From positions 1-64,000 of the forward strand of contig CACWPM010000009.1 of NCBI GenBank assembly GCA_902762795.1: DNA of 64,000 bases, in the 5' to 3' direction. Of the stretch, positions 1 through 64,000 are shown one piece after another. Below the pieces are notes generated by a model. It had not been told where the DNA came from and ran no database searches. It saw only the letters and a list, made by a program, of their open reading frames with translations. Origin of the DNA: Fibrobacter succinogenes. GTDB lineage: Bacteria > Fibrobacterota > Fibrobacteria > Fibrobacterales > Fibrobacteraceae. The translations under genes and the position numbers were made by a program. The stretch's first letter is position 1. The number at the start of each line of letters is the position of its first letter.

Positions 1-2
1 GG

Positions 3-1388
3 GGAACTATCAGCATGACCGCTCTCGTCAAGGAAGGTTCCTGGAACCTCTGGGGAAGCCTTGAACCCACCGCCGAATATTACGGAGTCTATATGGCGTA
101 CATGCGTTTCCTCGATCCGGGATTAGGTTATGCAGTCGTTCCCGTCAAAAGCACAACCGAATCCGTCGTGCCATACGCCGTTTGCTATGATGGCGAACGG
201 GACGAAAGTAATCGTCGCTGTCACGTTTTACTAATAAACCTCACCGACACCAAGCAAATTGTGCAAGTTGACCGCAAGAGCGAAAAAAAGAAGCCGAGCA
301 ACTACCGCACCGAAGTTGACGTATTCGGTGCAGAGCAGTTCAAGTGGATTGGCGACCAAAAAGACGCTTATCCGTACCCGAAAATGGGACCAAGCGGTCG
401 TTTGCTTGAAGGCAAGAATCGCGATATCGAGATTCCACCATTCGGCACTGTCGTTGTCCGTATGAATGCATTCAACCATATGAAACCCAACCGCCCAAAT
501 ATTCTAGCCGCAGCACTCGAAAAGAAAGTGATGACCGTCGGCGACACGCTAGACCTCTTCGTAACCGCAGAGGAACGTTCTTCAATACCGATCACCGGAG
601 CCAATATTCAAATCAAAAAATGGGACAATAAAGGGACGCTTACCGTCCGTGCTACACCTGATGACGGCAAATGGAATTCTTCCATCGAAAGTTTCCACAT
701 TCAAGTTCCTGTTACAAATAAAGTATCTATCGGCAAGAAGGAAATCAAACTCACCGTCTCGAACGGGTTTAAGTTCGGCGTCCCAGACACGCTCAACATT
801 CCGTTCCGCGTCCGTGGCGCTTACCGCACCACAAGCGTGATGGAGAATTTCGACAACGGTCTAGACAACGTATCGTGGTTCCCGGTCGTCAATGGCGACA
901 ACGCCACCTCCATGGATGCCAAGGTGTATAACGGGAATCCTCCGCTCGGAGGCTACATCCGTCACGATTTCATCGTCGAGCAACCGCCTGAACTTGGCTG
1001 GCCGAACTACTCCGGCGCTTACTACAACGTTCCCGAAGAAGTCAAGAAGTCTGTCGGAATCGTTTTCGATTACGCCACAACGCACAACAATCCGCAAGGC
1101 TACATCGAACTACAAATCATGTCGAGCCAAGTCGAAGACTACGACGAATTCATGGTCCGCCTCAAGAATACTCGCGGCAACTGGGTTCGCGACACGCTCA
1201 TCTGGGAGAACATGAAGCAAGAAGGCTGGGGCAAGACAATCCCGCAGCTCGACCCGACCAAAATCAAGAACTTCGCGTTCCGTGCACGCCACAGCGGCAA
1301 GGGCTACATCAGCCTCGACAACATCTACCTGCTCGGCGAAGACGGCAAGGAAGTCCCGATGCCGAAAGGCCTGAGAAGACTCAGGTAG
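3..1388 (+). CDS. C-terminal part of a secreted glycoside hydrolase-like protein (5' end outside window)
   Basis: The frame is open to the left window edge, so the first in-frame ATG at 15 is probably internal. Three segments are visible. Residues about 1-150 look like the beta-sandwich that follows a glycoside hydrolase barrel (HVLLINLT, PPFGTVVVRMN). Residues about 160-270 form an Ig-like sandwich. The last 180 residues, from MENFDNG to ISLDNIYLL, resemble a CBM11/CIA30-type carbohydrate-binding jelly roll. The catalytic domain is missing, so the enzyme family cannot be named. Plant cell-wall polysaccharide degradation outside the cell is the inferred role. A terminator follows at once. Confidence 0.6.
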   Translation, partial: GTISMTALVKEGSWNLWGSLEPTAEYYGVYMAYMRFLDPGLGYAVVPVKSTTESVVPYAVCYDGERDESNRRCHVLLINLTDTKQIVQVDRKSEKKKPSNYRTEVDVFGAEQFKWIGDQKDAYPYPKMGPSGRLLEGKNRDIEIPPFGTVVVRMNAFNHMKPNRPNILAAALEKKVMTVGDTLDLFVTAEERSSIPITGANIQIKKWDNKGTLTVRATPDDGKWNSSIESFHIQVPVTNKVSIGKKEIKLTVSNGFKFGVPDTLNIPFRVRGAYRTTSVMENFDNGLDNVSWFPVVNGDNATSMDAKVYNGNPPLGGYIRHDFIVEQPPELGWPNYSGAYYNVPEEVKKSVGIVFDYATTHNNPQGYIELQIMSSQVEDYDEFMVRLKNTRGNWVRDTLIWENMKQEGWGKTIPQLDPTKIKNFAFRARHSGKGYISLDNIYLLGEDGKEVPMPKGLRRLR

Positions 1389-1405
1389 CGAAAACGCGCC
1401 TGCAT

Positions 1406-1438
1406 AAAAAAACGCCGCCCAGTGGGCGGCATTTTTCA
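1406..1438. terminator. Rho-independent terminator, probably bidirectional
   Basis: A 7-bp stem GCCGCCC/GGGCGGC with a 3-nt loop lies at 1414-1430. It has an A tract on the left and a T tract on the right, so it can end both the plus-strand hydrolase gene and minus-strand transcription from the 1512-2531 gene. Confidence 0.85.
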
Positions 1439-1511
1439 TTTAATTCTTTATGGATCCTATCGCAAACGTAGATACTAGAAATTATGGATCCCCTACGCTT
1501 CGAGGATGGCT

Positions 1512-2531
1512 TTAAGTCAGTTCGTTCACGTGGTCGAGCACGAGCTTTTGAGCCACTCCATTGTACAAGACGGCGTCATAATTCTCGCCATTCTTGCCCA
1601 CGCGCGATTCCGTCACAATGCCGTTCTGCGAACCCGCTTCCGTCGGTTCAAAGAAAATCTTGCCAAGAGCCGTTTTCTTTTCTTCGAGGTAATTCTGCGA
1701 TACAAACCAATCACGGATAGTCTTGAAGTAAATCTTTTCAACGTTTGAATTTTGCGGGAGCAATTCGTTCAAGCGTCTAGCGATTTCGCTAACCGGTACC
1801 GGAGTTTCATCTGTCGGGTAATTCTTAATTTGTTCTTCGGTCACATGGAATTTTTCCTTACCACTGTGGCCAGTCTCACCAGCTTCGGCCTGTTCTTTGC
1901 GTCTAGCCAAGCGTTCATTCGCCTGAGCAACGCACTTGTCTATATTATCCAAAATAAACTTTTGGGCGTCAGCATTGCACTTTGTATAAATCGAATGGTG
2001 CCCACGGATATCCGCTTCCACTTTTGCAAAACCAAGTTCTTCACCATGCGAGGTAGGCAAATTCAAGTCTTTGCCTTTTTCGCCTTCTTCTTTCAAAAGG
2101 ATGCCTTCTTTCGAAAGTACTTCGGCAACATCGGCATAAACAAGAGGCATCATATTGCTTTCTTGAGAAATCAAAACATTTAAACGACGAATCAAGCCCG
2201 AAAGAGAAACAGGCTCTTCAGAGATTTTGAATTTAGACAACATTTCAGGAGTGAAGACAAGTTCCTTGGATGCCAGTTCGCGCATTTGATGAGACTTCAA
2301 ATTTTTTGTTTGTTTGACCGTATTCGCTTTTTCGTGCCTTGCCATAACCGGCATGACTTTGGTCTTTAAGTAATCGGCCACATAGACAAGGCACTTGCTA
2401 ATGCGCTCTTGACGGCAGACATCTCCTTCTAGCAACGGTTCTTCATTGAGAGGATTTACTCCACAAGAAAGCTTACGCAAATACATTTCAGCTCTTTCAA
2501 GAATTTTAATTTCAGCTGGCATTTTATACAA
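1512..2531 (-). CDS. Hypothetical protein with two tandem copies of a ~110-residue domain
   Basis: A 339-residue soluble protein with no signal peptide. The N-terminal ~60 residues (GVNPLNEEPLL, then RISKCLVYVADYL) form a small helical module. Two similar domains follow, at about residues 92-205 and 230-339. They share an N-terminal (V/F)xxTxE/PEx stretch, a conserved RRLN.L..(Q)(E/N)SN segment, an acidic middle and a C-terminal (A)QKLVLD(H/N)(V/I) segment. The pattern suggests an internal duplication. I do not recognise the family and assign no function. It stands alone between two terminators. The ATG at 2531 was taken as the start; a second ATG lies three codons downstream. Confidence 0.7.
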   Translation of the reverse strand: MYKMPAEIKILERAEMYLRKLSCGVNPLNEEPLLEGDVCRQERISKCLVYVADYLKTKVMPVMARHEKANTVKQTKNLKSHQMRELASKELVFTPEMLSKFKISEEPVSLSGLIRRLNVLISQESNMMPLVYADVAEVLSKEGILLKEEGEKGKDLNLPTSHGEELGFAKVEADIRGHHSIYTKCNADAQKFILDNIDKCVAQANERLARRKEQAEAGETGHSGKEKFHVTEEQIKNYPTDETPVPVSEIARRLNELLPQNSNVEKIYFKTIRDWFVSQNYLEEKKTALGKIFFEPTEAGSQNGIVTESRVGKNGENYDAVLYNGVAQKLVLDHVNELT

Positions 2532-2583
2532 TCCCTTTTTGATCTATTTCAAGCAAAGAACAATATAACTTCTTTTTGTAGAT

Positions 2584-2618
2584 AAAAAAAGCCGGTGCAG
2601 TAAATACCGCACCAGCTT
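2584..2618 (-). terminator. Rho-independent terminator
   Basis: An imperfect stem AAGCNGGTGC/GCACCAGCTT with an 8-10 nt loop is followed, on the minus strand, by a seven-T run (2584-2590). It lies 30 bases past the stop of the 27-residue peptide gene. Confidence 0.8.
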
Positions 2619-2647
2619 TACGCCATAACACCAATTTTATTTAAAAA

Positions 2648-2731
2648 TTAGCCGTAAACAAAGCCAAGGACAATTGCTATTAATGCAAAAATTATGACTT
2701 GACGGAGAATAGAAATGTCTTCTTTTTGCAT
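2648..2731 (-). CDS. 27-residue single-pass membrane peptide
   Basis: The ORF MQKEDISILRQ... ends in VLGFVYG and the stop TAA. An ~11-residue charged N-terminus is followed by one hydrophobic helix of about 16 residues, the layout of a small inner-membrane peptide. A purine-rich AAAAAGGCAGG lies just upstream of the ATG, a CTATTTTGC promoter-like element lies about 30 bases upstream, and a strong terminator follows 30 bases past the stop. This complete gene-sized transcription unit is the reason to call it. No homologue is recognised. Toxin, regulator or accessory subunit are all possible. Confidence 0.55.
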   Translation of the reverse strand: MQKEDISILRQVIIFALIAIVLGFVYG

Positions 2732-2759
2732 AAAAACCTGCCTTTTTATTGTTCTCAAT

Positions 2760-2768
2760 GCAAAATAG
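2760..2768 (-). promoter_or_regulatory. Candidate -10 element of the 27-residue peptide gene
   Basis: Minus-strand CTATTTTGC, about 30 bases before the start codon. It matches the CTATCTTTTG element found upstream of nuoB and the 10344 gene. Confidence 0.4.
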
Positions 2769-2860
2769 ATTTTAAAAACAACAATCGCGCAGATGTAAGA
2801 AAAACAACATTTTCACGCGTTTATTGCGTGATGAAAATCAAATCGCTGATAAAGGGGCGT

Positions 2861-3184
2861 TTAAATATCCTTCCCGTTTTTTGCAAGAAAGGCAAGCACC
2901 AAAAAGCAGCCTGCTACCACGCCTATTAGTGGAAGGTCCGAAAGTTCGCGTAGCACCATTCTCAATAGGCGGACCATTTGCGAACTTGCAAACGCATAAC
3001 CCACGCTGCATAACACAACAAACAGCACGAAGCGTCCGATAAAAGGTATGCTTTTTGTAATACGTTTGAAGTAATTATTGATGCAAGCGCCATAAAGCAT
3101 CAAAAGCGTAGCGATCAGCCCGACCGAAATAGAATTCAAATGGGCTCTTAAAAAATTTGCAAATTGGTGAATGTATGGTTGCAT
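2861..3184 (-). CDS. DUF3392-like small membrane protein
   Basis: 107 residues with three predicted membrane helices (about 18-35, 50-68, 84-100). The middle stretch (LMLYGACINNYFKR then FIGRFVLFVVLCSVGYAF) is the layout I associate with DUF3392 membrane proteins: a Y-G-x-x-I-N cytoplasmic turn followed by an R-F-x-L-F helix. Function unknown. It ends about 130 bases before the 27-residue peptide gene and starts 13 bases after coaE ends on the same strand, so it is probably co-transcribed with coaE. Confidence 0.55.
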   Translation of the reverse strand: MQPYIHQFANFLRAHLNSISVGLIATLLMLYGACINNYFKRITKSIPFIGRFVLFVVLCSVGYAFASSQMVRLLRMVLRELSDLPLIGVVAGCFLVLAFLAKNGKDI

Positions 3185-3197
3185 GGTTTTAATATAG

Positions 3198-3782
3198 TCA
3201 AAGTAAATCGTTCAGCAACGCGTCAAGTTGCAAATCCACCTTCGAACGGTTATCGTTTATAATTTTACGAATCCGTTTGTCCGGAAAAAGCTCTGGAGCG
3301 CAGGCGCCACGCTGATTTTCTATACGACGCTTTGCATCATCTTCGTCAAGCCCGCGCGATATCAAGCGCTGCAAGCGTACATTATCGGGTGCGTCGATTA
3401 TCCAGATTTCATCGAGCATTTTCACGAGTTCGGGCGCACGAGAAAAAAGTGCTGCTTCTACAAACCGGCTTTTGTCCGCACCTTCGTTCCAAAATTCTTC
3501 GACAGCACGTGTCAGATAAGGATAAACTATTTGTTCCAATTTTTCACGTGCCGAAGCATCCGCAAAAATACGGTCGGCAATAAGTGCACTGTTCACGCCC
3601 GTAGGCGTCAAGCACTCTTCGCCAAAGAACGAAGCCATGTCGGCGCGTAGCTCCGACGACTTCCGGTAAAGCTCATGAACTTTACGGTCGGCGTCCAGCA
3701 CCTGGAAACCGCGCGCACGCAGCAAACCTCCCACAAAGGACTTGCCCGCGCCAATCGAACCCGTAATTCCAATCTTTACCAT
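3198..3782 (-). CDS. coaE: Dephospho-CoA kinase
   Basis: Phosphorylates the 3'-hydroxyl of dephospho-CoA with ATP, the last step of CoA synthesis, in the cytoplasm. 194 residues is normal for the family. Visible are the P-loop GSIGAGKS (8-15), the DAD of the substrate site (VLDADRKVHELY, about 29-40), a LID-region R-x-x-x-R stretch (LQRLISRGLDEDDAKRRI) and the C-terminal IINDN segment. It lies downstream of the EamA gene on the same strand with a 39-base gap and is followed by the DUF3392 gene. Confidence 0.93.
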   Translation of the reverse strand: MVKIGITGSIGAGKSFVGGLLRARGFQVLDADRKVHELYRKSSELRADMASFFGEECLTPTGVNSALIADRIFADASAREKLEQIVYPYLTRAVEEFWNEGADKSRFVEAALFSRAPELVKMLDEIWIIDAPDNVRLQRLISRGLDEDDAKRRIENQRGACAPELFPDKRIRKIINDNRSKVDLQLDALLNDLL

Positions 3783-3821
3783 AGTTTCTCTAATTTGCCG
3801 TCACAAGATTCGCCGCAAAAA

Positions 3822-4691
3822 TCAACGGCCCAGCGAAATCAGGCAAAGCCCGATGACCACGCCAAGCATCGCCACGAATTTCATTTTGCTCTTGCGTTCC
3901 TTGAATATAAGAATTCCCGCCAAGAAACTGATGAACACGCTCGAACGCCGCAGCACCGTAATGACAGAAATCAATGCATTCGAATCGCTCACCGCCAAAA
4001 AGTAACAACGGTCCGCCACAATCAAAAGGGCTGCCACCGCCAAAAAAGACCAACGGTACTGGAAGGGCGTCGTTTTTTTGCGCGTCGGGTACCACGTAAT
4101 CATCGTTGTGAAGAACTGTACCACGCACATGTAAATGCTAAACCAGACCTGTACCGTCAACGGTTCGAAGTTCATCCGCTGCAAAATCAGTTTGTCGTAG
4201 ATACCGCTACAGGCTGCAAGAATTGTCCCGAGGAGCATCGCCACGACCCAACTGTTGCTAAAAAAGTGCCCCATTTCCTTCCGGCCCGCCATGCTCAGTC
4301 CGATGTACGAACAAACGCAAACCGCAATTCCCGCCCACTGCATCACATGCGGACGTTCCCCCAAAAATCCGACCGCGATCATGATTGTAAATAAAGGTGC
4401 AAGCGCCCGGATTGTCGTCGAAATGCTGAGAGGCATGTGCGCAATCGCGCTATACGTGAAAAGCCAGCTCCCGCCGACAATCACCGACTTTCCCATCAAA
4501 AAGAGGTGGTCGTGCAAAGTAAGCGGTTCGCAGTTCCCCGAAAGGAGTACAGGCAACATCAATAGCGCGTAAAAGACACTGCAAAGTAACAGAACTGGAC
4601 GGACGGCGTTATCTTGAACCGATTTTTTTTTGGCTAAATCATAAAAACCAAGAAAGATAGCCGATGCGAAAGCCAACAATAACCATGACAT
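3822..4691 (-). CDS. EamA/DMT-superfamily transporter
   Basis: 289 residues with about ten hydrophobic segments in two five-helix halves, the layout of drug/metabolite transporters. EamA-like features include TTIRALAPLFTIMIA near the end of the first half and the repeated SVITVLRRSSVFISFL in the second. Inner-membrane export or uptake of a small metabolite is the family role; the substrate cannot be read from sequence. The start at 4691 is divergent from mscL with an ~85-bp AT-rich spacer, so the two probably share a control region. coaE and DUF3392 follow on the same strand. Confidence 0.82.
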   Translation of the reverse strand: MSWLLLAFASAIFLGFYDLAKKKSVQDNAVRPVLLLCSVFYALLMLPVLLSGNCEPLTLHDHLFLMGKSVIVGGSWLFTYSAIAHMPLSISTTIRALAPLFTIMIAVGFLGERPHVMQWAGIAVCVCSYIGLSMAGRKEMGHFFSNSWVVAMLLGTILAACSGIYDKLILQRMNFEPLTVQVWFSIYMCVVQFFTTMITWYPTRKKTTPFQYRWSFLAVAALLIVADRCYFLAVSDSNALISVITVLRRSSVFISFLAGILIFKERKSKMKFVAMLGVVIGLCLISLGR

Positions 4692-4777
4692 AGCGCGCCA
4701 AATTTAAAAAATACGGCCCAAACTTCAAAGAGTTTGCTATAATTAAATAAGCAACCAATCATAAAGGGGACTCAAAA

Positions 4778-5227
4778 ATGAGCATCAAATCAAAAGCAAC
4801 TTCACTTCTTGAAGAATTCAAGGCGTTCGCCCTCAAAGGCAACATCGTTGACATGGCTATCGGTATCATCATCGGTGCCGCTTTCGGTAAGATCGTCACG
4901 TCCTTCGTGAACGACATTGTGATGCCGCTTGTCACTGCCATCATCGCCAAGTGCGGCGCCCAGGACGCAGGCGAAGGAATCAAGGCTCTCGCCTACACGA
5001 CTGCTGAAAACATCACCATTCCTTATGGCAACTTCATCGGTGGCATCATCGACTTCTTGATTGTCGCTTTTGCCGTGTTCCTTTTGATGAAGAAGTTCTT
5101 TGACCTCGTGCAGAACGTCCGCAAGAAAAAAGCCGCTGACGAAGCTGCTGCTCCGGCTGCCCCTCCTGAGCCGTCTGCCGAAGAAAAGCTCCTCACCGAA
5201 ATTCGCGACTTGCTGAAGAACAAGTAG
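4778..5227 (+). CDS. mscL: Large-conductance mechanosensitive channel
   Basis: Homopentameric inner-membrane valve that opens under membrane tension and releases osmolytes on hypo-osmotic shock. 149 residues. The family N-terminus is clear (FKAFALKGNIVDMAIGIIIG), then TM1 with the small-residue pore lining, a periplasmic loop (GNFIGG), TM2 (IIDFLIVAFAVFLL) and a cytoplasmic helix ending in EEKLLTEIRDLLK. An Ala/Pro-rich stretch of ~15 residues precedes the last helix. AAAGGGGA lies 9 bases before the ATG, and a TATAAT at 4738-4743 may be the -10. The TAG stop is the first unit of a TAGGNNN heptad array. Confidence 0.95.
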   Translation: MSIKSKATSLLEEFKAFALKGNIVDMAIGIIIGAAFGKIVTSFVNDIVMPLVTAIIAKCGAQDAGEGIKALAYTTAENITIPYGNFIGGIIDFLIVAFAVFLLMKKFFDLVQNVRKKKAADEAAAPAAPPEPSAEEKLLTEIRDLLKNK

Positions 5228-5260
5228 GGGCTAGGTTTTAGGTTATAGGGATTAGATAGG
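5225..5260 (+). repeat. TAGGNNN heptad array beginning at the mscL stop codon
   Basis: TAG triplets occur at 5225, 5232, 5239, 5246 and 5253, exactly 7 bp apart, with the three variable bases after TAGG differing each time. The first TAG is the mscL stop codon. Confidence 0.85.
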
Positions 5261-5405
5261 ATTCAATGAGGGGGAGGCATCCCCCTGATTGCAGCCTTGC
5301 CCTTGTGTCACCTTGAGCGAAGTGCAAAGCACGAAGTCGAACGGGTCTAGGGCAAGTCTTCCATCACCCTCTCTAACGGGGAGGGCCCCGTAACGCCCCC
5401 GATGC

Positions 5406-5439
5406 AAAAAAACGCGCAATCCAATTGCGCGTTTTTTTT
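5406..5439 (+). terminator. Rho-independent terminator
   Basis: A perfect 8-bp stem ACGCGCAA/TTGCGCGT with a 5-nt loop at 5412-5432, A tract on the left and eight Ts on the right. It is suitable for both strands and probably separates mscL from recF. Confidence 0.85.
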
Positions 5440-5498
5440 ATAGACTCTAAGCTCAACCAACTAAACCCCATACCTCAGAGGAGCCGCAGGCGACCGTG

Positions 5499-5520
5499 CC
5501 CATACCCCATAGCCCATACC
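5499..5520 (-). repeat. TATGGGN heptad variant
   Basis: CCCATA is repeated at 5499, 5506 and 5513 with exact 7-bp spacing, a sequence variant of the TAGGNNN arrays. Confidence 0.55.
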
Positions 5521-5580
5521 TTCACTGGATGGGACAAAGCCCCAACCTCTTTGACTCGGTTGTTCAGCAAAAGTTCACTT

Positions 5581-5605
5581 CCTACCGCCTACTTCCTACT
5601 GCCTA
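5581..5605 (-). repeat. TAGGNNN heptad array overlapping the recF 3' end
   Basis: CCTA occurs at 5581, 5588, 5595 and 5602, exact 7-bp period (TAGG on the minus strand). The recF stop codon (5589-5591) and its last codons lie inside. Confidence 0.85.
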
Positions 5606-6875
5606 CTTCTAACTTAATCTCAACATCCGCCTTGAACGGCAAGTCTTCCGCCTGCGGGGTTGCTATCACGACCTGGCATTCCTTTTCGCGAATGAGTGAG
5701 GCTACTGCATCGCGACGGTTCACATCCAGCTCCGCAAAAATATCATCCAATAGCAAAATCGGTTTTGTCAAGTAGCGTGACGCTACATCCACGGCGGCAA
5801 AGCGCATAGCAACTGCCGCCGAGCGGCATTGCCCCTGCGAGCCGACCGAACGCATCTCGTAACCCGAGGCGCAAAGCGCCAAATCGTCGCGATGCGGCCC
5901 AGCCATCGTCAAACCTTGCAAGCGTTCCACGAATTCCAAGTCCGCAAGTTTCCGTGCAAAAGCGTTCCGTAGCATTTCCACGCTCACAACATCGTCTGTA
6001 TCGTTTGCGCATTCTGCACAAGCTGAACCCGGCGCATTTTCAGCCGCAGTTCCCGAAGCACTCCCGCTAGCATTGTAAATAGCAGCTCCATCAGCAGCTC
6101 TTGCAATTTCAGCACCGGCAGGAATTGTATCCATCATATCGTCCGACATGGATTCCGCCGCGTCAAGCGCGTCAAGCGACTTGAGGATAGAACTTTTATA
6201 AGCGCAAGTGATTTCATCCACGCCGCCCGAAAGCTTGCGATAGTATTGCGTGATAATTTCCGAGACTTCTTTCGAGAGTGCAATCCGCGCCGCCCAAAGC
6301 TTTGCGCCAAGTTCTATCAGCTGTTGCGTCAGCACACGGAACAAATCCTCGCCGCCAACAGCAGAACCGTTCTGCTTGAACTCCTTGAGCCATTTGTTAC
6401 GTTGTTGCAACACTCGCTTGTAACGACGCAACACTTGCGCATTCGCCGATGAACGATAACAAAGAATCTCGTCGAGCCAATGCCTGCGGACCTCGGGGCC
6501 GCCACGCAAAAGTTCAATGTCCGAAGGCTGCATAATCACCGCCGGGCATGTACCGAAAAATGATGTCGGAGACTTTAGCGTTTCACCGTTTTCACGCACC
6601 TCGCTTCCGCGAGAAAACACGCGAATCGCTCGCTTCCGCTCGCGCCCATTTTCTTCGAATTCTCCACGCAATACTAGCTCGTCTTGCTTCCACGTAACGA
6701 GTTCCCGCAAATCGCGTGAACGGAACGAAAAACCCTGTGCTAGCAAGTGTATCGATTCCAGAATAGTCGTCTTGCCGCAACCATTCGGTCCGCAAATGAC
6801 GTTTATGCCTGCATCGAAGTTGCAGTCTATCAAGTCAAGACTGCGGACCTTCGAAATGAACACTTTAGAAATCAA
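5589..6875 (-). CDS. recF: DNA recombination/replication repair protein RecF
   Basis: SMC-like ATPase that helps load RecA at gaps with RecO and RecR. Motifs: Walker A GPNGCGKT (29-36), ABC signature region GSQGQCRSAAVAMRFA, and Walker B PILLLDDIFAELD near the C-terminus. 428 residues is longer than the usual ~360. The excess is an Ala/Ser/Asp-rich low-complexity insert at about residues 230-290 that precedes the signature half. The protein ends EIKLEVGSRK, and VGSRK-stop is encoded by the heptad repeat. The start overlaps the stop of the upstream barrel gene by 4 bp, so it is the last gene of a four-gene minus-strand operon, away from dnaA-dnaN. Confidence 0.93.
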   Translation of the reverse strand: MISKVFISKVRSLDLIDCNFDAGINVICGPNGCGKTTILESIHLLAQGFSFRSRDLRELVTWKQDELVLRGEFEENGRERKRAIRVFSRGSEVRENGETLKSPTSFFGTCPAVIMQPSDIELLRGGPEVRRHWLDEILCYRSSANAQVLRRYKRVLQQRNKWLKEFKQNGSAVGGEDLFRVLTQQLIELGAKLWAARIALSKEVSEIITQYYRKLSGGVDEITCAYKSSILKSLDALDAAESMSDDMMDTIPAGAEIARAADGAAIYNASGSASGTAAENAPGSACAECANDTDDVVSVEMLRNAFARKLADLEFVERLQGLTMAGPHRDDLALCASGYEMRSVGSQGQCRSAAVAMRFAAVDVASRYLTKPILLLDDIFAELDVNRRDAVASLIREKECQVVIATPQAEDLPFKADVEIKLEVGSRK

Positions 6876-7915
6876 GGAATGTATCCCCGTAAACCAATGG
6901 TAAACGGAGTCCAGATTCCCGCACGGGTTTCGTAAAGGAATGCGTAGTCCACTTCAATGGGGAACTTTTTTCGTCCTATGTGAATATCAAACTTGTACCC
7001 CATACCAAACATCCAGTCTAAATCGTCCATACCTGCACGGACTGTTCCGTTCGGGATAACCTCGCATTCAAAGCCTACGCGCCCCGTCCAGACATGGAGT
7101 TGCGGGTCAAATGCCAAAAGTGTATCGGCCACTTGATAATCGAGAGCTTCCATCCAGGCGTAAACCGGCTTTCCCATGATTTTAGAACGGTAGCCAAGTC
7201 CTATTTGTAGCACTTTAGGGCGAACGCCTTCTGTCGATGCAAGAGAATTGTCTTTACTGGGATTCTTCGTCCACTTTGCAGATAAATTTCTACTGAAACT
7301 CAAGTTTCGGATGACAACGGACGAAGACCACTTGTTATTCCACTGGCGGAACCAGCTCAAGTTGATCGTCACCGGACTGCGAAAGGCGTCTTCAACGCCA
7401 TCGTAATACTGCGCAATGTCCAAATTATCGTAGCTCATCGAAAGCGAAAAACCAAATGAATTTTGGCGTGTCGCACGGTACGCAAAGCCAAGGTAAAACA
7501 TCGAGAAGAACGGTTCTGCTGAACCCAGTGTCTGGTCGTCGTTGTCGATAACCTTGAAATCCGCATCGCCACGGTAAAGTACGGCAAAGCCTACGCCCAT
7601 GCGTTTTCCGACTTTACCTTCGATACCCAAGGAACCGCCCACACGGTCCAAGTCGCGTTTTTCGAAGTTCAAAGAAAAACCGAGATTCTTACGGAAACCC
7701 AGCAAAGCCGGGTTCCAATAAGCGGCGGGCATCGTCTCTATATCTGCCGTACCCGTATTGCCGCGTCCAAGTTCGCGAACTCCCGCTCCCATACGTTCCA
7801 CAAAGCCATCAAAGCCACCAAGTTCAGACTTTTTCGTAAAGGGGCCGGCCATCACGGAACTTGCAAACGAGCAAACCGTCATAGCCGCAACTACAAGATT
7901 TTTAAACTTAATCAT
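6872..7915 (-). CDS. PorV/UPF0164-like outer-membrane beta-barrel protein
   Basis: 347 residues with a signal peptide cleaved near VMA-GPFTKK. The mature N-terminus carries the family pattern GAGVRELGRGNTGTADIE..PAAYWNPALLGF, as in PorV/PorQ and FadL-like proteins. The remainder is a series of amphipathic strands ending in an aromatic residue pattern (TPFTIGLRGYIP). Its place beside a protein with a FlgD/Por-like tail suggests a role in surface secretion or attachment (inference). It overlaps the upstream gene by 4 bp (7912-7915) and recF by 4 bp, so the three are translationally coupled. Confidence 0.72.
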   Translation of the reverse strand: MIKFKNLVVAAMTVCSFASSVMAGPFTKKSELGGFDGFVERMGAGVRELGRGNTGTADIETMPAAYWNPALLGFRKNLGFSLNFEKRDLDRVGGSLGIEGKVGKRMGVGFAVLYRGDADFKVIDNDDQTLGSAEPFFSMFYLGFAYRATRQNSFGFSLSMSYDNLDIAQYYDGVEDAFRSPVTINLSWFRQWNNKWSSSVVIRNLSFSRNLSAKWTKNPSKDNSLASTEGVRPKVLQIGLGYRSKIMGKPVYAWMEALDYQVADTLLAFDPQLHVWTGRVGFECEVIPNGTVRAGMDDLDWMFGMGYKFDIHIGRKKFPIEVDYAFLYETRAGIWTPFTIGLRGYIP

Positions 7916-9543
7916 CTAAAGCTTCCTCCAAGCGTCATCGTCTTGCCCCAGCCAATGTGACCGTGATTATCCTTTACCCTGATGTAATAAACGCCCATCG
8001 TGCAATCCTTGCCATGGTCGTCGCGACCATCCCAAAAATCTTCTTTCGGATTTGTGCTTCGCGATGCATCTGCGTTGCGAACGGCATCCTTCACGATGGT
8101 TCGCACCTTGTGCATATCGTAACTGAAAACTTCAATCGTAATTTTCGATTCTCGCCCGACTTTATAGGAAACAAGCGATTCGTCGCCCGGTGTAATTACG
8201 GATGGAACCATGCGGATGGATCCCAAGTTGTTGTCGAGTTTTGCTCGATTCAGGAAAACGCTCCACGTTGCACCGGAATCCGCCGACACGGAAATTCCGT
8301 TTCCTTCCGTTGCAACCGCAAGTCCCATTCGCGATTTCGATAACGGGAATGCGCTTATCGAAACGATGGCAGCCCTTCTATCTGTTACTCCGGTTTCGTA
8401 ACCATATAGCCATTGGTTGTTTTCATCCTCGTCTTTTTCCCACGCCTTTATTCCAAGTGAATCCAACTTGAGATAACCGCTTATCGAACCTCCAATTGTT
8501 CGCACTAACACATATGCCGTTTTTCCGATAAATGCGATACCGCTTACCGTATAATCGGCTTTGTCGTAAATTCCCTTTTGCACCTTGCCTGCGGTATCCA
8601 GGAAATTTACTTCGGAAAAATCCTTATCCTTTCCGTCATAAAGGCGCCAAAGGCCGCCCACGACATTCTTTTTATCCTTGTGGTTTGTTTCCGCAATAAC
8701 CTGAAGCGGTTTGCCTCCCATCCATAGCCCCGTCACGCGAGACGTATCTAGCTTTCCCGAAAACTTTTTGAGCCCGTTAGTAGATTTAATCCAAATGCCT
8801 TGGGAAGTTGCAAGCCAAAGGTCTCGGGTTTCAGGGTGGATGTGTACATCGAAGACATCCAGGTGACTTGATGAATCCGGTACGGCATCGTTCTTGAATT
8901 CTTCTAGATTACTTTTCTTGAAATTAAGGATAAAAGAAGTGTCTTTTGAACCTTTATTGCTAGATATGTCATGAACCATCACGCCTAGCATTCCGCGCGC
9001 AATCCAGAGACGCTTCGCTGTTGAATCGTATGCAAAGCCACTAGCCGTATAGCGCATCGGATCTTTCTCTTCGTCTTCTATTGTCGATGAAATTTTCAGA
9101 TGCTTCTCGTTCATTCGCTTTAAGTCAAGAATGGAAAAATATCCTTCCGGCTTCAAGAAGCGATCGTTCTTGTCCATTGCAAACATCGGGAGGACAAGTC
9201 CGAGATCTTCACCCGTGTAAACCGCGGGAAGGCGCCTACGTTCGGCAAGATCGTCATCGTTTAAAATAAATCCGTTCTGCACCGCCGTCAGCGTGTCCGA
9301 GACTTTTTCCATGGCAGTCGTTTCAAGCGCTATGATGCCTTTATCCGATACCTTAAAATTTAACATCGTTATGCCGCTGTAGCTATTGTCCCGGGAAAAG
9401 GCCCACAAGGCACCGTTGCTACCCGCCGGGGCGACTGCGTAGACGTAGTTACTGAACAATGTTTCTGCGGCAAAAGCGCTACCGCAAATCGCTCCGCTTA
9501 CAAGAAGTCCCGCCATGAGACTTTTCATCATGCCCAAATTCAC
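7912..9543 (-). CDS. Secreted beta-propeller-like protein with FlgD-type C-terminal domain
   Basis: 543 residues with a signal peptide (MAGLLVSGAICGSAFA). The body has repeated short strands with LWLA, LWRLYDG and similar motifs (for example ETRDLWLATSQGIWI), consistent with a propeller or sortilin-like fold. The last ~90 residues (SYKVGRESKITIEVFSYDMHKVRTI, then WDGRDDHGKDCTMGVYYIRV) are a FlgD-like Ig domain, often a C-terminal sorting or assembly domain in type IX-secreting bacteria. Likely exported to or through the outer membrane. It sits 3 bp after the LolA-like gene and overlaps the PorV-like gene. Confidence 0.68.
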   Translation of the reverse strand: MNLGMMKSLMAGLLVSGAICGSAFAAETLFSNYVYAVAPAGSNGALWAFSRDNSYSGITMLNFKVSDKGIIALETTAMEKVSDTLTAVQNGFILNDDDLAERRRLPAVYTGEDLGLVLPMFAMDKNDRFLKPEGYFSILDLKRMNEKHLKISSTIEDEEKDPMRYTASGFAYDSTAKRLWIARGMLGVMVHDISSNKGSKDTSFILNFKKSNLEEFKNDAVPDSSSHLDVFDVHIHPETRDLWLATSQGIWIKSTNGLKKFSGKLDTSRVTGLWMGGKPLQVIAETNHKDKKNVVGGLWRLYDGKDKDFSEVNFLDTAGKVQKGIYDKADYTVSGIAFIGKTAYVLVRTIGGSISGYLKLDSLGIKAWEKDEDENNQWLYGYETGVTDRRAAIVSISAFPLSKSRMGLAVATEGNGISVSADSGATWSVFLNRAKLDNNLGSIRMVPSVITPGDESLVSYKVGRESKITIEVFSYDMHKVRTIVKDAVRNADASRSTNPKEDFWDGRDDHGKDCTMGVYYIRVKDNHGHIGWGKTMTLGGSFR

Positions 9544-9546
9544 AAA

Positions 9547-10179
9547 TTACCTCATATCGATTTCGTCAACGCCTGCGACAGGCTTGTATTTGAAATCGTC
9601 GTTAGAAATTTTTTGAACAACTTTCATATCGATAATGCCATACCAGGTCGAATTTCCTGCCGGGTCTTCCGTGAAGAGACGCACTGGCGAATAATCCTTC
9701 TTGGAAAGCCACACTTCCATCTTGGTAAACTGTCCCGCATACTTCGTCGGGTCAAGTTTCAGAACCCAAAGCTTTTTACCCGCAAATTCGCCTTCGCCCA
9801 TTTCGAGCGCCTTGCAGTTCAGGTACTTGAACAAAAGTTCCGACGGATGGAGCGAACTTGACAGATCTTCTACCGCCTTGATGAGCACCTGCTTCTGTTC
9901 CACGTTCCACTGCCAAAGGCTTTCGCCATCGCTATAGAATTTAATACCCGAAAGATCGAGCTTGAACTTGTCCCCTTCGGCAACCACGAGGCTCCCTGAC
10001 TGCGTTCGGATATCCGGAGAATCCGCTTGGAAAACCTGAGCCCTGAAATTGAGACTCCATGCACGCCCCGACTTGAACCACGCCTTGGATTTGTCCAGGA
10101 CCTGGTCCGCTGTCAACGCAAAAACACCTTGCACCAATGCAAGTGATATTAAAACAAAAAAACGGGGGGAGAATTTCAT
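9547..10179 (-). CDS. LolA-like outer-membrane lipoprotein carrier
   Basis: LolA-family periplasmic proteins shuttle lipoproteins or lipids. I start it at the ATG at 10179, giving MKFSPRFFVLISLALVQGVFA as signal peptide and 210 residues. The GAGGTGG just upstream supports this start over the ATG at 10287. The mature part begins LTADQVLDKSKAWFKSGRAW and has the half-barrel pattern of alternating strands (GSLVVAEGDKFKLDLSGIKF, GESLWQWNVEQKQV, KKLWVLKLDP, MEVWLSKKDYSPVRL). First gene of the operon that ends with recF, divergent from the 10344 barrel gene. Confidence 0.75.
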   Translation of the reverse strand: MKFSPRFFVLISLALVQGVFALTADQVLDKSKAWFKSGRAWSLNFRAQVFQADSPDIRTQSGSLVVAEGDKFKLDLSGIKFYSDGESLWQWNVEQKQVLIKAVEDLSSSLHPSELLFKYLNCKALEMGEGEFAGKKLWVLKLDPTKYAGQFTKMEVWLSKKDYSPVRLFTEDPAGNSTWYGIIDMKVVQKISNDDFKYKPVAGVDEIDMR

Positions 10180-10294
10180 ATCCACCTCTTTTAAAGACGC
10201 TACTAAATTTACAAAACTGAAGCCTTGAAAACTTTGGATATCCGTATTTTTGGGGTTCAAGGAATAAAACATTGGTCTCACCGCCAAGATATTT

Positions 10295-10304
10295 CTATCT
10301 TTTG
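10295..10304 (+). promoter_or_regulatory. Candidate -10 element upstream of the 10344 barrel gene
   Basis: CTATCTTTTG, 40 bases before the ATG. The same string occurs at 30757-30766 before nuoB and as CTATCTTAG before thrS. Confidence 0.45.
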
Positions 10305-10343
10305 CACGTAAAATTCAAATAAATCTTTTTTTAGAAGGATTGT

Positions 10344-11474
10344 ATGCGTAAAATTATTTTGCCGATAGCTCTTGCTGCTACCAGTTTCGCCTTGGCCGCC
10401 GACATCGAAATCCACGGAAATGTCGATTTCGACATTGGTAGCTACTTCGACAAGGATTTTGATCCGACCAATGCCGCAAACCAGGACATCGACTTGTCCG
10501 TCACGGCAAATCTCGACGAAAACGTTTCCGTAACCGTTTTCACGAACACCAAGAGCAACGTCACGAACTCCGACCAGCCCGCAGAAATCCGTCACGGACT
10601 TGCCCGTTCAACGGCTATCACTAGCGATAAGGACCGCTATACTGCTTTCAACTTCGATGGCGTGGAACTCCGCTGGAAGCCTTTCCAAGACGTGAGCTTC
10701 ATTTTCGGTGACTTGACTTATAACGCCGGTACATTCAACTACTATTTCTGGCGCGACCCGAGCCGTTACGCGGTCGTCTCACGTGACCAGAGCCTTCGTG
10801 GTTTCGGAGTCGAAGTCGGTAATGATAAATATGGCGACGGCAAGTTCTACATCGGTGCCACCGATGACAGCAAGAGTTCTATCGCTGTATTCGGTAGCTA
10901 TGGCCTCAAGCTTTTGAACCGCCCGGACGAACACTTGACCATCACCCCGAGCGTGGACTGGGTATTTGGCTCTGAAATCGGTCGTGGTTACACTTATTTC
11001 TTCGGTACGGAACTCGACTACTCTAAGAGTCTTGAAGTCTTCAATTACAGCGTCTATGCCGTTTATGGCATCCACCCGTACAAGGGCAACGCTGTTCATT
11101 CCTTCCTTGTGGAACCGAGCCTGAACTATGGCTTGTTCAACTTGGGATTCAACTATTTCTATGCCATCGTCAACAAGGGCGAAGGTTACAAGGCGAAAGA
11201 CCAAATCTTCACGGATGACCAGATGCTCTTTGCCGTGGAACCGAGCTTCAACATTACAAAGAAGTTCACTCTCGGCGTAAGCTTTGAATACCACGATCCG
11301 GATTCCGAAATCAAGAAAGACGAATTCAAGTTCCTCGGCATGAACTTCTATGTCTATCCGACCATCAATACAAATCTCGTCTTCTGGTTCGGCTACAATT
11401 TCAGCAAGGACAAAAATCCGGTCGTCCAAAAGACCAAGTTCGCTCTTGGCATGAGCGCCCACGCCGATTTCTAA
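10344..11474 (+). CDS. Porin-like outer-membrane beta-barrel protein
   Basis: 376 residues with a signal peptide (MRKIILPIALAATSFALA-ADIEIHG). The mature protein is an almost continuous series of amphipathic strands rich in Tyr/Phe and ends in an aromatic residue (MSAHADF), as barrels recognised by BAM do. The opening EIHGNVDFDIGSYFD resembles the first strand of porin-like proteins. The substrate cannot be inferred. AGAAGGATTGT precedes the ATG. Monocistronic: a heptad patch and a terminator follow. Confidence 0.72.
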   Translation: MRKIILPIALAATSFALAADIEIHGNVDFDIGSYFDKDFDPTNAANQDIDLSVTANLDENVSVTVFTNTKSNVTNSDQPAEIRHGLARSTAITSDKDRYTAFNFDGVELRWKPFQDVSFIFGDLTYNAGTFNYYFWRDPSRYAVVSRDQSLRGFGVEVGNDKYGDGKFYIGATDDSKSSIAVFGSYGLKLLNRPDEHLTITPSVDWVFGSEIGRGYTYFFGTELDYSKSLEVFNYSVYAVYGIHPYKGNAVHSFLVEPSLNYGLFNLGFNYFYAIVNKGEGYKAKDQIFTDDQMLFAVEPSFNITKKFTLGVSFEYHDPDSEIKKDEFKFLGMNFYVYPTINTNLVFWFGYNFSKDKNPVVQKTKFALGMSAHADF

Positions 11475-11475
11475 T

Positions 11476-11515
11476 TAGCGGTTAGTCTATAGCGTTGGTC
11501 CATAGTTATTAGTTA
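11476..11515 (+). repeat. Degenerate TAGNNNN heptad patch after the stop codon
   Basis: TAG recurs with 7-bp spacing for three units (TAGCGGT, TAGTCTA, TAGCGTT) and again for two units after a 1-bp slip, starting 2 bp past the stop of the barrel gene. Confidence 0.55.
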
Positions 11516-11522
11516 AAGATTG

Positions 11523-11558
11523 TCCCCGGTTTTCGTCAAAGAGAGCCGGGGATTTTTT
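11523..11558 (+). terminator. Rho-independent terminator
   Basis: A 7-bp stem TCCCCGG/CCGGGGA with a ~16-nt loop at 11523-11552 and a T6 tail. It ends the 10344 gene. Confidence 0.85.
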
Positions 11559-11782
11559 GTAATAGTGCAATCGCTCCCGATGTGGAACGGTGGAAAATTT
11601 TAATTGGTGAAGTTGCAATTTGCGGACTCGCCGTTGTTAAAAAGTGTCATCTATTGACATTTGGTGGCGCTTTCATTCCGCTTGGGGCAGATGCCGAAAA
11701 GATATAGCCCGTTGCAATCTTTACCGGTAGCTATAATCTTGACGGCTACGTTCTGCTAGTTTTGGTGTTTGTTGTCCTTCTT
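11559..11782 (-). other. Spacer with an ATG-less open stretch, possible gene remnant
   Basis: Between the terminator and the barnase-like gene there is one minus-strand frame open for 34 codons (11651-11755). It reads from QNVAVKIIATGKDCNG to FGICPKRN and has protein-like composition, two adjacent Cys-containing motifs, no start codon and no RBS. It may be the tail of a decayed gene downstream of the barnase-like gene. No barstar-like sequence is recognisable here. Confidence 0.3.
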
Positions 11783-12607
11783 CTAGCGGACGTCCAATTT
11801 GTTGAAAGTTTCATAGTGGTCTGCGGTATAGTAGATAACGCAATTGGACTGATAGACTAGGCGCTTCGTACCACGATTCTTGGCGGAGTATTCGACATCC
11901 GCTTCGTGATAATTTCCTTCGGGCAATGTGGGATGATAGTTATCCGGTTTATCCGCATGGTTATTGAACGTATCGCCGCCAATCATCACGCCAAGCGTTG
12001 TCCACGGATTGAAATTCCATTTCTCGAAAGTGTTCCCTGTTTTAGATTCGTACAAGGACTGCCCCTCATTTTTGCCGACATAGTTGCTCGGCAATTTATC
12101 AAACTTGCAAAGGTATGCGGCCACAGAATCCTTCGTGGTATACAAACCGGATTCTTCCACCGCTTCGTAAATCGATTTTGTTGCAACACTGGATGAAGAT
12201 TGTTCTACACTTGATGAAAAATTTATTTCTTCGCTACTAGAAACATGGAGTTCGCTTGACGAAATTCCCTTATCACTTGAGGACAACAGAATAGTACTTG
12301 ACGAAAAATCTATTTGTTTGCTACTTGAAGAAAAGCTTTTATTGCTAGATGATGATTTATCTGAAGACGTGATCTTTTCACTACTAGACGATGTTTCTTT
12401 GCTTGCAGACGAAGATTCAACACGTTCACTGCTAGAAGAAACCTTTTTGTCGCTAGACGAAGATGTTTCTTTCTTACTTGATGAAGACGACTTGCTTGAT
12501 GATGTCTGCTCAATTTCATCGGGTTCGTCGCTAGAAACTGGCGGCATGGTGCATGCGACGAGAAAGGCCGAAAACAAAAATGCAAGGGAAATCTTCAAGG
12601 TTTTCAT
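11783..12607 (-). CDS. Barnase-like (N1/T1 superfamily) extracellular ribonuclease lipoprotein
   Basis: 274 residues. The signal peptide ends in lipobox LVAC, followed by a ~110-residue Ser-rich linker (about 30-145). The C-terminal ~125 residues align by eye with barnase. They have D/HKLPxNYxxK near the start (KLPSNYVGK), IGGDxFxN (IGGDTFNN), HEADVEY, and TADHYETF at the end. The barnase catalytic set appears with identical spacing: Glu235 (Glu73), Arg245 (Arg83), Arg249 (Arg87), His264 (His102). The enzyme should cleave single-stranded RNA on the cell surface. No barstar-type inhibitor gene is adjacent. Two Cys (in YLCKF and SNCVIYY) could form a disulfide. Confidence 0.88.
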   Translation of the reverse strand: MKTLKISLAFLFSAFLVACTMPPVSSDEPDEIEQTSSSKSSSSSKKETSSSSDKKVSSSSERVESSSASKETSSSSEKITSSDKSSSSNKSFSSSSKQIDFSSSTILLSSSDKGISSSELHVSSSEEINFSSSVEQSSSSVATKSIYEAVEESGLYTTKDSVAAYLCKFDKLPSNYVGKNEGQSLYESKTGNTFEKWNFNPWTTLGVMIGGDTFNNHADKPDNYHPTLPEGNYHEADVEYSAKNRGTKRLVYQSNCVIYYTADHYETFNKLDVR

Positions 12608-12629
12608 AATGAATGAATATAATAAAAAA

Positions 12630-12665
12630 AGTCCGTGAAGTCTCAGTTGGCGACTTCATTTTTTT
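12630..12665. terminator. Terminator-like hairpin between divergent genes
   Basis: Stem GAAGTC/GACTTC (12637-12642, 12652-12657) with an A7 run on the left and a T7 run on the right. It lies in the leader region between two divergent genes, where a terminator is not expected. It could attenuate either transcript or be left over from a lost gene. Confidence 0.5.
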
Positions 12666-12806
12666 CTGATTACAGTTTGAGTTGGAGTCGAATGCCTATT
12701 TCCACCATGTCCATTTTGTGAAGAACGGAAAGAATTATTATCCCAAATTGGATTTCTATTTCATTGAAGTAGCATTTGCCTCCAACGAATTAGGTATATT
12801 GAAGGC

Positions 12807-14321
12807 ATGATTCAAGAAACTACATCTCATTGCAAATCATTTCTTCACCCTCCTTGCAAGCATTTTTTAAAAGAAATGATTAGTTCATACGATGTTATTC
12901 GTAAAGAAATTTTTGAGCATCTACCATTCTTGATTTATTGGTCTGATTGTGTCGGTACTAAGCCCTCTGCAGAAAATGCGTTAGAATACGCATTTAAGTA
13001 TTACAAGAAGTTGCACAATACAAAACTTGATGAAAACATTGAGAAAATTGCTGACGATTATCTTGAAAAAGTTATATCCTACTACAACGCCGAATATCCC
13101 GATAAATCTTTTGGGAAGCATGTCGCGCAGTTCATAAGAGCGTTTAAATTAGGCAACGAGCAAAAAAAAGAGCGAACAGAAATAAAGACAGACGATTTCA
13201 AATGGCTGCCTGGCAAGTTGCAACAAAATCACAATTTTGAAAAAATTTCAAAAGAATTTGATTTTGCCTGGAAAACTGCAAGATTATGGCAACTGCTAAA
13301 AACAAGAGGTCAAGAACAGCTCATTTTATCTTTTTTAGGAATAAATGAAGAAATGAGCCAAGATGAGCAAAAAAAATCTCTTCCTGTCTCTAGTGAAAAT
13401 AAACTACCAATCGAGATTTCAAAAAAACTCGATTGCATTTGTTTCGAAGAAACTCAGTTTTTAAAAGAGAACATAGATTTCTTTTCTCCAGAATTTATGA
13501 CCAAGCACGACATGTGCATTTTCTTAAAGAAGGCGTGTCTTTCTAGCATAAAGAAACTAAAAGGCAATAATGTTGTCGATGTTGCCGCTTCAAATGCAAG
13601 AATAAAACCATTAGATTCAATTTGGCTTTTGGGACGTTTCTATGGAATCCATCCTTATGCTCTAAATTTCATCAGCCAAGAAATGCCTTCTCGTGCAATA
13701 AAACAGATTGTCGGGCTGGAAAGTTCTCCATTCCTCGACTGGAAAGAAAGGGATATTGATGAGCTAATAAAAAGTGAAACCATAAGAGTTGGAAACCGCA
13801 ATTATCCACTTGCGGAAGTTCTTATGACTATTTACAGCAATGGTCGTTTACGAACTTTACTAGAACAGAAGTCAAAAGAGATTATTGAAGGAAAAGAACA
13901 AAACCCTTATAAGTCTCTCTATAATACTATTCTAAAAGAAGGTTCGAAAACATCTTTCATATCAAGCATTGATTTAACAAAAAAGGAATTTCAAAAATTC
14001 GCAAAAAAACGTCCAGGTCTTTTCAAAGCACTAATTTTTCTAGGGTCTTTTCCTGATTTCATTTTTAAATACGCAAAAGAACTAGAAGCGAACAATCACC
14101 TTTTGGATGACATAAAAGACCCAAGAATTATCGGGACTTTCCTTATCAGCGCAATTGTATCCGAAGGACTCGAAAACGAAAAAAATTTATTTATCATAAC
14201 ATATGATGATTTTGATAGCGATAACTTGTTTGCAGCTGCAATGATATTGATTATTTGGTACTCAATGTCTGTACTAAAAGAAATTAGGTCCAACGCAAAG
14301 CAAATGGGAGCTCAAAGCTAG
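12807..14321 (+). CDS. AT-rich hypothetical protein, function unknown
   Basis: 504 residues, Lys/Glu/Ile/Asn-rich and mostly helical. No signal peptide, but a hydrophobic stretch near the C-terminus (LFAAAMILIIWYSMSVL) could be a membrane helix. Composition and codon use are clearly more A+T-rich than the neighbours (thrS, nuo genes), which suggests acquisition by transfer. I see no catalytic motif. The start ATG at 12807 has GAAGG only 1 base upstream, so a later start such as the Met at residue 24 cannot be excluded. A Gly-rich peptide gene follows 208 bases downstream on the same strand; whether they belong together is unknown. Confidence 0.6.
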   Translation: MIQETTSHCKSFLHPPCKHFLKEMISSYDVIRKEIFEHLPFLIYWSDCVGTKPSAENALEYAFKYYKKLHNTKLDENIEKIADDYLEKVISYYNAEYPDKSFGKHVAQFIRAFKLGNEQKKERTEIKTDDFKWLPGKLQQNHNFEKISKEFDFAWKTARLWQLLKTRGQEQLILSFLGINEEMSQDEQKKSLPVSSENKLPIEISKKLDCICFEETQFLKENIDFFSPEFMTKHDMCIFLKKACLSSIKKLKGNNVVDVAASNARIKPLDSIWLLGRFYGIHPYALNFISQEMPSRAIKQIVGLESSPFLDWKERDIDELIKSETIRVGNRNYPLAEVLMTIYSNGRLRTLLEQKSKEIIEGKEQNPYKSLYNTILKEGSKTSFISSIDLTKKEFQKFAKKRPGLFKALIFLGSFPDFIFKYAKELEANNHLLDDIKDPRIIGTFLISAIVSEGLENEKNLFIITYDDFDSDNLFAAAMILIIWYSMSVLKEIRSNAKQMGAQS

Positions 14322-14529
14322 AAGATTTTTTGTCTACTTTTGCCAAGTCGAAATTTTTTAGCCCTATTTTAAAAGTTCGAAATTCTTATTTTAGAGAGTT
14401 TTCTTTCAACTAGCCTATTGAAGGATTTTGAACCTATTTTTGGTTTTGCAATCTTGGTAAAGCAGGATTGTCAGGGAGAAGCGAACGCTCTTTCTGTAAC
14501 AACAAACTAAATTTAATAGGAGATGAAAT

Positions 14530-14652
14530 ATGATGAGAAGAAAAGGCGGAAATCCACCCATTGACCCCCACGGAGCAGGCTGGCCAACAGGTCACGGAGG
14601 GGGTAAAGGACCCTCTGGAGGCGGACGAGGCGGTAACCCTCCCAGGCGTTAA
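14530..14652 (+). CDS. 40-residue Gly/Pro-rich peptide
   Basis: ATG ATG AGA ... CGT TAA encodes MMRRKGGNPPIDPHGAGW and continues to GRGGNPPRR. A strong Shine-Dalgarno (TAATAGGAGATGAAAT) precedes the ATG. The peptide is basic at both ends, has about 14 Gly in 40 residues and carries GGNPP near both ends, so it is not random sequence. It has no hydrophobic helix and no cysteine. It could be a modified-peptide precursor, a nucleic-acid-binding peptide or a structural peptide; nothing in the sequence decides. A CTATTTTTGG element lies about 100 bases upstream. The opposite strand has an 84-codon ORF that I treat as a shadow. Confidence 0.55.
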   Translation: MMRRKGGNPPIDPHGAGWPTGHGGGKGPSGGGRGGNPPRR

Positions 14653-14711
14653 ACCGGACAATGCATTTATGGGCGTTGGATAAACCATCTTTTTCTGCCT
14701 GCATTTTTCTT

Positions 14712-14736
14712 CCTGCTTCCTACTTCCTACTTCCTA
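14712..14736 (-). repeat. TAGGNNN heptad array upstream of thrS
   Basis: CCTG/CCTA at 14712, 14719, 14726 and 14733, exact 7-bp period (TAGGAAG units on the minus strand). Confidence 0.8.
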
Positions 14737-14740
14737 CTTT

Positions 14741-14750
14741 TCTATCTTAG
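14741..14750 (+). promoter_or_regulatory. Candidate -10 element of thrS
   Basis: TCTATCTTAG, about 65 bases before the thrS ATG. The leader then contains a GGGCG/CGCCC hairpin at about 14786-14800. Confidence 0.4.
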
Positions 14751-14815
14751 GCCGCACCGCCAGATGTCGTATTTCTGGGGAACCGGGCGAGAACCGCCCA
14801 CAAAAAGGATTACTT

Positions 14816-16753
14816 ATGTCTCAAATCGAACTGACCTTCCCCGATGGCTCCGTACGTTCCGTAGCATCGGGCACCACCGGCCTCGAAATCGCAAAGAGCA
14901 TTTCTGAAGGCCTCGCACGCAAGGCTCTTGGCGTTAAACTCGGCGAAAAGGTTTTGGACCTTACCCGTCCGCTTACCGAAAGCGGTTCCATCCGCATCAT
15001 CACCCCGAGCAACGACGATCCGGATGCTTTGATGCTGCTGCGCCACAGCTGCAGCCACGTGCTTGCTGAAGCTATCTGCGACTTGTTCCCGGGCACAAAG
15101 CTCGCTTACGGTCCGGCTATCGACAAGGGTTTCTATTACGATTTGATGACGCCGACTCCGCTCAAGGAAGAAGACTTCCCGAAGATCGAAAAGCGGATGA
15201 AGGAAATCATCAAGGAAGACCGTCCGTTCACTCGTTGCGAAGTTAGCGCCGAAGAAGGTCTCGCTCGCACGGAAGGTGACAAGTACAAGCATGACAACGC
15301 TGAACGTGCTCTCGCTCGTGAAGGCTCGGATGGCAAGTTGAGTTTCTATGTAACGGGTGAACCGGGCAAGAACTGGGAAGACCTCTGTGCCGGTCCTCAC
15401 GTGCCTTCTACGGGCAAGCTCAAGGCTTTCAAGGTGCTCTCGATTTCCGGTGCTTACTGGCACGGCGACCAGAAGAGCGACCAGCTCACTCGTGTTTACG
15501 GTACCTGCTTTGCAGACAAGGAAGGTCTCGAAACTTACGTGAAGTTGCTCGAAGAAGCCGCCAAGCGCGACCACCGCAAGATCGGCAAGGAAATGGACCT
15601 CTACCACATCGAAGACCATTCTCCTGGCATGGTGTTCTGGCACCCGAAGGGTACCAAAATGGTGAACGCACTCAAGGATTACATCCGCGGCAAGATCGAC
15701 CATCGCGGCTACCTCGAAGTGATCACTCCGGAAATTGTGAACAAGGTTCTTTGGCTCAAGTCCGGTCACGCTGACAAGTATAACGAAAACATGTTCAAGA
15801 CGATGGCGGGCGATGTCGAAATGGCTGTGAAGCCGATGAACTGCCCGTGCCACATTTTGATTTTCAATTCCCAGCTCCGCAGCTGGCGTGACCTCCCGAT
15901 GCGCCTTGCCGAATTCGGTAAGTGCCACCGTTACGAACCTGCCGGTACGATGCACGGCCTTATGCGCGTGCGTGGCTTTGTGCAGGACGACGCCCACATC
16001 TTCTGCACCGAAGACCAGATTGCAAGCGAAGTGGCTGACTTCTGCCACTTGGTCAAGGAAATCTACCACGACTTCGGATTTGACGATGTGAAGGTGAAGT
16101 TCTCGACCCGCCCGGCAAAGCGCGTGGGTTCTGACGAAATTTGGGACAAGGCCGAAGCCGCTCTCGCCGAAGCTACGAAGCTCGCGGGTCTCGACTACGT
16201 GCTCAATCCGGGTGAAGGCGCCTTCTATGGCCCGAAGCTCGAATTCACGCTGAAGGACAGCCTCGGTCGTGACTGGCAGTGCGGTACCATCCAGGTGGAC
16301 TTCAACTTGCCGCAGCGTCTGGGTGCCGAGTATGTCGGCAAGGACAACCAGAAGCACATCCCGGTGATGCTTCACCGTGCGGCCGTGGGTTCCATCGAAC
16401 GCTTCCTCGGCATCTTGATCGAAGAATTCATGGGCGACTTCCCGCTGTGGCTTGCTCCGGTGCAGGCCCGCGTGCTCCCGATTTCTGAAAAGTTTGTCGA
16501 TTACGCCAAGAAGGTGCAGGACGAACTCGTGGCTGCCGGCGTGCGTACTGAAATCGACGAATCCAACGAAAAGTTGGGTTACAAGATCCGCCAGTGCGAA
16601 CTCCAGAAGGTGCCGTACCTCCTCATCGTAGGCGAGAAGGAAGCTGCTGAAGGTGTTGTCTCTGTCCGCCGCCGCAAGGAAGGGGACAAGGGCAACATGA
16701 AGGTCGCTCAGTTCCTTGACATGACCGCAGACGACAGAAAAGTAGTTCGCTAA
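14816..16753 (+). CDS. thrS: Threonyl-tRNA synthetase
   Basis: Charges tRNA-Thr with threonine. 645 residues, full length. Domains in order: TGS domain (1-61, IELTFPDGSVRSV), editing domain (LLRHSCSHVLAEAI and later CAGPHVPSTG, with the HxxxH and C-x-x-H zinc-like editing motifs), class II catalytic core with motif 1 (MVNALKDYIR), motif 2 (RYEPAGTMHGLMRVRGFVQDD) and motif 3 (HRAAVGSIERFLGILIE), and the C-terminal anticodon domain (PVQARVLPIS...). AAAAGGATTACTT precedes the ATG. Monocistronic with its own terminator. The tRNA-Thr(CGT) in this window is one of its substrates. Confidence 0.97.
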   Translation: MSQIELTFPDGSVRSVASGTTGLEIAKSISEGLARKALGVKLGEKVLDLTRPLTESGSIRIITPSNDDPDALMLLRHSCSHVLAEAICDLFPGTKLAYGPAIDKGFYYDLMTPTPLKEEDFPKIEKRMKEIIKEDRPFTRCEVSAEEGLARTEGDKYKHDNAERALAREGSDGKLSFYVTGEPGKNWEDLCAGPHVPSTGKLKAFKVLSISGAYWHGDQKSDQLTRVYGTCFADKEGLETYVKLLEEAAKRDHRKIGKEMDLYHIEDHSPGMVFWHPKGTKMVNALKDYIRGKIDHRGYLEVITPEIVNKVLWLKSGHADKYNENMFKTMAGDVEMAVKPMNCPCHILIFNSQLRSWRDLPMRLAEFGKCHRYEPAGTMHGLMRVRGFVQDDAHIFCTEDQIASEVADFCHLVKEIYHDFGFDDVKVKFSTRPAKRVGSDEIWDKAEAALAEATKLAGLDYVLNPGEGAFYGPKLEFTLKDSLGRDWQCGTIQVDFNLPQRLGAEYVGKDNQKHIPVMLHRAAVGSIERFLGILIEEFMGDFPLWLAPVQARVLPISEKFVDYAKKVQDELVAAGVRTEIDESNEKLGYKIRQCELQKVPYLLIVGEKEAAEGVVSVRRRKEGDKGNMKVAQFLDMTADDRKVVR

Positions 16754-16778
16754 TTTAATAGTCGAATGTAATTCGCAG

Positions 16779-16810
16779 ACGTAGGCTTCCATTGAGCCTA
16801 CGTTTTTTTT
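16779..16810 (+). terminator. Rho-independent terminator of thrS
   Basis: A perfect 9-bp stem ACGTAGGCT/AGCCTACGT (16779-16803) with a 7-nt loop and eight Ts. Confidence 0.92.
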
Positions 16811-16931
16811 GTTCGGAGAGTGTATTTTTTTTGCGATTGTGCTGTTTTTTTACGTAAAAACTTTTTTTTGCTGGTGCAAACTGAGTAAAAATAATATATT
16901 TTATTGTTATAATTCTGTTGCAAATTAATTT

Positions 16932-18083
16932 ATGCACGAATACTGTTTTCTTGAGGTGTATATTGCAGATATGCTGGGTATCTTTTTGATACTCGGTGCT
17001 ATATTTAGTGGCGCTTGGAAACTGCATAAAAAAAATAAGGAAGACAAGCTGCTTTTGAGGATAATGTTTGTCATTATACTGGCATGCTTGATGGATGCTT
17101 TGGCTTTTGCTGTTGATGGATGCATGGGTGGTTTCTTTAGAGCGCTTTGTTACGGTTCGAATTTTGTTCTTTTCCTTGCGACTTTAGTGATTGGGCCTTT
17201 GTGGGTGTTGTTGATTTCCCGCCATATTTACGGAACGATCTCTAAATTTCAGCGTGGCTTGGTAATGGGAATTTTCAGTTTTGCTTTTTTACTGTTGATT
17301 GTAAATTTCTTCAATCCCATTATCTTTAAAATAGATGAGTTGAATGTCTATTCGCGTGGCCCGCTATTTGTGGTGAACAATTTAATTCAAATAGCCTTTT
17401 TGATAGACTGCGTCGTCATTTATTTGGTCGGAAGGGCGCGTAGCGGCGGTGTCAAGTTTTTCCCGGTTCTGCAGTTTGTCTGGCCTGTACTTATCTGTGT
17501 TTGTCTTCAGAATTTTTTCTACGGTATTTCGACTGTTTGGGTTGGGATTGCCGTTGGTTTTACAAGTTTGATGCTTGCTTTGCAAAACGAAAATATTTTT
17601 ATAGATAAACTTACAAGACTTTTTAACCGCTATTATTTGGATAAAATTTTGGGAGAATTGAAACGCGGTAAGAAAATTGGGATGATGATGCTTGACATGA
17701 ACGGCTTCAAGAATCTTAACGACAATTTGGGCCATTCGCAGGGTGATGACGCCCTGTTTACAATGGCCGAAATTTTACGTGAATCTGTTGGGTCGCATGG
17801 TACTGTTGTTCGTTATGCTGGTGATGAATTTGTGATTGTCCTGAATACGGATAGCGAAAAAGTTGCAGAATCGTGCCGGGACCGTATTAAACAAAAGCTG
17901 GATGATTTTAATAAGCGTGGCGAAAAAAAATACTACATGTCCGTTTCTATAGGCTTTGGAATTTTTGATTTGAAAAAGAGCAGCTTCGATGAAATTCTTG
18001 AAATTATAGACAAGCGTATGTACGAAGATAAAAAGGCGTATTACGAGTCGAAAAAAAATGATCGACGTTGTCGGTATAAATAA
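16932..18083 (+). CDS. Membrane GGDEF-domain protein (diguanylate cyclase)
   Basis: 383 residues: about seven hydrophobic helices (residues ~10-220), then a GGDEF domain. The domain has the substrate-region start DKLTRLFNRYYLD, the Mg-binding MLDMNGFKNLND, the active-site loop RYAGDEF (AGDEF in place of GGDEF) and the DKRMYEDKK end. AGDEF is known in active cyclases, so c-di-GMP synthesis from GTP is the likely activity, controlled by the membrane sensor. No EAL domain. No RxxD inhibitory site is evident upstream of the loop. The gene stands alone, convergent with the TIGR02171 gene across a shared terminator. Confidence 0.85.
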   Translation: MHEYCFLEVYIADMLGIFLILGAIFSGAWKLHKKNKEDKLLLRIMFVIILACLMDALAFAVDGCMGGFFRALCYGSNFVLFLATLVIGPLWVLLISRHIYGTISKFQRGLVMGIFSFAFLLLIVNFFNPIIFKIDELNVYSRGPLFVVNNLIQIAFLIDCVVIYLVGRARSGGVKFFPVLQFVWPVLICVCLQNFFYGISTVWVGIAVGFTSLMLALQNENIFIDKLTRLFNRYYLDKILGELKRGKKIGMMMLDMNGFKNLNDNLGHSQGDDALFTMAEILRESVGSHGTVVRYAGDEFVIVLNTDSEKVAESCRDRIKQKLDDFNKRGEKKYYMSVSIGFGIFDLKKSSFDEILEIIDKRMYEDKKAYYESKKNDRRCRYK

Positions 18084-18116
18084 AAATCGCCGGTCAAACC
18101 GGCGTTCTTTAATTTT
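18082..18116. terminator. Bidirectional terminator between convergent genes
   Basis: A 7-bp stem CGCCGGT/ACCGGCG at 18088-18104 with a 3-nt loop, A5 on the left and T-rich on the right. The hairpin's right flank overlaps the last codons of the minus-strand gene. Confidence 0.85.
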
Positions 18117-20826
18117 TCCAATCAATCTTTAGTGTTTGAATAAGTGAATCTAGGCGGGTTGTCAGTTTCTCAGCTCCGATGTACGAAAGATGGTCGCAGT
18201 TTGTTGCCATTTCGTCCTTGTAATCGTGATTGCCCATTTGATTTTCGTCCATCAGTTTGAAATGCGGATATTGCTCTTCGAATTTGTGGAGCTTTTTTAT
18301 CATTTCCTTGGCTACGGATCTGCGGAGGCCGTAACGCCCGAATGCGCCTGTTTTCTTGTAATCGGGGGATTGCGGGAAGATGACGCCGATCAGGTATATG
18401 TTGTTGCTCTCGGATTCTTTGATGAAGTCTTCGATTTCTTTAAGCAATATGTCGCATGGATTTTTATTTGCAATGTCCATGTAGGTCGAATCTACGTAGA
18501 CGGGACTCCCTTGCCAGCCTTCCGTGGGACCGCGGGCAGCCCCTAATTGATTTTGTTCTAGTTCTCTGATTTCATTGTTCTCACCGTAGGAATCTCGAGT
18601 GAGTTCGTATAAGCCTTTGGGATAACCGTCCTTCCAAAAATTGTGGGCCTCGTCGTAAACAAAACCGGGGGTTTTGGCAAAAATGGTGTCCCAGTAACTT
18701 GGTTGTTCGTAATAGCGCCAGAACAAAATATCCAAATCAAGTGATACGACAGCGACTTTGAATTTGGGTAAAAGATGGACTCCATATCCAAAGAAGATTC
18801 TTTTGGCAACGGACAAGTCTACTGCTGCACTTGCAGCGTTAATGGAGAAAATCCCTTGCTTGGATTTATTTAAAATAAGCGGATGCACGCCGTTCCATGA
18901 TCGGGATGAACCTGAAATTAGGACATTTATAGAATCTCGATATAGGTAAAGCATTTCCAAATCGTAACGAGTTATTGTTGTGCCCGAGCCGCCTGTGGAC
19001 GGACTGTTGAGTTCGTACATGCCGGCGCTATCGATGTTTAGCGTTGTTTCGAAATTCTGTCTTTTGCCGGTCCATAGGTCCGGATGCCATAATTCAGAAC
19101 CGTTCGCGATTTCGGTGATGCTGGAATCCCTTGTATTGACGAGAACTATTTTGGGGTGTGTGCCATCGATACTCGTAAGGCTTGCTACGGCCAGGTTTGA
19201 ACTGTTGCGGACCCATTCGGTGTGATCGAACGTGTAGCCTTTGGGAGCGGGAATCATCCTTATGATTTTTCCGGTACTGTCGGCAATTAGAATTTGTTCG
19301 TGCACATTGTATTTTTTCCCGGAGAATTCTTTGCCTGTGTTGCCAGCAAAGTCCAGGAATAAAGTCTGTTTTGTCGAATCGGAAAGCGAAACATTACATG
19401 CTTGTTCCTTGTTGTACCATGTTTCGTTTTTACCGTTTACGTTTGCGCGGAGCAGTCTTGCACCAGATACGGCGAGCTTCCCGTCAGCGCTGATTCCTCC
19501 ATTGAATGTCCCGTCAAAAAGTTTTTTAGGCTTTCCGAATTTTCCATTTGAAAAGGGAACGCTCCACGTAGATGCGTTTTTCCATTGGGCTTCATCGGAG
19601 TTGTTCTCTGCACTTGATACGTAAACAATTTCGGTGTCGGCTCCGACAACACGCCAGCGTGGAATTGCTGCGCTTTCTACATCGAGTTTTATTTTTTTTG
19701 CATCAATGGAATCGAGCCGCTGAACGTAAAGTTCGGATTTCCCGGAAATGCCTTCGTATTTTGTCGAAAACGCGACAAGGTTTCCGTTAGGCGAAATCGC
19801 TGGATGGTAGGCGTCTACGGAATCCCGAATTTCGTTAATTGTTGGAGTCCCGTTAGCAAAGTTGATGACGGCTATATTGCCTGTTTCGTCATTGCGGAAT
19901 GCGAGCTTGTTATGGTAGGTGCTTGTGGATAATTTTAATTGTGCAGAGGAGGTCAGTATGTTGACAGGGGAGGATGTCGCAACGCCTTTGGCGTCCATCC
20001 AAATGGCATCCGGAATTTTTCCAAAGGCAAGTCTGAAGCCTACGTAATTCGCTTTGGTGGATGATGTTACGGTATAGACATCACCTCGGTTGTCTAGAGT
20101 TATCGCCGCGACTTCGTTGCGGAAACTTCCTCCTTTTACGATTCGTTCGCCGATGTTGCCGCCGTCTGGCGCTCCGACATAGTTTGTTATAGTCGTATCG
20201 CGGAAATTGCCCATCCAGTCATTGACCCATTCCATGGCGTTTCCTGCAAGGTCGCAGATGTCGTTGTCCGTGACGGATGGGACGGTACAGGGTTTATGCA
20301 ATTTGTAGTCGGAGTTGTCTGCGTTCCAGCCGTTTTGCGGCTTCCATTTTTTTGCGGCGACCAAGGTCCATTCGGCTTCGGTCGGGAGTCTGTAAGCATC
20401 GCGGTCGGCGTGGAAGGCGTAGCCCGATAAATCGATACAATGTCCGTCAGAATCAAATTTGGCGGTCGTGTAGCTGTAGGCGGTGTCTAAATTCTCGTTT
20501 TTACTTTTTTCGTTGGCAAAGAGAATTGCATCGAAAAAGGTGACGTTTGTTACTGGCAGTTCGGGGCTGTTGCAATTTGACTTCGTTATGAATTTGGAAT
20601 AATCTTTGCAAGTGACTTCGTGTTTGTCAATTGAAAAATCGTATAGGAATTCGGCGGTCAGTTTTGAACCTAGTTTTACGGATGTGTTTTTGGCGTTGAT
20701 GCGCATCATTTCGGCATGATCGTCATCGTTGCTTATAAATGGGCCGTTTGACTCGTTCGAGGAAGTCCCGCTGTCCGAACAACAGACCAAGAGGCTTGTA
20801 CAAATAGCCAACATAGACCATTTCAT
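18109..20826 (-). CDS. TIGR02171-family lipoprotein (FGE-sulfatase-like + TolB-like + SGNH-like)
   Basis: 905 residues, the size expected for the Fibrobacter paralogous family TIGR02171. Lipobox LLVCC near residue 16. Residues ~35-275 form a formylglycine-generating-enzyme/sulfatase-modifying-factor fold (IDKHEVTCKDYSKF, YRLPTEAEWTLVA, DLAGNAMEWVNDW, IVKGGSFRN, YVGFRLAF). The middle (~290-560) has TolB/WD40-like repeats (HPAISPNGNLVAFSTKYEG). The C-terminal ~250 residues look like a DltD/SGNH domain (VSLDLDILFW, IYLIGVIFPQSP, ending NCDHLSYIGAEKL with a D-x-H-like end motif). Probably outer-membrane anchored. Its function is not established for the family. Confidence 0.8.
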   Translation of the reverse strand: MKWSMLAICTSLLVCCSDSGTSSNESNGPFISNDDDHAEMMRINAKNTSVKLGSKLTAEFLYDFSIDKHEVTCKDYSKFITKSNCNSPELPVTNVTFFDAILFANEKSKNENLDTAYSYTTAKFDSDGHCIDLSGYAFHADRDAYRLPTEAEWTLVAAKKWKPQNGWNADNSDYKLHKPCTVPSVTDNDICDLAGNAMEWVNDWMGNFRDTTITNYVGAPDGGNIGERIVKGGSFRNEVAAITLDNRGDVYTVTSSTKANYVGFRLAFGKIPDAIWMDAKGVATSSPVNILTSSAQLKLSTSTYHNKLAFRNDETGNIAVINFANGTPTINEIRDSVDAYHPAISPNGNLVAFSTKYEGISGKSELYVQRLDSIDAKKIKLDVESAAIPRWRVVGADTEIVYVSSAENNSDEAQWKNASTWSVPFSNGKFGKPKKLFDGTFNGGISADGKLAVSGARLLRANVNGKNETWYNKEQACNVSLSDSTKQTLFLDFAGNTGKEFSGKKYNVHEQILIADSTGKIIRMIPAPKGYTFDHTEWVRNSSNLAVASLTSIDGTHPKIVLVNTRDSSITEIANGSELWHPDLWTGKRQNFETTLNIDSAGMYELNSPSTGGSGTTITRYDLEMLYLYRDSINVLISGSSRSWNGVHPLILNKSKQGIFSINAASAAVDLSVAKRIFFGYGVHLLPKFKVAVVSLDLDILFWRYYEQPSYWDTIFAKTPGFVYDEAHNFWKDGYPKGLYELTRDSYGENNEIRELEQNQLGAARGPTEGWQGSPVYVDSTYMDIANKNPCDILLKEIEDFIKESESNNIYLIGVIFPQSPDYKKTGAFGRYGLRRSVAKEMIKKLHKFEEQYPHFKLMDENQMGNHDYKDEMATNCDHLSYIGAEKLTTRLDSLIQTLKIDWKN

Positions 20827-20881
20827 GATAGAACCGAATCCTGCTTAGATAATTTTAGAAAAAAATACAAAATTTAGGGGA

Positions 20882-20915
20882 TAAAAAAAATGCCGGGTGA
20901 TCTCAAGCACCCGGC
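20882..20915 (-). terminator. Rho-independent terminator of the rubredoxin gene
   Basis: An 8-bp stem GCCGGGTG/CACCCGGC at 20892-20915 with an 8-nt loop, followed by a T-rich run on the minus strand (20882-20890). Confidence 0.88.
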
Positions 20916-20935
20916 GAATCCAGTTTTGCACTTTG

Positions 20936-21097
20936 CTATTCTACTTTTACGAACATGTCCTTGCCAACGCCACAAATGGGGCATGTCCAATCATCAGGAA
21001 TATCCTCGAATGCAGTGCCGGGTGCAATACCGTTATCAGGATCGCCGACTGCGGGATCGTAAATGTAACCGCATGCATCACACTTGTATTTTGCCAT
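20936..21097 (-). CDS. Rubredoxin
   Basis: A 53-residue one-iron electron carrier. The two C-x-x-C-G knuckles are present: [10 protein letters not shown] near the N-terminus and [11 protein letters not shown] near the C-terminus, with the family core [16 protein letters not shown] start it at 21097 because AAGGAGAATTTTCT stands directly before that ATG and 53 residues is the normal size; the longer open frame upstream is not coding. In anaerobes rubredoxin commonly serves oxygen or peroxide reduction; no partner is adjacent. Divergent from the phosphopantetheinyl transferase gene. Confidence 0.95.
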
Positions 21098-21175
21098 AGA
21101 AAATTCTCCTTGCTTAAGGTGTTTTTTTAATCTATATAAATTTGATGGTGAAAAACAGTTTTTTATATTTTTTTT

Positions 21176-21868
21176 GTGATTGAGACAACCCGAATTTACA
21201 TAGCCGATATTTCTGTATTGAAGGAAACTTCTGTTTTTGAAAGTTTGTTGAAACGAGTTCCTGAATATCGTCAAAAAAAATCCTTGTCGTTTAAATTCCC
21301 AAAAGGAAAAATTCAATCGCTGGGTGTCGGATTTTTGCTTCAGATCGCGTGCAGCGATGTTGGAATGGCCGGAGTGGATGAACATATTGCGTATGGTGAG
21401 AATGGAAAGCCGTATTTCCCGGATGCGCCGGATGTTCATTTTAATTTGTCTCATTCGGGCGAACGCGTAATGTGCGTGATTTCGCCTTTTGAAGTCGGCT
21501 GCGATGTGGAAATCATAAAAGGTGACCGAGGCAAGCTTGCCGAGCGTTTTTTCAAGCCCGAAGAATCATCGTGGATCAAGCGCTTCGAAACGCTTGAAGC
21601 TCAGTCCGAAGCGTTTTATAGATTGTGGACGCTCAAGGAATGTTATATGAAAGTGACGGGCCGCGGAATGTCGCTTATGCCGGACAAGTTTACTTTGAAT
21701 GTGGATGAAATTGGAAATATCTCGCTTTACCATGATGGTGAACGCCCTGAATATGTCTTTCGTGAAATCGACTTGCAAGACGGTTACCGCTATGCCTATT
21801 GCATAAAAAACGATTGCCAAAACGCACCTCAAGAAGTAAGGTGTATTGATTTAAAAAATTTGTTATAG
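21176..21868 (+). CDS. 4'-phosphopantetheinyl transferase (Sfp type)
   Basis: Transfers phosphopantetheine from CoA to a serine of carrier proteins. 230 residues, the Sfp/AcpT two-domain size. Motifs: [20 protein letters not shown] (P1/P2), [19 protein letters not shown] (the GxDxE Mg site) and [19 protein letters not shown] (the W-x-x-KE-A/S-x-x-K motif, here WTLKECYMK). The start is unclear. The frame closes at 21149 and the only plausible start is GTG at 21176, with no Shine-Dalgarno and a T-rich leader. No polyketide or peptide synthetase gene lies in the window, so its target may be ACP. Confidence 0.9.
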
Positions 21869-21917
21869 CAGAAAATTGCGTTGCTTAGGATGGCAAAACC
21901 CTAACCACCAACCACTG

Positions 21918-21942
21918 CCTACTGTCTACTTCCTACTTCCTA
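21918..21942 (-). repeat. TAGGNNN heptad array overlapping the GH16 3' end
   Basis: CCTA/TCTA at 21918, 21925, 21932 and 21939, exact 7-bp period. The GH16 stop codon (21926-21928) and its last codons are inside. Confidence 0.85.
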
Positions 21943-22939
21943 CTCTTATATAATCCACGAGCATTTCGTTAGGAAACTGCGCTTCGTCGACTTCAAAGCC
22001 GGGCCAGTTCCCAGCGACGGCGACGTTTAGCAAGAAGAAGAATGGCTTGTGAAATTCTTCGGTGTCGCCTTTATTGCCCTCGATTAAAATCTCGTGGTAC
22101 ATGAAATCGTCGACGAACATGCGGATGTATTTTTCGTCCCAAGTGAATTTGTATGTGTGAAATTGCGTGATGTCCATTTCGTGCTTTTGGTCGCGGTAGT
22201 TGCCCGTGTTGTTGCCGTAAGTCGCGTATTCGGAACCGTTTGCCCAGTGGTTTGTTCCATAGACAATGTTTTCGCTATTGACTGCTTCGATGATGTCGAT
22301 TTCGCCGCAGGCAGGCCATCCTACTTTGTCAAAATTTTCTCCGAGCATCCAGAAGGCAGGCCAAATTCCTTTGCCTGTCGGGAGCGCGATGCGGGCTTCT
22401 ACGGTGCCGTACTTGAAAGCGAATTTGCCTTTGGTGAGCATGCGCGCTGAAGTGTACTTGGATCCTTTATAATCTTCCTTTTGCGCGCGGATGTGCAGTA
22501 CGCCTTCTTTGATGTAGGCGTTTTCTTTGCGGTCGGTGTAGTATTCCCATTCGTTGTTGCCCCAGCCGCTTGCGCCTGTGCCGATGTCGAAGCCCCATTT
22601 GTTCATGTCTATGGTTTCGCCATCGAATTCGTCGTGCCAGAGGTATTCATCGGCAGGTTCTGTGACTTTGGAGCTAGAAGATTCCGGGTCAGGCCCGGAA
22701 TGACGCGATGATGACGAAGCGAATGAAGAACTCGTCATGGCGGGCATCGACCCGCCATCAATGCTGCTGGAAGATTTCGGATCAGGTCCGGAATGACGTG
22801 ATGAGGACGATGATTCTGCGATGTTCGCTGGGGCGAATGCGTTAGACGCATTGTCAGAACATGCTGTCAAGCAAGCGATGAACCCTGCGGTGGCAATTCT
22901 TGTTGCTGCTGCACGAATTTTTTTGAACTCACAAACCAT
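21926..22939 (-). CDS. GH16 beta-glucanase lipoprotein (laminarinase type)
   Basis: 337 residues. Lipobox CLTAC (Cys27), Ser-rich linker (43-91), GH16 jelly roll (~100-335). The catalytic site GEIDIIEAV gives nucleophile Glu213 and acid/base Glu218. The extra residue in EIDIIE is the bulged form typical of endo-beta-1,3-glucanases rather than lichenases. Aromatic substrate-cleft motifs include NNEWEYYTDR, GIWPAFWMLG and PFFFLLNVAVAGNWPG. It should hydrolyse beta-glucan at the cell surface. The linker contains three palindromic repeats read in frame. The C-terminus VGSRK-stop is encoded by a heptad repeat. Confidence 0.93.
   Translation of the reverse strand: MVCEFKKIRAAATRIATAGFIACLTACSDNASNAFAPANIAESSSSSRHSGPDPKSSSSIDGGSMPAMTSSSFASSSSRHSGPDPESSSSKVTEPADEYLWHDEFDGETIDMNKWGFDIGTGASGWGNNEWEYYTDRKENAYIKEGVLHIRAQKEDYKGSKYTSARMLTKGKFAFKYGTVEARIALPTGKGIWPAFWMLGENFDKVGWPACGEIDIIEAVNSENIVYGTNHWANGSEYATYGNNTGNYRDQKHEMDITQFHTYKFTWDEKYIRMFVDDFMYHEILIEGNKGDTEEFHKPFFFLLNVAVAGNWPGFEVDEAQFPNEMLVDYIRVGSRK
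22680..22704. repeat. Palindromic repeat inside GH16 linker (copy 1)
   Basis: An 8-bp stem ATTCCGGG/CCCGGAAT with a 5-nt loop. On the coding strand it reads RHSGPDPESSS. Confidence 0.8.
22737..22758. repeat. Second type of palindrome inside GH16 linker
   Basis: An 8-bp stem ATGGCGGG/CCCGCCAT with a 6-nt loop, read in frame as DGGSMPAMT. Confidence 0.75.
22773..22798. repeat. Palindromic repeat inside GH16 linker (copy 2)
   Basis: A variant of copy 1 (ATTTCGGA/TCCGGAAT with the same TCAGG loop), read in frame as RHSGPDPKSSS. Confidence 0.8.
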
Positions 22940-22965
22940 AAAACCGAACTCATTCCGTTAATAAA

Positions 22966-23469
22966 TTATTTTGCGTCCGGATTTTCGGGCGGGATTCGAG
23001 CGATTATGCCAACCGTTGCTCGCGTTGCCTTGACCAAATCGGCCGGAGCCACTTTCAGCTGTAAACCGCGTTCACCGGCGCTCACGTAAATGTACGGAAA
23101 TTGCATTGCCGTTTCGTGGATGAAAATAGGGAAGTTCTTTTTGAGGCCGAGAGGGCTGCAACCTCCGCGGATATAACCTGTCAGCGGAGTCAGTTCCTTG
23201 AGCGGGACGGTGTCGATTTTCTTGTTCCCGCTTACTTTTGCGGCTCCTTTCAAATCCACTTCGAGATTTCCCGGTACTACACAGATTAGATAACCGATTT
23301 TATCTCCGTGCATGAGAATTGTCTTGAAAACCTGGTTTATATCTTCGCCAAGACTGTCGGCGACATGTTGGGCTCCGAGGTCATTTTCATCGACTTTGTA
23401 AGGTATCAGCTCGTACGAAATTTTTTGCCGGTCCAGGATGCGGGCGGCGTTTGTTTTTTTTATATCCAT
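22966..23469 (-). CDS. ybaK: Cys-tRNA(Pro)/YbaK-type aminoacyl-tRNA deacylase
   Basis: Trans-editing enzyme that hydrolyses mischarged Cys-tRNA(Pro). 167 residues, full YbaK length. Visible: TNAARILDRQKISYELIPY at the N-terminus, VFKTILMHGD (the KTL(V/M) segment), the catalytic-pocket K-x-x-G..K (LKGAAKVSGNKKI), LTGYIRGGCSPLGLKK (the G-Y-x-x-G-G-x-x-P-x-G signature) and the ending VSAGERGLQLKVAPADLV. GAGGATTTTAT precedes the ATG. The leader contains a GGGC/GCCC hairpin. Confidence 0.92.
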   Translation of the reverse strand: MDIKKTNAARILDRQKISYELIPYKVDENDLGAQHVADSLGEDINQVFKTILMHGDKIGYLICVVPGNLEVDLKGAAKVSGNKKIDTVPLKELTPLTGYIRGGCSPLGLKKNFPIFIHETAMQFPYIYVSAGERGLQLKVAPADLVKATRATVGIIARIPPENPDAK

Positions 23470-23511
23470 AAAATCCTCGAGGGCGTTTTTTGCCCTTTAT
23501 TATTCCGTTTT

Positions 23512-23519
23512 CAAATATA
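23512..23519 (-). promoter_or_regulatory. Candidate -10 element of ybaK
   Basis: Minus-strand TATATTTG, 43 bases before the ATG, fits the TAnnTTTG pattern known for Bacteroidetes -7 elements. The same string stands before the 45227 gene. Confidence 0.4.
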
Positions 23520-23673
23520 AATCTTTGAATGTTTGGTTGCAATTATTTATAGTGAATACTAAATTGAAAATATACGGATGTATGGTGAAAAAAGTGCTTT
23601 CTATGGAATTGATGATGGTTGACTATGACTTGTTCGAGAATATGCCAAACTGGCCATGGATAGGGACCGTTTT

Positions 23674-24615
23674 ATGAAAAAAAATTATAAGGCAGTGTTG
23701 TTTGGCAATGGCACTATGGGCGAACGTCATCGTATTTTTTTTGAAAAGACGGGTGTACGTTTTTTAAAAATTTTTGATTTGAAGGATTTGGATAATGACG
23801 GAAATGTCCATGCAACCTTGGTGGATGAATTTCTGGATTCCGAAAAGATCGATTTCGCGGTGATTGCGTCTCCGGCGACAACGCATTACCAATATGCAAA
23901 GCTCTGTCTTGAACGGAAAATTCCGGTATTCGTAGAAAAACCGCTTGCTACGGTGGGCGTGTGTGCTCAAGAATTGGTGGATTTGGCAGCTCGCAACGAA
24001 GTCACGCTTTTTGTGGCTCAGTCCGAGTGCTTTAATCCTGTGTTCCTAAATTTCCGGAAACATTTATTGACGGAACTTCATGCGATGAAAAATAATTCCC
24101 GCAGACTTGACGGGAAAAATGTGGGCCATGCCGAAGCTCCTATGCAACTGGAATTTCGTCGCGAACACAAGTATTCAGCGCGTTGCCGTGATGTAAACGC
24201 GGCTTTGGACTTGATGGTTCATGACTTGAGTCTTTGCCTTTCGATGTTCCGCTATGATGATTTGATGGTGTCAAAGTTTTCTCTTTCTAAAAATGGCGAT
24301 CGAGCGCAAATGCAAATCGATGTTGTAAAAGGAGAATTTGTTGGTACGATATTGAGTTTTGTCGTTGACAGAAATAGCAGTATCGACGTGCGGGCGGTGT
24401 CCGTGAAGTTTGCCTGTTATGCCGGTTATCCAGCCTCGGAATATTCAGTGAGCCTTGCACCGCATGATGAAAATGGCGAGGTCGTCCACATTTCTGATTC
24501 TCTCGAAAACGAGCACAAGTTCTTTTTGAAACTGATGGCAGGCGCCTGTTCCGAATGGGGAAGGCGTGCCGCGCAAAGTGCCGCCGACGCTGTAAAGCTT
24601 GCGACGATTCAATAA
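23674..24615 (+). CDS. Gfo/Idh/MocA-family oxidoreductase
   Basis: 313 residues. N-terminal Rossmann fold (YKAVLFGNGTMGERHRIFF, the GxGxxG variant GNGTMG), VIASPATTHYQYAKLCLE and the family signature VFVEKPLATV. The second half is the alpha/beta substrate domain (NAALDLMVHDLSLCL with the expected His in MVHDL). NAD(P)-dependent oxidation or reduction of a sugar or related compound is the family role; the substrate is unknown. I start at the ATG at 23674 (MKKNYKAV) because the upstream ATG at 23656 lacks an RBS and adds non-conserved residues. Convergent with glgP. Confidence 0.85.
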   Translation: MKKNYKAVLFGNGTMGERHRIFFEKTGVRFLKIFDLKDLDNDGNVHATLVDEFLDSEKIDFAVIASPATTHYQYAKLCLERKIPVFVEKPLATVGVCAQELVDLAARNEVTLFVAQSECFNPVFLNFRKHLLTELHAMKNNSRRLDGKNVGHAEAPMQLEFRREHKYSARCRDVNAALDLMVHDLSLCLSMFRYDDLMVSKFSLSKNGDRAQMQIDVVKGEFVGTILSFVVDRNSSIDVRAVSVKFACYAGYPASEYSVSLAPHDENGEVVHISDSLENEHKFFLKLMAGACSEWGRRAAQSAADAVKLATIQ

Positions 24616-24648
24616 AAAAATCCGCGACTCTCATCGCGGAACTTTTTT
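24614..24648 (+). terminator. Rho-independent terminator
   Basis: A 7-bp stem TCCGCGA/TCGCGGA at 24621-24640 with a 6-nt loop, A7 before and T6 after. Confidence 0.88.
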
Positions 24649-24653
24649 AAGGT

Positions 24654-24745
24654 TGTTGGTGTTAGGTTACAGGTTTTAGGTTTTTATAATCGCACCTTCG
24701 GTGCCAAACTGACCTAATACCTATCCCCTATAACCTGAAACCTAA
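24654..24745. repeat. Two facing heptad arrays between convergent genes
   Basis: Plus-strand TTGGTGT, TAGGTTA, CAGGTTT, TAGGTTT units at about 24656-24683. Minus-strand TAGGTTT, CAGGTTA, TAGGGGA, TAGGTAT units at about 24714-24743, starting 1 base after the glgP stop. A short non-repeat core lies between them. Confidence 0.75.
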
Positions 24746-27220
24746 TTACAACTTAATGCTGCATGGCTTGGCGTTCCAGATTTCTTCGGCGTACTGCTTA
24801 ATCGTACGGTCAGAGCTGAACTTGCCCATGCGAGCGACGTTGAGGATAGCCATTTCGGCCCAGTGCTTCTTGTCCTGGTATGCTTCGGCAACCTTCTTCT
24901 GCATATCCACGTAGCTGCGGAAGTCTGCGCAGAGCATGTACGGGTCATGCGACAAGAGCTTTTCAGCAATGTGCTTGAAGGTTTCCGGATGGTCGGGGCT
25001 GAAGAAGCCGGAAGCGATGAGGTCGATCACGCGGCGGAGATCGTCATCCTTCTCGTAGAAGTCGCGCGGACGGTAACCCTTGGCGAGGAGGTCCGTCACT
25101 TCTTCAACGGTGAGGCCGAAGATAAAGATGTTCTCGTCGCCGACTTCTTCCTTCATTTCCACGTTGGCGCCATCGAGCGTACCAATCGTGAGTGCGCCGT
25201 TCAAAGCGAACTTCATGTTGCCCGTGCCCGAAGCTTCGGTACCGGCGGTAGAAATTTGTTCGGAAAGGTCTGCTGCCGGGATGATCTTTTCGGCGAAAGA
25301 CACGCGGTAGTTCTCGAGGAACACCATCTTGAGCTTGCCCTTGCATGCCGGATCTGCGTCGATGATAGAAGCCACAGCGTTAGCAAGACGGATGATCTGC
25401 TTAGCCATCCAGTAACCCGGAGCGGACTTACCACCGATCATGATGGTGCGCGGCATGATTTCCTTGCCGTCCTTCACTTGGATGTAAAGGTGGATGGCGT
25501 GGAGGATGTTCAAGAGCTGGCGCTTGTATTCGTGAATACGCTTGACCTGCACATCGAAGAACGTGTTGGTATCGACGTCCACATTCTGCGTTGCCTTGAG
25601 GTACTTGGCGAGGCGTTCCTTGTTCTGCTTCTTGACTGCCATGAATGCCTTTTGGAATTCGGCGTCCTTTGCGAACTTTTCGAGCTTCTTCAGGTCGTCC
25701 AAATCCTTGACCCAGGATTCGCCAATCTTGGAAGAGATGAGCTCGGACATGGCGGGGTTCGCCTTGCGGACCCAGCGACGCGGCGTCACGCCGTTCGTCT
25801 TGTTGTTGAACTTTTCAGGCCACAGTTCGTAGAAGTCCTTGAAGAGCGTCGTCTTGAGGAGGTCGGAGTGGAGCGCTGCCACGCCGTTCACGGCGAACGA
25901 ACCCACGATGGAGAGGTATGCCATGCGGACCATCTTGCAGCCGCCTTCTTCGATAAGGCTCATGCGGGCGAGACGAGCGTTGTCGCCCGGCCACTTCATG
26001 GAGACCATGCGGAGGAAACGTGCGTTGATTTCGTAAATAATTTGGAGGTGACGCGGCAAAAGCTTTTCGAACAAGCTGACCGGCCACTTTTCAAGAGCTT
26101 CCGGCATGAGCGTGTGGTTTGTGTAGGCGAACGTGTGCGTCACGATGTCCCAAGCTTCGTCCCATTCGAGATTTTCGATGTCAAGGAGGATGCGCATCAT
26201 TTCGGCGATGGAGATAGCCGGGTGCGTATCGTTCAACTGGATGGCGACCTTTTCCGGGAAGAGCTTCCAGTCGTTGTTGTGGAGCTTCTTGAAGCGCTTG
26301 ATGATATCCTGCAAAGAAGCGGAGCAGAGGAAGTACTGCTGCTTGAGGCGCAGTTCCTTACCGTTCATGGAAGAGTCGTTCGGATACAGAACCTTCGAAA
26401 TCGTTTCGGAAAGTTCCATGTCCTGCACGGCAGCGATGTAGTCACCGTTGTTGAAATAGCTGAGGCCGAAGTCGTCGGCGGACTTCGCGCTCCAGAGGCG
26501 GAGGTTGTTCACCGTGTTGTTCTTGTAACCCGGAATCGGCGTGTCGTAGGGGAGGGCGAGCACGTAGTCCTTCGTTTCCCAACGGTTGCGGAGGCGACCG
26601 TTTTCATCCATCCAGCTCACGACGTAACCGTAGAATGGCACCTTGATGGCGTTTGCCGGGCGGGCGATTTCCCACGGGTTCGGGAGGCGCAGCCAGTTAT
26701 CCGGCTGTTCTTCCTGTTCGCCATTCACGATTTTCTGGCTGAACATACCGTATTCGTAGCGGATCCCCATACCGGTAGCCGGGAGTTCGAGCGTTGCCAT
26801 GGAGTCGAGGAAGCAAGCGGCAAGGCGGCCAAGACCACCGTTACCGAGACCTGCATCGACTTCCTGTTCGCGGAGTTCTTCGAGCGTCATGCCGATTTCA
26901 TCGAGTGCTTCCGTAACAGCGCTTTCGACGTCGAGGTTCAACACGGAGTTGCCGAGCGTACGGCCAATCAAGAACTCGAGAGATAAGTAATAGACGCGCT
27001 TGACGTCTTTTTCGTAATAGGTGTTCTGCGTCTTGATCCAGCGGTCGACAAGACGGTCACGCACGGCGTATGCAACGGCGAGGAACTTTTCATGGTCCGT
27101 CACCGTGTATTTGCTGCGGGCGAGCGTGTGGTGGATGTGGTCGGTGAATGCTTTGCGGAATGCTTCCGCATCGGTGCCGAGCACGGTAATATCACTTGCG
27201 TTCTTGGTTGTTTTTGCCAT
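24746..27220 (-). CDS. glgP: Glycogen/maltodextrin phosphorylase
   Basis: Releases glucose-1-phosphate from alpha-1,4-glucans with phosphate; PLP enzyme, cytoplasmic. 824 residues, the usual size. Recognisable: RVYYLSLEFLIGRTLGN, DAGLGNGGLGRLAACFLDS, the active-site loop LNDTHPAI, RMAYLSIVGSFAVNGVAALH, the NKTNGVTPRRW motif, and the PLP-lysine site EASGTGNMKFALNGALTIGT. It belongs to glycogen turnover, which is prominent in Fibrobacter. AAGCAGGTTAGATT precedes the ATG. It stands alone. The long antisense ORF opposite it is a codon-bias shadow. Confidence 0.96.
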   Translation of the reverse strand: MAKTTKNASDITVLGTDAEAFRKAFTDHIHHTLARSKYTVTDHEKFLAVAYAVRDRLVDRWIKTQNTYYEKDVKRVYYLSLEFLIGRTLGNSVLNLDVESAVTEALDEIGMTLEELREQEVDAGLGNGGLGRLAACFLDSMATLELPATGMGIRYEYGMFSQKIVNGEQEEQPDNWLRLPNPWEIARPANAIKVPFYGYVVSWMDENGRLRNRWETKDYVLALPYDTPIPGYKNNTVNNLRLWSAKSADDFGLSYFNNGDYIAAVQDMELSETISKVLYPNDSSMNGKELRLKQQYFLCSASLQDIIKRFKKLHNNDWKLFPEKVAIQLNDTHPAISIAEMMRILLDIENLEWDEAWDIVTHTFAYTNHTLMPEALEKWPVSLFEKLLPRHLQIIYEINARFLRMVSMKWPGDNARLARMSLIEEGGCKMVRMAYLSIVGSFAVNGVAALHSDLLKTTLFKDFYELWPEKFNNKTNGVTPRRWVRKANPAMSELISSKIGESWVKDLDDLKKLEKFAKDAEFQKAFMAVKKQNKERLAKYLKATQNVDVDTNTFFDVQVKRIHEYKRQLLNILHAIHLYIQVKDGKEIMPRTIMIGGKSAPGYWMAKQIIRLANAVASIIDADPACKGKLKMVFLENYRVSFAEKIIPAADLSEQISTAGTEASGTGNMKFALNGALTIGTLDGANVEMKEEVGDENIFIFGLTVEEVTDLLAKGYRPRDFYEKDDDLRRVIDLIASGFFSPDHPETFKHIAEKLLSHDPYMLCADFRSYVDMQKKVAEAYQDKKHWAEMAILNVARMGKFSSDRTIKQYAEEIWNAKPCSIKL

Positions 27221-27535
27221 AAATCTAACCTGCTTGGTGTTGATTATTTAACCCAATGAAAGTTTAGAAATTTTTACGAGATTTGCAATACATGGGTCCC
27301 GTAAATTTCGCCATGTTTCAATAGGCGCTAGTGATTTTTTGCACATGCGCTTACAATCTTTGGAAAAGAGAACTCTGTTGTTTTTCAACAACTGTAAATT
27401 TTTTGAAATCTATGTGCGGAATGGCTACGTAAAAAAGAAAATGCCCTACTCCTGCCCCTGCGAACTTGAACGATTCTCGCTACGCCAGTGGCCGAGTAGA
27501 GTTTTGCTTTTAGGACAACGTCTTTCTTTCAGTTA
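27221..27535. other. Gene-free spacer between glgP start and the 27536 lipoprotein end
   Basis: About 315 bases. It must hold the glgP promoter and the 3' end of the lipoprotein transcript. A GTTG/CAAC hairpin lies at about 27376-27391. On the minus strand CTACTC/GAGTAG brackets a GC-richer loop at about 27451-27500 followed by a T-rich run, a possible weak terminator. No ORF with coding character. Confidence 0.4.
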
Positions 27536-29023
27536 TTACTTCTGTAACAGGTACAATGCGGAAAGCCAGGCGTGCAAACGTTCCCAGTCGTTGTCATCGG
27601 ATTGAACGATTGTGCTTGGACTGAGCGAAAAGACTGTTAAATTTTTAAGTTTGTTATTGCCCATGGTGAAGCCGGGAATTGTTCTGTTAAAATTTATTTT
27701 AATGTTGTTTTCTTTGTCTATATTCCCGTCTTTGGCGATTACAATATGATTCGATTTTATGAATAACGTAAAATAATGGCGCTTGCCGTCTAAAATATTT
27801 GTGCAGAAAGTGTCGTTTGTCGTATAGTAGCTGTGCTCGTGTGTGCTATCCGTCGAATCTCTGCGGTAAAAATTTGTACAAAGATTGCCCATTTGGAGGT
27901 TGATTTTTAAATCTAACCTGACATCGTTATGAAACATTTCTAATAAAGTTGTGTCGTCCACATCTAAGTTTTTTTTGTCGATGCTAATCCAGAAACCAAT
28001 TGCAAAACTGTTTTCCTGCGGTATTTCAAAATGGTCATGGGTTTTGCTTTTTACATTCATTTGGGGTTCGGTTTCGGCGATTGATTTCAAGATTTGTTTG
28101 GGCTCGTAAAGAGAATCGGTTGAGGCTACAGTGAAATTGTATGTTCCAACATCGATGTTCGGGATGACTGTCAGGTAGCGGTCGCCGTTTTTGTCGTTTT
28201 CGACTTTATAGAGCGCAAGAGTGTCTCCCTTGTCGCTTAATAGAACCGGATTTTTGACGTTCGTGTTGAGTGTAATGGGGACAATCATGGAATCGAGCGT
28301 CTTGTTGCCGTTTAGCTTTTGGGCTTCGCTCATTACGTCTTTCGATATGGAAACAGAAATTTGAGTCGGTGAAATTTCGAGCTTTTCTCCGGGCGTAAAA
28401 TCCCACTTGACGTTTCTTGTCGAGGTGTCGCGATTTGCGCCCTTGATGAGCGTGATGTTCGTGAATTCCGTCGGCGGAATTTCACTGAGTGTTGCTGTTC
28501 CTGCCTTGACGTTTTTTTCGTCAATGCCGATGCAGTTGAGCGTGCCCGTGATGCAAAGCGTGTCGCCCTTGTCGAGTGCGTAAGTGCTGAGCGAAATTTC
28601 GAGGCTTGCGTTTTTTTCGAGGCTGGTCTCGGGCTTGAGCTTTTGCGTGTTTGTTTTGTCGTCTTCGATGGTAATTGTCTGGTAGCCGGATTGCGTACGT
28701 TCCGTGTTGCTGATCTGCAGCGCGTAGTCACCGGCGGATACGCTGTCTATCGTGTACTTGCCCGCGTCATCAGTGGTTGCGGTCTTGATGGGCGCCATGC
28801 GGGCGGCAATGTGGGTTGAAGAAATGAGGTTCACCTTTGCGCTGGGGACTGGCTTTCCATTTTCGTTCTTGACGATTCCCTCGATTCTTGCGATTGTTGT
28901 GCCGGATTCGGTTTCGGTAAGTACGCCGGCATGGTTCTCGTCGGAACAGGCGGTGAAATATGTGCAAAATATCGCTGCAAGGGCGAAATTCCCCACGATT
29001 TTTAAAGTGTTGAAGTTCATCAT
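27536..29023 (-). CDS. Surface lipoprotein with carboxypeptidase-regulatory and LamG-like domains
   Basis: 495 residues. The signal peptide ends with lipobox FTAC (SDENH after the Cys). Residues ~48-120 form a carboxypeptidase-regulatory-like Ig fold (IEGIVKNENGKPVPSAKVNL then DDAGKYTIDSVSAGDYALQI). A middle region of beta strands follows, and a C-terminal ~170-residue concanavalin/LamG-like sandwich (FAIGFWISIDKKNL, GKRHYFTLFIKSNHIVIAKDG, then a final WERLHAWLSALYLL). The start overlaps the stop of the DUF4423 regulator by 4 bp, so the two are translationally coupled. It is probably a surface-binding protein whose expression follows that regulator. Confidence 0.72.
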   Translation of the reverse strand: MMNFNTLKIVGNFALAAIFCTYFTACSDENHAGVLTETESGTTIARIEGIVKNENGKPVPSAKVNLISSTHIAARMAPIKTATTDDAGKYTIDSVSAGDYALQISNTERTQSGYQTITIEDDKTNTQKLKPETSLEKNASLEISLSTYALDKGDTLCITGTLNCIGIDEKNVKAGTATLSEIPPTEFTNITLIKGANRDTSTRNVKWDFTPGEKLEISPTQISVSISKDVMSEAQKLNGNKTLDSMIVPITLNTNVKNPVLLSDKGDTLALYKVENDKNGDRYLTVIPNIDVGTYNFTVASTDSLYEPKQILKSIAETEPQMNVKSKTHDHFEIPQENSFAIGFWISIDKKNLDVDDTTLLEMFHNDVRLDLKINLQMGNLCTNFYRRDSTDSTHEHSYYTTNDTFCTNILDGKRHYFTLFIKSNHIVIAKDGNIDKENNIKINFNRTIPGFTMGNNKLKNLTVFSLSPSTIVQSDDNDWERLHAWLSALYLLQK

Positions 29024-29859
29024 GCTTTCACCTCCGGATCGAGGTTTGAGAACAGGTGCAGGTTCATTTGATAAACGCCGCTAGCTTTTTCGTTGTCTTC
29101 GCTGATGATGCGTCTTGCCTTGGTCTTGAATTCCTGGAGCTCGGCTTCAAGTTTTTGGTAGGCTGTATCTGAGATGCTGAACGTGAGTGTGCTCATGACG
29201 GTGGGCATCTTGGGGCGTGTGATGAGTGCCTGCTTTGAAAGTTCAAAACATTGTAATTGATATTGTTTGATCAGTTCTGCGTTGTTGTAAGGGCCGCTGG
29301 ATATGGATTCCCTCGTGGGTTTCCAAAATCCCTGTTCGTTCTTGCGTGCAAGTCCGAGCTTTTCTAGAAGGGCTAGCGAGTCCTTGAGCTTCCCGAGCGG
29401 AACTTTCGGAAAGATTCTTTTTTGTACAGGAGTCAAGTCGTCTGTTACGTCCATAGCGTCAAGAATAGCGAACATGGCGCTATGGTACCAATGGTTGTAA
29501 TATTCGTAAGTGTTCGAATCGAGGATGTGTTGCGGGTTTGGATGCAGGTGTAAAAGTTCTTCCATGGCGGAACTGCGGACCGAATCCGTCTTTGCCTGGT
29601 CGAGTTTGACCATGGTCTCGAAGTATTTTGCGGCTTTTTTGTTGAGGCCAAGGACTTCGATGAATTTCGCTGTCATGCGGGGGCTGACTTTTTTCCCTCT
29701 GAGAACATCGGCAAAATAACTTCGCGTCTTGGGAAGGCCTAGCATGTTGCAAATCCCGGTACGGGTGAACTCAGGGTCGGTCTGGACCCTGGCTGCCTGG
29801 TATTCTTCCAAGTACTTGCGAAAGTGCGTAAATTGATAAATGTCGATATAGTTTTCCAC
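29020..29859 (-). CDS. TIGR02147/DUF4423-family putative transcriptional regulator
   Basis: Fibrobacter paralogous family TIGR02147. Visible: IDIYQFTHFRKYLEEYQAAR at the N-terminus, a helix-turn-helix-like region with the family pattern RSYFADVLRGKKVSPR, LGLNKKAAKYFETMVKLDQA, and the DUF4423 block YEYYNHWYHSAMFAILDAM. About 279 residues from the GTG at 29859, which matches the usual family start just before the DIYQFTHFRKYL block. An in-frame ATG at 29916 would add 19 hydrophobic residues and has no RBS. AGGAG lies very close to the GTG, so the start is uncertain. Probably a DNA-binding regulator of the coupled lipoprotein or of itself. Confidence 0.75.
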   Translation of the reverse strand: MENYIDIYQFTHFRKYLEEYQAARVQTDPEFTRTGICNMLGLPKTRSYFADVLRGKKVSPRMTAKFIEVLGLNKKAAKYFETMVKLDQAKTDSVRSSAMEELLHLHPNPQHILDSNTYEYYNHWYHSAMFAILDAMDVTDDLTPVQKRIFPKVPLGKLKDSLALLEKLGLARKNEQGFWKPTRESISSGPYNNAELIKQYQLQCFELSKQALITRPKMPTVMSTLTFSISDTAYQKLEAELQEFKTKARRIISEDNEKASGVYQMNLHLFSNLDPEVKA

Positions 29860-29878
29860 GACTCCTAATATAATATTT

Positions 29879-29898
29879 GTGAGAACTATTGTGAGAAC
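29879..29898. promoter_or_regulatory. Direct-repeat operator candidate upstream of the DUF4423 regulator
   Basis: GTGAGAAC is repeated at 29879-29886 and 29891-29898, a 12-bp period, 20 bases before the proposed GTG start and next to a TATTATATT stretch. A direct repeat here could be an autoregulatory site. Confidence 0.4.
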
Positions 29899-29959
29899 AT
29901 TTTTTATTATCTCCATGAAAATGTGATTTCTATCGTGGAAAGCTGAAAAATGCGGAGGC

Positions 29960-30347
29960 GCACCTATGCAGGTATGTTTATTGAGGCGTACCTATAAAAG
30001 TGTCGTTTTACCTTTATTTATAGGTGCTATTATGGAATTTAGAGTGTGAAATAGTCTAAACATTGCGGGTGGGTACCTATAAATTTTGCAAAATGGTCGA
30101 TTTATAGGTATTCAATACCCAGATTTTGAATAAACTATGCAAATTACGGCTGGAAAATCGCCAGTAGGTACCTATAAAAATGATGTTTTCCCTCTGTTTA
30201 TAGGTACTGCTAGGAAAAATTGAACGTAAAAAGTTCTAAAAAGCGCGAATGAGTACCTATAAATCCTAAAAAAAGAGCGTCTTATAGGTACGCCTGGGCA
30301 AAAATGCACTTTAAAAGTACCAAAGAATTGATTTTGTGTTACTTTGA
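29960..30347. repeat. Array of four inverted-repeat units with 180-bp higher-order period
   Basis: Each unit has a left arm ACCTATA and a right arm TATAGGT with 21-22 bases between them. Left arms start at 29990, 30075, 30170 and 30255; right arms at 30019, 30103, 30199 and 30283. Units 1-2 are repeated as units 3-4 with a period of exactly 180 bp (left arms), and the whole 180-bp segment is about two-thirds identical between copies. Each unit would form a ~10-bp A/T-rich hairpin. A half-size palindrome (ACCTAT..AGGTAT) precedes the array at 29962. Not CRISPR-like: no constant spacer size and no cas genes. Confidence 0.75.
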
Positions 30348-30368
30348 CGTCTATTTTGCCATACTGAG

Positions 30369-30390
30369 AATGATAACTGTGATTATCATT
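30369..30390. promoter_or_regulatory. 22-bp perfect palindromic site
   Basis: AATGATAA-CTGTGA-TTATCATT. The arms resemble Fur-family half sites (TGATAA/TTATCA), but the spacer is 6 bp where the Fur 7-1-7 box has 3 between these hexamers. No gene start lies within 400 bases on the plus strand. Confidence 0.4.
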
Positions 30391-30477
30391 GATTATTAGT
30401 ACTCTGCTCGTACCTTACAATTTCAAAAGTTCGTGGTTCGACGGGCTTACCAACCATAAACGTTTCCATACCGCAAG

Positions 30478-30511
30478 ACTTTACTGGATCCTTCGCATTG
30501 CTCAGGATGAC
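30478..30511. repeat. Dispersed intergenic repeat (ACTGGATCCTTCGC..GCTCAGGATGAC type)
   Basis: This 34-base stretch differs at one position from 61068-61101, which lies inside the PHP-domain gene. Degenerate relatives occur near 1450-1510 and 55990-56040. A second imperfect copy of the CTTCGTTCGAGGATGAC type follows at about 30555-30582. Confidence 0.8.
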
Positions 30512-30590
30512 TGTGTGCGGGACGCTCGCCTTGGAGCATACTCGCCATTTGAGGTCGTCCCTCACTTCGTTCGAGGATGACTCCGTCCTT

Positions 30591-30615
30591 CCTACCGCCT
30601 ACTTCCTACTGCCTA
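30591..30615 (-). repeat. TAGGNNN heptad array
   Basis: CCTA at 30591, 30598, 30605 and 30612, exact 7-bp period, nearly the same sequence as the recF array. Confidence 0.85.
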
Positions 30616-30713
30616 CTATTTACTAACCACTGACCATTTCTTATTTTTTTATTGCATTTGGAAAATGGTGCGTGCCTGATGCGAAAAACAGCTTTTTCCG
30701 AAAGCTCCCACTG

Positions 30714-30745
30714 CCTACTTCTTACTTCCTACTTCCTACTTCCTA
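30714..30745 (-). repeat. TAGGNNN heptad array just before the nuo promoter region
   Basis: CCTA/CTTA at 30714, 30721, 30728, 30735 and 30742, exact 7-bp period, ending 12 bases before the candidate -10 of nuoB. Confidence 0.85.
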
Positions 30746-30756
30746 TTATTAAATTT

Positions 30757-30766
30757 CTATCTTTTG
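30757..30766 (+). promoter_or_regulatory. Candidate -10 element of the nuo operon
   Basis: CTATCTTTTG, 26 bases before the nuoB start codon, identical to the string at 10295-10304. Confidence 0.5.
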
Positions 30767-30791
30767 CCGCGAAATTTATGAGGTAACTCCT

Positions 30792-31427
30792 ATGGGTAAT
30801 GAGGCAGAAAAGCCGAATATCATTACGTCCTCGCTTGACTTTTTGGTCAACTGGGGGCGCTCTAATTCGTTGTGGCCGTTCCCTTACGGTACGGCTTGTT
30901 GTGCAATTGAATTCATGAGTACGGAAGTGGGTCGTTACGACCTTTCACGTATCGGTTCTGAATATGTGCGTTTTACGCCGCGTCAGTCCGATGTGCTGCT
31001 TGTTGCAGGTACGATTACTTACAAACAGGCTCCGATTTTAAAGCGCATCTACGAACAGATGGCTGAACCCCGCTGGGTGATTGCCATGGGTGCATGCGCA
31101 AGCTCTGGTGGTTTCTATGACTGCTACTGCACGGTGCCCGGTATCGACCACATTATCCCGGTGGATGTGTATATCGGCGGTTGTCCTCCGCGTCCGGAAG
31201 CCTTCTTCGATGCAATGTTTGACTTGCAGAAGAAGGTTAAAGATGAATCCTTCATGAAGCAGCGTGCCGAAAGCATCAAGGACCAGCTTGAAATGATCAA
31301 GGCGAAGACTGCCGAAGCCAAGCGTGAAACCGCTGCTTGCGTTCGCGAAAAGATTGTGGACGTGAAGGATTTCATGAAAGAAAAACAACAAGATTTTGTA
31401 AAGAAAGCCCAGTTCTGGAAGGAGTAG
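30792..31427 (+). CDS. nuoB: NADH-quinone oxidoreductase subunit B
   Basis: Peripheral-arm subunit that holds cluster N2, the last Fe-S cluster before quinone. Cys ligands are visible: the CC pair in GTACCAIEFMS, the Cys in GACASSGGFYDCYC and the Cys in YIGGCPPRPEAF. Core length matches the family. An extra C-terminal tail of ~45 residues (from DESFMKQRAESIKDQLEM) is charged and helical, probably a coiled coil. GAGGTAACTCCT precedes the ATG. First gene of a 13-gene operon that lacks nuoA. Confidence 0.96.
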   Translation: MGNEAEKPNIITSSLDFLVNWGRSNSLWPFPYGTACCAIEFMSTEVGRYDLSRIGSEYVRFTPRQSDVLLVAGTITYKQAPILKRIYEQMAEPRWVIAMGACASSGGFYDCYCTVPGIDHIIPVDVYIGGCPPRPEAFFDAMFDLQKKVKDESFMKQRAESIKDQLEMIKAKTAEAKRETAACVREKIVDVKDFMKEKQQDFVKKAQFWKE

Positions 31428-31431
31428 AAGA

Positions 31432-32034
31432 ATGACTGTTGAAGAAATCTTCGCTGCCCTTGAAGAAAAGTTCGGCGTAAAGCGCGAAATGCATGACAAG
31501 TGGGGCGTGACGGCAATCGTCTCTGCTTCTTATCTGCATAACGTTGTCCAGTTCCTCAAGGATGAAACCGGCATCAAGTTCGATATGCTCGTGGATATTG
31601 CCGGTATCGACTACTTGACTTACCCGAACCACGAGGGTCCGCGCTATGCGGTCGCCTATGCTTTCAAGAGCATGGAGAATCCGGGGGCCCGCATCCGTCT
31701 GAAGGTGCTGGTTTCCGAAGAAGACCTCAAGGTGCCGACGATTAGCGACCTCTATGCGAACGCCAACTGGTACGAACGCGAAGTCTATGACTTGTTCGGT
31801 ATCGTTTTCCAGGGGCATCCGGACCTCCGCCGCCTGTTGAACCACGTTGAATTTGTCGGCCATCCGCTCCGCAAGGATTACCCTGCCCAGAAGCGCCAGT
31901 GGCTTTCGACGAACGACTACCTGCTTCCGGAACTTGAAAAGCGTCTCGAAACTCTCGGCTACCGAGTTGTTCAACGTTCTAAGGAAGTGGAAACGAACGA
32001 CAATGAATTTCTGGAAGGGAGTATCAAGGCATGA
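31432..32034 (+). CDS. nuoC: NADH-quinone oxidoreductase subunit C
   Basis: 30 kDa-type subunit, 200 residues, separate from NuoD (not fused as in E. coli). The signature YEREVYDLFGIVFQGHPDLRRLL and HPLRKDYP are present. It sits on the peripheral arm near the quinone site with NuoD. AAGGAGTAGAAG precedes the ATG. Its 3' end overlaps nuoD by 4 bp. Confidence 0.95.
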   Translation: MTVEEIFAALEEKFGVKREMHDKWGVTAIVSASYLHNVVQFLKDETGIKFDMLVDIAGIDYLTYPNHEGPRYAVAYAFKSMENPGARIRLKVLVSEEDLKVPTISDLYANANWYEREVYDLFGIVFQGHPDLRRLLNHVEFVGHPLRKDYPAQKRQWLSTNDYLLPELEKRLETLGYRVVQRSKEVETNDNEFLEGSIKA

Positions 32035-33224
32035 TCGTATTGGATCCGAATGGCGAAAAGCTGAATTTGATGCCCTTGAACGTGGGGCCTAGCCACCCGG
32101 CGACTCACGGTTGCTTGCGTTTCTTGGCCGCCATGGATGGCGAAACCATCGTGGCATCTGTCGAAGAAATCGGCTACCTGCACCGCGGGTTCGAAAAGAT
32201 GGTGGAACGCGGCACTTGGCAGCAAGTGGTTCCTTATACGGACCGCTTGAACTACTGCTCTGCTATCATGAACAACATTGCGTTCTGCCGTACCGTTGAG
32301 AACATGTTCGGTGTTGAAATCCCGGAACGTACCAAGGTCCTCCGCGTGATTGTGAACGAACTCTCCCGTATCAACGACCACTTTGTGTGCGTTGCCGCAG
32401 CGTTCCAGGACTTGGGCGGTACGACTCCGTTCATGTATGCCTTCAACCCGCGTGAAGAAATCATGTGCATCTGGGAAAAACTTACGGGTGCGCGCCTCAC
32501 GAACAGCTTTGCCCGCATTGGTGGGCTTTCTCGCGATAGCTACGAAGGCTTTGAACAAGATGTTCTTGCAGCCCTCAATTCTACCGAAAAGGCTTTGAAG
32601 GACTTGCACGCTTGCTTAGACCGTAACCGCATCTTCCTCGACCGTACGGTGGGTATCGGCAAGATTTCTGCTGAAAAGGCTATCAGCTACGGCTGGACCG
32701 GCCCGTGCCTCCGCGCTTCCGGTGTTGCCTCTGACCTCCGCAAGGATGAACCGTACTACGATTACGAAACTTACGACTGGGAAGTCGTGGTCGGCACTCA
32801 GGGCGACTGCAACGACCGTTTGCAGGTTCGTTTGGCCGAAATCGAAGAATCCGTAAAGATTGTGCGCCAGGCTTTGAAGCGCCTCGCCCCGGGTCCGGTC
32901 GATATTGTCGATCCGCGTATCCGCGTGCCTGCACACAAGCTTGCTTACCAGGATATGGAAGGCCTTATCGGTCGCTTCAAGAGCGTTTACGAAGGCATCC
33001 GCGTTCCGGAAGGCGAATACTACTGCGGTTCCGAATGTGCTAACGGTGAACTTGGTTTCACGATTATTTCTGACGGCTCTGGCCATCCGTACCGCATCAA
33101 GGTACGTCCGCCTTGCCTCACGCAGTTTGCTGCATTCCATGAACTCGTCGAAGGCGGTCTTTTGGCTGACTCCATGGCCGTGCTTTCGGGTCTCAACATT
33201 ATTGCTGGAGAACTTGACCGATGA
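32031..33224 (+). CDS. nuoD: NADH-quinone oxidoreductase subunit D
   Basis: 49 kDa-type subunit that forms the quinone-binding cavity with NuoB. 397 residues. Conserved blocks: NVGPSHPATHGCLRFLA, IGYLHRGFEKMVE, PYTDRLNYCS, MYAFNPREEIM, GPCLRASGVASDLRKDEPYY, and the C-terminal segment ending VLSGLNIIAGELDR. The HxxTHG-type motif HPATHG is intact. Overlaps nuoC and nuoE by 4 bp each. Confidence 0.96.
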   Translation: MIVLDPNGEKLNLMPLNVGPSHPATHGCLRFLAAMDGETIVASVEEIGYLHRGFEKMVERGTWQQVVPYTDRLNYCSAIMNNIAFCRTVENMFGVEIPERTKVLRVIVNELSRINDHFVCVAAAFQDLGGTTPFMYAFNPREEIMCIWEKLTGARLTNSFARIGGLSRDSYEGFEQDVLAALNSTEKALKDLHACLDRNRIFLDRTVGIGKISAEKAISYGWTGPCLRASGVASDLRKDEPYYDYETYDWEVVVGTQGDCNDRLQVRLAEIEESVKIVRQALKRLAPGPVDIVDPRIRVPAHKLAYQDMEGLIGRFKSVYEGIRVPEGEYYCGSECANGELGFTIISDGSGHPYRIKVRPPCLTQFAAFHELVEGGLLADSMAVLSGLNIIAGELDR

Positions 33225-34237
33225 GAGAACATATTACTGGCGCTGTCCAATTTGTCTCGATGCCGGATCCGGGCCAGAAGTTTGGCTATGTGAACAAGCC
33301 TGTGCCGCAGCCTCCTACGGCTGAAGTGCTCGCCAAGCTCAATACGCCTGAAATCAAGGACCGCTGCGCTGACTTGCTCAGCCGCTATCCGGTCGGTCAG
33401 GCAGCACTTCTCGAAGTGCTTTGGCTCGTGCAGGGCGTGTTTGGCTGGGTGCCGCGCGAAGGTATCCGCTGGGCCGCAGGCGTTTGCGGTTGTGCTCCGG
33501 CTCATGCTCTTGGCGTTGCTACGTTCTACACGATGTACAACCACGCTCCGAAGGGCAAGTTCCTCTTGCAGTTCTGCCGTAACATCAGCTGCACGATCAA
33601 GGGCGCTCCGAGTTTAATCGCTTATGTGGAACATGCTTTGAACATCAAGACGGGCGAAACGACTCCGGATGGTCTCTTTACGATCCTCCAGGTGGAATGC
33701 CTCGGTTCTTGCGGCAACGGCCCGATGATGCTCGTGAACGACGATTTTGCAACGGATGCCGATGGCGAAGTGCTCACGATGAAGCCGGGTACGACGCTTA
33801 CCGAAGACAGCATCGACCGCATCCTCAAGTGGTGCTATGCCCATGAAGACAACATCCCGAAGCACGATGTGCTTGGCGGTACGGTGAAGGGCCACTGTGG
33901 TCATCCGGGCGCTCCGGGTGCAATTGCAAAGCCGCAGGTAGCTGACTATGCTCCTCCTTCTCCGGTTTTGAATGTCAAGTCCGAAGCTGACGAAACGGGC
34001 GCTACCCTTACTTGGAAGGGCGCTCCGGAATTCACGAAGATTGTCGTCGAAAAGAAGAACGGCAACGACTGGGTCGCCGTGGGCGAGCCGGGCGTGAAGG
34101 ACAAGGCTTTTGTAGACCCGAACGGAAAGGTCGGCGACGAATACCGTATGATTGCGACCTCCGGTGAACGTGTTGCTAAACCCTCGGCTGTTGCTGTGAC
34201 TAAGCAGAAGCCCGCACCGGAACAAAAGGCGGTTTAA
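33221..34237 (+). CDS. nuoE: NADH-quinone oxidoreductase subunit E with C-terminal Fn3-like domain
   Basis: 24 kDa-type subunit carrying [2Fe-2S] cluster N1a. Ligands Cys119, Cys124, Cys160 and Cys164 (FCRNISC and VECLGSCGNGP). The NuoE core occupies residues ~35-215, the normal size. A His/Gly/Pro hinge (KGHCGHPGAPGA) follows, then ~80 residues at 246-326 with the strand pattern of a fibronectin type III or similar Ig-like domain (PPSPVLNVKSEADETGATLT, VVEKKNGNDWVAVG, DEYRMIATSGERVAKPS). Such an extension is not part of the canonical subunit and its role is unknown. Same base composition as the rest of the gene. Confidence 0.93.
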   Translation: MREHITGAVQFVSMPDPGQKFGYVNKPVPQPPTAEVLAKLNTPEIKDRCADLLSRYPVGQAALLEVLWLVQGVFGWVPREGIRWAAGVCGCAPAHALGVATFYTMYNHAPKGKFLLQFCRNISCTIKGAPSLIAYVEHALNIKTGETTPDGLFTILQVECLGSCGNGPMMLVNDDFATDADGEVLTMKPGTTLTEDSIDRILKWCYAHEDNIPKHDVLGGTVKGHCGHPGAPGAIAKPQVADYAPPSPVLNVKSEADETGATLTWKGAPEFTKIVVEKKNGNDWVAVGEPGVKDKAFVDPNGKVGDEYRMIATSGERVAKPSAVAVTKQKPAPEQKAV

Positions 34238-34239
34238 TT

Positions 34240-35547
34240 ATGGCTGAATGTGTAAAAGTTTGTACGCAGAACTTTGGCAAGGGCGCCCAGGACATCGAAG
34301 TCTATAAGAAGCTGGGTGGCTACTCCAATATTTCTGAACGCTTGTTCAACATGAGCCAGTTTGAGCTCATCGATTACGTGCAACGTTCTAACCTCCGCGG
34401 TCGTGGTGGTGCAGGCTTCCCGACAGGCATGAAGTGGAGCTTTGTGCCGCGTGGTACGGGCAAGCCGGTTTACATTGTCGTAAACGCTGACGAAGGTGAA
34501 GGCGGTACCTTTAAGGACCACTTCCTCATGCTCGAAGATCCGCACCGCTTGATTGAAGGCCTTATCATTGCTGCTTGGGCTTTGGGCTCTCGCGCGGCCT
34601 ACATCTACTGCCGTGGCGAATTCCTCCCGTGCATCGAAGCCTTGAACAAGGCTTTGAACCAGGCTTATGCCGCAGGTTACCTCGGCGAAAACATTTGCGG
34701 CACGAAGTTCAGCTTTGATATCTTTGTGCATCGCGGTGCTGGCGCCTACATTTGCGGTGAAGAAACTGCTTTGATTAACTCTCTCGAAGGCCAGAAGGGC
34801 CAGCCGCGCCTGAAGCCGCCGTTCCCGGCAGTTTGCGGTGCCTGGAAATCTCCGACCTGCGTGAACAACGTCGAAACGATCATGTCGCTTCCGTGGATCT
34901 TGCAGCACGACCCGAGCGACTACGCCAAGATGGGTACGCCGCGTGCCGGCGGTACGAAGGTGTTCTGCATTTCCGGTGACGTGAAGAATCCGGGCGTGTA
35001 CGAAGCTCCTCTCGGCACTCCGATGATGACTATGATTAACGATTACGCCGGTGGCGTTGTGGGTGGCAAGCTCAAGGCTGTGCTCCCGGGCGGTTCCTCT
35101 TGCGCTCCCTTGACTGCAGAAGAAGCTGCGGTCGCCACGATGGACTACGAATGCCTCGCCTCGATGAAGACGATGTTCGGTTCTGGCGCTATGATCGTGA
35201 TTAACGATACGCACAACATGGTGGACCTCCTGAATTGCCTCGGCAACTTCTACAGCCACGAATCTTGCGGCCAGTGCACGCCGTGCCGCGAAGGTACAGG
35301 CCTCTTGCACCGCATCTTGAACCAGATGGTGGCCGGTAACGGTCACGATGGCGATGTGGAACTGATGCAGAGCCTTTCTGGCGGATTTGGTGGTGTCACC
35401 ATCTGCCCGCTCTCCATTTCTTTGGGTGGCCCGGTCTCGAGCTACACTGCAAAGTTCCGTGCGGACTTTGACGAATATATCGCTAAGAACCCCGAACACG
35501 CAAAACCGCGTATTCAAGAAACAAGTCGTCCTGGAATTTTCTGGTAA
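34240..35547 (+). CDS. nuoF: NADH-quinone oxidoreductase subunit F
   Basis: 51 kDa-type subunit with the NADH site, FMN and cluster N3. 435 residues. Motifs: LRGRGGAGFPTGMKW and NADEGEGGTFKDH (FMN), GAGAYICGEETALINSLEG (NADH/FMN), and the N3 ligand motif ESCGQCTPCREGTGLL with a fourth Cys in GVTICPLS. Electron entry point of complex I. Starts 2 bases after nuoE. Confidence 0.97.
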   Translation: MAECVKVCTQNFGKGAQDIEVYKKLGGYSNISERLFNMSQFELIDYVQRSNLRGRGGAGFPTGMKWSFVPRGTGKPVYIVVNADEGEGGTFKDHFLMLEDPHRLIEGLIIAAWALGSRAAYIYCRGEFLPCIEALNKALNQAYAAGYLGENICGTKFSFDIFVHRGAGAYICGEETALINSLEGQKGQPRLKPPFPAVCGAWKSPTCVNNVETIMSLPWILQHDPSDYAKMGTPRAGGTKVFCISGDVKNPGVYEAPLGTPMMTMINDYAGGVVGGKLKAVLPGGSSCAPLTAEEAAVATMDYECLASMKTMFGSGAMIVINDTHNMVDLLNCLGNFYSHESCGQCTPCREGTGLLHRILNQMVAGNGHDGDVELMQSLSGGFGGVTICPLSISLGGPVSSYTAKFRADFDEYIAKNPEHAKPRIQETSRPGIFW

Positions 35548-35551
35548 TAAT

Positions 35552-37141
35552 ATGAGTAACTACTACAATATGCCGAAACTCCCGACCGAAGCAAGCCCGA
35601 AGGTGGAAATCTTCGTGGATGATCGTGCCGTGATGGTTCCTGGCGATACCAACCTCCTCGAAGCCTTGAAGGCTGTCGGGATTGAAACTCCTCACGTATG
35701 TTATCATCCGTATTTGCCGGTGTCGGGTAACTGCCGTCAGTGCCTGGTAGAGCAGGAAGGCCCGCGCGGTCGCATGCTCGTGATTTCGTGCTATACTCCT
35801 GTGACTCCGGGTATGAAGATTTATACGCCGGCATCCAGCGCCCGCGTGAAAAACGCCCGCAAGGCTACACAGGAATTCATGCTGGTGAATCACCCGCTCG
35901 ATTGCCCGATTTGCGACAAGGCAGGTGAATGCACCTTGCAGGAAAACTACATGGAAGCTGGCCAGAATGAAGGCCGCCTCCGTCCGGAATACGGCAAGAA
36001 CTACCACGGCAATCCGGAACATCAGTTCATTGATGCGAAGGGTCAGCTCCGTGGCGGTAAGCATGTGGACATTGGTCCGCGCATTTTGCTCGACGAAGAA
36101 CGTTGCGTGCAGTGCGACCGTTGCGTACGCTTTATGCGTAGCATCGCGAAGGACGAACAGCTCCAGCTTGCTGGCCGTGCCGACCATACTTACATTACGA
36201 CTTTCCCGGGTGAAAAGCTCGACCACGAATACGACCTCTGTGTCACGGACGTATGCCCGACGGGCGCCATGACGGCAAAGTACTTCCGCTTCCAGAAGCG
36301 CGTTTGGCTCCTTGCCCATACTCCGACGATTTCGATGGACGACTCTCTCGGAGCAAACATTTGGCTTGATCATGCCGATGGCCGTATCTACCGCGTGATG
36401 CCGCGTTGCAACCCGGAAGTGAACCGCAGCTGGCTCTCCAATACGAGCCGTCTCGCATTCCAGCAGTTCGACAAGAACCGTTTGCCGGCAATCGACGCTT
36501 CTGCTATCCAGATTAGCGGTGGCAAGGTTGCTCTCGTGGCTGGTGGCGCTTGCACGAACGAAGACCTCGCAGCCCTCAAGATGCTCAAGGATGCTCTCGG
36601 TGACCGCGCTGAACTCTTCGGTGGATCCCTCCTCAAGGTGAATGCTCCGGACGGTATCGCGAAGAGCGGTGACCCGGTGGCAAACCGCGCAGGCATGCAG
36701 CTCATGGGCTTTGCAGATGTTGCAGAACTCATCAAGCGCGCAGGCGAATTCAGCAACCTCATTACGGTGAATGCTGACCTTTACGGCGAAGACGCTTCTG
36801 CCGCCAAGGCTCTCGACAAGATTTCGAACCGTATCGCCCTTTCCGCTTTCGATGACGCTACCGCCAAGAAGGCTAAGGTCGCATTCGGTATCCGCCACTG
36901 GAGCGAAGTCCAGGGCACGATGGTCAACAGCCTCAACATCTTGCAGAAGCTCTCTCAAGCTCCGACTTGCCCGGACGAAAAGCTTGCCCCGGCCTACGAA
37001 GTGATTTCCGCTTTGGCAGGGAACAAGTTCAATTCGGCTTGCGAAGCTTTCAAGAAGGCTCGTGAATACGTGCCGGCTTTCGCTGACATTACCTATGATG
37101 CCATCAAGAGCACAGGAAAGCTCCTGGGAGGTAACGCATAA
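35552..37141 (+). CDS. nuoG: NADH-quinone oxidoreductase subunit G (short form)
   Basis: 75 kDa-type subunit, 529 residues against roughly 700-900 in many bacteria. The N-terminal part is complete: the [2Fe-2S] N1b region (THVCYHPYLPVSGNCRQCLV), the His-Cys cluster region (HPLDCPICDKAGECTLQ) and the double-cluster region (CVQCDRCVRFMRSIA ... CVTDVCPTGAM). The molybdopterin-oxidoreductase-like remainder is truncated. I start at the ATG at 35552 (MSNYYNMPKL), 4 bases after nuoF, because the longer frame beginning at 35387 overlaps nuoF and is not conserved. Its stop overlaps the nuoH start (TAATG). Confidence 0.93.
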   Translation: MSNYYNMPKLPTEASPKVEIFVDDRAVMVPGDTNLLEALKAVGIETPHVCYHPYLPVSGNCRQCLVEQEGPRGRMLVISCYTPVTPGMKIYTPASSARVKNARKATQEFMLVNHPLDCPICDKAGECTLQENYMEAGQNEGRLRPEYGKNYHGNPEHQFIDAKGQLRGGKHVDIGPRILLDEERCVQCDRCVRFMRSIAKDEQLQLAGRADHTYITTFPGEKLDHEYDLCVTDVCPTGAMTAKYFRFQKRVWLLAHTPTISMDDSLGANIWLDHADGRIYRVMPRCNPEVNRSWLSNTSRLAFQQFDKNRLPAIDASAIQISGGKVALVAGGACTNEDLAALKMLKDALGDRAELFGGSLLKVNAPDGIAKSGDPVANRAGMQLMGFADVAELIKRAGEFSNLITVNADLYGEDASAAKALDKISNRIALSAFDDATAKKAKVAFGIRHWSEVQGTMVNSLNILQKLSQAPTCPDEKLAPAYEVISALAGNKFNSACEAFKKAREYVPAFADITYDAIKSTGKLLGGNA

Positions 37142-38496
37142 TGGATATTATTGAATCCAAAACCTGGATTGAATGGGCAATTACGATTGCGAAGTTCGCC
37201 TTCTGCTTCGTGCCTGTCCTTTACATCCTTCTTTTAATCCCGATGGAACGTCGTGGCGCAGGCTTTATGCAAGACCGTCAGGGCCCGAACCGCTCCTACA
37301 TCAAGATTCCGTACTTCGGAAAGCTTCGTGCGTTCGGCTATGTGCAGAACATGTGCGACGGTACAAAGCTCTTCTTCAAGGAAATGTTCGCTCCTGCTGG
37401 TGTGAACAAGCTCTTGTACTATGTAGCTCCGGCAATCCCGTTCGCCATCGTGTTCCTTAGCCCGTGCGTTATCCCGTGGTTTGGACCGATGATTTTCGAT
37501 TGGGGTGGCGAAACGGTCAGCATCGCAGGTTCCATCATCGATTCCGATGTGGGCGTGCTCTTGCTGTTCGGCTTCTCTTCTATCTCGGCTTACGGTGCCA
37601 TGCTCGCTGGTTGGGCTTCCAAGTCCAAGTACAGCTTCTTGGGCGCTCTCCGTACGAGCTCCATGACCATCAGCTACGAAGTCTGCCTTGGTCTTTCGCT
37701 CATGGGCATTTTGCTCCTCGCAGGTTCTTTCAACCTCACGGACATTGTGCAGTGGCAGGAAAATCACGTGTGGGGTATCGTTGCCCAGCCGGTCGCATTC
37801 TTCTGCTTCCTCATTGCAAGCATTGCTGAAACGGGCCGTGCTCCGTTCGACGTGGCCGAAGGTGAACCTGAACTCGTTGCCGGTTACCATACGGAATATG
37901 GCGCTATGCAGTTCGGTCTCTTCTACATGGGCGAATATTCGCACATCTGTATCAACAGCTTCCTCATTGCGACGCTGTTCCTTGGCGGTTATGCGGTTCC
38001 GTTCGTGACGACCGAAACATTGCAAGAAAACATGGGCGTTTCTCTCGCTGTTCTCTGTGGCGTGCTCGCTTTCATCGCTCTTGCTTTCCTCCACATGATT
38101 TATCGCTATTCCCGCAAGCTTAAGAAGACGAATCTTACGCATCGCTTCGAAGTTCTCAAGGAATACAAGCTCTATAAGATTGTGGCCTGGGTTGCTACCG
38201 TTGCGTTTATCGCTCTCGGCATCGCCGCCTGGTTCTTCTACAATCCTGAAAACTTCGTGGTAAACGGCCTCGCTGTCGGTAGCCTTGCGACGGCTGTCGG
38301 TACGGCGCTTATCCACTTGCTCGTTCTTGTTGCAAAGAGCCTTATCTTCTGCTGGGTCTGGATTTGGGTCCGCTGGACGCTCCCGCGCTTCCGCTATGAC
38401 CATGTGATGCACCTCGGCTGGAAGATTATCTTGAATATCGCCCTCATCAACCTCGTGGTGACTGCGGTCATTGCAAAACTTTTAGGGGGTAACTAA
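37141..38496 (+). CDS. nuoH: NADH-quinone oxidoreductase subunit H with an extra membrane segment
   Basis: ND1-type membrane subunit that links the quinone site to the proton-pumping arm. Signatures: ERRGAGFMQDRQGPN near the N-terminus, AETGRAPFDVAEGEPELVAG, and WVRWTLPRFRYDHVMHLGWK near the C-terminus. At 451 residues it is ~110 longer than usual. The excess lies between the helix after the AETGRAPFD loop and the LPRFRYD motif (residues ~290-400) and includes two or three extra hydrophobic helices (CGVLAFIALAFLHMIY, IVAWVATVAFIALGIAAWFF). Overlaps nuoG and nuoI by 1 bp. Confidence 0.95.
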   Translation: MDIIESKTWIEWAITIAKFAFCFVPVLYILLLIPMERRGAGFMQDRQGPNRSYIKIPYFGKLRAFGYVQNMCDGTKLFFKEMFAPAGVNKLLYYVAPAIPFAIVFLSPCVIPWFGPMIFDWGGETVSIAGSIIDSDVGVLLLFGFSSISAYGAMLAGWASKSKYSFLGALRTSSMTISYEVCLGLSLMGILLLAGSFNLTDIVQWQENHVWGIVAQPVAFFCFLIASIAETGRAPFDVAEGEPELVAGYHTEYGAMQFGLFYMGEYSHICINSFLIATLFLGGYAVPFVTTETLQENMGVSLAVLCGVLAFIALAFLHMIYRYSRKLKKTNLTHRFEVLKEYKLYKIVAWVATVAFIALGIAAWFFYNPENFVVNGLAVGSLATAVGTALIHLLVLVAKSLIFCWVWIWVRWTLPRFRYDHVMHLGWKIILNIALINLVVTAVIAKLLGGN

Positions 38497-39062
38497 TGCG
38501 CGTTATTAAGCAAAAACCGATGACCGTCGTCGAACGCCTTTACATTTTCGAGGCTATCCGCGGTCTGTGGACAACCCTTAAGCATGCGGCCCGCGGCTTG
38601 TTCCGTTACGAAGAGCTTCCGACGATTTCTTACCCGGAAGGCAAGCCCGAAGTCCGTAACACGTACCGTGCCAAGCACCGCTTGATGCTTCGCCCGGACG
38701 GTACGCCCCGTTGCGTCGCCTGTGGCATGTGCGCTGCGGCTTGCCCTGCCCACTGCATCTTCATCGAGGCAACGCAGAGCGATGACCCGCGTATCGAAAA
38801 GCGCGTGATGCGTTTTGACATCGACCACTTGACTTGCGTGTTCTGCGGCCTTTGCGCAGAAGCTTGCCCGGTCGATGCCCTCCGCATGGATACGAAGGAA
38901 ATCATTTTCGAACACCGTTCCCGTGAAGACTTCGTGGCACACCTTTACGATCTCACCAACTGGGATCCGAAGGATTACCCGAATGACGAACAGAGCCAGA
39001 TGGCTCCGGGCGGTACAAAGAATGCCGAGGCCCGCAAGGTCTGGGGCATGGAGGTCAAATAA
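38496..39062 (+). CDS. nuoI: NADH-quinone oxidoreductase subunit I
   Basis: 23 kDa-type subunit with two [4Fe-4S] clusters (N6a, N6b). The two ferredoxin motifs are CVACGMCAAACPAHCI and CVFCGLCAEACPVDAL. 188 residues with an N-terminal amphipathic helix that anchors it on NuoH. The C-terminus after the second cluster (DLTNWDPKDYPNDEQ) is typical. Overlaps its neighbours by 1 bp. Confidence 0.96.
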   Translation: MRVIKQKPMTVVERLYIFEAIRGLWTTLKHAARGLFRYEELPTISYPEGKPEVRNTYRAKHRLMLRPDGTPRCVACGMCAAACPAHCIFIEATQSDDPRIEKRVMRFDIDHLTCVFCGLCAEACPVDALRMDTKEIIFEHRSREDFVAHLYDLTNWDPKDYPNDEQSQMAPGGTKNAEARKVWGMEVK

Positions 39063-39604
39063 TGCTCGCATTGATTTATTTCATTGTCCTCGCAGTGATC
39101 GCAGTCGGCAGTGCCGTTTGCGTGCTCCTCTCTAGGCATCCGCTCTATGGCGCCCTCTCGTTGGTCGTCTCGATGGTGTCTCTTGCCGGTATTTACGGCC
39201 TTCTCGGAAGCCCGTTCCTCGGCGTGGTCCAGATCATGGTCTATGCCGGTGCCATCATGATGCTTCTTACGTTCGTGATCATGGTCTTGAACGGTGCCCG
39301 TGACTCCCATACGCCGATGTTCGACAAGGTTTCGCTCTTTGTTATCCCTGCCGTCATCGTGCTTGCCGGTCTTGTGGGCTTTGCCCTTGTCCGTTCTCCG
39401 ATTGCTTTCGATGCGGCGACAATTCGCGGTTCTGTGGCAATCACTTCCAAGACTCTCTTTGATGTAGCTCAGACAGGCCCGGGTTACTTCGTGCTTTTCG
39501 AAGTCCTCGGTGTTCTTCTGCTTTCTGCCATGGGTGCCGCGGTGCTTCTCGCCAAGAAGCGTCTAGGTTCCGTGGATTCCGAAAAAACGGAGGATAAACA
39601 CTAA
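39062..39604 (+). CDS. nuoJ: NADH-quinone oxidoreductase subunit J
   Basis: ND6-type membrane subunit, 180 residues, five helices. The conserved VQIMVYAGAIMMLLTFVIMVLNG (helix 3 with the pi-bulge region) spans two thirds of the way along the first half. The C-terminus (LLAKKRLGS) is cytoplasmic and charged. Overlaps nuoI and nuoK by 1 bp. Confidence 0.94.
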   Translation: MLALIYFIVLAVIAVGSAVCVLLSRHPLYGALSLVVSMVSLAGIYGLLGSPFLGVVQIMVYAGAIMMLLTFVIMVLNGARDSHTPMFDKVSLFVIPAVIVLAGLVGFALVRSPIAFDAATIRGSVAITSKTLFDVAQTGPGYFVLFEVLGVLLLSAMGAAVLLAKKRLGSVDSEKTEDKH

Positions 39605-39918
39605 TGGAACTCCAAGCTATATACGTTCAGATTTTGGCCCTGGTCATTTTTGCCATTGGCCTTATCGTCGCGGTTTCCCGCCGCAATGTGTTCTTTGTGC
39701 TGATGGGCGTTGAACTAGCCCTGAACGCCGTGAATCTCTCGTTCGTGGGCTTTGCGAAAACCCTGCCCAACGACATGAGCATTGTGGGTCAGGTGGTTCC
39801 GCTGTTCTCCATTGCAGTCGCCGCTGCAGAAGCCTGCGTCGGCCTTGCTATGGTCATCCTCATTTTCCGCAACCGTGAAAGCGTTGATGCCGACACGTAT
39901 TCTAACATGAAGGGGTAG
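39604..39918 (+). CDS. nuoK: NADH-quinone oxidoreductase subunit K
   Basis: ND4L-type subunit, 104 residues, three helices. The two membrane carboxylates in helices 2 and 3 are present (MGVELALNAVNL and AAAEACVGLAMVI). It passes conformational or proton coupling between NuoJ/NuoA and NuoN. Six bases precede nuoL. Confidence 0.95.
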   Translation: MELQAIYVQILALVIFAIGLIVAVSRRNVFFVLMGVELALNAVNLSFVGFAKTLPNDMSIVGQVVPLFSIAVAAAEACVGLAMVILIFRNRESVDADTYSNMKG

Positions 39919-39924
39919 TAAGCA

Positions 39925-41919
39925 ATGATTTCTCTTGGACTCATACCTCTCTTCCCGCTGTTGGGATGCATTATTCTCGGTGCAATAGCCGTTATTTCTT
40001 CGGGCAGCAAGAAGGGCCCTGCTGAAGGTTTCGTTGGAACTCTCGCCGTCCTCTTCCCGGCGCTCTCCTTTGCTGGGGTTGCTCTCCTTTCATTTAATAT
40101 GCCGGAAGGCGGCATTCGTGAAACGCTCTGCAATTGGATTGACATTCCGATGTTCCGCGTGGATATCGGATTCCTGTTCGATGGTCTTTCCCGCATCATG
40201 CTCCTGTTCGTGACAGGCATCGGCTCTCTCATCGCTCTCTACTCGATCGGTTACATGCACGGCGACCGCGGCTTTGCCCGTTATTTTGCCTACATCAACC
40301 TCTTCTTGTTCAGTATGATCGTGCTCGTGCTCTCGGACAACTTGCTCCTCACGTTCCTCGGCTGGGAAGGTGTCGGCCTTTGCTCCTACCTCCTCATCGG
40401 TTTCTGGAACAAGGACCTCAAGAACTGCCAGGCCGCAAATAAGGCTTTCATCGTGAACCGCGTGGGCGATATCGGCTTTTTGCTCGGTATGCTCTTCCTT
40501 GTGACGGTCGGTGGCTCTGCTATCCTCAATTACGATGTCCTTTCGAACTTCATCAGCATGGTCATCAACGGCAACCACGTTGAAATTGTCGTCCCGGTTC
40601 TCTCCGTGGCTGGCATCCTCTTCTTCATCGGTTGCACGGGTAAGTCCGCTCAGATCCCGCTCCTCACATGGCTCCCGGATGCTATGGCGGGTCCGACTCC
40701 GGTTTCTGCCTTGATCCATGCCGCAACGATGGTGACTTCCGGCGTCTATTTGCTCGCTCGTCTCGGCAGCATGTTTGCCCTCCTCCCGGTCGTGCTCGAC
40801 ATTATCGTTGTGGTCGGTATGCTCACTGCTTTCTGGGCCGCTGTTGCGGGACTTTTCCAGAACGACATCAAGAAAGTGCTCGCTTATTCTACTATTAGCC
40901 AGCTCGGTTACATGTTCATGGCTTCTGGTGTTTGCGCCTTCGACGCTTCGATCTTCCACGTGTTCACGCACGCCTTCTTCAAGGCGGCTCTCTTCCTCGG
41001 TGCAGGTGCCGTGATCCACGCTCTCGCTGGTGAACAGGACATGCGCAAGATGGGCGGCCTTTTGAAGAAAACTCCGGTGACCGCTTGTGTGATGATTTTC
41101 GCGTTCCTCGCGATTGTCGGTTTCCCGGGCTTTGCCGGTTTCTGGTCCAAGGACTTAATTCTTGAACGCTTGTTCATGAACTGCTCGATGTTTATTCCGG
41201 GCTTCACCATTTTCGGTCATGAAGTTCCGAATATCCCGTTGAACGGAGTCGTCTATGCGGTGGGTCTTGCTACGGCTGTGATTACCGCAGTTTATATGGG
41301 TCGCCTGATTATCCTTACGTTCTTCGGTAGCTATCGCGGTTCCAAGGAAAGTGAAGAACATATCCACGAAGCTCCGGCGGTCATGCTCATTCCGATGGTG
41401 ATTCTCGCTTTCGGTGCAGTGTTTGCCGGTTACCTCTGGGCCGATTCTATCGGTATCAAGTTCTTTGCCGAAACGCTTGCTCCGGTTGTGGGAGCCGCTC
41501 AGGCTTACAACACTCCGGCTGTTACGGCTCATTTGAACCCGGTTGTCTTTGCGGTTCTCGGTACGGTGGCCGCACTTCTTGGTATGTTCATCGCTTATAA
41601 GATTTATGCCAAGGCGCGCATCCCGGCTGCCAAGGGGAGTTCTGCTCCGGAAGGTGGCAAGGCAACGTGGACGTTCCTGTTCGATTCCATCCACAAGTAC
41701 GTGGGGATTATCCCGGTCAACGTGCTCGCGTGGATTTGCGATGTCGTCGTGGATAAGGTTCTTGCTGCTGCTCAATGGACATTGGGGGCCATCGCTACAA
41801 TTCTTGGTGACGGTGTCGCCTCGTTCCAGGTGCGCAAGGTTCGCGTTCAGATTGCCCTTAGCATTCTGGGCTTGATTGCGTTAATGGTTGTTGTTCTTTT
41901 GACTGGAGGTACTCTCTAA
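39925..41919 (+). CDS. nuoL: NADH-quinone oxidoreductase subunit L
   Basis: Antiporter-like proton-pumping subunit, 664 residues. Signatures: FLGWEGVGLCSYLLIGFW (the TM5 Glu), KSAQIPLLTWLPDAMAGPTP (TM7 Lys and the P-D-A-M motif), LIHAATMVTSGVYLLARL (TM8 His) and KVLAYSTISQLGYMF. The long lateral helix and C-terminal anchor helix (VQIALSILGLIALMVVVLL) are present. It shares its last base with nuoM. Confidence 0.96.
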   Translation: MISLGLIPLFPLLGCIILGAIAVISSGSKKGPAEGFVGTLAVLFPALSFAGVALLSFNMPEGGIRETLCNWIDIPMFRVDIGFLFDGLSRIMLLFVTGIGSLIALYSIGYMHGDRGFARYFAYINLFLFSMIVLVLSDNLLLTFLGWEGVGLCSYLLIGFWNKDLKNCQAANKAFIVNRVGDIGFLLGMLFLVTVGGSAILNYDVLSNFISMVINGNHVEIVVPVLSVAGILFFIGCTGKSAQIPLLTWLPDAMAGPTPVSALIHAATMVTSGVYLLARLGSMFALLPVVLDIIVVVGMLTAFWAAVAGLFQNDIKKVLAYSTISQLGYMFMASGVCAFDASIFHVFTHAFFKAALFLGAGAVIHALAGEQDMRKMGGLLKKTPVTACVMIFAFLAIVGFPGFAGFWSKDLILERLFMNCSMFIPGFTIFGHEVPNIPLNGVVYAVGLATAVITAVYMGRLIILTFFGSYRGSKESEEHIHEAPAVMLIPMVILAFGAVFAGYLWADSIGIKFFAETLAPVVGAAQAYNTPAVTAHLNPVVFAVLGTVAALLGMFIAYKIYAKARIPAAKGSSAPEGGKATWTFLFDSIHKYVGIIPVNVLAWICDVVVDKVLAAAQWTLGAIATILGDGVASFQVRKVRVQIALSILGLIALMVVVLLTGGTL

Positions 41920-43565
41920 TGCTGTTACATCTCCTTGTCCTCGCTCCGTTCGTTGCCGCTATTCTCATGGTGATGACGTCCAAGGAAGACGCCAAGTCTT
42001 CTTCCCGTCTTGCAATTTTGATGGGCATTGGCTTTACCGCGATGTCGGTTGCACTCATTGCTGGTGGAAGCGTTTCGACGGAAGCTATTGAATGGTTCCA
42101 GATTCCTGGTTGCAAGGGACCTGTTTACTACTACTTGACGAGCCACGGTCTTGCCTCCTGGATGGTCTTCCTTTCTAGCGGCCTATCTCTTGTGGCTTTG
42201 ATTTCTGCTCGTGGAATTACTTGCAGAAGCTATCGCAACTTCGCTATCGGCATTTTCTCTCTGATGGGCGCCATGAACGGTACCTTCCTTGCGGCTGATG
42301 CGGTGCTCTTCTTCTTCTTCTTCGAAGCTATGGTGATCCCTGCTGCGGTGCTCATTGCCGGTTTCGGAGGCAAGGACAGAATGAAGGCGGCGATGACGTT
42401 TGCGATTTACACGCTGGTCGGTTCTGCTCCGATGATGGTTGCCCTTTGGTATGTGCTTACGGTTGCAGATAACTCGATGCTTATCTCTTTCGCTGTTGCG
42501 GTACAGGGTCTCCCGGAAGGCACGCAGAATGTACTCCTCGGTTGCTTCATGCTTGCTTTCCTCGTGAAGACTCCGATTTTCCCGTTCCACGGCTGGCAGG
42601 CGATTACTTACGCCGAAGCTCCGGCTCCGCTTTCTGCGATCCTTACGGGTGCAATGAGCAAGGCTGGCGTGTTTGGCTTTATCGTCTGGGTACTCCCGAT
42701 TTTCCCGCTTTCGATGAATGCTGTTTCCGGCATGATGTGGCTTGGCCTCTTTACGGCTGTTTACGGCGCACTTATGGCTCTTCGCGCAACGGATGGCAAG
42801 AAACTCCTCGCATTCAGCTCCATGGGCCATTTGGGTCTTGCTGTGGCAGGTGTGTTCAGTCTCTCCGAGGCTATGCTCCCGGCCGTGCTCGTGTTGCTTG
42901 TCGCTCACGGTATTTCGGCTGGCGCCCAGTTCTATCTTATGGGCATTGCAGAACGCATGACGGGTACGCGTGAACTCGATCAGCTTGGCGGTCTTTCTTC
43001 CAAGAATCCGGTGTTCAGCACGCTCTTTGGCTTTGCCGGCGTGATGGCTCTTGCGGTTCCTGGTACGGCAGGCTTTGTCGGAGAATTTTCGGTGCTCCTC
43101 GCTCTGTGGGACATGGGCCCGCTCCCGGCTCTCGTGGCAGGATTTACCTTGATCCTCTCCGCTGCATACATGCTCCGCTTCATCCAGAAAGTCATCTTCG
43201 GGAAGGCTGCTCGTGAATACGAAGAAGGTCGTCGTACGTCTCCGCTCGAAGGATTTTCAATTGCGGTGATGCTTGTCCTTCTCCTCGTATTCGGTTTCCA
43301 TCCGGCGTTTATTACAAATTCTCTTGTGGAGCCGGAAGCTACCGAAAACCCGGCTGCTGCCCAGGTGCTCAATAACGCTGCTCTCAACAACGGCGAAGCT
43401 CCGATGACCGAGGAAGAAATCCATCAGCTGGATTCGACTCTTGCCGCTGCCGGCTTCAAGGATGACGAACGTGCTTCGATCATCGCCCAGATGAAGGGCG
43501 ATAATAGCTCCGAAGCTGTTACAAAATCTGAAAATTCTGTAAAGGAGACTTCCGATGCTGAATAA
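41919..43565 (+). CDS. nuoM: NADH-quinone oxidoreductase subunit M with acidic C-terminal tail
   Basis: Antiporter-like proton-pumping subunit, 548 residues. Conserved: FFFFFEAMVIPAAVLIAGFG (TM5 Glu), FLVKTPIFPFHGWQAITYAEAP (TM7), GAMSKAGVFGFIVWVLPIFP (TM8 Lys) and KLLAFSSMGHLGLAV. After the last helix (LLLVFGFHPAFI) comes a ~75-residue soluble tail rich in Ala, Asn, Glu and Ser, longer than in typical NuoM. It overlaps the start of nuoN by 11 bp. Confidence 0.95.
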   Translation: MLLHLLVLAPFVAAILMVMTSKEDAKSSSRLAILMGIGFTAMSVALIAGGSVSTEAIEWFQIPGCKGPVYYYLTSHGLASWMVFLSSGLSLVALISARGITCRSYRNFAIGIFSLMGAMNGTFLAADAVLFFFFFEAMVIPAAVLIAGFGGKDRMKAAMTFAIYTLVGSAPMMVALWYVLTVADNSMLISFAVAVQGLPEGTQNVLLGCFMLAFLVKTPIFPFHGWQAITYAEAPAPLSAILTGAMSKAGVFGFIVWVLPIFPLSMNAVSGMMWLGLFTAVYGALMALRATDGKKLLAFSSMGHLGLAVAGVFSLSEAMLPAVLVLLVAHGISAGAQFYLMGIAERMTGTRELDQLGGLSSKNPVFSTLFGFAGVMALAVPGTAGFVGEFSVLLALWDMGPLPALVAGFTLILSAAYMLRFIQKVIFGKAAREYEEGRRTSPLEGFSIAVMLVLLLVFGFHPAFITNSLVEPEATENPAAAQVLNNAALNNGEAPMTEEEIHQLDSTLAAAGFKDDERASIIAQMKGDNSSEAVTKSENSVKETSDAE

Positions 43566-45039
43566 TCTTGTTTATCTCTTGCCGGTAATCTTCGTGGTCT
43601 TGGGCGGCATGGTGGCTCTCGCTGCTGAACCGTTCCTGCGCGACGAAAACAAGCACAAGGTGCTTCCTTGGGTGGCCGCATTTTTCATCGCTCTTGGCGT
43701 TGCCGCTTTGTACTACGCGAAGACAGAAGCTCTCTTGAACCTTTACGCAATGGATCCGGTTCGTCGCGTGCTCTGCATGGCAATACTCCTTTGCGGTTTC
43801 CTCGGTATTTCTGGCCTCCAGTGGACTCTTGGCCGGGAACAGTTCAAGGGCGGGGAAGCTTATGGCCTCATGATGCTTGCCACTAGCGGTGCCATGCTCA
43901 TGACGCAGGCAATCGACTTTGTCGCCTTGTTCATCGCGATGGAACTCACGAGCTTCCCGATTTACGCTCTCGTGGGTATCCGCCGCAAGGACGTGAACGC
44001 TAACGAAGGTGTGTTCAAGTACTTCGTTTCCGGTGCCATTTTCAGCGCCGTCTTCCTCTATGGTGTTTCGTTGATTTACGGTGCAACGGGCTCTACGCAT
44101 TTCTGCGGTCATGTGATTGATGGCCGTATGGCGATTTACAGCGTCGGTATGCTCTTTGTCATTGCAGGCCTCCTCTTCAAGGCTGGTGCCGCTCCGCTCC
44201 ACTTCTGGGTGGCTGATGTCTATACGGGCGCCTCTGTCGCCGTGACGGGCTTTATGGCCGCTGTCGTGAAGGTCGGTGCTCTTGCCGCTCTCGGTACAGT
44301 CTGGGTCAGCGTTCTCGTGACGCGTTCCGGTGCCGAGGCTGTTTGGAATCTCGCTGAAAAAGTGACGGTCGCCGATACGTCGAAGTCGCTCTTCTATGTG
44401 GTTTTGGTCGTGGCGCTCCTCTCCATGGTGATTGGCGCATTTAGTGGCCTTGCACAGAAGTCCGTGCGCCGCATCCTGGCGTTCTCTGCTGTGATGAACG
44501 CAGGCTTTATCGTGATTGGTCTTTTGGTTCCTGATTTTCAATATAAGGGCGAAATCCAGATGGGGCCGATGTTCTACTTCCTTATCACTTACGCAATCGC
44601 TTCGGCTGGCGCCTTGACGGGCATTGCCTACATGTCGGGCAAGGACGATTGCAATGAAAATCTCGAAGATCTTCAAGGGGCTGGTCGTCGCCGTCCGTTC
44701 GTGGCTCTTGGCGTTGCCGTGTGCCTTGCTTCTCTCGCGGGACTCCCGCCAGTTGCAGGTTTCCTCGCCAAGTTCACGCTGTTCACCGAAGCGTTCAATG
44801 CTAACCTCGGCTGGCTTGCCGCTATCGGCTTTGGACTTTCCTTGGTGGCTGCCGTCTACTACCTCCGCATTGCCTACGTGCTCTTCGCTCCGGCAAAGGA
44901 CGACAAGTGCTGCGGTGGCGATCATATCTGCTGCAAGGCGAATGCTGTTTACGTTTATCTGCTCCGCTTTGCCGTGGCTGTTGCCGCAATCTCGCTCCTT
45001 GTGATTAGCGTCCGTCCGGCTCTTGCTCTGATCGGATAA
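43555..45039 (+). CDS. nuoN: NADH-quinone oxidoreductase subunit N
   Basis: Antiporter-like proton-pumping subunit, 494 residues. Conserved: FIAMELTSFPIYALVGIRR (TM5 Glu), LFKAGAAPLHFWVADVYTGA (TM7 Lys), VTGFMAAVVKVGALAAL (TM8 Lys) and RRILAFSAVMNAGFI. A Cys-rich loop CCGGDHICC lies before the last helix and is unusual. Last gene of the operon; a heptad array and a terminator follow. Confidence 0.95.
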   Translation: MLNNLVYLLPVIFVVLGGMVALAAEPFLRDENKHKVLPWVAAFFIALGVAALYYAKTEALLNLYAMDPVRRVLCMAILLCGFLGISGLQWTLGREQFKGGEAYGLMMLATSGAMLMTQAIDFVALFIAMELTSFPIYALVGIRRKDVNANEGVFKYFVSGAIFSAVFLYGVSLIYGATGSTHFCGHVIDGRMAIYSVGMLFVIAGLLFKAGAAPLHFWVADVYTGASVAVTGFMAAVVKVGALAALGTVWVSVLVTRSGAEAVWNLAEKVTVADTSKSLFYVVLVVALLSMVIGAFSGLAQKSVRRILAFSAVMNAGFIVIGLLVPDFQYKGEIQMGPMFYFLITYAIASAGALTGIAYMSGKDDCNENLEDLQGAGRRRPFVALGVAVCLASLAGLPPVAGFLAKFTLFTEAFNANLGWLAAIGFGLSLVAAVYYLRIAYVLFAPAKDDKCCGGDHICCKANAVYVYLLRFAVAVAAISLLVISVRPALALIG

Positions 45040-45041
45040 GA

Positions 45042-45073
45042 TAGGTTGTAGGTATTAGGTTTTAGGGATTAGG
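45042..45073 (+). repeat. TAGGNNN heptad array after nuoN
   Basis: TAGG at 45042, 45049, 45056, 45063 and 45070, exact 7-bp period, starting 2 bases after the nuoN stop. Confidence 0.88.
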
Positions 45074-45077
45074 AAAA

Positions 45078-45109
45078 CGTCCCGGCTGAAAAAGTCGGGA
45101 TGTTTTTTT
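45078..45109 (+). terminator. Rho-independent terminator of the nuo operon
   Basis: Stem TCCCGGCT/AGTCGGGA with one G-T pair, a 5-nt loop, and T7 at 45103-45109. Confidence 0.88.
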
Positions 45110-45226
45110 GTCTATGCAATCCAATTATCCTCGATTTATATTCATTTATCCTTGGTGAATGAGGCTTGTCGAAAAAGCGGTAACGATAAGTCTGTGTAAA
45201 GAAGATTTGAATTTATATTTGAAATA

Positions 45227-46060
45227 ATGAAATTTTCAAGAATTTTTTATTCTCTATGTATCTTGCTTGCGCCTTTCTTTTTTGATGGATGTGGCGGGGT
45301 TCAAGTGCATCGTGGATCTTTTGATGCTTTGGTCCCTGATGCATATGTTGGTCCTGCAATTGCTATAAAAAATGATTCGAGTATGAGGAAAGTCAATATT
45401 TCTGCTCGGATTCCCAATAACAAACATTTGCATTTAAATGGAATTGAAAATGATGCTGTTGAAGGATTTGAGTACTCTTTTGAACCGACCGAAGCGGATA
45501 TTTATTATGATTTCAAAATTTTTCCAGTGACCGCTTCTTTTGATTACTATACAAAAAAGAGAGCTTTGCTTGGAGGTGTCGGTTTTGGATTAGGTCCATA
45601 TCCGTATTTTCGATTTACGGGTGGATTTAATGTATCCTATCTTGAAATGGGTGCTTTTGTATCGTTTGGTTTTGGAAAAGTAACGTATTCCGCCTATGCA
45701 CCTTATATAGATGATCAGGGGAATATGGCGGGTGCGGGGACGAGTACGAAGGGTGTTATAGAATGTGATGAGTGTAATGAAATTAAGTTAAATGGAAATA
45801 TTGGTTTTTTTATAAATGTTTTTTTGTTTAGTGATTTTACGATTTCATATTCCATATCCGCATATAATCCTTGGTTGTATAATGATTTGCAAGGTTATCC
45901 TTTAGCTTTTGATTTCCCCTCTATATTCTCGCACTATTTTGGTGGAAGTTATTTGTTCGCTCGTCATTATCAGGTGTCTTTAGGCGCGAATGTTCATTGG
46001 TGTGATTACTTTAGCGAAATAATCTGGAATGTCGAAAGTAAGTTTTCTATTCTGTTCTAG
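45227..46060 (+). CDS. Hypothetical outer-membrane lipoprotein
   Basis: 277 residues. Signal peptide with lipobox FFDGC (LLAPFFFDGCGG). The mature part is rich in Gly, Phe and Tyr with strands that alternate polar and aromatic residues (LLGGVGFGLGPYPYFRFTGG, YLEMGAFVSFGFGKV), as in outer-membrane barrels or barrel-like lipoproteins, and ends VESKFSILF. A Cys pair stands in VIECDECNEI. Family not recognised. More A+T-rich than the nuo genes. TATATTTG lies 10-20 bases before the ATG; no clear Shine-Dalgarno. Confidence 0.6.
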   Translation: MKFSRIFYSLCILLAPFFFDGCGGVQVHRGSFDALVPDAYVGPAIAIKNDSSMRKVNISARIPNNKHLHLNGIENDAVEGFEYSFEPTEADIYYDFKIFPVTASFDYYTKKRALLGGVGFGLGPYPYFRFTGGFNVSYLEMGAFVSFGFGKVTYSAYAPYIDDQGNMAGAGTSTKGVIECDECNEIKLNGNIGFFINVFLFSDFTISYSISAYNPWLYNDLQGYPLAFDFPSIFSHYFGGSYLFARHYQVSLGANVHWCDYFSEIIWNVESKFSILF

Positions 46061-46110
46061 TTGCTTAGGTGAATTTTTTGTATCTTGTTCCCGTAAAGGA
46101 ACTCTCTAAA

Positions 46111-46413
46111 ATGGTTTGCCCGAAATGTGGAGAAAAGTACGATTATTACGAGCCTTGCTGCCCGTGGTGCGGGACTCCGAAAACGTCTGATGAACCGAAA
46201 CCGGTTGGTGATGTTTCTCCCAAAGAGGTGATTGAAAAAAAAGAAATCGATCGCGACGTGTTCGAAACTATGCGGAAGAATGGCTCCGCGATTTTTTCTG
46301 CTGTGTTTTATGTTTGTGCTTTGTTCGGGGCTCTTTTGGCGTTTCAATCCTGTTATGCATTCTTGCAATCATGTTTTTCTAGAATACAAGGCGGAAATTA
46401 TATTATGACATAA
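46111..46413 (+). CDS. Zinc-ribbon membrane protein
   Basis: About 100 residues from the ATG at 46111. It opens MVCPKCGEKYDYYEPCCPWCG, a four-Cys zinc ribbon (CPxCG..CPWCG), followed by a charged linker and one hydrophobic helix (IFSAVFYVCALFGALLAF). I prefer this start to the ATG at 46069, since the ribbon normally begins the protein and AAAGGAA lies 10 bases upstream. Probably an inner-membrane protein of unknown role. Same direction as its neighbours, with short gaps. Confidence 0.55.
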   Translation: MVCPKCGEKYDYYEPCCPWCGTPKTSDEPKPVGDVSPKEVIEKKEIDRDVFETMRKNGSAIFSAVFYVCALFGALLAFQSCYAFLQSCFSRIQGGNYIMT

Positions 46414-46426
46414 TAGGTTTTACTAG

Positions 46427-46819
46427 ATGCGAAAAGTGAATTTTTTCATGCGCTTGATTGTGCTCTCTTTAGTCATGATTATGCTTTCAGGCTGTGCTTT
46501 TGCAACGATGTCGTTGACTATTGGCGCTTCATCGACGATAATAGTAGGTTCTGCAATGGGGATGCATCATAGAATGAAGCAGGAAACTCAGGACTCAATA
46601 AGGCAGGCCGTTGCGGATTCTTTGAAAGAGGTATATCCTACGGTGTCGCCAGATTCACTTCCGGCAATGGTTGAAACTGCAATCGAAGAGAAAAAAGAAG
46701 CGGCAAAGAAAGCTACCCACGAGCGACTTGTGGGAACCCTTCTGGGGCTAGCAGGTGTTGTTGCTGTGATGCTTTTGTTTATCTTGCCGTTAGGGGCGAG
46801 TCCCGGATTAGGGGATTAG
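46427..46819 (+). CDS. Small lipoprotein with a C-terminal membrane helix
   Basis: 130 residues. Signal peptide with lipobox LSGC (MLSGCAFATM), a Gly-rich hydrophobic segment (IGASSTIIVGSAMGM), a helical charged middle (residues ~50-100) and a final hydrophobic helix (LLGLAGVVAVMLLFILPL). Family not recognised. Probably membrane-attached on the periplasmic side. It starts 13 bases after the zinc-ribbon gene. Confidence 0.5.
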   Translation: MRKVNFFMRLIVLSLVMIMLSGCAFATMSLTIGASSTIIVGSAMGMHHRMKQETQDSIRQAVADSLKEVYPTVSPDSLPAMVETAIEEKKEAAKKATHERLVGTLLGLAGVVAVMLLFILPLGASPGLGD

Positions 46820-46823
46820 ATTT

Positions 46824-46836
46824 TCTATATTCTTTG
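46824..46836 (+). promoter_or_regulatory. Candidate -10 element of ispF
   Basis: TCTATATTCTTTG, about 30 bases before the ispF start; a close relative (TATATTCTTAG) stands before the 59172 lipoprotein. Confidence 0.4.
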
Positions 46837-46865
46837 GGTGTTATTTAAACAACGAGTTTTGAATT

Positions 46866-47354
46866 ATGGACAAGATTTATCGTTCTGGCATTGGTTTTGA
46901 CGTTCACAAGTTGGTGGAAGGCCGTAAGTGCATTATCGGCGGGGTTGACATTCCGTACGAAAAGGGCTTGCTTGGCCACAGTGATGCCGACGTGCTTTTG
47001 CATGCGATTAGCGATGCTTTGCTTGGCGCTGCAGGCCTCGGCGACATCGGCACGTACTTCCCGGATACGGACCCCGCGTTCAAGGGGGCCGACAGCTTGG
47101 AACTCTTGCGCAAGGTCGGCGAAGAAGTCAAGAAGGCGGGTTTTGAAATCGTGAACATCGATAGCGTCGTGATGTGCGAACGCCCGAAAGTGAACCCGCA
47201 CAAGGAGACTATGAAAGCGAACATCGCGCGCGTGCTCGGTCTTGATGTGAAGCAGATTGGCATCAAGGGCACGACCACCGAAAAGCTCGGTTTTACAGGC
47301 AGGGGTGAAGGCATTGCCTCCCAGGCCATCGCCATGGTGCGCTCTATTTGTTAG
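46866..47354 (+). CDS. ispF: 2-C-methyl-D-erythritol 2,4-cyclodiphosphate synthase
   Basis: MEP-pathway enzyme that cyclises CDP-methylerythritol phosphate, releasing CMP. 162 residues, full length. Motifs: GIGFDVHKL (the D-x-H zinc ligands), [28 protein letters not shown] (third zinc His and the family signature), [14 protein letters not shown] and [18 protein letters not shown]. Trimeric zinc enzyme in the cytoplasm. The stop TAG is the first unit of a heptad array. Not fused to ispD. Confidence 0.96.
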
Positions 47355-47462
47355 GTTGTAGGTGTTAGGGCTTAGGTATTCTTCCTACCGCCAACAGTTT
47401 ACTTCCAATTTCTTGCTTCTTACATACCACTGCCTACAGTCTACTGCCTACGGTCTACCGCC
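47352..47462. repeat. Facing heptad arrays after ispF
   Basis: Plus-strand TAGG at 47352 (the ispF stop), 47359, 47366 and 47373, exact 7-bp period. From about 47383 to 47462 the opposite orientation appears (minus-strand TAGGCAG and TAGACNG units). Confidence 0.82.
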
Positions 47463-47536
47463 TCGTTGTCCCCTGTTCAACACGACTGGGGCTCTCTTGT
47501 TTTTAGGGGCTGATTTTACCTAGCTTTTTTCTATAT

Positions 47537-47573
47537 TTTACACCGACTTTAAATACTTTACATTGGTTTTACA
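47537..47573. promoter_or_regulatory. Pho-box-like direct repeats upstream of Na/Pi transporter 1
   Basis: TTTACA (47537), TTTAAA (47548), TTTACA (47557), TTTACA (47568). Within each pair the spacing is exactly 11 bp, the periodicity of PhoB/PhoP binding sites. The same hexamer with the same spacing occurs before the phoB gene. Confidence 0.55.
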
Positions 47574-47586
47574 GAAAACAATTCAC

Positions 47587-47639
47587 CGCCATGAGCCCGG
47601 GCTAGCTGAAAGGCAGCGACGATGATCCGGTAAATGGCG
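47587..47639 (+). ncRNA. Structured 5' leader candidate
   Basis: Nested helices: closing stem CGCCAT/ATGGCG (47587-47592, 47634-47639), an inner CCGG/CCGG pairing and an apical GCTG-AAAGG-CAGC hairpin. It ends ~20 bases before the ATG. I cannot match it to a known riboswitch class. Confidence 0.35.
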
Positions 47640-47657
47640 CAACATAGGAATACCTAT

Positions 47658-49364
47658 ATGACTTGGATGGCTCTTAAAATGTTGGGTTGCCTGGCGCTCC
47701 TCATGTTCGGTATGAAGTCCATGAGTGAAGCCTTGCAAAAAATGGCTGGTCCTCAGCTGAGGCATGTCCTCGGCACGATGACCACGAATCGTTTCACGGG
47801 TATGCTTACCGGCATGTTCGTTACAGCCTCAGTACAGAGTTCGACCGCCACCACGTTGATGACGGTCTCTTTTGTTAATGCGGGGCTTTTGACGCTCATG
47901 CAGGCGATTTCGGTTATCCTCGGTGCTCACATCGGTACTACGGTTACCGCATGGATCATGAGCCTCGGCTTCTCGTTCAACATCGCGAACTTCGTTTATC
48001 CGGCTTTCTTCATCGGCATCATTCTTGTGTACATGAACAAGAAGCGTGTCGTGGGGGAATTCCTGTTCGGTGTCGGGTTCCTCTTCTTGGGACTTACGAC
48101 GCTCAAGGAGACGGGCTTTGCGGTTGTGCAGGATCCGGCGGCAAGCGCATCGATTAGCGCGTTCTTCGCCCGCTTCAGCGACCCGAACTTCTTCAATTCG
48201 CTTTTCTTCCTCGTGATGGGTACGGTGCTTACACTTTGTGTGCAATCGTCTGCGGCAATCATGGCTATCACGATGATTCTTTGCTCGACTGGCGTCTTGC
48301 ATATTGACCAGGGCATCATGCTTGTGCTCGGCGAAAACATCGGTACGACGATTACGGCGAACATCGTGGCGCTTTCTGCCAATACGCAAGCTCGCCGTGC
48401 GGCGCTTGCTCACTTTACGATTAACGTAATAGGCGTTATCTGGGTGGTGATTGTGCTCAAGTGGTTCCTCGCTGCGGTTTGCCACGTGGTCGGTTTTGAC
48501 CTCGACATTCGCCCGGGCGACGAAGGCTATGCTGGTAACCTCGCGAAAATTTCCGTGGTGCTTGCGACGTTCCATTCGGCTTTCAACGTGTCGAATACGT
48601 TTATCCAGATTTGGTTCATCAAGTACATCGAAAAGTTCGTGTGCCGCGTGATTAAGCCCAAGAACTCCGAAGAAGAAGAAGATTCCCGTTTGCATTTCAT
48701 CAGCTCGGGCCTCATGGGGACTCCTGAACTTTCGCTTCTCGAAGCGCGCAAGGAAATAAGCCTGTTCGCGACTCGCACTCACAAGATGTTCAACTTCGTG
48801 CCTAATTTGCTTGAAATGAAGGAAGAGAACGACTTTGTGAAACTGTTTGCCCGCATTGAGAAGTACGAAGGCATTAGCGACAACATGGAAATCGAAATTG
48901 CGAAGTACCTGAACCAGGTGAGCGAAGGCCGTTTGAGCCCCGAAAGCAAGACGACTATCCAGGCGATGCTCCGCGAAATTTCCGAGATTGAGAGCATTGG
49001 CGATTCATGCTATAACATGGCCCGCGCCATCAACCGCAAGTTCCGCAGCAAGGAAGACTTCACGGAGGATCAGTATGCGCATATCAAGCATATCATGGGA
49101 CTTTGCGAAAAGGCTCTAGAGCACATGATTGCTGTGCTTGACGATTCGCAGCAGGTGGATGCGAACCGCACGCTGAACCTGGAGAACGAAATCAACGACT
49201 ATCGCAAGCTCCTGAAAGAGAAGAACATCGTGGATATCGAAAACCAGAAGTACAGCTACCAGATGGGCGTGCATTACATGGACGTGGTGAACGACTGCGA
49301 AAAACTGGGCGACTACGTGGTGAATGTGGTCGAAGCCCATGCGAACAGGAGATTTCTGGTGTAA
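47658..49364 (+). CDS. Na+/phosphate cotransporter with C-terminal PhoU-like domain (copy 1)
   Basis: 568 residues from the ATG at 47658 (GGA 8 bases upstream); the ATG at 47634 lies inside the structured leader. Two inverted NptA/PNaS halves carry the repeated QSS motifs (ASVQSSTATTLMTVSFVNAG and LCVQSSAAIMAITMILCSTG), each followed by GAHIGTTVTA / GENIGTTITA. After the last helix comes a ~200-residue PhoU-like helical domain (FVKLFARIEKYEGISDNMEI, VNDCEKLGDYVVNVVEAH). Imports phosphate with sodium. Adjacent PhoB/PhoR genes and Pho-box-like repeats suggest phosphate control. Confidence 0.92.
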   Translation: MTWMALKMLGCLALLMFGMKSMSEALQKMAGPQLRHVLGTMTTNRFTGMLTGMFVTASVQSSTATTLMTVSFVNAGLLTLMQAISVILGAHIGTTVTAWIMSLGFSFNIANFVYPAFFIGIILVYMNKKRVVGEFLFGVGFLFLGLTTLKETGFAVVQDPAASASISAFFARFSDPNFFNSLFFLVMGTVLTLCVQSSAAIMAITMILCSTGVLHIDQGIMLVLGENIGTTITANIVALSANTQARRAALAHFTINVIGVIWVVIVLKWFLAAVCHVVGFDLDIRPGDEGYAGNLAKISVVLATFHSAFNVSNTFIQIWFIKYIEKFVCRVIKPKNSEEEEDSRLHFISSGLMGTPELSLLEARKEISLFATRTHKMFNFVPNLLEMKEENDFVKLFARIEKYEGISDNMEIEIAKYLNQVSEGRLSPESKTTIQAMLREISEIESIGDSCYNMARAINRKFRSKEDFTEDQYAHIKHIMGLCEKALEHMIAVLDDSQQVDANRTLNLENEINDYRKLLKEKNIVDIENQKYSYQMGVHYMDVVNDCEKLGDYVVNVVEAHANRRFLV

Positions 49365-49404
49365 AATGCTGAAAAAGTGCAAGTCTTTTGAGGCTTTGCG
49401 TTAG

Positions 49405-49437
49405 ATGCCCCGGTCATTGAGCTGGGGCTTTGTCTTA
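49405..49437 (+). terminator. Weak Rho-independent terminator
   Basis: A GCCCC/GGGGC stem with a ~12-nt loop and a mixed TTTGTCTT tail, 45 bases after the transporter stop. Confidence 0.5.
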
Positions 49438-49443
49438 TGTTTT

Positions 49444-49467
49444 TGTAAAATCTGTGTAAAGTGTAAA
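49444..49467. promoter_or_regulatory. Pho-box-like direct repeats upstream of phoB
   Basis: TGTAAA at 49444 and 49455 (exact 11-bp period) and again at 49462. This is the reverse complement of the TTTACA repeats before transporter 1, so the site is inverted relative to that one. Confidence 0.55.
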
Positions 49468-49556
49468 TAAAACCTTTGCGAAGCCTTTGTTTTAGGCATT
49501 GAAATAATTAGAGGGTCTTTTTATTTTAATGTTGCGTAAATTCGTAAATTTTAAAC

Positions 49557-50234
49557 ATGATTTACATCGTAGAAGACAATTCCGAAATCCGCGAAATGGA
49601 AACCTATGCGCTCAAGAGCAGCGGTTTCGAAGTCAACGCTTTCGATTGCGGGAAAAGCCTGGATGAAGCGGTTAAGTCTTGCGTGCCGGATTTGTTCATT
49701 CTCGATATCATGTTGCCGGGCGAAGATGGCCTTAGCATTTTAAGGCGTCTTCGCGCACAGGAAATTACCAAAAACGTTGCCGTCATCATGCTTACGGCCA
49801 AAGGTTCCGAGTTAGATAAAGTCAAAGGGCTCGACTCGGGAGCGGATGACTATCTTGCGAAACCTTTCGGCATTTTGGAATTTATCTCTCGCGTCAAGGC
49901 GTTGCTCCGTCGTTCGGGCCGATTGAATACCGATGCCGAAGAGCTGAAAACGTTATCTCTCGGGGGAGTATTTCTCGATGAAGCGAAGCACACCGTTACC
50001 GTTGGTGGCGACAATGTGGAGCTGACCTACAAGGAATACGAACTTCTGAAACTTTTCTTGTCGCATCCGGGGCTTGTCTATTCTAGGCAACAGATTCTGG
50101 AAAAAATATGGGGCATTGATTTTAAAATGGATACGCGGACTGTCGATATGCATGTCAAAACGCTCCGGCAGAAATTGGGTGAGCAGGGCTCCATCATCCA
50201 GACGGTTCGCAATGTCGGGTACAAGGCTCAATGA
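49557..50234 (+). CDS. phoB: PhoB-like response regulator (OmpR family)
   Basis: 225 residues. Receiver domain with acidic pocket (VEDN, 6-9), phospho-acceptor Asp50 (FILDIMLPGEDG), VIMLTAKGSELD and DDYLAKPF. C-terminal winged helix (LTYKEYELLKLFLSHPGLVYSRQQILEKIW, TRTVDMHVKTLRQKLGE, IQTVRNVGYK). Partner kinase overlaps by 4 bp. The two Na/Pi transporters on either side make phosphate the likely signal. No pst genes are in the window. Confidence 0.88.
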   Translation: MIYIVEDNSEIREMETYALKSSGFEVNAFDCGKSLDEAVKSCVPDLFILDIMLPGEDGLSILRRLRAQEITKNVAVIMLTAKGSELDKVKGLDSGADDYLAKPFGILEFISRVKALLRRSGRLNTDAEELKTLSLGGVFLDEAKHTVTVGGDNVELTYKEYELLKLFLSHPGLVYSRQQILEKIWGIDFKMDTRTVDMHVKTLRQKLGEQGSIIQTVRNVGYKAQ

Positions 50235-51622
50235 AAGACCGTTTACGATACAGCTTGATTTACATGGGCGTGATTGCCGCTTTGTTTGCTGTATTTTTTA
50301 CGGTGCGTGTTTTCGAAGGTGAAATGACTGACCAGCTCAAGAGTCAGCTGCGAGAGAACTTACGGCTGATTGAAGTTGCCTATACTAACGAAGCCCTTGG
50401 AGACGAACCCCAGAAATTATCCCGGTATGCAAGCAAGGACCTCCGCATTACGCTCATTGACCCGAAAGGTGGAATTCTCTACGACAGCGACGCCGAAGCG
50501 GTCAAGATGGAAAACCACAACGACCGCGAAGAGGTCATAGACGCTTTTGAGCAAGGTGTCGGCGAAGACCTCCGTTATTCTTCAACCTTGCAAGCGAAGG
50601 TGTTCTACTTTGCCAAACGGTTGGGGGATGGTAAGGTGTTGCGCCTTGGAATGCGCCAGGCGAATCTGCAGCAGGTCTTTTCTAAGACCATCCCGTATCT
50701 TATCGTCTTGCTGGCGGCTATTGTCACTGCGTCGATTCTGATTGCGATTGGACTAAGTCGAGCCTTCATCAGCCCGCTCCAAAAGTTGGTGGATCAGTTG
50801 GGAACCCCCGAATGGATGAGCATAGAGAACGTCTATAAGGAAATCGCGCCTCTCGTCAACACCATCCGCAAACAGGACCTCGAACTGCAATTGACGATTG
50901 AACAGCTCTCGAACGAGAAACAGAAAATTTCGCATCTGAAAAATGAATTTACGGCCAATGCCTCGCACGAACTGAAAACACCGCTGACGTCCATTTCAGG
51001 CTATGCGGAACTTATTGAAAGTGGCTTGGCGAAGCCCGAAGATGTCAAGGTCTTTGCGGGGAAAATCCACAGGGAAGCGCTCCGCTTGCAATCCATTGCA
51101 AATGATATCATTACGCTTTCGAGGCTGGACAACCCGGAAGGCGAGCCGTTTGATTTAAGCGAAAAAGTCAACCTTTGGAACGTAGCGCATAGTTGCATCG
51201 AGGATCTCTGCCTGAACGCAAACAAAAAGTCCATCCAGCTTTCGCTGGACGGCGACACTTCCGCAGAAATCCTTGGAAACTCGAAACTGCTCTACGAGAT
51301 GATTTTCAACTTAGTGGATAACGCTATCCGCTATACGGAACAGGGCGGCAAGGTGGTCGTGCTCGTGAAGCCGAATGCCGTTGTCGTGAAGGATACCGGA
51401 ATTGGAATTCCGGAGGAATGCCAGTCCCGCATCTTTGAACGGTTCTATCGTGTCGATAAGAGCCGCTCCAAGGAAACCGGAGGAACGGGACTCGGGCTTG
51501 CAATCGTGAAACACATCGCAGAAGTCCTCCATGCGGCAGTTCACCTGAATTCGACCGTCGGTTTCGGCACCGAAATCAGGATTGATTTTTCACCCTTTTT
51601 AAATACGAATAAGGTTCTATGA
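50231..51622 (+). CDS. phoR: PhoR-like sensor histidine kinase
   Basis: 463 residues. TM1 (~8-25), a periplasmic domain of ~125 residues, TM2 (~155-175), HAMP-like linker, DHp domain with His246 (FTANASHELKTPLTSISGYA), and ATPase domain with the N box (FNLVDNAIRYTEQGGK), G1 (VKDTGIGIPEE), F (IFERFYRVDKSRS) and G2 (GGTGLGLAIVKHIAEVL). It has an extracytoplasmic sensor, unlike the short E. coli PhoR. Coupled to phoB and, by a 4-bp overlap, to the second transporter. Confidence 0.88.
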   Translation: MKDRLRYSLIYMGVIAALFAVFFTVRVFEGEMTDQLKSQLRENLRLIEVAYTNEALGDEPQKLSRYASKDLRITLIDPKGGILYDSDAEAVKMENHNDREEVIDAFEQGVGEDLRYSSTLQAKVFYFAKRLGDGKVLRLGMRQANLQQVFSKTIPYLIVLLAAIVTASILIAIGLSRAFISPLQKLVDQLGTPEWMSIENVYKEIAPLVNTIRKQDLELQLTIEQLSNEKQKISHLKNEFTANASHELKTPLTSISGYAELIESGLAKPEDVKVFAGKIHREALRLQSIANDIITLSRLDNPEGEPFDLSEKVNLWNVAHSCIEDLCLNANKKSIQLSLDGDTSAEILGNSKLLYEMIFNLVDNAIRYTEQGGKVVVLVKPNAVVVKDTGIGIPEECQSRIFERFYRVDKSRSKETGGTGLGLAIVKHIAEVLHAAVHLNSTVGFGTEIRIDFSPFLNTNKVL

Positions 51623-52779
51623 TTCTTGCAGTTTTAAAAATGATCGGTTGCCTCGCTCTTCTCATGTTCGGCATGAAGACGATGAGTGAAGGCTTGCAGA
51701 AACTCACCGGCGGACACCTCCGCGCAGTCCTTGGCACCATGACCAAGCACCGTGTGGGCGGGCTTTTGACGGGTACGTTCGTTACCGCTGCCGTGCAGTC
51801 CTCGACGGCGACAACCGTGATGACGGTTAGCTTCGTGAATGCGGGGCTACTCACGCTCAAGCAGGCCATCCCGGTGATTATGGGTGCGAACATCGGTACC
51901 ACCGCGACGGCGTGGATTATGTCGATATTCGGTTTCCAGTTTAACATGAGCAGTTTCGTGTGGCCTTTTTTTGGACTTGGAATTGCTCTCTCCTATGTGC
52001 ATAAAAGTAGCGTGAAAAGCTTCGGCGAATTCGTGTTCGGATTTGCGTTCATGTTCCTTGGACTTACGACGCTACGCGAGAATGCTGTGGCGATGGACCT
52101 TTCGCATAACCAGGCGATAATCGACTTTTTCTCATCGACTGGTGGCTGGGGTATCTTCAGTACGCTTTTGTTCCTCTTGCTGGGGGGGATACTTACGATG
52201 TGCGTGCAGTCTTCTGCGGCCATCATGGCGATTACCTTGATTCTCTGCTCTAGCGGCGTACTCCCGATTTATCAGGGTATCGCGCTTGTGATGGGCGAAA
52301 ACATCGGTACTACGGTCACGTCGAATTTGGCCGCGCTCTCGGCGAGTACGCAGGCGCGTCGTGCGGCATTGGCGCACATGCTCTTCAACGTGTTCGGCGT
52401 GGTGTGGGTGCTTATCATATTCCACCCCTTTGTGAACATGGTTTGCCATGTGGTGGGTTTCGACCCGAACTTTGTTCCGCAAACAGAAGAAGAAATTGCC
52501 CATGCGAGTGTCCGTGTGACATACGCCCTTTCCGGGTTCCATACGGCATTCAACCTTTGTAACGTGATGCTCCTTATCTGGTTCATCAAGCCGATGGAAA
52601 AGCTTATCTGTAAGATTATCAAAGAAAAGGAAGATGGCGAAGATTTCAGCATCAAGTTTATTCGCGGTGGCCTCATGAGCACAAATCAACCTCTATGCGG
52701 AACGCACTCTCAAAATGTTCCGATTTGTGCCCGACTTGCTCAAGATGAAAAACGAGGAAGAATTTATGAAACTGTTTGA
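51619..52779 (+). CDS. Na+/phosphate cotransporter copy 2, membrane part (frameshifted after ~350 residues)
   Basis: Closely similar to the 47658 gene throughout: QSSTATTVMTVSFVNAG and CVQSSAAIMAITLILCSSG, each followed by GANIGTTATA / GENIGTTVTS. All membrane helices are present and the start overlaps phoR. After FIRGGLMST the frame departs from copy 1 and ends 30-odd codons later with non-homologous residues. DNA comparison shows copy 2 lacks 32 bases that copy 1 has at this point (7 bases against 39 between the shared ATG and AT(A/C)), so the PhoU part continues in another frame. It may work as a transporter without its regulatory domain, or be decaying. Confidence 0.8.
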   Translation: MILAVLKMIGCLALLMFGMKTMSEGLQKLTGGHLRAVLGTMTKHRVGGLLTGTFVTAAVQSSTATTVMTVSFVNAGLLTLKQAIPVIMGANIGTTATAWIMSIFGFQFNMSSFVWPFFGLGIALSYVHKSSVKSFGEFVFGFAFMFLGLTTLRENAVAMDLSHNQAIIDFFSSTGGWGIFSTLLFLLLGGILTMCVQSSAAIMAITLILCSSGVLPIYQGIALVMGENIGTTVTSNLAALSASTQARRAALAHMLFNVFGVVWVLIIFHPFVNMVCHVVGFDPNFVPQTEEEIAHASVRVTYALSGFHTAFNLCNVMLLIWFIKPMEKLICKIIKEKEDGEDFSIKFIRGGLMSTNQPLCGTHSQNVPICARLAQDEKRGRIYETV

Positions 52780-53296
52780 GCGCATTGAAAAGTACGAGCG
52801 GATAAGCGACAGTTTGGAAATCGAAATTGGCAGGTATTTGAATAAAGTCAGTGAAGGCCACTTGAGCCCGGAAAGTAAGACTTCGCTGCAATGTATGCTC
52901 AGGGAAATTTCAGAAATTGAGAGTATTGGCGATGCTTGCTGCAACATGGCTCACGTACTCAATCGCAAATTTAAGCTCGGGGAAGACTTTACCGAAGAAC
53001 AGTATAGCCGCATCGATTCCATGATAAAACTTTGCGACCAGGCGATGGAACAGATGCTCAATGTCATCGAAGACAAACCGCATACGAAGGCATCCCATAC
53101 GTTGAAACTGGAATACGAAATCAACGATTATCGCAAGATGCTCAAGGAACTGAATATCAACGATATCAATGCGCAACGCTACAGTTACCAGTTGGGCGTG
53201 CATTACATGGATATGGTGAACGACTGTGAAAAGCTGGGCGACTACGTGGTGAATGTGGTCGAAGCTCATGTGAACCACAGACTGCTGGGAACGTAA
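52715..53296 (+). CDS. PhoU-like domain separated from copy 2 by the 32-bp deletion
   Basis: 193 residues that match the C-terminal domain of copy 1 (FMKLFERIEKYERISDSLEI, SEGHLSPESKTSLQCMLREI, YSYQLGVHYMDMVNDCEKLGDYVVNVVEAH). In-frame similarity begins before the ATG (INLYAERTLK), showing it was once continuous with the upstream ORF. The internal ATG at 52715 overlaps the upstream ORF by 65 bases and could be used by re-initiation. It could persist as a separate cytoplasmic PhoU-like protein. No mutation is visible in the rest of the domain. Confidence 0.72.
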   Translation: MFRFVPDLLKMKNEEEFMKLFERIEKYERISDSLEIEIGRYLNKVSEGHLSPESKTSLQCMLREISEIESIGDACCNMAHVLNRKFKLGEDFTEEQYSRIDSMIKLCDQAMEQMLNVIEDKPHTKASHTLKLEYEINDYRKMLKELNINDINAQRYSYQLGVHYMDMVNDCEKLGDYVVNVVEAHVNHRLLGT

Positions 53297-53386
53297 AATA
53301 GGCATCTTGCCCAAAAAAGTTTTTACATTTGATGCTTAGAAGATGTCCTTGCCCCTATTTGGTACGAACATAAAAAGGAGGGCTAT

Positions 53387-54796
53387 ATGAAAAAAATTAT
53401 GGCGTTGGCTTTTGCCTTGTTCTTTGCGGTAGCAAATGCCGCTGAAACGTATGAGGCTTCGGAAAAAATCACGCAACAGGTTCTGTCAGGGGAACTTTCC
53501 CAGACCGTGTATGCTGGCGATGAAATTAAGCCGGTTAAGATTCTATATGAGAATACTGGCCTTGGCGAAGATGCTGTACCAGAATATTCATCGACGAACT
53601 TTTTGGAAAATTTTGGCTTGTCGAAAAGGTGGACTAAGGGGCCCGCTTGTGAAATTGCGGGAGAGATGAGAGATGATATTCCCGCTGGTACGTACAATGC
53701 TTTTATCGTCGTCCGGGACAATGAAGGCAAGTTCGCCAAGACGGAGTTCGAGTTCACTGTGCTGGAAAAAGAAGAAACGTTGTCTTTAAAATGGAATAAA
53801 AGTAGCGGTGACGTGAATCAGGAAGTCACTGCGGGTAAGTCTATTACACCTATCGTTTTCGATTACGAGGGAATAACAAGTTATAGCGTGAGTGGACTCC
53901 CGTCTGGACTTGTAAAGAATATTGATGAAAAAAAACATAAAATCATGATTGTCGGCTCTGTAAATAGCGATGTAATGTCTGGTGATTATGAATACAAAGT
54001 CACTGTTAAGAACGACCAAGGCGATGAAAAGAGCATGTCGGGAACGATTGTTGTGAAAAGTGGCAAGGCTCGCACATCAATAAAACTTGTTAGTGAAAAA
54101 GCAAGACAGGAAGTCCTGGCGGGCAATGAGATTGAGCCTGTCGTGTTCGAGTTTGCAAATGTTCATGTCGATGAAAGTTTATCTTCATTTAAGTTCGAAG
54201 GATCGTTAAAAGGATCGTTTGCGTATAGTGTAGATGGTAATAAGCTCACGTGCAGTGGAACTGTCGATGAGAATTTGAAGGGTGGATTATACACGATAAG
54301 AATTATTGCAATTGGCGAAAATAACAATGATACCGCTTTTGCAAACGTTGATGTGATTCATAAGTCTGTAGAGACGAAGGTATATGTCATTGAAAATGAA
54401 ACGCAGTCGCTGACTGCCGGCGATTCTATCAAGCCGATTGTTTTCAAGGTAGAACATGGCTCTAATTGTGAGCTTGCGAATTTCCCGGGTGGTTACGGGC
54501 TTAAAAAAGATGGTAATACGGTGACTATTACAGGGCTGGTTGAAGAAAATGCTAAGGGCCCGTATGAAGTTGTGCTTACAGTCACTGGTGCCGACAACAA
54601 TGCGAGTGCAAAGGCGACGATTAATGTAGCAGCTGGGGTTATGTCGTTCGATGTTATTGAAGGTAGCGATAATCAAACGGTTGTTGCTGGCCAAGAGATT
54701 GTTCCGATAGTTTATCAGTATGACCACATGCTTTCTGCGAAAGGGAGCGGCATTCCCGAAGATTTGGAAGTGGAACAAGATAAAGAAAAAAAGTAA
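53387..54796 (+). CDS. Secreted protein with five Ig-like repeats, first part (in-frame stop)
   Basis: 469 residues. Signal peptide MKKIMALAFALFFAVANA. Five repeats of ~85-90 residues, each opening with a (Q)xVxAGxxIxP(I/V)VF pattern (SQTVYAGDEIKPVKI, NQEVTAGKSITPIVF, RQEVLAGNEIEPVVF, TQSLTAGDSIKPIVF, NQTVVAGQEIVPIVY) and closing with a V-x-I-x-G-x-V turn. The ORF stops at TAA 54794-54796 in the middle of the fifth repeat. The reading frame continues without shift into the next ORF (VKIYGTVDPEMAAHEY). Predicted to be a surface adhesin or structural protein. AAAAGGAGGGC precedes the ATG. Confidence 0.75.
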   Translation: MKKIMALAFALFFAVANAAETYEASEKITQQVLSGELSQTVYAGDEIKPVKILYENTGLGEDAVPEYSSTNFLENFGLSKRWTKGPACEIAGEMRDDIPAGTYNAFIVVRDNEGKFAKTEFEFTVLEKEETLSLKWNKSSGDVNQEVTAGKSITPIVFDYEGITSYSVSGLPSGLVKNIDEKKHKIMIVGSVNSDVMSGDYEYKVTVKNDQGDEKSMSGTIVVKSGKARTSIKLVSEKARQEVLAGNEIEPVVFEFANVHVDESLSSFKFEGSLKGSFAYSVDGNKLTCSGTVDENLKGGLYTIRIIAIGENNNDTAFANVDVIHKSVETKVYVIENETQSLTAGDSIKPIVFKVEHGSNCELANFPGGYGLKKDGNTVTITGLVEENAKGPYEVVLTVTGADNNASAKATINVAAGVMSFDVIEGSDNQTVVAGQEIVPIVYQYDHMLSAKGSGIPEDLEVEQDKEKK

Positions 54797-55903
54797 GTTA
54801 AGATTTATGGAACTGTGGATCCTGAAATGGCGGCCCATGAATACGTTTATTCGTTCGAACTGACGGATTATTATGGAGAAACAAAGACTGTAATGGGCAA
54901 GATTAATGTTGTGCGTGAATTGAGCAGCTCTAGCGTTGCGGCATCTTCGAGCTCAGAGGTTGCTTCTTCAAGCTCTGCAGAGGTTCAGTCTTCTAGCAGT
55001 TCTGTACAGTCCAGCAGCTCTGTTGTGCAGTCCAGCTCCAGCGTTGCGGCATCTTCGAGCTCGGAGGTTGCTTCTTCAAGCTCTGCAGAGGTCCTGTCTT
55101 CTAGCAGTTCTGCACAGTCTAGCAGCTCTGTTGGGCAGTCAAGCTCCAGCGTTGTGGTATCTTCGAGCTCGGAGGCGGCATCTTCAAGTTCCGCGAAGTC
55201 CAGCAGCTCTGTTGTGCAGTCAAGCTCCAGCGTTGTGGTATCTTCAAGTTCTGTAGCATCTTCGAGTTCCGCGAAGTCCAGCAGCTCTGCCGTGCAGTCC
55301 AGCTCTAGCGTTGTGGCATCTTCGAGCTCAGAGGTTGCTTCTTCAAGCTCTGCAGAGGTCCTGTCTTCTAGCAGTTCTGCACAGTCCAGCAGCTCTGTTG
55401 TGCAGTCAAGCTCTAGCGTTGCGGCATCTTCGAGTTCGGAGGCGGCATCTTCAAGTTCCGCGAAGTCCAGCAGTTCTGTTGTGCAGTCAAGCTCCAGCGT
55501 TGTGGTATCTTCAAGTTCTGTAGCATCTTCGAGTTCCGCGAAGTCTAGTAGTTCTGTAAAACAGTCTAGCTCTAGCGAGAAGTCCAGCAGCTCTGAGGCA
55601 AAGTCTTCTAGCTCCAGCACGAAGGTCGAATCTTCTTCGAGCGAAATGACCACTAAGATCATGACTGTGGCAATGAACGGCATCAAGTTTGGCAATGCGA
55701 ACAATGCGCTGACGGTTGCTTTGCCGACATCTTCGATGGTGCGTGTGCAAGTGTTCGACTTGACGGGACATTTGGTGGAATCGTTTGCAGAGCCCGTCAA
55801 TGGTTCCAAGAGTTTTAGCCTCGCTCATTTGAACAGGGGTAATTACCTTGTGCGTATCGAAAGCAACAGCGTGGCTCGTACCGCTCGAATCTCTGTGAAG
55901 TAA
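54797..55903 (+). CDS. Same protein, second part: rest of repeat 5, Ser-rich linker and C-terminal sorting-like domain
   Basis: In the same frame as the preceding ORF, right after its TAA. It completes the fifth Ig-like repeat (VDPEMAAHEYVYSFELTD), then has a ~240-residue linker of SSSS blocks separated by short V/A/E/K/Q words, then ~75 residues that resemble a Por/type IX-type C-terminal domain (MVRVQVFDLTGHLVESF, LNRGNYLVRIESNSVARTAR). Together the two parts would make an 838-codon protein. A GTG at 54815 could start this part alone, but it would then lack a signal peptide. Either a nonsense mutation, a sequencing error or programmed readthrough. Confidence 0.7.
   Translation, partial: VKIYGTVDPEMAAHEYVYSFELTDYYGETKTVMGKINVVRELSSSSVAASSSSEVASSSSAEVQSSSSSVQSSSSVVQSSSSVAASSSSEVASSSSAEVLSSSSSAQSSSSVGQSSSSVVVSSSSEAASSSSAKSSSSVVQSSSSVVVSSSSVASSSSAKSSSSAVQSSSSVVASSSSEVASSSSAEVLSSSSSAQSSSSVVQSSSSVAASSSSEAASSSSAKSSSSVVQSSSSVVVSSSSVASSSSAKSSSSVKQSSSSEKSSSSEAKSSSSSTKVESSSSEMTTKIMTVAMNGIKFGNANNALTVALPTSSMVRVQVFDLTGHLVESFAEPVNGSKSFSLAHLNRGNYLVRIESNSVARTARISVK
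54916..55640 (+). repeat. Ser-linker DNA repeats
   Basis: Serine codons alternate TCT/TCG/TCA/AGC/AGT, but blocks of 60-130 bp recur nearly unchanged. An example is the block from GAGGTTGCTTCTTCAAGCTC to the next CAGTC, at about 54955-55030, 55066-55140 and 55330-55410. This points to recent segmental duplication within the linker. Confidence 0.75.
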
Positions 55904-55947
55904 GGCTGGCTTCTAGTGTACAAAGGTCGAGACCTTTTGTGAAAATG

Positions 55948-55980
55948 CAAAAAAGGCTCCGCGGTGGCGGAGCCTTTTGC
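55948..55980. terminator. Bidirectional terminator between convergent genes
   Basis: A perfect 11-bp stem AAAAGGCTCCG/CGGAGCCTTTT at 55951-55978 with a 6-nt loop. The A and T runs are part of the stem, so it works in both directions. Confidence 0.9.
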
Positions 55981-56061
55981 GTAATGCTGTTTGCGAGATG
56001 CAACTGGATTCTTCGCGGCTATCGCCTCTCAGAACGCCGTTAGATGGCGCTTATAACGAGA

Positions 56062-57837
56062 CTACGGGCGGGCAGCGAGTTCCTCGGGCGTTCTCGAGAG
56101 AATGTCCCAGTCGCCACGCTTGATGATCTTGTAAGCGTAACCCTGTTCCGTGAGGAAAAGCTGGCGGTTCATTGCGAATTCCTGTTCCTTGGAATCTTGC
56201 GTCACGATGCTGTAGAAGTGTGCGGCACCGCCGTCGCTTTTCGGGCGCAATACGCGGCCGAGGCGCTGGGCTTCTTCCTGGCGGCTTCCGAACGTACCCG
56301 AAATCTGGATAAGCACGTTGGCATCCGGCAAGTCGATGGCGAAGTTACCGACCTTCGAGACCATGAGGTTTTTCTGTGCGCCGGAACGGAAGGCGCCGTA
56401 AAGCTTTTCGCGTTCCTTGTTCGGCGTCTTGCCGGTAATCAGCGGGATCTGCAAGTCTTCGGAGAGTGCTTCGAGCTGGTCGATGTACTGGCCGATGATG
56501 AGCACGCGGTCATCGGGCTTGCTGAAGTACTTGAGCAGGCGCTCGACGATGTCCGTCTTTTCGGGGTTCGTGCTCGCGAGCGTGATCTTGTCGCGCACCG
56601 GAGCAAGAGCGTACTTCATCTTCAGTTCCGGGTCCATCGGGATGCGGATTTCGTTACAGTCGGCTGTTGCAATCCAGCCCTGGGCTTCCAAGATGCGCCA
56701 CGGAATGTCGAACTTTTTCGGTCCAATCAAGCTGAACACTTCAGTTTCCTTGTGGTCTTCACGGACGAGCGTTGCCGTAAGGCCCAAGCGGCGTGTGGCC
56801 TGCATTTCGGTACTCAGGCGGAACACCGGAGCCGGGAGCAAGTGGACTTCGTCGTAAATCATGAGGCCCCACTTTTCCTGACTGAAAAGCGGGAAGTTCG
56901 CAAGTTCCTTCTTGACCTCTTCTTCGGTCATTTCCGGTTCCTTGCCTTCCTTGTTTTCATCGCCCTTCTTGGCGCGCTTGCGCTGCGTCAAAATCTGGTA
57001 AGTGGCAACGGTCACCGGACCGATTTCTTTGACTTCGCCGGAGTATTCCTTGACCTGGTCGAGCGTAAGGTTCGTCTTGTCGCAGATTTCGCGGATCCAC
57101 TGGCGAGAAGAAGAAATGTTCGGCGTGAGGATAAGTGTCTTTGTCTGTATTAAGGCCATCGTGGCAAGGCCAATCACGGTCTTACCGGAACCACAGGGGA
57201 GAACGATTACGCCGGAACCTCCCTTTTCGCTACCGCTCGCGTAGAATACTTGTGCGGCATCTTTCTGGTAATCGCGGAGGTTGAACGGCTTTCCGGAAAC
57301 AGTCGTTTCGCGGAGCTTGATGGGGAGCGGATCGCCTACAGTGTAACCGGCCAAGTCTTCGACCGGGAATCCTGCGTTCGTGAGGACCATCTTCAAGTGT
57401 CCGCGGCGTTCCGGATCGACAACGACATGCGTATCGTCTATGTACTCTACAATAAAAGGTTCGACATCTTTGAGCTTGCAGATTTCGAGGAACATGATCT
57501 TGTCGTCGGATTCCATCATCAAACGACCGTCTTCTTTCTTTAAACGAAGGAGACCGTAACGGGCCATGTAGTCTTCGATTTCGGTTACGACTGTCGGAGG
57601 CACGGGGTAGCGGCTTTGGCTGTCCAGTCTTTCTAAAACTTCGGGAGCGCGAAGCCCTGTTGCGGCTGCGTTCCACAGGCTCAAGTGAGAAATCTTGTAA
57701 GTGTGCAAGTGCTCCGGGCTTTTGACGAGCTCTGTAAAAGGAGCGATTGCATCACGTGCGGTGGAATAATTCGGATTATCGACCTCGACCATAATTTCGA
57801 GGTTACTTTGTACAATGATTGCGCCATTCGGATTCAT
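56062..57837 (-). CDS. XPB/Rad25-type DNA repair helicase
   Basis: 591 residues of SF2 helicase. N-terminal ~185 residues include the XPB damage-recognition-like region. Then Q-region RDYQKDAAQVF, Walker A PCGSGKT (214-220), motif II DEVH (329-332), motif III TATLVRED (354-361), and the C-terminal lobe with motif VI EEAQRLGRVLRPK. The RED motif typical of XPB is present in LVRED. A charged ~25-residue insert (KRAKKGDENKEGKEPEMTEE) sits before motif II. ATP-dependent unwinding in DNA repair is the inferred role. The bacterial partner nuclease Bax1 is not seen nearby. Confidence 0.9.
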   Translation of the reverse strand: MNPNGAIIVQSNLEIMVEVDNPNYSTARDAIAPFTELVKSPEHLHTYKISHLSLWNAAATGLRAPEVLERLDSQSRYPVPPTVVTEIEDYMARYGLLRLKKEDGRLMMESDDKIMFLEICKLKDVEPFIVEYIDDTHVVVDPERRGHLKMVLTNAGFPVEDLAGYTVGDPLPIKLRETTVSGKPFNLRDYQKDAAQVFYASGSEKGGSGVIVLPCGSGKTVIGLATMALIQTKTLILTPNISSSRQWIREICDKTNLTLDQVKEYSGEVKEIGPVTVATYQILTQRKRAKKGDENKEGKEPEMTEEEVKKELANFPLFSQEKWGLMIYDEVHLLPAPVFRLSTEMQATRRLGLTATLVREDHKETEVFSLIGPKKFDIPWRILEAQGWIATADCNEIRIPMDPELKMKYALAPVRDKITLASTNPEKTDIVERLLKYFSKPDDRVLIIGQYIDQLEALSEDLQIPLITGKTPNKEREKLYGAFRSGAQKNLMVSKVGNFAIDLPDANVLIQISGTFGSRQEEAQRLGRVLRPKSDGGAAHFYSIVTQDSKEQEFAMNRQLFLTEQGYAYKIIKRGDWDILSRTPEELAARP

Positions 57838-57906
57838 AGAGCGACAAATTTAGTTATTTATGGCGGGTTTCGCAAGACTTGCGTTTTTGCTGAAAATCTT
57901 ACTTTT

Positions 57907-57939
57907 TAGGTGTTAGGGGTTAGGTATTAGGGATTAGGT
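57907..57939 (+). repeat. TAGGNNN heptad array
   Basis: TAGG at 57907, 57914, 57921, 57928 and 57935, exact 7-bp period, in the region upstream of the XPB start. Confidence 0.88.
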
Positions 57940-57984
57940 AAATAATCGTGGCTTCGCTGCTTTTAAAAGGACGAGCGTAGCTCG

Positions 57985-58030
57985 TGATACTTTTTCCTAA
58001 AACCTAAAAACCTGTAACCTGATACCTAAA
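57985..58030 (-). repeat. Heptad array downstream of tRNA-Thr
   Basis: Minus-strand TAGGTAT, CAGGTTA, CAGGTTT(T), TAGGTTT, TAGG units with one 1-bp slip, starting just past the tRNA terminator. Confidence 0.75.
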
Positions 58031-58061
58031 GAAAAACTCCCCGGACTTGTGTCCGAGGAGT
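58031..58061 (-). terminator. Rho-independent terminator of tRNA-Thr
   Basis: Minus-strand stem ACTCCTCGGAC/GTCCGGGGAGT with a 4-nt loop and one T-G pair, then TTTTTC. Confidence 0.88.
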
Positions 58062-58067
58062 CTTTCG

Positions 58068-58140
58068 AGCCGCCCAGCAGATTTGAACTGCCGACCTGCT
58101 GATTACGAATCAGCTGCTCTACCAGCTGAGCTAGAGCGGC
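58068..58140 (-). tRNA. tRNA-Thr (anticodon CGT)
   Basis: 73 nt on the minus strand. Acceptor GCCGCTC/GGGCGGC (one T-G pair), D arm GCTC..GAGC with AGCTGGTA loop, anticodon arm GCTGA-TTCGTAA-TCAGC giving anticodon CGT (reads ACG), T arm GGCAG-TTCAAAT-CTGCT. CCA is not encoded. It decodes a minor threonine codon. Confidence 0.95.
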
Positions 58141-58253
58141 GAAGCGAGAACAAAGATAGTAAAACAAAGATTTCTTGTCAAGATTTACTGACAACCTTTA
58201 TTTTTTTTTCTATGATTGGGCTACGAGAAAATTTTTAACATGGAAGCTTAACT

Positions 58254-58940
58254 ATGGCTAACGAATCTAATAACAATAATTCTGAACTTAAAGCATTCTT
58301 TATCCAGCACGGAACGAAGATCGCTGTGGCGTTTGTCATCGTCTTTGCGATTATTGCGGGCATTGTCCAGTATAAAGAAGCTCGCAAAGTTGCTGCCGCC
58401 GAACAGAGTGAACTCATCGGCGTAGGGCTTACTTACCTCTATGCGGGTGAAAAGGATAGCGCTCTCGTCGAATTCGAAGAAAAGATTGGTTCTGGCAAGC
58501 TTGAAGGTCTTGCTTTGGCCAAAGCTTCTCTCCTTGCCGGAAACATCAAGTTCGAAAAGAAGGACTACGATGGTGCGGCATTCCTCTTCCAGAAGACGCT
58601 TGACAATGCTGGTTCGGTCGCTCTTGTGCGTTCGGCCGCCATGCATGGCCTTGCCGCTGTGAAAATGGAAAAGGGTGATTTCTCTGCAGCTGCTAATTTC
58701 CTCGAAGACTACATTGCCGAATTTGGTAAGCGCACTGGTGACAAGGAAGACCGTTACCAGAAGGACGAACCGGCTGACGAGGTCCCGATGGTTGCCGACG
58801 CCATGTGGAAGCTCACGCTCGTGTATCAACAGCTCGGAGCAACAGACAAGGCTAAGGCTACCGCAGAAAAGTTGCTCCATGTCTATGGAGACAACCGTGG
58901 TCTCGCCGACAAGGCTAGAAAGTTCCTCGCTAGCCACTAG
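58254..58940 (+). CDS. YfgM-like membrane-anchored TPR protein
   Basis: 228 residues. A short hydrophilic N-terminus, one membrane helix (IAVAFVIVFAIIAGIVQY, ~22-40), then TPR-like helix pairs in the periplasm (ALAKASLLAGNIKFEKKDYDGAAFLFQKTL, AAMHGLAAVKMEKGDFSAAANFLEDYIAEF, VADAMWKLTLVYQQLGATDKAKATAEKLL). This is the YfgM/TPR_21 layout; YfgM works with SecYEG and periplasmic chaperones in E. coli. That role here is inferred. Monocistronic with its own terminator. Confidence 0.72.
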   Translation: MANESNNNNSELKAFFIQHGTKIAVAFVIVFAIIAGIVQYKEARKVAAAEQSELIGVGLTYLYAGEKDSALVEFEEKIGSGKLEGLALAKASLLAGNIKFEKKDYDGAAFLFQKTLDNAGSVALVRSAAMHGLAAVKMEKGDFSAAANFLEDYIAEFGKRTGDKEDRYQKDEPADEVPMVADAMWKLTLVYQQLGATDKAKATAEKLLHVYGDNRGLADKARKFLASH

Positions 58941-58962
58941 TCGTTGGATTTAATTGAATTTT

Positions 58963-58995
58963 AGCTCGTCTCCACCTCGGGGACGGGCTTTTTTA
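58963..58995 (+). terminator. Rho-independent terminator
   Basis: An 8-bp stem AGCTCGTC/GACGGGCT (one T-G pair) at 58963-58989 with T6 after it. Confidence 0.87.
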
Positions 58996-59171
58996 TATAA
59001 TGAAATTGTTGTACAACGTAATGGAAAAGATCCGTGAAAAAATTTTATGAAATCCAATTCCAAAAACTCATGAACTTGGAATAGGGCTTTATAAAAATCA
59101 ATTTACATTCGATTGACTCTTTATAAGTTATATTCTTAGTATTCACGACCATTCATATGGAGGGACGCACC

Positions 59172-59462
59172 ATGAAAATGTTTTTATGGGCATTAACAGT
59201 GATTACCGTATCATTGTCTCTCACCGCGTGTGGAGATTCACCGGAAAAATTTGTGAATGATGTCGTTGAAAGCGGCATCAAGTGCGAAACTCATGAGTAC
59301 AACAAGACCAAGTGCGACCAGCTCGTTGCCGAGTTCAGATCGCGCAACCGCAATTTCAGCGAAGAAGAGCAGAATGAAATCCGGAAACAGGTCGTGGAAA
59401 GGTTCTATCTAGAACTGAAAAAACTGGACGTAAAAAATGTGAAAGTCGGGTCTGCTCTTTAA
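59172..59462 (+). CDS. Small lipoprotein
   Basis: 96 residues from the ATG at 59172, chosen because GGAGGG lies 7 bases upstream; the ATG at 59157 lies upstream of that site. Signal peptide with lipobox LTAC (SLSLTACGDSPEKF). The mature part is short and helical, with a Cys pair (GIKCETHEYNKTKCDQL) and a charged C-terminal helix (EEEQNEIRKQVVERFYLELK). Family not recognised. It runs to within 10 bases of the convergent rhomboid gene. A perfect ATTCCAA/TTGGAAT inverted repeat lies ~90 bases upstream. Confidence 0.65.
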   Translation: MKMFLWALTVITVSLSLTACGDSPEKFVNDVVESGIKCETHEYNKTKCDQLVAEFRSRNRNFSEEEQNEIRKQVVERFYLELKKLDVKNVKVGSAL

Positions 59463-59472
59463 CGAATGGTCT

Positions 59473-60495
59473 TCAGAAGGCCAAAGCCCAGCCGATGACG
59501 AACAAAACGTAGTAGGCGAGAACCCAGAATATATCTGTGACAGCGGTAGGCGTTCCCCAGCGGAGCGTCTTCTTTTTGGGGATGAAGCCGCAAAGGAGGC
59601 CTGCGATAAAACCGTACAGGTGGCCGAGAATGTCGGCGTTCTCGCCAAGGCCGAGGAACACGGCTAGCGAGGCGGCGCCGCAGAGCGGCGCGAATCTGCG
59701 GAGCATACCGTGCGTTTCGCGCGGCATGAGACGGAATTCGATGACGGCGAGGCAACCGATAGTTGCAAAAACGAAACCGGAAAAACCGAGCGAACGGAAA
59801 TTTGTCTGTACTGTAAGCGCTACAAAAAAGTTAGCGATCGCGCTTGCGACTGCTAGGAACGGGACTAGCTTGGCAAGTGAAATCCGGTAATGCAGAAGGC
59901 TTAAGGCAAGAAATCCCGAGACGAGATTCCCGGCAAGATGCCGGCTGTCGCCGTGGAGTGTCATGGCGGTTATCGTGCGCCACCATTCTCCATGCAAGAT
60001 TTTATTTGCATCGGCGATGCCTGCGTTGTGCATTGGGGTGAATGCGTTGGAAAAGTCCAACAGCGTGCAAACGATAGGAACGGCGAGAACCCAAAGCGGG
60101 TGATATGTAAATTTTAGCGGAAGAGGAGGATTTTCGTTTCGTGGAGGGTTTTCTCGATGGTAAAGGCGGATTTGGAATTGTGCGGCACGGCGTTTGTCGG
60201 GCTCGACGAAAATTTGAAACGGACCGTCTTCGGATAGCTCAATGCGGTGTGAAATTCCTTGTGACAAGAGCACGAGACTTTCGTCGCGAATTTGTTTGAA
60301 AGAACCTTCGCTGATGCGAACGTCGGGCGGAATTTGTTGCTCGATTGCGGATTGCTCGGCGCTTTGTTCAATTGAGGACTGCGCGGATTCTAGAGATGAC
60401 GAGGAAGCGACTGCTTCTGTATTTGCAGACGGATGCGAGCGCGAATCTTCGGCGGATGGTCGACGGCGAATCATTGGCGAAATAAAGTGTGGCAT
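59473..60495 (-). CDS. Rhomboid-family intramembrane serine protease
   Basis: 340 residues. A ~115-residue soluble N-terminus rich in Ser/Glu/Gln, then six or seven membrane helices. Rhomboid signatures: GEWWRTITAMTLHGDSRHLAGNL (the W-R loop and the first His region), the catalytic Ser in LGFSGFVFATIG (GxSG) and the catalytic His in ILGHLYGFIAGLLCG. Ser and His are both present, so it should be active and cleave single-pass membrane proteins. Convergent with the small lipoprotein. Confidence 0.85.
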   Translation of the reverse strand: MPHFISPMIRRRPSAEDSRSHPSANTEAVASSSSLESAQSSIEQSAEQSAIEQQIPPDVRISEGSFKQIRDESLVLLSQGISHRIELSEDGPFQIFVEPDKRRAAQFQIRLYHRENPPRNENPPLPLKFTYHPLWVLAVPIVCTLLDFSNAFTPMHNAGIADANKILHGEWWRTITAMTLHGDSRHLAGNLVSGFLALSLLHYRISLAKLVPFLAVASAIANFFVALTVQTNFRSLGFSGFVFATIGCLAVIEFRLMPRETHGMLRRFAPLCGAASLAVFLGLGENADILGHLYGFIAGLLCGFIPKKKTLRWGTPTAVTDIFWVLAYYVLFVIGWALAF

Positions 60496-60725
60496 GGCGA
60501 CCTTCCTTCTGCATCATTAGTAAAATCGGACATTTTATTTTTTAGTTTAAAAGCAAACTGCGTGCCAAAAAGGGAATTTAGTTTCAATTATTCCTAAAGA
60601 GCAAAAATCAGCTCAGAAAAGTAAAAATTTACTAAAAACCCAAAACAACAGGCACCCCGCTTATTCAAAAAATAACATGCAAACGTTTCAAAAGCAAAGG
60701 TTTACAGCATTTTTTTGAAACGCCG
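60496..60725. other. A+T-rich spacer upstream of the rhomboid gene
   Basis: About 230 bases, without coding character. It should hold the rhomboid promoter. A TTGAAACGTTTGCA imperfect palindrome at about 60676-60690 resembles a LacI-family operator but is some 180 bases from the start. Confidence 0.3.
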
Positions 60726-62534
60726 TCAGAACAACTGTGCCGCGGACGTGAGCGCGAATTTGCCTGTCGCCGTTTCGCATTCGGCGCGGACGTAGGCGTA
60801 GCCGAATGTCGCGACAGAAATGTCGGCGTGGTCGGGGGTCGCAATTAGACTTCCGAGCATAATTTCTTCGGTGGGTGCGAGCTTGCCGTTGTTCTGTTTG
60901 CGGCGACCGTAAATGCGAATGTAGCGGAAGCCTCCGCCGGTTTCCGTGTTGCTGCGGGCGTGAAACGTGATATCCTTGCCATTGCGTTCCCACCAGAGAG
61001 CCGGGCCATCCGTGATGTAGCAGTTGTCGCCCGAGAAGGCTTCGTTGATGGCGTCGAGGGAAAGCGAGACTTTACTGGATCCTTCGCTTTGCTCAGGATG
61101 ACACATGGTTGTCGAACCGCTCTCGTCTCTCGTCTCTCGTCTTTGGACTTTCGCTTCGCTCAAGTCCCAACTGTTCGGCTCGGTCATGCCCAACTGCGTT
61201 GGTCGCGGCTCTCGCCTTATACAGTTGTCGTCTAACTTTACAACCGTGCGAACATTGCCGAAAATATGTGCTCGTGTGTGCTTGAGTGAGATGAGTGGCA
61301 AATCCACTGCGGTCATGCCGTTTAAATCACCGTGGGCGTCGTTTCCTCCGATGGGGAGCAAATAATTGCCCTTGCCTAATTCATTTATCCAAAATTCCCG
61401 ACCGAGCTTGAAACCTTCATCGCGGATGCCGTTCCAAAATTGGAGTCCGCGAATAGAATGTTTGTTTTTCAACTGCAAGTCTTCGGGTTTCCAGTAGCCT
61501 CTGCGGAAAATAAATTTTTCCAAGAGCCCCATTTGCTGGAATGGATGCGCGGCAAAGCAGTGTGCTCCAGTCATATTCAAAATTTGCTTGATGCTACGCG
61601 TTGGCCTGTTTTCGAGCCAGTAACGTCCGCAATCTCCGAGCCCTGGCAAATAGCCTTCGGGGGCAAGGACTGTCATGTGCACATTCTCGCCTTTGCTGTT
61701 CCCGGCGGATACTTCTTCGCCTGCGAGCAGGAGCGGCATGTCGTTGCCATTTTCATCTTTCATCGGAAGAGCAGCAATTTCATCACGCAGCTTCTGGAAT
61801 CTCGGAACGGGAGTGTCTGCTTCTTTGGTGTAGTTCTCTTGCGTGAACGCAAAATCGTAGGCGTGGTCGGTGCAGTTCACGAAATCGAGTCCGACCGCTT
61901 TTGCTGCTTTTTGCAAAACTTCTGGTGTGGCTCCGTATTCCACGTGATCTGCCGAATAGTGCGTGTGGCAATGCATTTCGCCTGCTGCATATCCGGGAGC
62001 GATGGGCGGCATTTCGTTCAATACTTTGAAGCGGAGCGGAACGGGTTTTAGACGCGGCAAATTCCAACGCTCAAATGTTTGCGTTTTTCCGTTGCGCTCG
62101 ACAGTCAACTTGCAATACGCTTCGTATGAGCCGGCCGGGATTTCTCCAAGCGACAGCGGAATGAAATGCATTTGCTCTTGGACGTCAATGTTCAAGTCTT
62201 TGCGGATGGTGATTTCGGGTTTGCGCGCATATTGAGACGGCACATCTCGTGTCTGCGCATATTGAGACGGCACATCTAGATGTCGCGCATTTTCAAACCC
62301 CATCCCGTTACGTTCGGCCGTGCGTTTTAAAACGATTTCAGCATTTTTTAGTATTGTCGGGAAGTGGTCGGCATCGCGCACGACTATCCACAGTGATGGG
62401 GCGACTCCGGGCACGAATTGGAACGGTGCGTCAAAAATAATCTCGGGCCACGGTTTGTAAAGGAGCGACCAGGGCAGCCTGAATTTAAAATGCGTTTCGG
62501 CGTAACGCAGCTTTTCCCCTGGCAAAAAACTCAT
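60726..62534 (-). CDS. PHP-domain metallohydrolase (CehA/McbA-like)
   Basis: 602 residues. The PHP fold begins with GEMHCHTHYSADHVEYG (HxH and D), followed by DFVNCTDHAYDF (the second metal region), LLAGEEVSA, GAHCFAAHPFQQMG and LLPIGGNDAHGDLNG, all in the expected order. An N-terminal ~180-residue beta domain and a C-terminal ~80-residue beta domain flank it. Metal-dependent hydrolysis of a phosphoester is the family activity; substrate unknown. Two inserts are made of repeat DNA read in frame: residues ~84-103 (DVPSQYA twice) and ~475-490 (MCHPEQSEGSSK). No signal peptide. Overlaps the 62534 gene by 1 bp. Confidence 0.8.
   Translation of the reverse strand: MSFLPGEKLRYAETHFKFRLPWSLLYKPWPEIIFDAPFQFVPGVAPSLWIVVRDADHFPTILKNAEIVLKRTAERNGMGFENARHLDVPSQYAQTRDVPSQYARKPEITIRKDLNIDVQEQMHFIPLSLGEIPAGSYEAYCKLTVERNGKTQTFERWNLPRLKPVPLRFKVLNEMPPIAPGYAAGEMHCHTHYSADHVEYGATPEVLQKAAKAVGLDFVNCTDHAYDFAFTQENYTKEADTPVPRFQKLRDEIAALPMKDENGNDMPLLLAGEEVSAGNSKGENVHMTVLAPEGYLPGLGDCGRYWLENRPTRSIKQILNMTGAHCFAAHPFQQMGLLEKFIFRRGYWKPEDLQLKNKHSIRGLQFWNGIRDEGFKLGREFWINELGKGNYLLPIGGNDAHGDLNGMTAVDLPLISLKHTRAHIFGNVRTVVKLDDNCIRREPRPTQLGMTEPNSWDLSEAKVQRRETRDESGSTTMCHPEQSEGSSKVSLSLDAINEAFSGDNCYITDGPALWWERNGKDITFHARSNTETGGGFRYIRIYGRRKQNNGKLAPTEEIMLGSLIATPDHADISVATFGYAYVRAECETATGKFALTSAAQLF
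61068..61101. repeat. Dispersed repeat copy inside the PHP gene
   Basis: One mismatch in 34 bases against the intergenic copy at 30478-30511. It is read in frame as CHPEQSEGSSKV. A GGACTT/AAGTCC hairpin with a CGCTTCGCT loop (61145-61167) and CTCGTCT triplicate lie next to it. Confidence 0.85.
62225..62277. repeat. 30-bp tandem repeat inside the PHP gene
   Basis: Two identical 23-base copies (62225-62247, 62255-62277) with an exact 30-bp period, read in frame as DVPSQYA plus three more residues. Confidence 0.85.
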
Positions 62535-63664
62535 CAGTCCCCTTTGGATTTGATTTCTTCGGCGGGCGCGGTAGGCGTGTTTTTTTCTGCCGGTGCATTT
62601 GTTGGGGCGGGTTCGGGCTCTTTAGCCGCATCACCATTCAAATCTACTTTGACGGTATCTTGCGATGCTTTCAACGAATCCGTAACGGTCGTGTCTGCAA
62701 TTGTCGAATCGACTTTCGCACTGTCCGTTGCAACTTTTGCGCTATCTACAATGACGTTCGTAGAGTCCGCGACTTTAGCGCTATCCGTTGCGACATTTAC
62801 TGAATCCTTTTTCGTATCGTCGATAATCTTGACTTTGGGCTTCTTTTCATCGTCATCATCATCGTCGTCATCCTTGGGCTTAGGCTTGTTCCACAAACCA
62901 AATGATCCCCTGATTTGCAATTGCAATCCACCAAGGTTCCAGCTAGCTTTTTCTTCCGGGCCGTTCGGGACGATGTCCGAGAATTTCTTGTTCGATTTCA
63001 CTGAAATAGAATTGAACCCGATATCTCCGTAGAGTTTAAAGTTTTTCCAGCTTGCAAAAAGGTAGCCGATACTTACGCCAAAACCAGCTCCAAATAAAGG
63101 CGTTTCCGCGTCGAGCTTGCCCCAGGTCGTATAGATTTCGGTGCCTGGCAGCACCCAGTACCAACGCACGGATAAGCTGAAAAGACCGCCTGAGCTGAGC
63201 GTGATGAAATTTTTGGGGAGCGCAAAGCGGTATTCGAGATAAAATGGAATACCCTGGAGCGTGTATTCGTAGCTGTGCGTGCTGCTTTTGCGGTCGGTCA
63301 AGACGACAGATTCATTGTCGTAGATAAATCCAATGCCGGCACTCAAAAAGTGGTCTTCCATGATCTGCCATTGAATCCCTGCGGTAACCGGGAAGCAAAA
63401 ATTGACTTTTTGAAAGTCCTGCTTCGCGACGTTCAAGGATTCGGCGCTGTTGACGGCGTTTTCCTTGAAGCCATAATAAATCGTGTCGATCGCATTTTGG
63501 AAATATTCTCGTTCCGTAAAGCTGATGAACGAAATGGACGGTTGCAGGAATACCGACAGGATGGAATTGTCGTGATCCAGTTTTTCTTCGCTTGCTCCGA
63601 ATGCTGCGGAAACTAGCAATGAAGCCATGAGCGAGAAAATAATGTTTCTGGATTTGCTCATCAT
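62534..63664 (-). CDS. Outer-membrane beta-barrel protein with repetitive C-terminal tail
   Basis: 376 residues. Signal peptide (NIIFSLMASLLVSAAFG-ASEE). Residues ~35-240 form barrel strands (FCFPVTAGIQWQIMEDHFLS, GIPFYLEYRFALPKNFITL, FGAGFGVSIGYLFASWKNFK). Then an eight-Asp run and a ~100-residue tail with (D)SAKVA(T)DS repeats and Pro/Ala/Glu at the end, no longer barrel-like. A barrel with a periplasmic or surface tail is inferred. A second ATG one codon downstream is an equally good start. Linked to the PHP gene by a 1-bp overlap and to the TPR gene by a 7-bp gap. Confidence 0.65.
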   Translation of the reverse strand: MMSKSRNIIFSLMASLLVSAAFGASEEKLDHDNSILSVFLQPSISFISFTEREYFQNAIDTIYYGFKENAVNSAESLNVAKQDFQKVNFCFPVTAGIQWQIMEDHFLSAGIGFIYDNESVVLTDRKSSTHSYEYTLQGIPFYLEYRFALPKNFITLSSGGLFSLSVRWYWVLPGTEIYTTWGKLDAETPLFGAGFGVSIGYLFASWKNFKLYGDIGFNSISVKSNKKFSDIVPNGPEEKASWNLGGLQLQIRGSFGLWNKPKPKDDDDDDDDEKKPKVKIIDDTKKDSVNVATDSAKVADSTNVIVDSAKVATDSAKVDSTIADTTVTDSLKASQDTVKVDLNGDAAKEPEPAPTNAPAEKNTPTAPAEEIKSKGD

Positions 63665-63671
63665 CCGGCGC

Positions 63672-64000
63672 CTAGTTTACCATGTCCTTTTCTTCTTTTT
63701 GCTGGCGCTTCTTTTCGGCTTCCTTCTTGAGGCGCTTTTCGTAGGCGTCTTCGGCCTTGGCAATTTTTTCTTCGGCTTTCTTCACGCGTTTTTGGATTTC
63801 CTTGTCTTCGCTTGCTTCGCTTTGGGCGGTGGCGAGGTATTGCCTTGCGGTTTCAAATTGGTCGAGATCCGTGTATGCGTCGGAAATGAGGAATAGCACT
63901 TCCGAGCGACGCTTTGCCTTGGGGTAGGTCTCCAAAAATTCCTTGAAGTAGATTACGGCAGCCTGCGGCTTGTCCATGCGCAAGTATAGACGTCCGGTCT
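63672..64000 (-). CDS. BamD-like TPR protein (5' end outside window)
   Basis: The last ~109 codons of a minus-strand gene; the frame is open to the window edge (TGRLYLRMDKPQ). TPR-like segment GRLYLRMDKPQAAVIYFKEF, then RSEVLFLISDAYTDLDQFETARQYLA, as in BamD/YfiO-type outer-membrane assembly lipoproteins. The final ~45 residues are a Lys/Glu-rich helix. Without the N-terminus the lipobox cannot be checked. A role in barrel assembly fits the neighbouring outer-membrane protein gene but is inferred. Confidence 0.6.
   Translation of the reverse strand, partial: TGRLYLRMDKPQAAVIYFKEFLETYPKAKRRSEVLFLISDAYTDLDQFETARQYLATAQSEASEDKEIQKRVKKAEEKIAKAEDAYEKRLKKEAEKKRQQKEEKDMVN

What the first reader, a model, noticed from the sequence alone, without database searches (positions are those of the whole stretch)
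29960..30347. Four inverted-repeat units in a 180-bp-period array upstream of a DUF4423 regulator
ACCTATA and TATAGGT arms, 21-22 bases apart, occur four times with left-arm spacings 85, 95 and 85 bp; units 1-2 repeat as units 3-4 at exactly 180 bp with about two-thirds identity over the whole segment. Arm sequence and spacing are kept while the rest has diverged, which suggests selection on the paired arms. It has no ORF and is not CRISPR-like. It could be a multi-site operator, a set of small structured RNAs, or a replication or segregation site.
Basis: seen in the sequence. Interest (0 to 1): 0.68.

Follow-up and report, generated by a model that had tools for sequence, protein, structure and literature searches.

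The report
Dispersed palindrome arrays with partner nuclease
The four repeated palindromes are one of about fifteen copies, scattered through this rumen-type Fibrobacter genome, of a DNA landing pad that goes with an undescribed nuclease-like protein; each of its many relatives in Fibrobacter and Clostridia tends to sit beside its own differently spelled pad, which looks like an unrecognised two-part genetic system.

Summary
The same unit, ACCTATAA-N19/20-TTATAGGT, occurs 52 times in the genome, in about 15 intergenic arrays of 3-4 units, and only this one adjoins a TIGR02147 gene. One array lies beside a ~270-aa gene with a C-terminal PD-(D/E)XK-like nuclease domain and a variable N-terminus; the full-length protein matches no Pfam or NCBIfam family. 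Paralogues in Fibrobacter and Clostridia sit beside their own arrays with different arms: 59 of 83 genes, against 1 of 116 random windows. Unit spacings are multiples of 10.5 bp. Arms do not change between orthologous arrays while the rest diverges by about 13%. Arm type follows the protein tree, and a natural switch of arm type coincides with replacement of the protein's first ~51 residues. At the window locus the array is present in three genomes and absent in close relatives. Best reading: cooperative double-stranded binding sites of a dispersed nuclease-array system, working like REP/RAYT but with an unrelated enzyme. The pairing of protein and arrays is well supported. Binding itself, how arrays spread, and what the system does for the cell are inferred.

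The parts
29990..30025 (.). Palindromic unit 1: arms ACCTATAA (29990-29997) and TTATAGGT (30018-30025)
30075..30109 (.). Palindromic unit 2: arms 30075-30082 and 30102-30109
30170..30205 (.). Palindromic unit 3: arms 30170-30177 and 30198-30205
30255..30289 (.). Palindromic unit 4: arms 30255-30262 and 30282-30289
29989..30290 (.). Whole array: one of about 15 dispersed arrays of this arm type in the genome; present at this locus in G000, G072 and G086, absent in G018, G022, G025, G040, G060, G063, G064, G088 and others
29020..29916 (-). TIGR02147/DUF4423 gene (likely start at 29859); neighbour, not part of the system
30792..31427 (+). nuoB, first gene of the NADH dehydrogenase operon on the other side of the array; neighbour, not part of the system

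Best explanation
The array is one dispersed copy of the cognate binding-site array of an undescribed PD-(D/E)XK-type protein, encoded in this genome on contig C37 (L024:5430-6251, outside the window). SHOWN by sequence: members of the protein family lie beside arrays whose arm sequence goes with the protein; the arrays are also dispersed in intergenic DNA; units are spaced by whole helical turns; arms are conserved while everything else drifts; the arm type follows the protein's N-terminal part. INFERRED: each 35-36-bp unit is bound as double-stranded DNA by a symmetric dimer (or pair of dimers) whose N-terminal helix and beta-hairpin read the half-sites ACCTATAA; units on one face of the helix let several dimers bind cooperatively; the array upstream of the protein's own gene may also give autoregulation. 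INFERRED with less certainty: the nuclease domain promotes copying of arrays into new intergenic sites, so that arrays are non-autonomous elements served in trans by a chromosomal enzyme with one gene per array type, as REP/BIME elements are thought to be served by RAYT/TnpA-REP. In that case the window array is a passenger between two unrelated genes.
For: 52 units in about 15 arrays, mirrored control 0. The nuclease family was found by all-against-all comparison of array-flanking ORFs, in six genome sources (five distinct genomes) of two phyla. Its seven closest relatives (E<1e-140) lie in genomes with 8-52 units: G000 52, G056 45, G019 35, G086 28, G072 21, G040 12, G023 8. 59 of 83 family genes have two or more, and 46 three or more, identical-arm palindromes in their flanks; shuffled flanks never exceed 1; random windows 1 of 116. 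A second arm type, TACGTAC, has 53 units in the same genome and its own nuclease with arrays on both sides. Spacing: R=0.90 (n=82) at 10.5 bp, and R=0.83 (n=70, peak 10.5) for other arm types. Arms 0/496 changed, against about 13% in the rest. 19 arm types need 21 changes on the protein tree (minimum 18, shuffled 39.8, 0 of 200). L373 (ACCTATAA) and L381/L382 (CATATAA) are 84% identical, with 35 of 39 differences in residues 1-51. Array presence/absence polymorphism at the same loci. AF2 model pLDDT 88.5; fold neighbours Bax1 nuclease, DrdV, R2 endonuclease, MunI; invariant E170, E216, H217 and near-invariant D201. In G035, where no close relative of the cognate nuclease was found, arms have begun to decay: 4/128 against 1/464.
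Against: No binding or cleavage has been measured. No target-site duplication or sharp element end was found. 24 of 83 family genes show no detected array; some of these lie at contig ends, others may carry arrays the detector misses. The canonical lysine of (D/E)XK is absent (E-H instead), so activity is not certain. Fold matches are weak (best E 0.014), and the N-terminal part alone matches nothing in PDB. Strong constraint on arms at distant sites is more than a purely selfish passenger needs, and points to some use of each site. A few genomes carry a few units without a detected cognate gene (G024, G035, G065, G068, G089, G090).
Confidence: 0.72

Rival explanations
1. Chromosome-organising or global regulatory sites: the protein is a domesticated, perhaps inactive, nuclease that binds phased arrays at about 15 loci to bridge or bend the chromosome or insulate neighbouring genes; dispersal was ancient and selection now keeps each site. 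(It shares the binding part of the main model and differs on what the protein does there.)
For: Arms are perfectly kept at each orthologous site; helical phasing; arrays are intergenic; the protein is essentially absent from phage and plasmid records.
Against: Patchy occurrence even between close species; many paralogues with separate arrays in one genome; acidic catalytic residues conserved.
Confidence: 0.3
2. Autoregulated toxic or defensive nuclease kept in check by titration on dispersed arrays: binding to arrays stores the enzyme, and loss of arrays or an infection releases it.
For: The C-terminal domain resembles that of PADLOC candidate defence proteins PDC-S68 and HEAT_CxxC PD-(D/E)XK; many diversified paralogues; the N-terminal specificity segment is exchanged like a module; arrays mostly upstream of the gene (42 upstream, 10 both sides, 7 downstream).
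Against: No partner immunity gene was found in common among array flanks; G035 has arrays without the cognate gene; no defence-island context was tested.
Confidence: 0.2
3. Multi-site operator for the TIGR02147 regulator or for the nuo operon.
For: It lies between two divergent genes in the window.
Against: 15 arrays, several between convergent genes; only one of about 40 TIGR02147 genes adjoins this array family; relatives have the same two genes without the array.
Confidence: 0.03
4. A set of structured small RNAs with four hairpins.
For: Single units fold better than shuffles (z -2.3 to -5.5), as any inverted repeat must.
Against: Half-site position 4 varies independently in the two arms: 12 of 35 units would have a C.A mismatch; helical phasing of the spacing; no Rfam match.
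Confidence: 0.03

Closest known systems
REP/BIME/REPIN elements with RAYT (TnpA-REP), 'REPtrons'
   Same: Intergenic palindromes at many loci; a cognate chromosomal gene beside its own palindrome type; several distinct gene/palindrome pairs in one genome; palindromes conserved while linkers drift; correlation of gene presence with repeat number (PMC8266576, PMC3116915).
   Different: Enzyme is PD-(D/E)XK-like, not HUH/Y1; no GTAG tag; arms are separated half-sites 35-36 bp across with free loops; 3-6 units locked to whole helical turns; arm independence suggests double-stranded recognition rather than folded single strands.
PADLOC PDC-S68 and HEAT_CxxC PD-(D/E)XK proteins
   Same: C-terminal ~110 residues match their nuclease domain (E about 1e-24 to 1e-26 for PDC-S68).
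   Different: The PDC-S68 models are ~1200 positions long and the other is a HEAT-repeat protein; this family is ~270 aa with its own N-terminal part and cognate arrays.
CRISPR arrays
   Same: Constant short motifs at regular intervals with variable DNA between.
   Different: Both loop and interval vary, no cas genes emerged as common neighbours in the array flanks, motif spacing follows helical turns rather than one spacer length, arrays dispersed in about 15 copies.

Membership tests
REP/RAYT (REPtron) | Cognate protein is an HUH/Y1 transposase | tested here: not met
   No Pfam, NCBIfam or PHROG Y1 match; C-terminal PD-(D/E)XK-like fold
REP/RAYT (REPtron) | Palindrome tagged by GTAG or CGTC tetranucleotide | tested here: not met
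   Arm types ACCTATAA, TACGTAC, GCGGTGA, GGGCGTA and others share no such tag
REP/RAYT (REPtron) | Each gene lies beside its own palindrome type, which is dispersed in intergenic DNA | tested here: met
REP/RAYT (REPtron) | Recognition and cleavage of folded single-stranded palindromes | not testable with these tools
   Independent variation of the arms argues against it; needs biochemistry
PD-(D/E)XK nuclease superfamily | Restriction-endonuclease-like core with the conserved acidic residues | tested here: met
   Model and fold neighbours, though with weak scores; domain match to PADLOC PD-(D/E)XK models; E170, D201, E216 conserved
PD-(D/E)XK nuclease superfamily | Lysine of the (D/E)XK motif / catalytic activity | tested here: inconclusive
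   E-H stands where (D/E)xK is expected; superfamily members with other residues exist (own knowledge); activity not testable here
TIGR02147 operator | Array accompanies TIGR02147 genes across loci and genomes | tested here: not met
CRISPR | Identical direct repeats with unique spacers and cas genes | tested here: not met
MITE / insertion-sequence derivative | Terminal inverted repeats and target-site duplication at a defined boundary | tested here: inconclusive
   Homology fades about 20-60 bp outside the outer units, no duplication seen; sites without the array exist but the intergenic DNA is too changed

The most novel reading that the evidence does not exclude
A wholly unrecognised class of dispersed genetic system, in which chromosomal PD-(D/E)XK enzymes with a swappable N-terminal reader recognise helically phased multi-palindrome arrays as double-stranded DNA, spread them, and are kept in balance by them, forming parallel populations of array families within one genome in at least two phyla.
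Probability: 0.45. Interest if true: 0.9.

Novelty: categorically new. Interest (0 to 1): 0.8.

Why it matters
It would be a second, unrelated invention of the REP/RAYT arrangement, with a different enzyme class and a striking helical-phasing rule. It offers dozens of natural enzyme/site pairs for working out a DNA-reading code in a protein segment with no match among solved structures. It also explains a class of intergenic palindromes in rumen and gut bacteria, and makes the open question of what such palindrome populations do for a cell testable in cultured Fibrobacter and Lachnospiraceae.

Tried and rejected
DUF4423 operator: rejected by genome-wide distribution and by relatives lacking the array. 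Structured RNA: rejected by arm independence and phasing. Clean insertion boundary and target duplication: looked for at the L022 locus and in a nine-copy alignment, not found. N-terminal fold search: no match. PDB sequence search: nothing. Literature: no paper found linking palindromic arrays to such a nuclease; SPADE (PMC6344855) mentions unexplained interspaced repeats in general. Duplicates noted: RUG14562/G118 behaves as the same assembly as G086 (identical coordinates), and Horse_feces16 gives the same protein as G047; they are not independent evidence, though searches list them separately.

Full report
OBSERVATION. A dinucleotide-shuffled window gives no match. Units 1-2 repeat as 3-4 with 72% identity over 123 nt.

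NOT A LOCAL FEATURE. The same unit occurs 52 times in the 3.93-Mb genome, with no match for the mirrored control, grouped into about 15 arrays of 3-4 units. All examined are intergenic; by my reading of the ORF layout about 5 lie between convergent genes, 2 between divergent genes and 8 between co-directional ones. Nine arrays are paralogous over about 300 bp (roughly 69-87% identity), with the order of units kept. TIGR02147 genes number about 40, and only the window's one adjoins an array of this arm type.

SPREAD AND PATCHINESS. Within the family, 18-19 of 111 genomes carry the unit and most have none. In some species arms read ACCYATAA. A public-genome scan also found phased arrays in Clostridia and Lachnospiraceae, whose whole genomes hold 15-105 units.

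THE PARTNER. Comparing ORFs around arrays gave one ~270-aa protein lying 24-206 bp from an array in five distinct genomes of two phyla. It has no Pfam or NCBIfam family. Its C-terminal ~110 residues match the nuclease domain of PADLOC PDC-S68 and, for the clostridial member, HEAT_CxxC PD-(D/E)XK models. The AlphaFold2 model (pLDDT 88.5) has an N-terminal helix, a beta-hairpin and a long helix, then a restriction-endonuclease-like core, nearest to Bax1, DrdV, R2 endonuclease and MunI, all weakly. E170, E216 and H217 are invariant in 54 sequences and D201 nearly so. The N-terminal part alone has no structural match.

EACH PARALOGUE HAS ITS OWN ARRAY. The family has matches in 54 of 111 Fibrobacteraceae genomes (5 in this genome; a few of those matches are only the nuclease domain) and in 36 of 196 genomes of the order of a Lachnospiraceae member, up to 13 each, again including partial matches. 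In a thinner sample of that phylum 6 of 399 genomes matched at a strict threshold. A blind search of 1.2-kb flanks found two or more palindromes with identical arms beside 59 of 83 distinct genes, and three or more beside 46. Shuffled flanks never exceeded one. Random windows gave 1 of 116. Flanks of TIGR02147 genes gave 3 of 29, and those three have arms of this same system. Arm types include ACCTATAA, TACGTAC, TACATAC, GGGCGTA, CATATAA, GACTAAA, GCGGTGA, TTTACGT, GACTATA and TTGGAGC. In this genome TACGTAC has 53 units and GCGGTGA 6. Where arrays flank a gene on both sides, those compared are direct repeats. Arm type follows the protein tree: 21 changes for 19 types, minimum 18, shuffled 39.8.

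WHAT READS THE ARMS. The G023 protein (ACCTATAA) and the G024/G073 proteins (CATATAA) are 84% identical, yet 35 of their 39 shared differences fall in residues 1-51: a natural swap of the N-terminal part together with arm type.

WHY DNA, NOT RNA. Spacings from 41 to 243 bp in other arm types cluster at multiples of 10.5 bp (R=0.83, n=70; R=0.90, n=82 for ACCYATAA in Fibrobacter). Many of these arrays are related to each other, so the counts are not independent, but the effect recurs in separate arm types and phyla. At position 4 of the half-site the two arms vary independently; 12 of 35 units would mispair as RNA.

SELECTION AND PRESENCE/ABSENCE. Between orthologous arrays the arm positions show 0 changes in 496, and loops plus intervals about 13% (one comparison repeats a genome, without effect on the contrast). 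At the window locus the array is present with the same spacing in G000, G072 and G086, and absent in many relatives whose DUF4423 protein is 93-96% identical. At the L022 locus the array is likewise absent between the same convergent genes in about ten relatives. In G035, a genome with arrays but no detected close relative of the cognate nuclease, intact-length copies already carry arm mutations (4/128 against 1/464 in nuclease-bearing genomes) and two copies are reduced to one unit. The numbers are small and this is suggestive only.

MECHANISM. Shown: pairing of protein and arm type, arm constraint, helical phasing, N-terminal linkage, dispersal, patchiness. Inferred: dimeric, cooperative binding of double-stranded half-sites on one face of the helix; autoregulation through the upstream array. 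Less certain: the nuclease spreads arrays in trans. The strong constraint on distant sites suggests that each site also has some use or cost, which is why the architecture and titration rivals are kept at 0.3 and 0.2; they overlap with the main model on binding, so the numbers do not sum to one.

COMPARISON. It works like a REPtron (palindromes plus a cognate enzyme gene; PMC8266576, PMC3116915, read) but fails two tested defining features, HUH enzyme and GTAG tag, so it is not filed there. No curated family searched holds the full-length protein, and no paper describing the pairing was found in the library searched; papers outside that library cannot be excluded.

Noticed in passing
29962-29974: A lone degenerate half-site (ACCTATGC) 28 bp before unit 1, kept in part in G072/G086 (ACTTATGC).
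   Followed up: no
L404 (G000:C23:33000-40000), L037, L042: A second array family, TACGTAC, with 53 units in the same genome and its own nuclease gene flanked on both sides; copies also lie beside two TIGR02147 genes.
   Followed up: partly
5577-5609, 14690-14739, 21914-21944, 30588-30617, 30706-30745, 45042-45073, 47421-47463, 57906-57940: A dispersed intergenic heptanucleotide repeat family ((C)TACTTCCTACTGCCTA and its complement) found by the tandem-repeat search.
   Followed up: no
54925-55577: Long serine-codon-rich tandem repeats (108, 78-81 and 267 bp periods), probably a linker in a secreted protein.
   Followed up: no
27536-29916: The TIGR02147 gene overlaps the start of a following lipoprotein-like gene; orthologues of the regulator are kept in most Fibrobacter genomes.
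   Followed up: partly
L495, L506, L509 (G063, G064, G022), intergenic region orthologous to L022: Another dispersed intergenic repeat (GTCATCCTGAGTCCGTAAGGACGAAGGATCC...) fills the site that holds an array in the window's genome.
   Followed up: no
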